Part shown: positions 1 through 9,389 of the stretch, one piece after another
Layout: the number at the start of each line of letters is the position of its first letter
Position numbering within the stretch: position 1 is the first letter of the stretch
Origin: Actinomycetes bacterium
GTDB taxonomy: Bacteria; Actinomycetota; Acidimicrobiia; Acidimicrobiales; RAAP-2
Reading direction: 5' to 3'
DNA length: 9,389 nucleotides
NCBI GenBank assembly: GCA_021849435.1
Contig: JAJZSX010000069.1
Coordinates: 1-9,389 of the forward strand
Position numbers and translations under genes: made by a program
Notes under the pieces: model-generated
Databases searched by the model: none
Seen by the model: only the letters and a program-made list of their open reading frames with translations
What the model was told of the DNA's origin: nothing

Positions 1-108
1 CGAATCACTAACTCTGGACGACGTCGATACCTTCACCTGCCAACACACTGGCCATGGGCCATGCAGTGGAGCGAGTGCTTCGTGCGGCTCGTCAAACTAC
101 AGACCTGA
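1..108 (+). CDS. IS1380-type transposase, C-terminal end (partial)
   Basis: Reading frame 1 is open from the window edge to a TGA at 106-108 and encodes 35 residues. The segment SGRRRYLHLPTHWPW followed by WSECF resembles the conserved C-terminal tail of IS1380-family (DDE, IS4 superfamily) transposases, which typically read SGRR...HLP.HWPW...W..LF and often continue with ACGPP. Here the frame instead ends VRLVKLQT, while the overlapping +1 frame reads ASCGSS just after the WSECF region. This suggests, but does not prove, that the tail carries an indel and the element is decaying. The 5' part lies outside the window, so whether the element is intact cannot be judged. Family recognition is from memory of the motif, not from a search. 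Confidence 0.6.
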   Translation, partial: RITNSGRRRYLHLPTHWPWAMQWSECFVRLVKLQT

Positions 109-461
109 CCGGTCCACCCCTGAGGTCGCCCGCGGCACGCCCGGTGACTTCCAGCGCTAACAGGTAACAAGAATCATCGAGCTGGTGACCCCACACGTCC
201 GCTCAACGGACAAACACCCGGACCTCGGAGAACCACGACTGAGTCTGAGGTCTTGGCTTCGAATTCGTCGACTACTTCACCCGCGCGGTGGATCGAGGTT
301 TAGGACTCGAGGTAGTCACGAGATGGTGATCGAATCCCAATTCATCGGCGCGCGATGAGATATCGTCAGGTAAGTCGGATGAGGCCCCGACAGGCAGTAG
401 CCGGAACCGCCCCACCGGGCTAATGGCTTCTACGGGAGTTCGATCGCGTGGAGGTTGTTTC
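109..461. other. Non-coding gap between transposase remnant and hydrogenase-like operon
   Basis: No convincing reading frame is seen on either strand. The first part presumably holds the 3' end of the insertion element, but no terminal inverted repeat could be paired because the other end is outside the window. The operon promoter should lie here, yet no clear -35/-10 pair with normal spacing is visible; TTCATC at 341 and TATCGT at 361 are only 14 bases apart. An imperfect inverted repeat, TAGCCGG (398-404) and CCGGGCTA (415-422, one bulged G) with a 10-base loop, sits just upstream of the first gene. It has no T tract and may be chance or a leader hairpin. Confidence 0.5.
450..454 (+). promoter_or_regulatory. 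Ribosome binding site deciding the hycD start
   Basis: GGAGG at 450-454 lies 7 bases before the GTG at 462. No comparable site precedes the upstream in-frame ATG at 423, and the 13 residues between the two starts (Ser/Arg/Gly-rich, polar) do not look like part of a NuoH-type N terminus. The GTG is therefore the preferred start. Confidence 0.6.
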
Positions 462-1427
462 GTGGGCTTGATAGTTCTATCCCCAACGGGGATACAGGCA
501 CTTCAGGTTCTGACGATCCTCCTCGGTGCTCCTCTGGTGAGTGGTGTGACTTCTCATCTCGAAGCACGTTTCCAGGGTCGACGAGGACCCCGGATACTTC
601 AGCCCTACTACGACATCGCGAAGCTTTTCCGAAAAGAAACGTTGGTCACTGACGAGTCAAGTTGGGTGTTTCTAGCTGGTCCGATCGTCGCGTTCGCCTG
701 CTACCTGACCGTTCCGATGCTCATTCCCGTGCTGACCACCTTTCCGCTTCCGCTGGGCTATACCGGGGACATCCTCGGTGGTGGGTTCATCTTGGCACTG
801 GCCGGTTTTGTCGTGGCCCTCGCTGGCACCGAATCGGGCGCGCCGTACGCTCAACTGGGCGGAAGTCGCGCGATGACGTTCGGGGCGCTCATAGAACCAA
901 CGATTCTCTTCGTAATCTTCGCCGTGGCTCTGATCACTCGCACCGACCTTCCCTACGCGCTCGCTGCCACGGTCCGCTCTTCCGCCTCCCAGATGGTGCG
1001 CCCCAGCCACGTTCTCGCGGCCGCGGCGTTCTTTCTCGTGGTGCTCGTGGATACGGGTCGCATTCCCGTCGAGACGCATTCGGGAACTCTGGAGTTCGGA
1101 ATGATCGATGAGGCGCGCACTCTTGAACACTCCGGACCCGCGCTATCCCTGCTGAGATGGGGCGCGACGATGAAGCAACTCATCTTGTACACAATCCTCA
1201 TCAACGTGTTCATTGCGCCGTGGGGACTCGCAGCGACAGGCAATCTGGGTGCCGTCGGTCTCGCCGTGGTCGCGCTTCTGGTTAAAGCGATGATGCTCGG
1301 TTTGGTCTTCGCAATCATTGACAACCTCTTCTCCAAGCTTCGTCTCTTCAAGATCACGGAGTTCATCGCCAGCGCGTTTCTACTCGCCGTGCTCGGGGTG
1401 CTGGTCTTCTACGCCGGAGGTGGGTGA
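462..1427 (+). CDS. hycD: HycD/HyfC/NuoH-like membrane anchor subunit of an Ehr-type complex
   Basis: This is a polytopic membrane protein of 321 residues (334 if the ATG at 423 is used), close to the length I recall for M. tuberculosis HycD. In complex I and group-4 hydrogenases this subunit joins the soluble redox arm to the antiporter subunits and carries the start of the proton path. Family motifs are clear: EARFQGRRGP at about 34-43 followed by LQPYYDIAKLFRKE (47-60); SRAMTFGALIEP near 136-146; and DTGRIPVETHSGTLEF (197-212) followed by MIDEARTLEHSG, which carries the conserved acidic residues of the cytoplasmic loop. About eight transmembrane segments can be seen. The tail after the second acidic loop is of the Ehr/HyfC type. 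Its TGA shares one base with the next gene's ATG (TGATG), indicating translational coupling. The start is chosen on the GGAGG at 450. The symbol follows mycobacterial usage and does not imply formate hydrogenlyase activity. Confidence 0.9.
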   Translation: MGLIVLSPTGIQALQVLTILLGAPLVSGVTSHLEARFQGRRGPRILQPYYDIAKLFRKETLVTDESSWVFLAGPIVAFACYLTVPMLIPVLTTFPLPLGYTGDILGGGFILALAGFVVALAGTESGAPYAQLGGSRAMTFGALIEPTILFVIFAVALITRTDLPYALAATVRSSASQMVRPSHVLAAAAFFLVVLVDTGRIPVETHSGTLEFGMIDEARTLEHSGPALSLLRWGATMKQLILYTILINVFIAPWGLAATGNLGAVGLAVVALLVKAMMLGLVFAIIDNLFSKLRLFKITEFIASAFLLAVLGVLVFYAGGG

Positions 1428-2092
1428 TGTATCACGTCCCATCGACTTACGAAGGTGTTACCGCTGGTATGGCGGTACTCGTGCTGTTGAGCGAGTTCGC
1501 CATGCTGCGTGCGCCGCTGCTTCGTTCCCAAGTTCGTCTTTACGCCTTTCAGTCACTTGTGGTGAGTGGTCTGGCCGCATTCGTCGCCGCATCGAAGCAC
1601 ATCGACGAGTTGTACGTGCTGGCTGGGCTCTCACTGATTTTGAAGGTTGTCATGGTGCCCGGCCTCGTACTGCGGCTCTTGCGCGATGCCGACACGGACT
1701 TGGCCGGAAGCTCCGTGGTCGGGACGGCGAGTGCCATCCTGATCGCCATTGTCGTGGCCGCGTTCGGCTTCTTCGCCATTGGATCGCTGCACGTTAGTTC
1801 GGTGTCGTTGCCGACGTCGGCGCTCGCGATTGCCTGCGCTGTGGTTCTGGTGGCTTTCGTGCTGATCATTCTGCGAACGGACGTGGTATCCCAGGCGATT
1901 GGATTCTTCTCATTGGAGAATGGCGTCTCCGTGGCGAGCCTGGTCGTCGCTTCGGGGTTACCGCTGATCGTGGACGTCGCGTTCCTCTTTGATCTCTTGG
2001 TCGCGGTGGTGGTCTTTGGAGTGATCATGCGGGTGCACCACATGCGCAATGAGACGCTGTCCACCACTGAACTTGATCGGCTGCGAGGCTAG
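1427..2092 (+). CDS. hycP: HycP/HyfE-like membrane subunit (NuoK-related)
   Basis: This is a very hydrophobic protein of 221 residues with six or seven predicted membrane helices, matching the length of HyfE and M. tuberculosis HycP (about 220). The diagnostic region is SQAIGFFSLENG (155-166), with the HyfE-type LENG glutamate at E164, followed by DVAFLFDLLVAVVVFGV (183-199). HyfE proteins usually have Glu at the D183 position, so this is a conservative change. An earlier helix carries K73 in a polar context (LILKVVMVPG). In group-4 complexes this subunit packs between the NuoH-like and antiporter-like subunits and supplies charged residues to the proton path. I chose the ATG at 1427 over the GTG at 1424 because GGAGG at 1416-1420 is 6 bases from the ATG but only 3 from the GTG. 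The stop is immediately followed by the next start. Confidence 0.87.
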   Translation: MYHVPSTYEGVTAGMAVLVLLSEFAMLRAPLLRSQVRLYAFQSLVVSGLAAFVAASKHIDELYVLAGLSLILKVVMVPGLVLRLLRDADTDLAGSSVVGTASAILIAIVVAAFGFFAIGSLHVSSVSLPTSALAIACAVVLVAFVLIILRTDVVSQAIGFFSLENGVSVASLVVASGLPLIVDVAFLFDLLVAVVVFGVIMRVHHMRNETLSTTELDRLRG

Positions 2093-3580
2093 ATGTCCGC
2101 GCTCCTCGTCACTCTCGCCATTGCACCGCTTGCCTGTGCGGTCGTCACCTGGTTCCTTCCAGCGCGAGTCTCGAAATACCTGACAGTGGTCGTCGGTACA
2201 CTCTCATTCGTCGGCGCTCTGAGTCTGCTGTCGGGCGCGTCGCACCATACGGTCAGCGTCGGCAGTATCCTGCGCGTGGATTCGCTTTCCATAGTTTTCT
2301 TGCTAGCGGTCACGTTCCTCTACGCCGCTACGGCTATCTTCACCAAGGGCTATTTGAAGGTCGATCCCGGTATTCGTGGGACCCGCTACGGACGTCGATT
2401 TTACGCGGGACTCAATTTGTTTTGCTGGTCGCTGGTCGTCGCTCCACTGGTGAATGGTCTGGCACTGTTGTGGGTGGCCATTGAGATCACGACGGTCATC
2501 TCCGCGCTCCTGGTGGCGATCGACGACACGCAAGGTGCGTCCGAGGCCGCGTGGAAGTATGTGGTCCTCGCGTCGCTGGGGTTGGGCATCGCCCTGTTCG
2601 CAACGATTCTCATGTACTACGCCGGCACGTCCGTGTTCGGAGCGGCATACAATCTTTCGTATACGACGCTGCTCGCGGGTGCCGTCCATTTCCATCCTGA
2701 TGTCGTGCGTTTGGCCTTCGTGCTAGCCGTGCTCGGTTACGGCACGAAGATGGGACTCTTTCCGGTGCACACCTGGCTGCCCGACGCTCACTCCGAGGCC
2801 CCCACGCCGATCTCAGCGTTGTTGTCGGGAGCTCTTCTCGTGGTGAGCTTCTACGCGATTCTCCGATTTTTCCAGATCGCCGTGCGTACTTTGGGTCCTA
2901 CGTTTCCGCGTGAAGTGTTGCTCATCTTCGGCGTTGCGACACTGCTCCTCGCCTCGTTGTATCTACTCAGCCAGCGAGATATGAAGCGTTTGTTGGCGTA
3001 TTCGAGCGTTGAGCACATGGGAATCCTCGCGATCGGCATGAGCTTCAGCTCGCCGATCGCCATCTTTGGCGTATTGCTGCACGTCATGGCGCACGCGGCG
3101 GCGAAGGGGACGGCATTCTTTGGCGTGGGGTCGGTGGTGCGAAAATTTGGCACCAAGGACATGACAAAGATCCGCGGTGGGATCGGCGCTCTTCCGTGGA
3201 GCGGGACGATGCTGGTCGCCTCGGTATTGGCACTCTCGGCGATGCCACCGTTCGGTATTTTTCGGAGTGAGTTCCTCATCGTCTACGGCGGCCTATCTGA
3301 TCCGCGTGATGGCGTAGCGGCGATTTTCGTTGTGCTCGTCACGTTGGCATTCTTCGGACTGTCGTGGTTCACGACCCAGACGATGCTCAGCCCCGATTCG
3401 ACGAACGCGCTCGAGGCCGCACCGGGCACGATCGTGGTGGCGAAGGGCGAGGTGAGCGTATGGATCGTCGCGTCCATGGTGATCGGACTGGCGGCACTCG
3501 TGCTCCTGGGCGTACACCCCCCGTCACAGTTGAGCGAGTTGTTGCATCGAGCGGCGTACGAACTGAGGACCCCGAGATGA
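2093..3580 (+). CDS. hycQ: HycQ/HyfF-like proton-translocating antiporter subunit (NuoN/NuoM/MrpD family)
   Basis: A 495-residue membrane protein with about 14 helices, the normal size for HyfF or NuoM/N (M. tuberculosis HycQ is about 488). The proton-translocation signature of the Proton_antipo_M family is intact: E131 in WVAIEITT (helix 5 glutamate), K219 in GYGTKMGLFPVHTWLPDAH (helix 7 lysine and the broken-helix HTWLPDAH motif), H334 and K338 in HAAAKGTAFF (central/discharge lysine region), and E393 in GIFRSEF. RLLAYSSVEHMG (299-310) is also typical. Nothing suggests loss of pumping function. The start directly abuts the preceding stop (TAG-ATG), and the last bases overlap the large-subunit start as ATGA, so translation is probably coupled. 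The product should form one of the two antiporter modules of the complex encoded here. Confidence 0.9.
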   Translation: MSALLVTLAIAPLACAVVTWFLPARVSKYLTVVVGTLSFVGALSLLSGASHHTVSVGSILRVDSLSIVFLLAVTFLYAATAIFTKGYLKVDPGIRGTRYGRRFYAGLNLFCWSLVVAPLVNGLALLWVAIEITTVISALLVAIDDTQGASEAAWKYVVLASLGLGIALFATILMYYAGTSVFGAAYNLSYTTLLAGAVHFHPDVVRLAFVLAVLGYGTKMGLFPVHTWLPDAHSEAPTPISALLSGALLVVSFYAILRFFQIAVRTLGPTFPREVLLIFGVATLLLASLYLLSQRDMKRLLAYSSVEHMGILAIGMSFSSPIAIFGVLLHVMAHAAAKGTAFFGVGSVVRKFGTKDMTKIRGGIGALPWSGTMLVASVLALSAMPPFGIFRSEFLIVYGGLSDPRDGVAAIFVVLVTLAFFGLSWFTTQTMLSPDSTNALEAAPGTIVVAKGEVSVWIVASMVIGLAALVLLGVHPPSQLSELLHRAAYELRTPR

Positions 3581-5076
3581 ACATTGATCGATCAACTCAT
3601 ATGACATCTATCGATCGCTTCAGCGACGAGGTGGCGCGTCACGTGAGCCACGGCGCGCGATTCGCTGGACTCGTTGCGAGTGCCGAAGGTGAGGACACTC
3701 GACTCATCGCGCTGCTCTCCCACTCGGGATCGCTGGTCATCCAAGAAACAGTGGTGCCCGCGGGCGTGGGCGCTTTCCCCGCTCTCTCGAGGCAGGCGCC
3801 GGCGGCGAGCTGGTACGAGCGAGAGATCCACGACCTGTTCGGTCTCGTGCCGAGTGGGCTGGACCGCGTGGATCCGCTGGTCTTTCCCTTCGTCACGTCG
3901 GCCATCCGACCCCGATTCGGATCGGGGTCCGTCGCTCCCGAGGGTCAACTCGATCCCACGCCACTTACTGCACATCTTCGAGGCGAAGGAGTCTTCACGA
4001 TCTCGTACGGGCCCGTCCGCTCGGGGGTGTTTGAGTCCATTGAGTACTTGGTCGAAACGCCGGGGGAGGACATCCCACACCTGCGCACTCGGGTCTTCTA
4101 CAAGCACCGTGGCGTTGAGGCTCGCTTCGAAACGCTGGACGTCGGTGATGGGGTACTGCTGGCCGAACGGTGCGAAGGGGTGGCGTCGGTCGCTCACGCC
4201 ATTGCGTACTGCGCCGCGCTCGAAGAGTTGGCCGGTGTCGAGGTGCCACTACAGGCCGGGCTCGTGCGGGTGTTGCACGCTGAGCTCGAACGGGTCGCGA
4301 ACCATCTGGACTCGACCGTGCGCCACAGCGAGGCGGCGGGGCAAGCCGTCGCCTTCGCGCGGTTTTCGCTACACAAGGAGAGGGTTCAGCGGCTCCGGGC
4401 GCAACTCAGCGGGAGCAGGTTCGGTCGTGGCGTCGTCGTTCCGGGAGGGGTGGCGGGCCCTCCGGCGCTCAGCGCCACTGAGACGCTCGGCGCAATTGGT
4501 ACTCTCGAGCAGTCGATCGACGTCGACACTCGTCTGTTGATGAACACGCCTTCATTCCTCGATCGGTTGAGGGGTACCGGTGTGCTCGAGGCCGACGTCG
4601 CCGACCGCTTCGGAGCGCTCGGTCCCCTAGCCCGGGGATCAGGGGTAATGGAGGATGTCCGATTCGCCCGCGCGTACGGTGCGTACGTCCACCTTGGCGA
4701 GCAACTACTCGAGGTACGCGGCGACGGTGACGCGCTGGCGCGCCAGCGTGTTCGAGTCCAAGAGATTACCGGAGCGTTTTCACTCATGCGCGAGGCCATT
4801 GAGGAACTCAGTAAACGGGGAGGGCCATCGGACACTGAATGGCGACGCCCAATCGGGAAAGTCAGCGGCCGAGCGGTGGGTTGGGCCGAGGCTCCCCAGG
4901 GTGAGGTGCTGTACCTCGTCGAGGCCCGAGACGGACAACTGGTACGGGTGAAGCCGCGTTCGGCGTCGTTCCATAACATGGCACTGTTTCCCGCCGCCTT
5001 TCCGAAGGACATCCTCACGGATTTCGCGTTCATTGAGGCCAGTTTCGGTCTCTCAATCGCCGGAGTGTCGAGCTGA
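3577..5076 (+). CDS. hycE: HycE-like fused NuoC-NuoD large subunit lacking all [NiFe] ligands (Ehr type)
   Basis: A 499-residue soluble protein. The N-terminal NuoC-like domain is marked by WYEREIHDLFGL (79-90). The NuoD/hydrogenase large-subunit domain is marked by GVFTISYGPVRSGVFESIEY (138-157), ETPGEDIPHLRTR, YKHRGVE, HAELERVANHLD (234-245) and RFGRGVVVPGG. True [NiFe] enzymes have RxCGxCxxxH at the first ligand site; here the segment reads ERCEGVASVAH (197-207), so the two ligand positions are E200 and A203, with a stray C199 one residue before. The C-terminal DPCxxC site reads DFAFIE (482-487), so both cysteines are gone. There is no cleavable extension after it, consistent with no nickel-dependent maturation. 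This makes it an Ehr-type protein rather than a hydrogenase. The frame is open upstream to 3364, but the ATG at 3577 is chosen because it overlaps the hycQ stop (ATGA) and has a GAGG about 9 bases upstream; an ATG at 3601 is the alternative. Confidence 0.9.
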   Translation: MNIDRSTHMTSIDRFSDEVARHVSHGARFAGLVASAEGEDTRLIALLSHSGSLVIQETVVPAGVGAFPALSRQAPAASWYEREIHDLFGLVPSGLDRVDPLVFPFVTSAIRPRFGSGSVAPEGQLDPTPLTAHLRGEGVFTISYGPVRSGVFESIEYLVETPGEDIPHLRTRVFYKHRGVEARFETLDVGDGVLLAERCEGVASVAHAIAYCAALEELAGVEVPLQAGLVRVLHAELERVANHLDSTVRHSEAAGQAVAFARFSLHKERVQRLRAQLSGSRFGRGVVVPGGVAGPPALSATETLGAIGTLEQSIDVDTRLLMNTPSFLDRLRGTGVLEADVADRFGALGPLARGSGVMEDVRFARAYGAYVHLGEQLLEVRGDGDALARQRVRVQEITGAFSLMREAIEELSKRGGPSDTEWRRPIGKVSGRAVGWAEAPQGEVLYLVEARDGQLVRVKPRSASFHNMALFPAAFPKDILTDFAFIEASFGLSIAGVSS

Positions 5077-5885
5077 TGCCGTGGATTCCGCGCGGACTAC
5101 GTGAAGGTATCGTCACCTCCCGCTACCCCCGGCGCCTCGATAACTACGGACCAGGCTTCCGGGCGTCCGTCACCATTACTCGCGGGACGACGACGGGCGA
5201 CGAACTGAACCTCGCGGCGGCCGCTTGTCCCACCGGGGCGATTACGGTCGTAGACGCTGATCCATCGCTGGACCGTGGGGCGTGCATCTTGTGTGGACGA
5301 TGCGTGCAGATGCTGCCCCGGGTATTCCGGTTCTCGCCGGCCATTGAAACGTCATCTATCCTACGTACGCGATTGGTGGTACCCGAGCCCGAGAACGATG
5401 CGTCACTCGCGGCGGTGCGGGGCGAACTGGCGCGCCGGGTCAGAGCACTGCGACGCTCGGTGCACCTTCGTCACGTCGATGCTGGCTCCGATGGTTCCGA
5501 CGAATGGGAGATTGCGGCGCTCACCAATCCGGTCTATGACGTGCAGCGACTCGGTATCTACTTCACAGCGAGCCCCCGCCACGCCGATATTCTCCTCGTG
5601 ACTGGCGTGGGCTCGGCGGGTATGACCGAGCCCCTGCGACGGACCCTTGAGGCCATGCCAAATCCGAAGGTTGTTATCGCCGCCGGCGTGGAGGCGATCA
5701 GCGGTGGGCTCGTCGGCGAGGGGTACGCGTCGAGCGGCGGGGTGGGATCAAGCGTTCACGTTGACGTGTTCATTCCCGGTTCACCGGCGTCACCCTTTTC
5801 CCTGTTGCACGGGATCCTGCTGGCGATAAACCTGCTCCCGACGAACTCTCCGCGGGGCAATCCGATGACGGGTAGCGAATCATGA
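5076..5885 (+). CDS. Ferredoxin-NuoB fusion small subunit with degenerate cluster sites
   Basis: 269 residues. The N-terminal third is a 2[4Fe-4S]-ferredoxin-like domain: the first CxxCxxC is absent, but ACPTGAI (C51) remains, followed by CILCGRC (C70, C73, C76); the fourth cysteine of that second motif is L80. This leaves ligands for one cluster. The remainder is clearly a NuoB/hydrogenase small subunit: YDVQRLGIYFTASPRHADIL, EPLRRTLEAMPNPK, and VDVFIPGSP near the end. However, the proximal-cluster cysteines are all replaced: the CxxC in the usual GSCNGCD is D139/D142 (GSDGSDE), the GxC position is E206 (GVEAISGG), and the GCPP cysteine is S236 (GSPA). The backbone around each site is well conserved and gap-free, so random decay or sequencing error is unlikely. 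In complete complexes this protein carries electrons to the large subunit. The start shares a base with the previous stop (TGATG), and the end overlaps the next gene as ATGA. Confidence 0.88.
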   Translation: MPWIPRGLREGIVTSRYPRRLDNYGPGFRASVTITRGTTTGDELNLAAAACPTGAITVVDADPSLDRGACILCGRCVQMLPRVFRFSPAIETSSILRTRLVVPEPENDASLAAVRGELARRVRALRRSVHLRHVDAGSDGSDEWEIAALTNPVYDVQRLGIYFTASPRHADILLVTGVGSAGMTEPLRRTLEAMPNPKVVIAAGVEAISGGLVGEGYASSGGVGSSVHVDVFIPGSPASPFSLLHGILLAINLLPTNSPRGNPMTGSES

Positions 5886-7906
5886 GTGCCCTCTTCGCGA
5901 TCGCGATGGGGTGCTTCATTCTCGGGGTGCTCGTTGACCTCATCTTCGGGGTGGCGTCCAAGTACGCACGACCGTGGCCCTACGTACTCGCCCTCTCCGG
6001 TAGCACGTGCCTCGTGCTGGTCGGCGTTCACGCCACGACCTCTGGGTCGATCTCGGTGGGTCTCGGTGCCTTCCTCGGGGTCGGCCACGGTGCCTTATCC
6101 ATCGATCAACTCGCGGGCTACTTCCTCACCTTGATGTTCGCCATCGCTGCGGCCGTCTCGGTCTGTCTCGCATCCTGGGTCCATCCCGATGATCGGCGCC
6201 AACACCGAGGTACCGCCTCGGGCTACCTGCTATTGATCGGAGCCGCCGCCGTTATTGTGTGTGCGGCTGACGCATTCCTTTTCCTCTTTGCCTGGGAACT
6301 GCTGACGTTCGCGTTCTACATACTCACTTCGTTGACCCGATCGTCCGCCCGTCAGACGGGTGCCGCGTGGTCGACAATTGGCATGGGCAAGGTGAGCGGT
6401 GCGGCGTTGCTGTTCGGATTCTTGTTACTCGCCGGTCACACGGGCAGCCTCACGATCGCCAGTTGGCACGCCGTTGGTCCGGGTGCGCTGCTCGATGTCG
6501 CGTGGGTGCTCGTCGTGGTGGGCTTCGCGGCCAAGTTGGGGGTCGTGCCGTTCCAAGTATGGATTCCCATTGGTTATCCCGCGGCGCCCGGACCTACGCG
6601 CGCCGCGATGGCCGGGATCGCGGCGAACGTGGGTGTCTACGGGCTGTGGCGTTTCCTCGGTGTGTTGGAGCCTCCGCCCGTATGGCTCGTTATCATCGTG
6701 CTGCTCGTAGGAGGCTTCACCGCGCTGCTCGGCATCACGTTCGCGGGCGTCCAGTCCAGCCTTTCTCGCGTGGTGGCGTATTCGAGTATCGAGAACGCCG
6801 GACTCATCGTCACGGCGTACGGCGTGGCGCTCACGGGTGACGTTCTGCACTCTTCGGCGCTCATGGCGGTCGGGTTGCTCGCCGCCACCCTGCAGACCAC
6901 CGCGCACGCCATTGCCAAGTCCGCACTCTTCGTCTCGCTCGCCAACTTCGAAGAGGCGGCGGGTACCGATGATCTCGATCGCCTTCGCGGTGTCGGTCGT
7001 CGGATGCCTTGGAGTGGCGTGACGTTCGCCGCGGGAGCGTTGACTCTGGCGGGGCTACCGCCCACCATCGGCTTCGTCTCCGAGTGGTTCATCCTCGAAG
7101 CACTCATGCAGCAGTTCCGGGTTGGGGGGCTCGCGCTACGCCTCGGGCTCGTCGGGGCGGCGGCCATGGTGGCACTGACGACTGGACTCGGAGCGTTAGT
7201 GTTCCTGCGTCTTCTCGCTTTGACAATTCTTGGTAGAGCAAACCCCGAACTCGAGCGACGACGGGAGCCTGGATTGTTCAACAAGATCGGCCTGACGGTG
7301 CTCGGCACTGGCTGTCTGGCCCTCGCGGCCCTGAGCCCACTTGAGGTGCGCTATATCGCCGAGGGCTTGTCACCCGTGGTCGCAAAAGTCGTCACTATGC
7401 AGGCGCTGACGTCACCGTGGGTGCTCCAACCAGTGTTCTCGGGTTTCTCGATTCTGTCTCCGTCGTGGCTCTGGGTCATATTGGCGAGTGACATCGCGCT
7501 CGTGTTTCTTATGACCTTGCTTCTTTCGCGAGGTCAGTTCCTGCGAGTGCGCCGTGTGCCGGCGTGGCACTCGGCGACCTCCGGGGTGGAGGGCCCTTCG
7601 AATTACACGTCCTTCGGATTCGCCAATCCGCTTCGACACGTGCTGGCGAACCTGCTCGGCGCGAGGCGATCCGTGGACTCCGGCCATGGCGACGATGAAG
7701 GATCGCTTGATGGTCATTCGCACGTCGCGACGCATACGACGGTCGTCGAACCGGTTGAGAAGTACCTGTACCGTCCGTTGAGATCGAGTCTGCTCCAGGT
7801 GTCGAGGACCGCGAAGCGTCTGCAGTCGGGGCGACTCAACGTCTACGTGGCGTACATGCTGTTGGCGTTGCTGGGTGCTCTGGCGATTGTTGACGTGGTC
7901 AAGTAG
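5882..7906 (+). CDS. HyfB/NuoL-like antiporter subunit of the Ehr-type complex
   Basis: A 674-residue membrane protein of about 16 helices, corresponding to HyfB (and in M. tuberculosis to Rv0083, about 640 residues). The antiporter core is intact: E139 in FAWELLTFAFY, K218 in GFAAKLGVVPFQVWIP, H342 and K346 in TAHAIAKSALF, SRVVAYSSIEN (295-305), and E401 in GFVSEWF. The C-terminal part resembles other HyfB proteins, with a YTSFGFANPLRHVLANL stretch (575-591) and a final membrane helix (about 652-672). The Cys-Gly usually seen after a Trp shortly before this stretch is missing (WHSAT at 562). A polar, His/Asp-rich loop at 598-618 (HGDDEG and HSHVATH) precedes the last helix. The ATG overlaps the stop of the small-subunit gene (ATGA). 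It is the last structural gene of the complex. Confidence 0.9.
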   Translation: MSALFAIAMGCFILGVLVDLIFGVASKYARPWPYVLALSGSTCLVLVGVHATTSGSISVGLGAFLGVGHGALSIDQLAGYFLTLMFAIAAAVSVCLASWVHPDDRRQHRGTASGYLLLIGAAAVIVCAADAFLFLFAWELLTFAFYILTSLTRSSARQTGAAWSTIGMGKVSGAALLFGFLLLAGHTGSLTIASWHAVGPGALLDVAWVLVVVGFAAKLGVVPFQVWIPIGYPAAPGPTRAAMAGIAANVGVYGLWRFLGVLEPPPVWLVIIVLLVGGFTALLGITFAGVQSSLSRVVAYSSIENAGLIVTAYGVALTGDVLHSSALMAVGLLAATLQTTAHAIAKSALFVSLANFEEAAGTDDLDRLRGVGRRMPWSGVTFAAGALTLAGLPPTIGFVSEWFILEALMQQFRVGGLALRLGLVGAAAMVALTTGLGALVFLRLLALTILGRANPELERRREPGLFNKIGLTVLGTGCLALAALSPLEVRYIAEGLSPVVAKVVTMQALTSPWVLQPVFSGFSILSPSWLWVILASDIALVFLMTLLLSRGQFLRVRRVPAWHSATSGVEGPSNYTSFGFANPLRHVLANLLGARRSVDSGHGDDEGSLDGHSHVATHTTVVEPVEKYLYRPLRSSLLQVSRTAKRLQSGRLNVYVAYMLLALLGALAIVDVVK

Positions 7907-7913
7907 AGGGGGG
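7907..7913 (+). promoter_or_regulatory. Strong purine-rich ribosome binding site of the usp gene
   Basis: AGGGGGG directly follows the preceding TAG and lies 5 bases before the ATG at 7919. It supports that start over the internal ATG at 7949. No room exists here for a promoter or terminator, so the usp gene is probably co-transcribed with the complex genes. Confidence 0.6.
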
Positions 7914-7918
7914 AAATT

Positions 7919-8377
7919 ATGGTGGGAGAAGAGGTACGTGGTTCAGAAATGCACGGCGGCGTGTTCCGGCGAATTCTTGTCTGCTACGACGGCTCGAGCG
8001 GAGCACGACGCGCTCTTCGCGTCGCTCGGTCGCTCGCTGAGGACGTGGGAGGGTCTGTCGACCTACTGATGGTCGTCCGGCCACCCGCGCACGCCGAGAC
8101 GTCCGAGGCGAGCGAGGAGGCCATCGAGACCGAGCGACTTCAACTCTCCGCGGGTCTCGATGAAGAAGTGGCACGTGACGTGCAGAGTGCTCTCGGTACG
8201 CCGCACGTGGTCGTCCACGACAATCCCGCTGACGCCATTGCGAACTTTGCGAAACAACACGGGTTCGATCTCGTAGTCGTGGGGACCCACGGACGAGAGC
8301 AGGTGGTACACCGCGGTGTTGGACGCTCACTCGAGGCTCTACTTCGTCAGCATCCCTGTCCGGTGCTGGTGGTCTAA
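7919..8377 (+). CDS. Universal stress protein (UspA family)
   Basis: 152 residues, a single Usp domain of ordinary length. The first strand and nucleotide-contact aspartate are seen in RRILVCYDGSSGARRAL (D24), then RSLAEDVGGSVDLLMVV. The C-terminal half has DLVVVGTHG and the end HPCPVLVV typical of the family. The ATP-binding signature G-2x-G-9x-G-(S/T) is nearly kept: G122, G125 and G135 are present, but the next residue is R136 with S137 one place later, so ATP binding is likely but not certain. A 10-residue polar N-terminal extension precedes M11, which is an alternative start without a good ribosome binding site. The gene begins 12 bases after the last subunit gene, so it is probably co-expressed with the complex. 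A regulatory or energy-sensing role on the complex is inference. Confidence 0.92.
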   Translation: MVGEEVRGSEMHGGVFRRILVCYDGSSGARRALRVARSLAEDVGGSVDLLMVVRPPAHAETSEASEEAIETERLQLSAGLDEEVARDVQSALGTPHVVVHDNPADAIANFAKQHGFDLVVVGTHGREQVVHRGVGRSLEALLRQHPCPVLVV

Positions 8378-8551
8378 GTGAGAACTCTGGTCTCTAAAAG
8401 GTTGTTGCCCCCCCCTGCATCGTGGTCCGGCACCTCTACGCATCAGTGTCCAACGGTCTGGACGCGGTGGGTGCGTGCAACAAGGGGCGTGTCGGCGGGT
8501 ACGAATCACGCTCGCCGTCGGGTCTCGTCGTGAGTCGCACGAGAGGCGGAC
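8378..8551. other. Intergenic gap with two short hairpins
   Basis: Two inverted repeats are visible. GTCCA (8448-8452) pairs with TGGAC (8459-8463) around a 6-base loop. TCTCGT (8523-8528) pairs with ACGAGA (8539-8544) around a 10-base loop, and its 3' arm overlaps the presumed Shine-Dalgarno sequence of the next gene. Neither is followed by a T tract, so no intrinsic terminator for the upstream operon is evident. A run of eight C occurs at 8408-8415. A separate promoter for the downstream gene is plausible but no clear one is seen. Confidence 0.4.
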
Positions 8552-9389
8552 GTGGTGGGTAATGGTGAGGGAGTTGGCGCGCATGATCCCGATGTCGAGC
8601 CGAAGACCTCCGCGGGTGAGTTGAACAGTGCTGTCGACAAAGGTCAAGGGAAGCACTGGTTCACACCAGGTGTCGGGAGTGTGGGCGCATCGAGTTTTTT
8701 TTCTGACTCCGGCCACGAGATTGCTACCTCGCTGCTGCCCACCTTTTTTGCATCGGTGCTGCACGGAACGGCGGCGGGCCTCGGCATCGTCGAAGGCGTG
8801 AGCGACGCGCTCATGGGCGTTGCGAAACTCATCGGGGGCCCCTTCGCCAATGACCAGCAGAGGCGTTCGCGGCTTGCCGTAGGCGGATATCTGGGCACGG
8901 CAATTGCGACGGGGGCCATGGGCCTCGTCACCAACGTGTGGGAGTTGGGGGTGCTGCGATCAGCTGCGTGGGTGTCGCGCGGCGTCCGCTCACCCGCTCG
9001 AGATTCGTTACTGGCTCAACTCGCGCCGCCCGCCGCTTACGGCAAGGCGTACGGGTTGGAGCGGGCCGGTGACAACCTCGGCGCAGTCATGGGACCCTTG
9101 TTGGCCGCAGTGCTGGTGGGCTGGATCGGTATCCGACCAGCAATCTGGTGTGCGGCCATACCCGGCGCGTTCGCGGCATTCGCTATCTTGATTGCGGCAC
9201 GAGAGGCCCAGCGGCTACCGCGCGGTGAACGCTCGTCCTTTCGTTTCGACTTCTCGGCGCTACGACATCGAGGCCTGGCACGACCGCTCGTCCCGATTAC
9301 CCTCTTCGAGTTCGGCAACACCGCCACCACGCTGCTCATACTGCGCGTCACACAACTTCTGCACTCTGACGGTCGTTCGCTGGTCGCGG
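8552..9389 (+). CDS. MFS transporter, N-terminal part (runs off the window)
   Basis: The frame is open from GTG 8552 to the window end, 279 codons with no stop. After a polar stretch of about 40 residues come SFFSDSGHEIATSLLP (48-63), the first-helix motif of a bacterial MFS_1 subgroup, then a helix-2/3 loop GGPFANDQQRRSRLAVGG (the D..RR-type MFS motif A), a helix-4 arginine-rich RSPARDSLLAQL, and further helices including GAVMGPLLAAVLVGWIG. About seven helices are visible before the sequence ends. The substrate cannot be told. GAGAGG at 8541-8546 supports GTG 8552 or GTG 8555; TTG 8621 would give a shorter N terminus but lacks a good site. The conserved SFFSD motif spans a run of eight T (8695-8702), so the frame through the run is the correct one. 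Confidence 0.82.
   Translation, partial: MVGNGEGVGAHDPDVEPKTSAGELNSAVDKGQGKHWFTPGVGSVGASSFFSDSGHEIATSLLPTFFASVLHGTAAGLGIVEGVSDALMGVAKLIGGPFANDQQRRSRLAVGGYLGTAIATGAMGLVTNVWELGVLRSAAWVSRGVRSPARDSLLAQLAPPAAYGKAYGLERAGDNLGAVMGPLLAAVLVGWIGIRPAIWCAAIPGAFAAFAILIAAREAQRLPRGERSSFRFDFSALRHRGLARPLVPITLFEFGNTATTLLILRVTQLLHSDGRSLVA

What the first reader, a model, noticed from the sequence alone, without database searches (positions are those of the whole stretch)
5076..5885. Small subunit has lost every proximal-cluster cysteine while its fold motifs are preserved
Seen in sequence: the four ligand positions of the N2/proximal [4Fe-4S] cluster read D139, D142, E206 and S236, inside otherwise strongly NuoB-like segments aligned without gaps. 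Each codon differs from Cys by one or more bases in a coordinated set of four. Established: this cluster is the terminal electron carrier in complex I and all group-4 hydrogenases, and as I recall published Ehr complexes lose the [NiFe] site but keep it. A NuoB homologue with all four replaced, three of them by carboxylates, would be a new state of the family and might bind a different metal or none.
Basis: partly seen in the sequence, partly recalled or inferred. Interest (0 to 1): 0.85.

Follow-up and report, generated by a model that had tools for sequence, protein, structure and literature searches.

The report
Hydrogenase relative with carboxylates replacing cysteines
This gene belongs to a membrane machine related to respiratory complex I, and in a conserved branch of bacteria the four cysteines that should hold its last electron-carrying iron-sulfur cluster have become mostly acidic residues, so the machine probably no longer passes electrons the usual way although its proton-channel residues are kept.

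Summary
The 269-residue NuoB-like protein (5076-5885) has Asp139, Asp142, Glu206 and Ser236 where relatives carry the four ligands of the proximal (N2-type) [4Fe-4S] cluster. It is neither an error nor decay: the 120 best database hits (of 4674; the window's own protein is one) all lack the four cysteines, and in 132 actinobacterial-type sequences position 139 is Asp in 132, 142 is Asp/Glu in 130, 206 is Asp/Glu in 132. The fold is kept (best solved match: HycG of E. coli FHL). The operon is an Ehr-type complex: its large subunit lacks the [NiFe] cysteines and complex I's quinone-headgroup residues, but one ferredoxin cluster motif and the proton-channel residues are retained. Related Ehr small subunits keep four cysteines; a Rubrobacter-type group is intermediate. 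Cys-less versions also occur in a Chloroflexota-like group and on an Allomeiothermus silvanus plasmid. Best reading: a conserved Ehr subclass whose internal wire stops before the NiFe/quinone cavity, so ion transport is probably coupled to something other than electron delivery there. Whether the carboxylates hold a metal is untested. Ten paper searches found no description; two founding Ehr papers could not be read. The window's own genome is not held.

The parts
423..1427 (+). HycD/NuoH-like membrane anchor (PF00146)
   Evidence: Pfam E 1.2e-33; acidic residues E158, E224, E235 the same in every locus aligned
1424..2092 (+). HyfE-like membrane subunit; start overlaps the stop of the previous gene
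   Evidence: NCBIfam NF008556, below its cut-off (83.9 against 136 bits); junction read
2093..3580 (+). HyfF-like antiporter-type subunit; E131, K219, H334, K338 conserved in the Cys-less rows
   Evidence: PF00361 E 3.5e-48; residue table
3577..5076 (+). Large subunit (30-kDa + 49-kDa/HycE-like), likely start ATG 3577 overlapping the HyfF stop, 499 aa; [NiFe] cysteines absent
   Evidence: PF00346/PF00329; alignments; start 3577 is my choice from the overlap
4174..4176 (+). Glu codon (E200 from ATG 3577, E192 from ATG 3601) at the place of the first N-terminal [NiFe] cysteine; Glu in 13 of 13 Cys-less large subunits aligned
5076..5885 (+). Small subunit: N-terminal single-cluster ferredoxin domain fused to a NuoB-like domain without proximal-cluster cysteines
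   Evidence: PF01058, PF13370; AF2 model mean pLDDT 79.8
5226..5303 (+). Span holding the four retained ferredoxin cysteines C51 (5226-5228), C70 (5283-5285), C73 (5292-5294), C76 (5301-5303), cluster II pattern
   Evidence: conserved in 132, 131, 132, 132 of 132; cluster I cysteines gone
5490..5492 (+). D139, first proximal-cluster ligand position
5499..5501 (+). D142, second ligand position (D/E in 130 of 132)
5691..5693 (+). E206, third ligand position (D/E in 132 of 132)
5781..5783 (+). S236, fourth ligand position (S/A/T)
5882..7906 (+). HyfB-like antiporter-type subunit; E139, K218, H342, K346 conserved in the Cys-less rows
   Evidence: PF00361 E 3.6e-39
7919..8377 (+). Universal stress protein, 12 bases downstream, probably the same transcript
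   Evidence: PF00582; Usp also beside the operon in L002, L041, L049

Best explanation
This is an Ehr complex (a group-4-hydrogenase-like relative of complex I) of a conserved subclass that has lost the [NiFe] site of the large subunit and, probably later, the proximal [4Fe-4S] cluster of the small subunit, while keeping one ferredoxin-type [4Fe-4S] motif, the NuoB fold, a carboxylate-bearing pocket at the old cluster site and the ion-channel residues of the membrane subunits. SHOWN by sequence: the losses, the conserved replacement D-[DE]-[DE]-[SAT], the retained single cluster motif, the kept membrane residues. INFERRED: electrons can enter the remaining cluster, but there is no known relay from it to the former NiFe/quinone cavity, whose quinone-headgroup residues are also gone. 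The complex therefore most likely moves protons or Na+ without delivering electrons to that cavity. The peripheral arm would then act as a conformational or ligand-binding module: its single Fe-S cluster is structural or senses redox state, and the buried carboxylate pocket (protonatable, perhaps holding a divalent cation) transmits the state of the arm to the HycD-like and antiporter subunits.
Against: No biochemistry is known to me. A cluster motif kept in nearly all sequences argues that electron transfer still matters somewhere. Non-redox ion coupling in a complete complex-I-like assembly with a peripheral arm has no characterised precedent that I know of. The carboxylates are not absolute: N139 in M. 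branderi, V142 in a few, S206 in 14 of 17 Chloroflexota-like rows. W144 (132 of 132) and F241 (131 of 132), all but confined to the actinobacterial clade, may simply fill an emptied site. In one search a few rows in loci that lack the gene are matches to the paralogous antiporter subunit (L009 for HyfB; L018, L041 for HyfF), and its comparison column also held the Cys-less L003 and L019. The window's surroundings beyond 9389 bases were not seen.
Confidence: 0.5

Rival explanations
1. The carboxylates bind a non-sulfur metal (mono- or dinuclear Fe, Mn or Zn) that replaces N2 as electron relay or forms a new catalytic site, perhaps with Glu192, His258 or His458 of the large subunit.
For: Three acid-only columns at former ligand positions. 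E142 and E206 never occur together: 0, against 58 E142/D206, 16 D142/E206 and 56 D/D (Fisher 5e-5 ignoring ancestry), as if total side-chain length in one pocket is fixed. E192 in 13 of 13, H458 in 13 of 13 and H258 in 12 of 13 Cys-less large subunits.
Against: The tree-aware pair test for E142/E206 is not significant. E192 also occurs in L040 and H458 in L011, both of Cys-type operons. N139 and V142 exceptions, S206 in 14 of 17 Chloroflexota-like rows. No coordinates were available to measure distances.
Confidence: 0.25
2. A [4Fe-4S] cluster is still bound at the site through Asp/Glu/Ser ligands.
For: From general knowledge, single Asp or Ser ligands to Fe-S clusters are known; MBS works with three Cys (passages).
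Against: No Cys at any of the four places; 236 is Ala in the mycobacterial members and some others, leaving at most three oxygen ligands, which I know of nowhere for a 4Fe-4S cluster.
Confidence: 0.06
3. Decaying or mis-sequenced gene.
For: In L004 the large-subunit homology is split over two frames.
Against: The same state in the 120 best hits and in operons of several actinobacterial families; four codons 2-3 bases from Cys.
Confidence: 0.02
4. A second, Cys-bearing small subunit encoded elsewhere takes the place of this one in the complex.
For: Genomes G001, G002, G003 and G538 also encode Cys-type NuoB-like proteins.
Against: In the four loci looked at (L011, L013, L014, L040) the Cys-type gene has its own large subunit within about 5 kb; P0001 keeps the conserved NuoB fold and lies inside the operon.
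Confidence: 0.03

Closest known systems
Ehr complexes (energy-converting hydrogenase-related)
   Same: HycD/HyfE/HyfF/HyfB-like membrane subunits, HycE-like large subunit without [NiFe] cysteines, NuoB-like small subunit; [NiFe]-less definition as used in PMC10284858 and PMC4378227 (passages)
   Different: The Cys-type Ehr small subunits seen here keep four proximal-cluster cysteines; this subclass keeps none
E. coli formate hydrogenlyase HycG/HycE (7z0s, 7z0t)
   Same: Best solved match of small and large subunit
   Different: HycG has all four Cys, and HycE has the N-terminal CxxC of the [NiFe] site; no formate dehydrogenase gene in the window
MBS sulfane reductase (MbsJ/MbsL)
   Same: Complex-I relative with a changed proximal cluster and partly lost [NiFe] ligands (passages of PMC7684303)
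   Different: MBS still binds the cluster, with three Cys; here zero
Respiratory complex I (NuoB/NuoD)
   Same: Fold and subunit layout; R84 of Nqo4 corresponds to a kept Arg (my count)
   Different: No N2 cysteines; in the window the positions of H38, Y87 and H169 of Nqo4 are Phe, Gly, Gly; no NuoEFG in the window
DAB2 CO2-uptake complex
   Same: Precedent for an antiporter-like complex-I subunit coupled to non-redox chemistry (abstract of PMC13144422)
   Different: No carbonic-anhydrase-like partner among the eight window proteins scanned

Membership tests
Ehr complex | Group-4/complex-I-like gene set with hydrogenase-like large and small subunits | tested here: met
Ehr complex | Large subunit lacks the [NiFe]-binding cysteine motifs | tested here: met
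   ERCEGVASVAH where hydrogenases have RxCGxC, the Cys in it one place off the ligand position, and no C-terminal CxxC; definition from PMC4378227 and PMC10284858 passages
Ehr complex | Proximal [4Fe-4S] ligands in the small subunit (present in Cys-type relatives; not part of the definition in the passages read) | tested here: not met
Group 4 [NiFe] hydrogenase | Four [NiFe]-ligand cysteines in the large subunit | tested here: not met
Respiratory complex I | N2 site with four Cys in NuoB | tested here: not met
Respiratory complex I | Quinone-headgroup His/Tyr (Nqo4 H38, Y87) | tested here: not met
   Aligned residues in the window are Phe and Gly
MBS | Proximal cluster on three Cys | tested here: not met
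DAB-type carbon uptake | DabA protein beside the antiporter-like subunit | tested here: inconclusive
   No such family among the eight window proteins in Pfam, but genes beyond the 9389 bases were not seen
Carboxylate metal site at the N2 position | Metal bound by D139/D142/E206 | not testable with these tools
   No coordinates or metal data

The most novel reading that the evidence does not exclude
A subclass of complex-I relatives found in several phyla has turned the N2 iron-sulfur site into a carboxylate pocket that binds a different metal or works as a protonation switch, so that a full complex-I-like ion pump with peripheral arm runs without electron delivery to the NiFe/quinone cavity.
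Probability: 0.35. Interest if true: 0.88.

Novelty: new variant of a known kind. Interest (0 to 1): 0.62.

Why it matters
How complex I couples chemistry near N2 to distant proton channels is a long-standing question. A natural relative that keeps the coupling parts (HycD-like and antiporter-like subunits, NuoB/49-kDa scaffold) but has removed both the catalytic site and the N2-type cluster would show what the membrane arm can do without that redox step. One source (JGI) names many of these proteins Ni,Fe-hydrogenase III small subunit, which is misleading.

Tried and rejected
Decay or sequencing error was rejected by conservation and codon distance. A one-off event was rejected: 154 of 385 aligned rows lack Cys139.

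Number of losses: fewest changes 2 and 3 on trees with ligand columns removed, but the AU test does not reject a single Cys-less clade (p 0.256 with A. silvanus, 0.405 without), and the two trees differ in how the Rubrobacter-type and other groups are joined. I do not claim independent losses.

E142/E206 exclusion: striking as a raw count, not significant in tree-aware pairs. The AF2 model came without coordinates, so pocket distances could not be measured, and no complex was modelled; the second structure job was not used. I looked by motif for a canonical NuoD in the L015/L016 ORFs to compare quinone residues; none matched, so I used the solved-structure alignment instead.

Neighbour genes gave no clear partner: 15 neighbours that I picked were scanned (10, 5): six MutS_V proteins, two Usp, two enolases, one MFS, one DUF6062, one histidine kinase, one fatty acid desaturase, one without match; most other neighbours were not scanned. 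Rfam: no match; tRNA: none; promoter and terminator scans at shuffle level.

Literature: 10 searches ran (two returned nothing). The passages shown from PMC4378227, PMC6349859, PMC10284858, PMC5037454, PMC7304191 and PMC7684303 do not mention loss of all proximal-cluster ligands; of PMC13144422 I saw abstract and outline; the other listed papers only as listings. Two papers that I recalled as Ehr sources were asked for by DOI and are not held, so prior mention cannot be excluded.

Rows left out of counts: only the 120 listed hits per protein search were examined (of 4674, 7949 and 7450). The 385 rows are 360 listed proteins and 25 locus rows. Not separate rows: L001 (close copy of P0006), L017 and L025 (same as L001), L003 (as L002), L020 (as L006), L036 (as L011), L021-L023 and L028 (counterparts among the listed proteins), and the Cys-type L012, L014-L016, L030-L032, L034, L037. 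Trees used subsets (98 and 90 rows). In the genome searches only the best first-look candidates were scored.

Full report

IT IS A CONSERVED STATE. The 120 listed hits (best of 4674 with E<=1e-3; P0001 included) all lack Cys at all four places: DEDS 54, DDDS 45, DDES 15, DDDA 3, one each DEDA, DVDT, DVDS. With twelve locus rows (132 in all) the counts are 139: D 132; 142: D 72, E 58, V 2; 206: D 116, E 16; 236: S 123, A 8, T 1. Eleven of positions 1-261 are at least 98% acidic in this clade, three of them former ligand positions. Rows fetched later add M. branderi (N139, A236) and L047 (V142) as exceptions. The four codons are 2-3 bases from a Cys codon.

RELATIVES AND ORDER OF LOSS. Searching with a Rubrobacter-type small subunit gave, in 120 listed hits, 94 CCCC, 9 CCPS, 14 D-E-S-[STA] and 3 DEDS; one of the D-E-S hits bears a Chloroflexota name (P0135). 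In the CCPS group the third Cys is moved (AACGPACGG) and the fourth is Ser. Searching with an Acidithrix-type protein gave 114 CCCC and 6 CCCS of 120. With ligand columns removed, a tree of 98 rows places CCPS, D-E-S-x, DEDS and the actinobacterial D clade (35 rows, 100/100) together (62 rows, 98/86); a second tree of 90 rows does not recover that grouping. A plasmid of Allomeiothermus silvanus encodes a distant Cys-less version (T-D-E-S), on a long branch. A single Cys-less clade is not rejected (p 0.256). Operons with a 4-Cys small subunit whose large subunit already lacks the [NiFe] cysteines (L028/L039, L011, L013, L014) suggest that the NiFe site went first and the proximal cluster later; this order is inference.

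WHAT IS KEPT. Ferredoxin cysteines C51, C70, C73, C76 are present in 132, 131, 132, 132 of 132. They match the cluster II pattern of two-cluster ferredoxins; the cluster I cysteines are lost in the Cys-less hits (positions 39, 44, 47, 80: 0, 0, 0, 20 of 120) and kept in the Acidithrix-type set (119, 119, 119, 120 of 120). By recollection this retained cluster corresponds to N6b, the one next to N2. Channel residues of HyfB (E139, K218, H342, K346) and HyfF (E131, K219, H334, K338) are the same in all 11 to 13 rows labelled Cys-less that cover them, and acids of the HycD-like subunit (E158, E224, E235) in every row of that table. Limits of that table: a few rows are matches to the paralogous antiporter subunit in loci that lack the gene, and the comparison column also held the Cys-less L003 and L019. 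In the large subunit the first N-terminal [NiFe] Cys position is Glu in 13 of 13 Cys-less sequences aligned, and in the Cys-type L040. Residues seen in at least 12 of these 13 and in none of 8 others are T133, E152, H258, R324, R357 and D470 (numbering from ATG 3601). Nqo4 H38 and Y87, the quinone-headgroup residues by PMC7684303 (passages), correspond in the window to Phe and Gly, counted along the alignment.

DISTRIBUTION AND PARALOGUES. Genomes with a match: 7 of 396 of the phylum of G005 at E<=1e-40, of which 3 Cys-less and 4 Rubrobacter-type; 11 of 247 of the class of G001 at E<=1e-24, of which 4 Cys-less (G001, G227, G538, G598) and 7 with Cys-type matches only; 4 of 394 of the class of G005, all Cys-less (G005 itself). 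G005 and G227 recur across searches. It is rare and patchy. G001, whose protein is 78% identical to the window's, also has a Cys-type small subunit on another contig with its own [NiFe]-less large subunit about 5 kb away, and a further NuoB-like gene. The window's own genome is not held.

HOW IT MOST LIKELY WORKS. Shown: no Cys ligands for an N2-type cluster, no [NiFe] ligands, no quinone-headgroup residues, one retained cluster motif, retained ion-channel residues. Inferred: the electron path ends at the ferredoxin cluster, and ion movement in the membrane arm is coupled to something else, with the peripheral arm as a conformational or ligand-binding module. The carboxylate pocket may hold a cation or act as a protonation switch. 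The mutual exclusion of E142 and E206 (0 together against 58 and 16) hints at a pocket of fixed size but fails a tree-aware test. W144 and F241, all but confined to the actinobacterial clade, could equally mean that the emptied site was simply filled.

VERDICT. By the published [NiFe]-less definition it is Ehr; by the missing cluster it is a new variant. I found no description in print, but two founding Ehr papers that I recalled could not be read.

Noticed in passing
L050:6854-7726: Allomeiothermus silvanus plasmid pMESIL01 encodes a distant Cys-less NuoB-like protein (T-D-E-S at the ligand places), again with a cluster II-type cysteine set in the ferredoxin part, in an Ehr-like operon.
   Followed up: partly
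L021-L024, P0121-P0129: Rubrobacter-type small subunits keep CxxC but have the third Cys moved (C204 and C208 with Pro at 206) and Ser at the fourth position.
   Followed up: partly
P0311, P0316, P0334, P0347, P0353, P0358: Six of 120 Acidithrix-type hits have three Cys and Ser at the fourth ligand position (CCCS).
   Followed up: no
L002:12764-15846, L005:13959-17125, L007:1439-4947: Pairs of adjacent MutS domain V proteins lie near the Cys-less Ehr operon in actinobacteria of three families.
   Followed up: partly
L004:12842-14116, L008:1010-2281, L049:11825-13090: An enolase gene lies near the operon in three mycobacterial loci.
   Followed up: partly
window 7919-8377; L002:8502-8960; L041:7141-7581; L049:3207-3599: A universal stress protein gene beside the operon in four loci, 12 bases downstream in the window.
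   Followed up: partly
L004:8449-9997: Homology to the large subunit runs over two frames in Mycolicibacter icosiumassiliensis: a frame break or an assembly error; described only.
   Followed up: no
L049:9001-9795: Mycobacterium branderi has Asn at position 139 and Ala at 236, so the carboxylate set is not absolute.
   Followed up: yes
17 Cys-less rows among P0130-P0191: The Chloroflexota-like Cys-less rows have a Cys at position 208 in 17 of 17, two places after the third ligand position.
   Followed up: no
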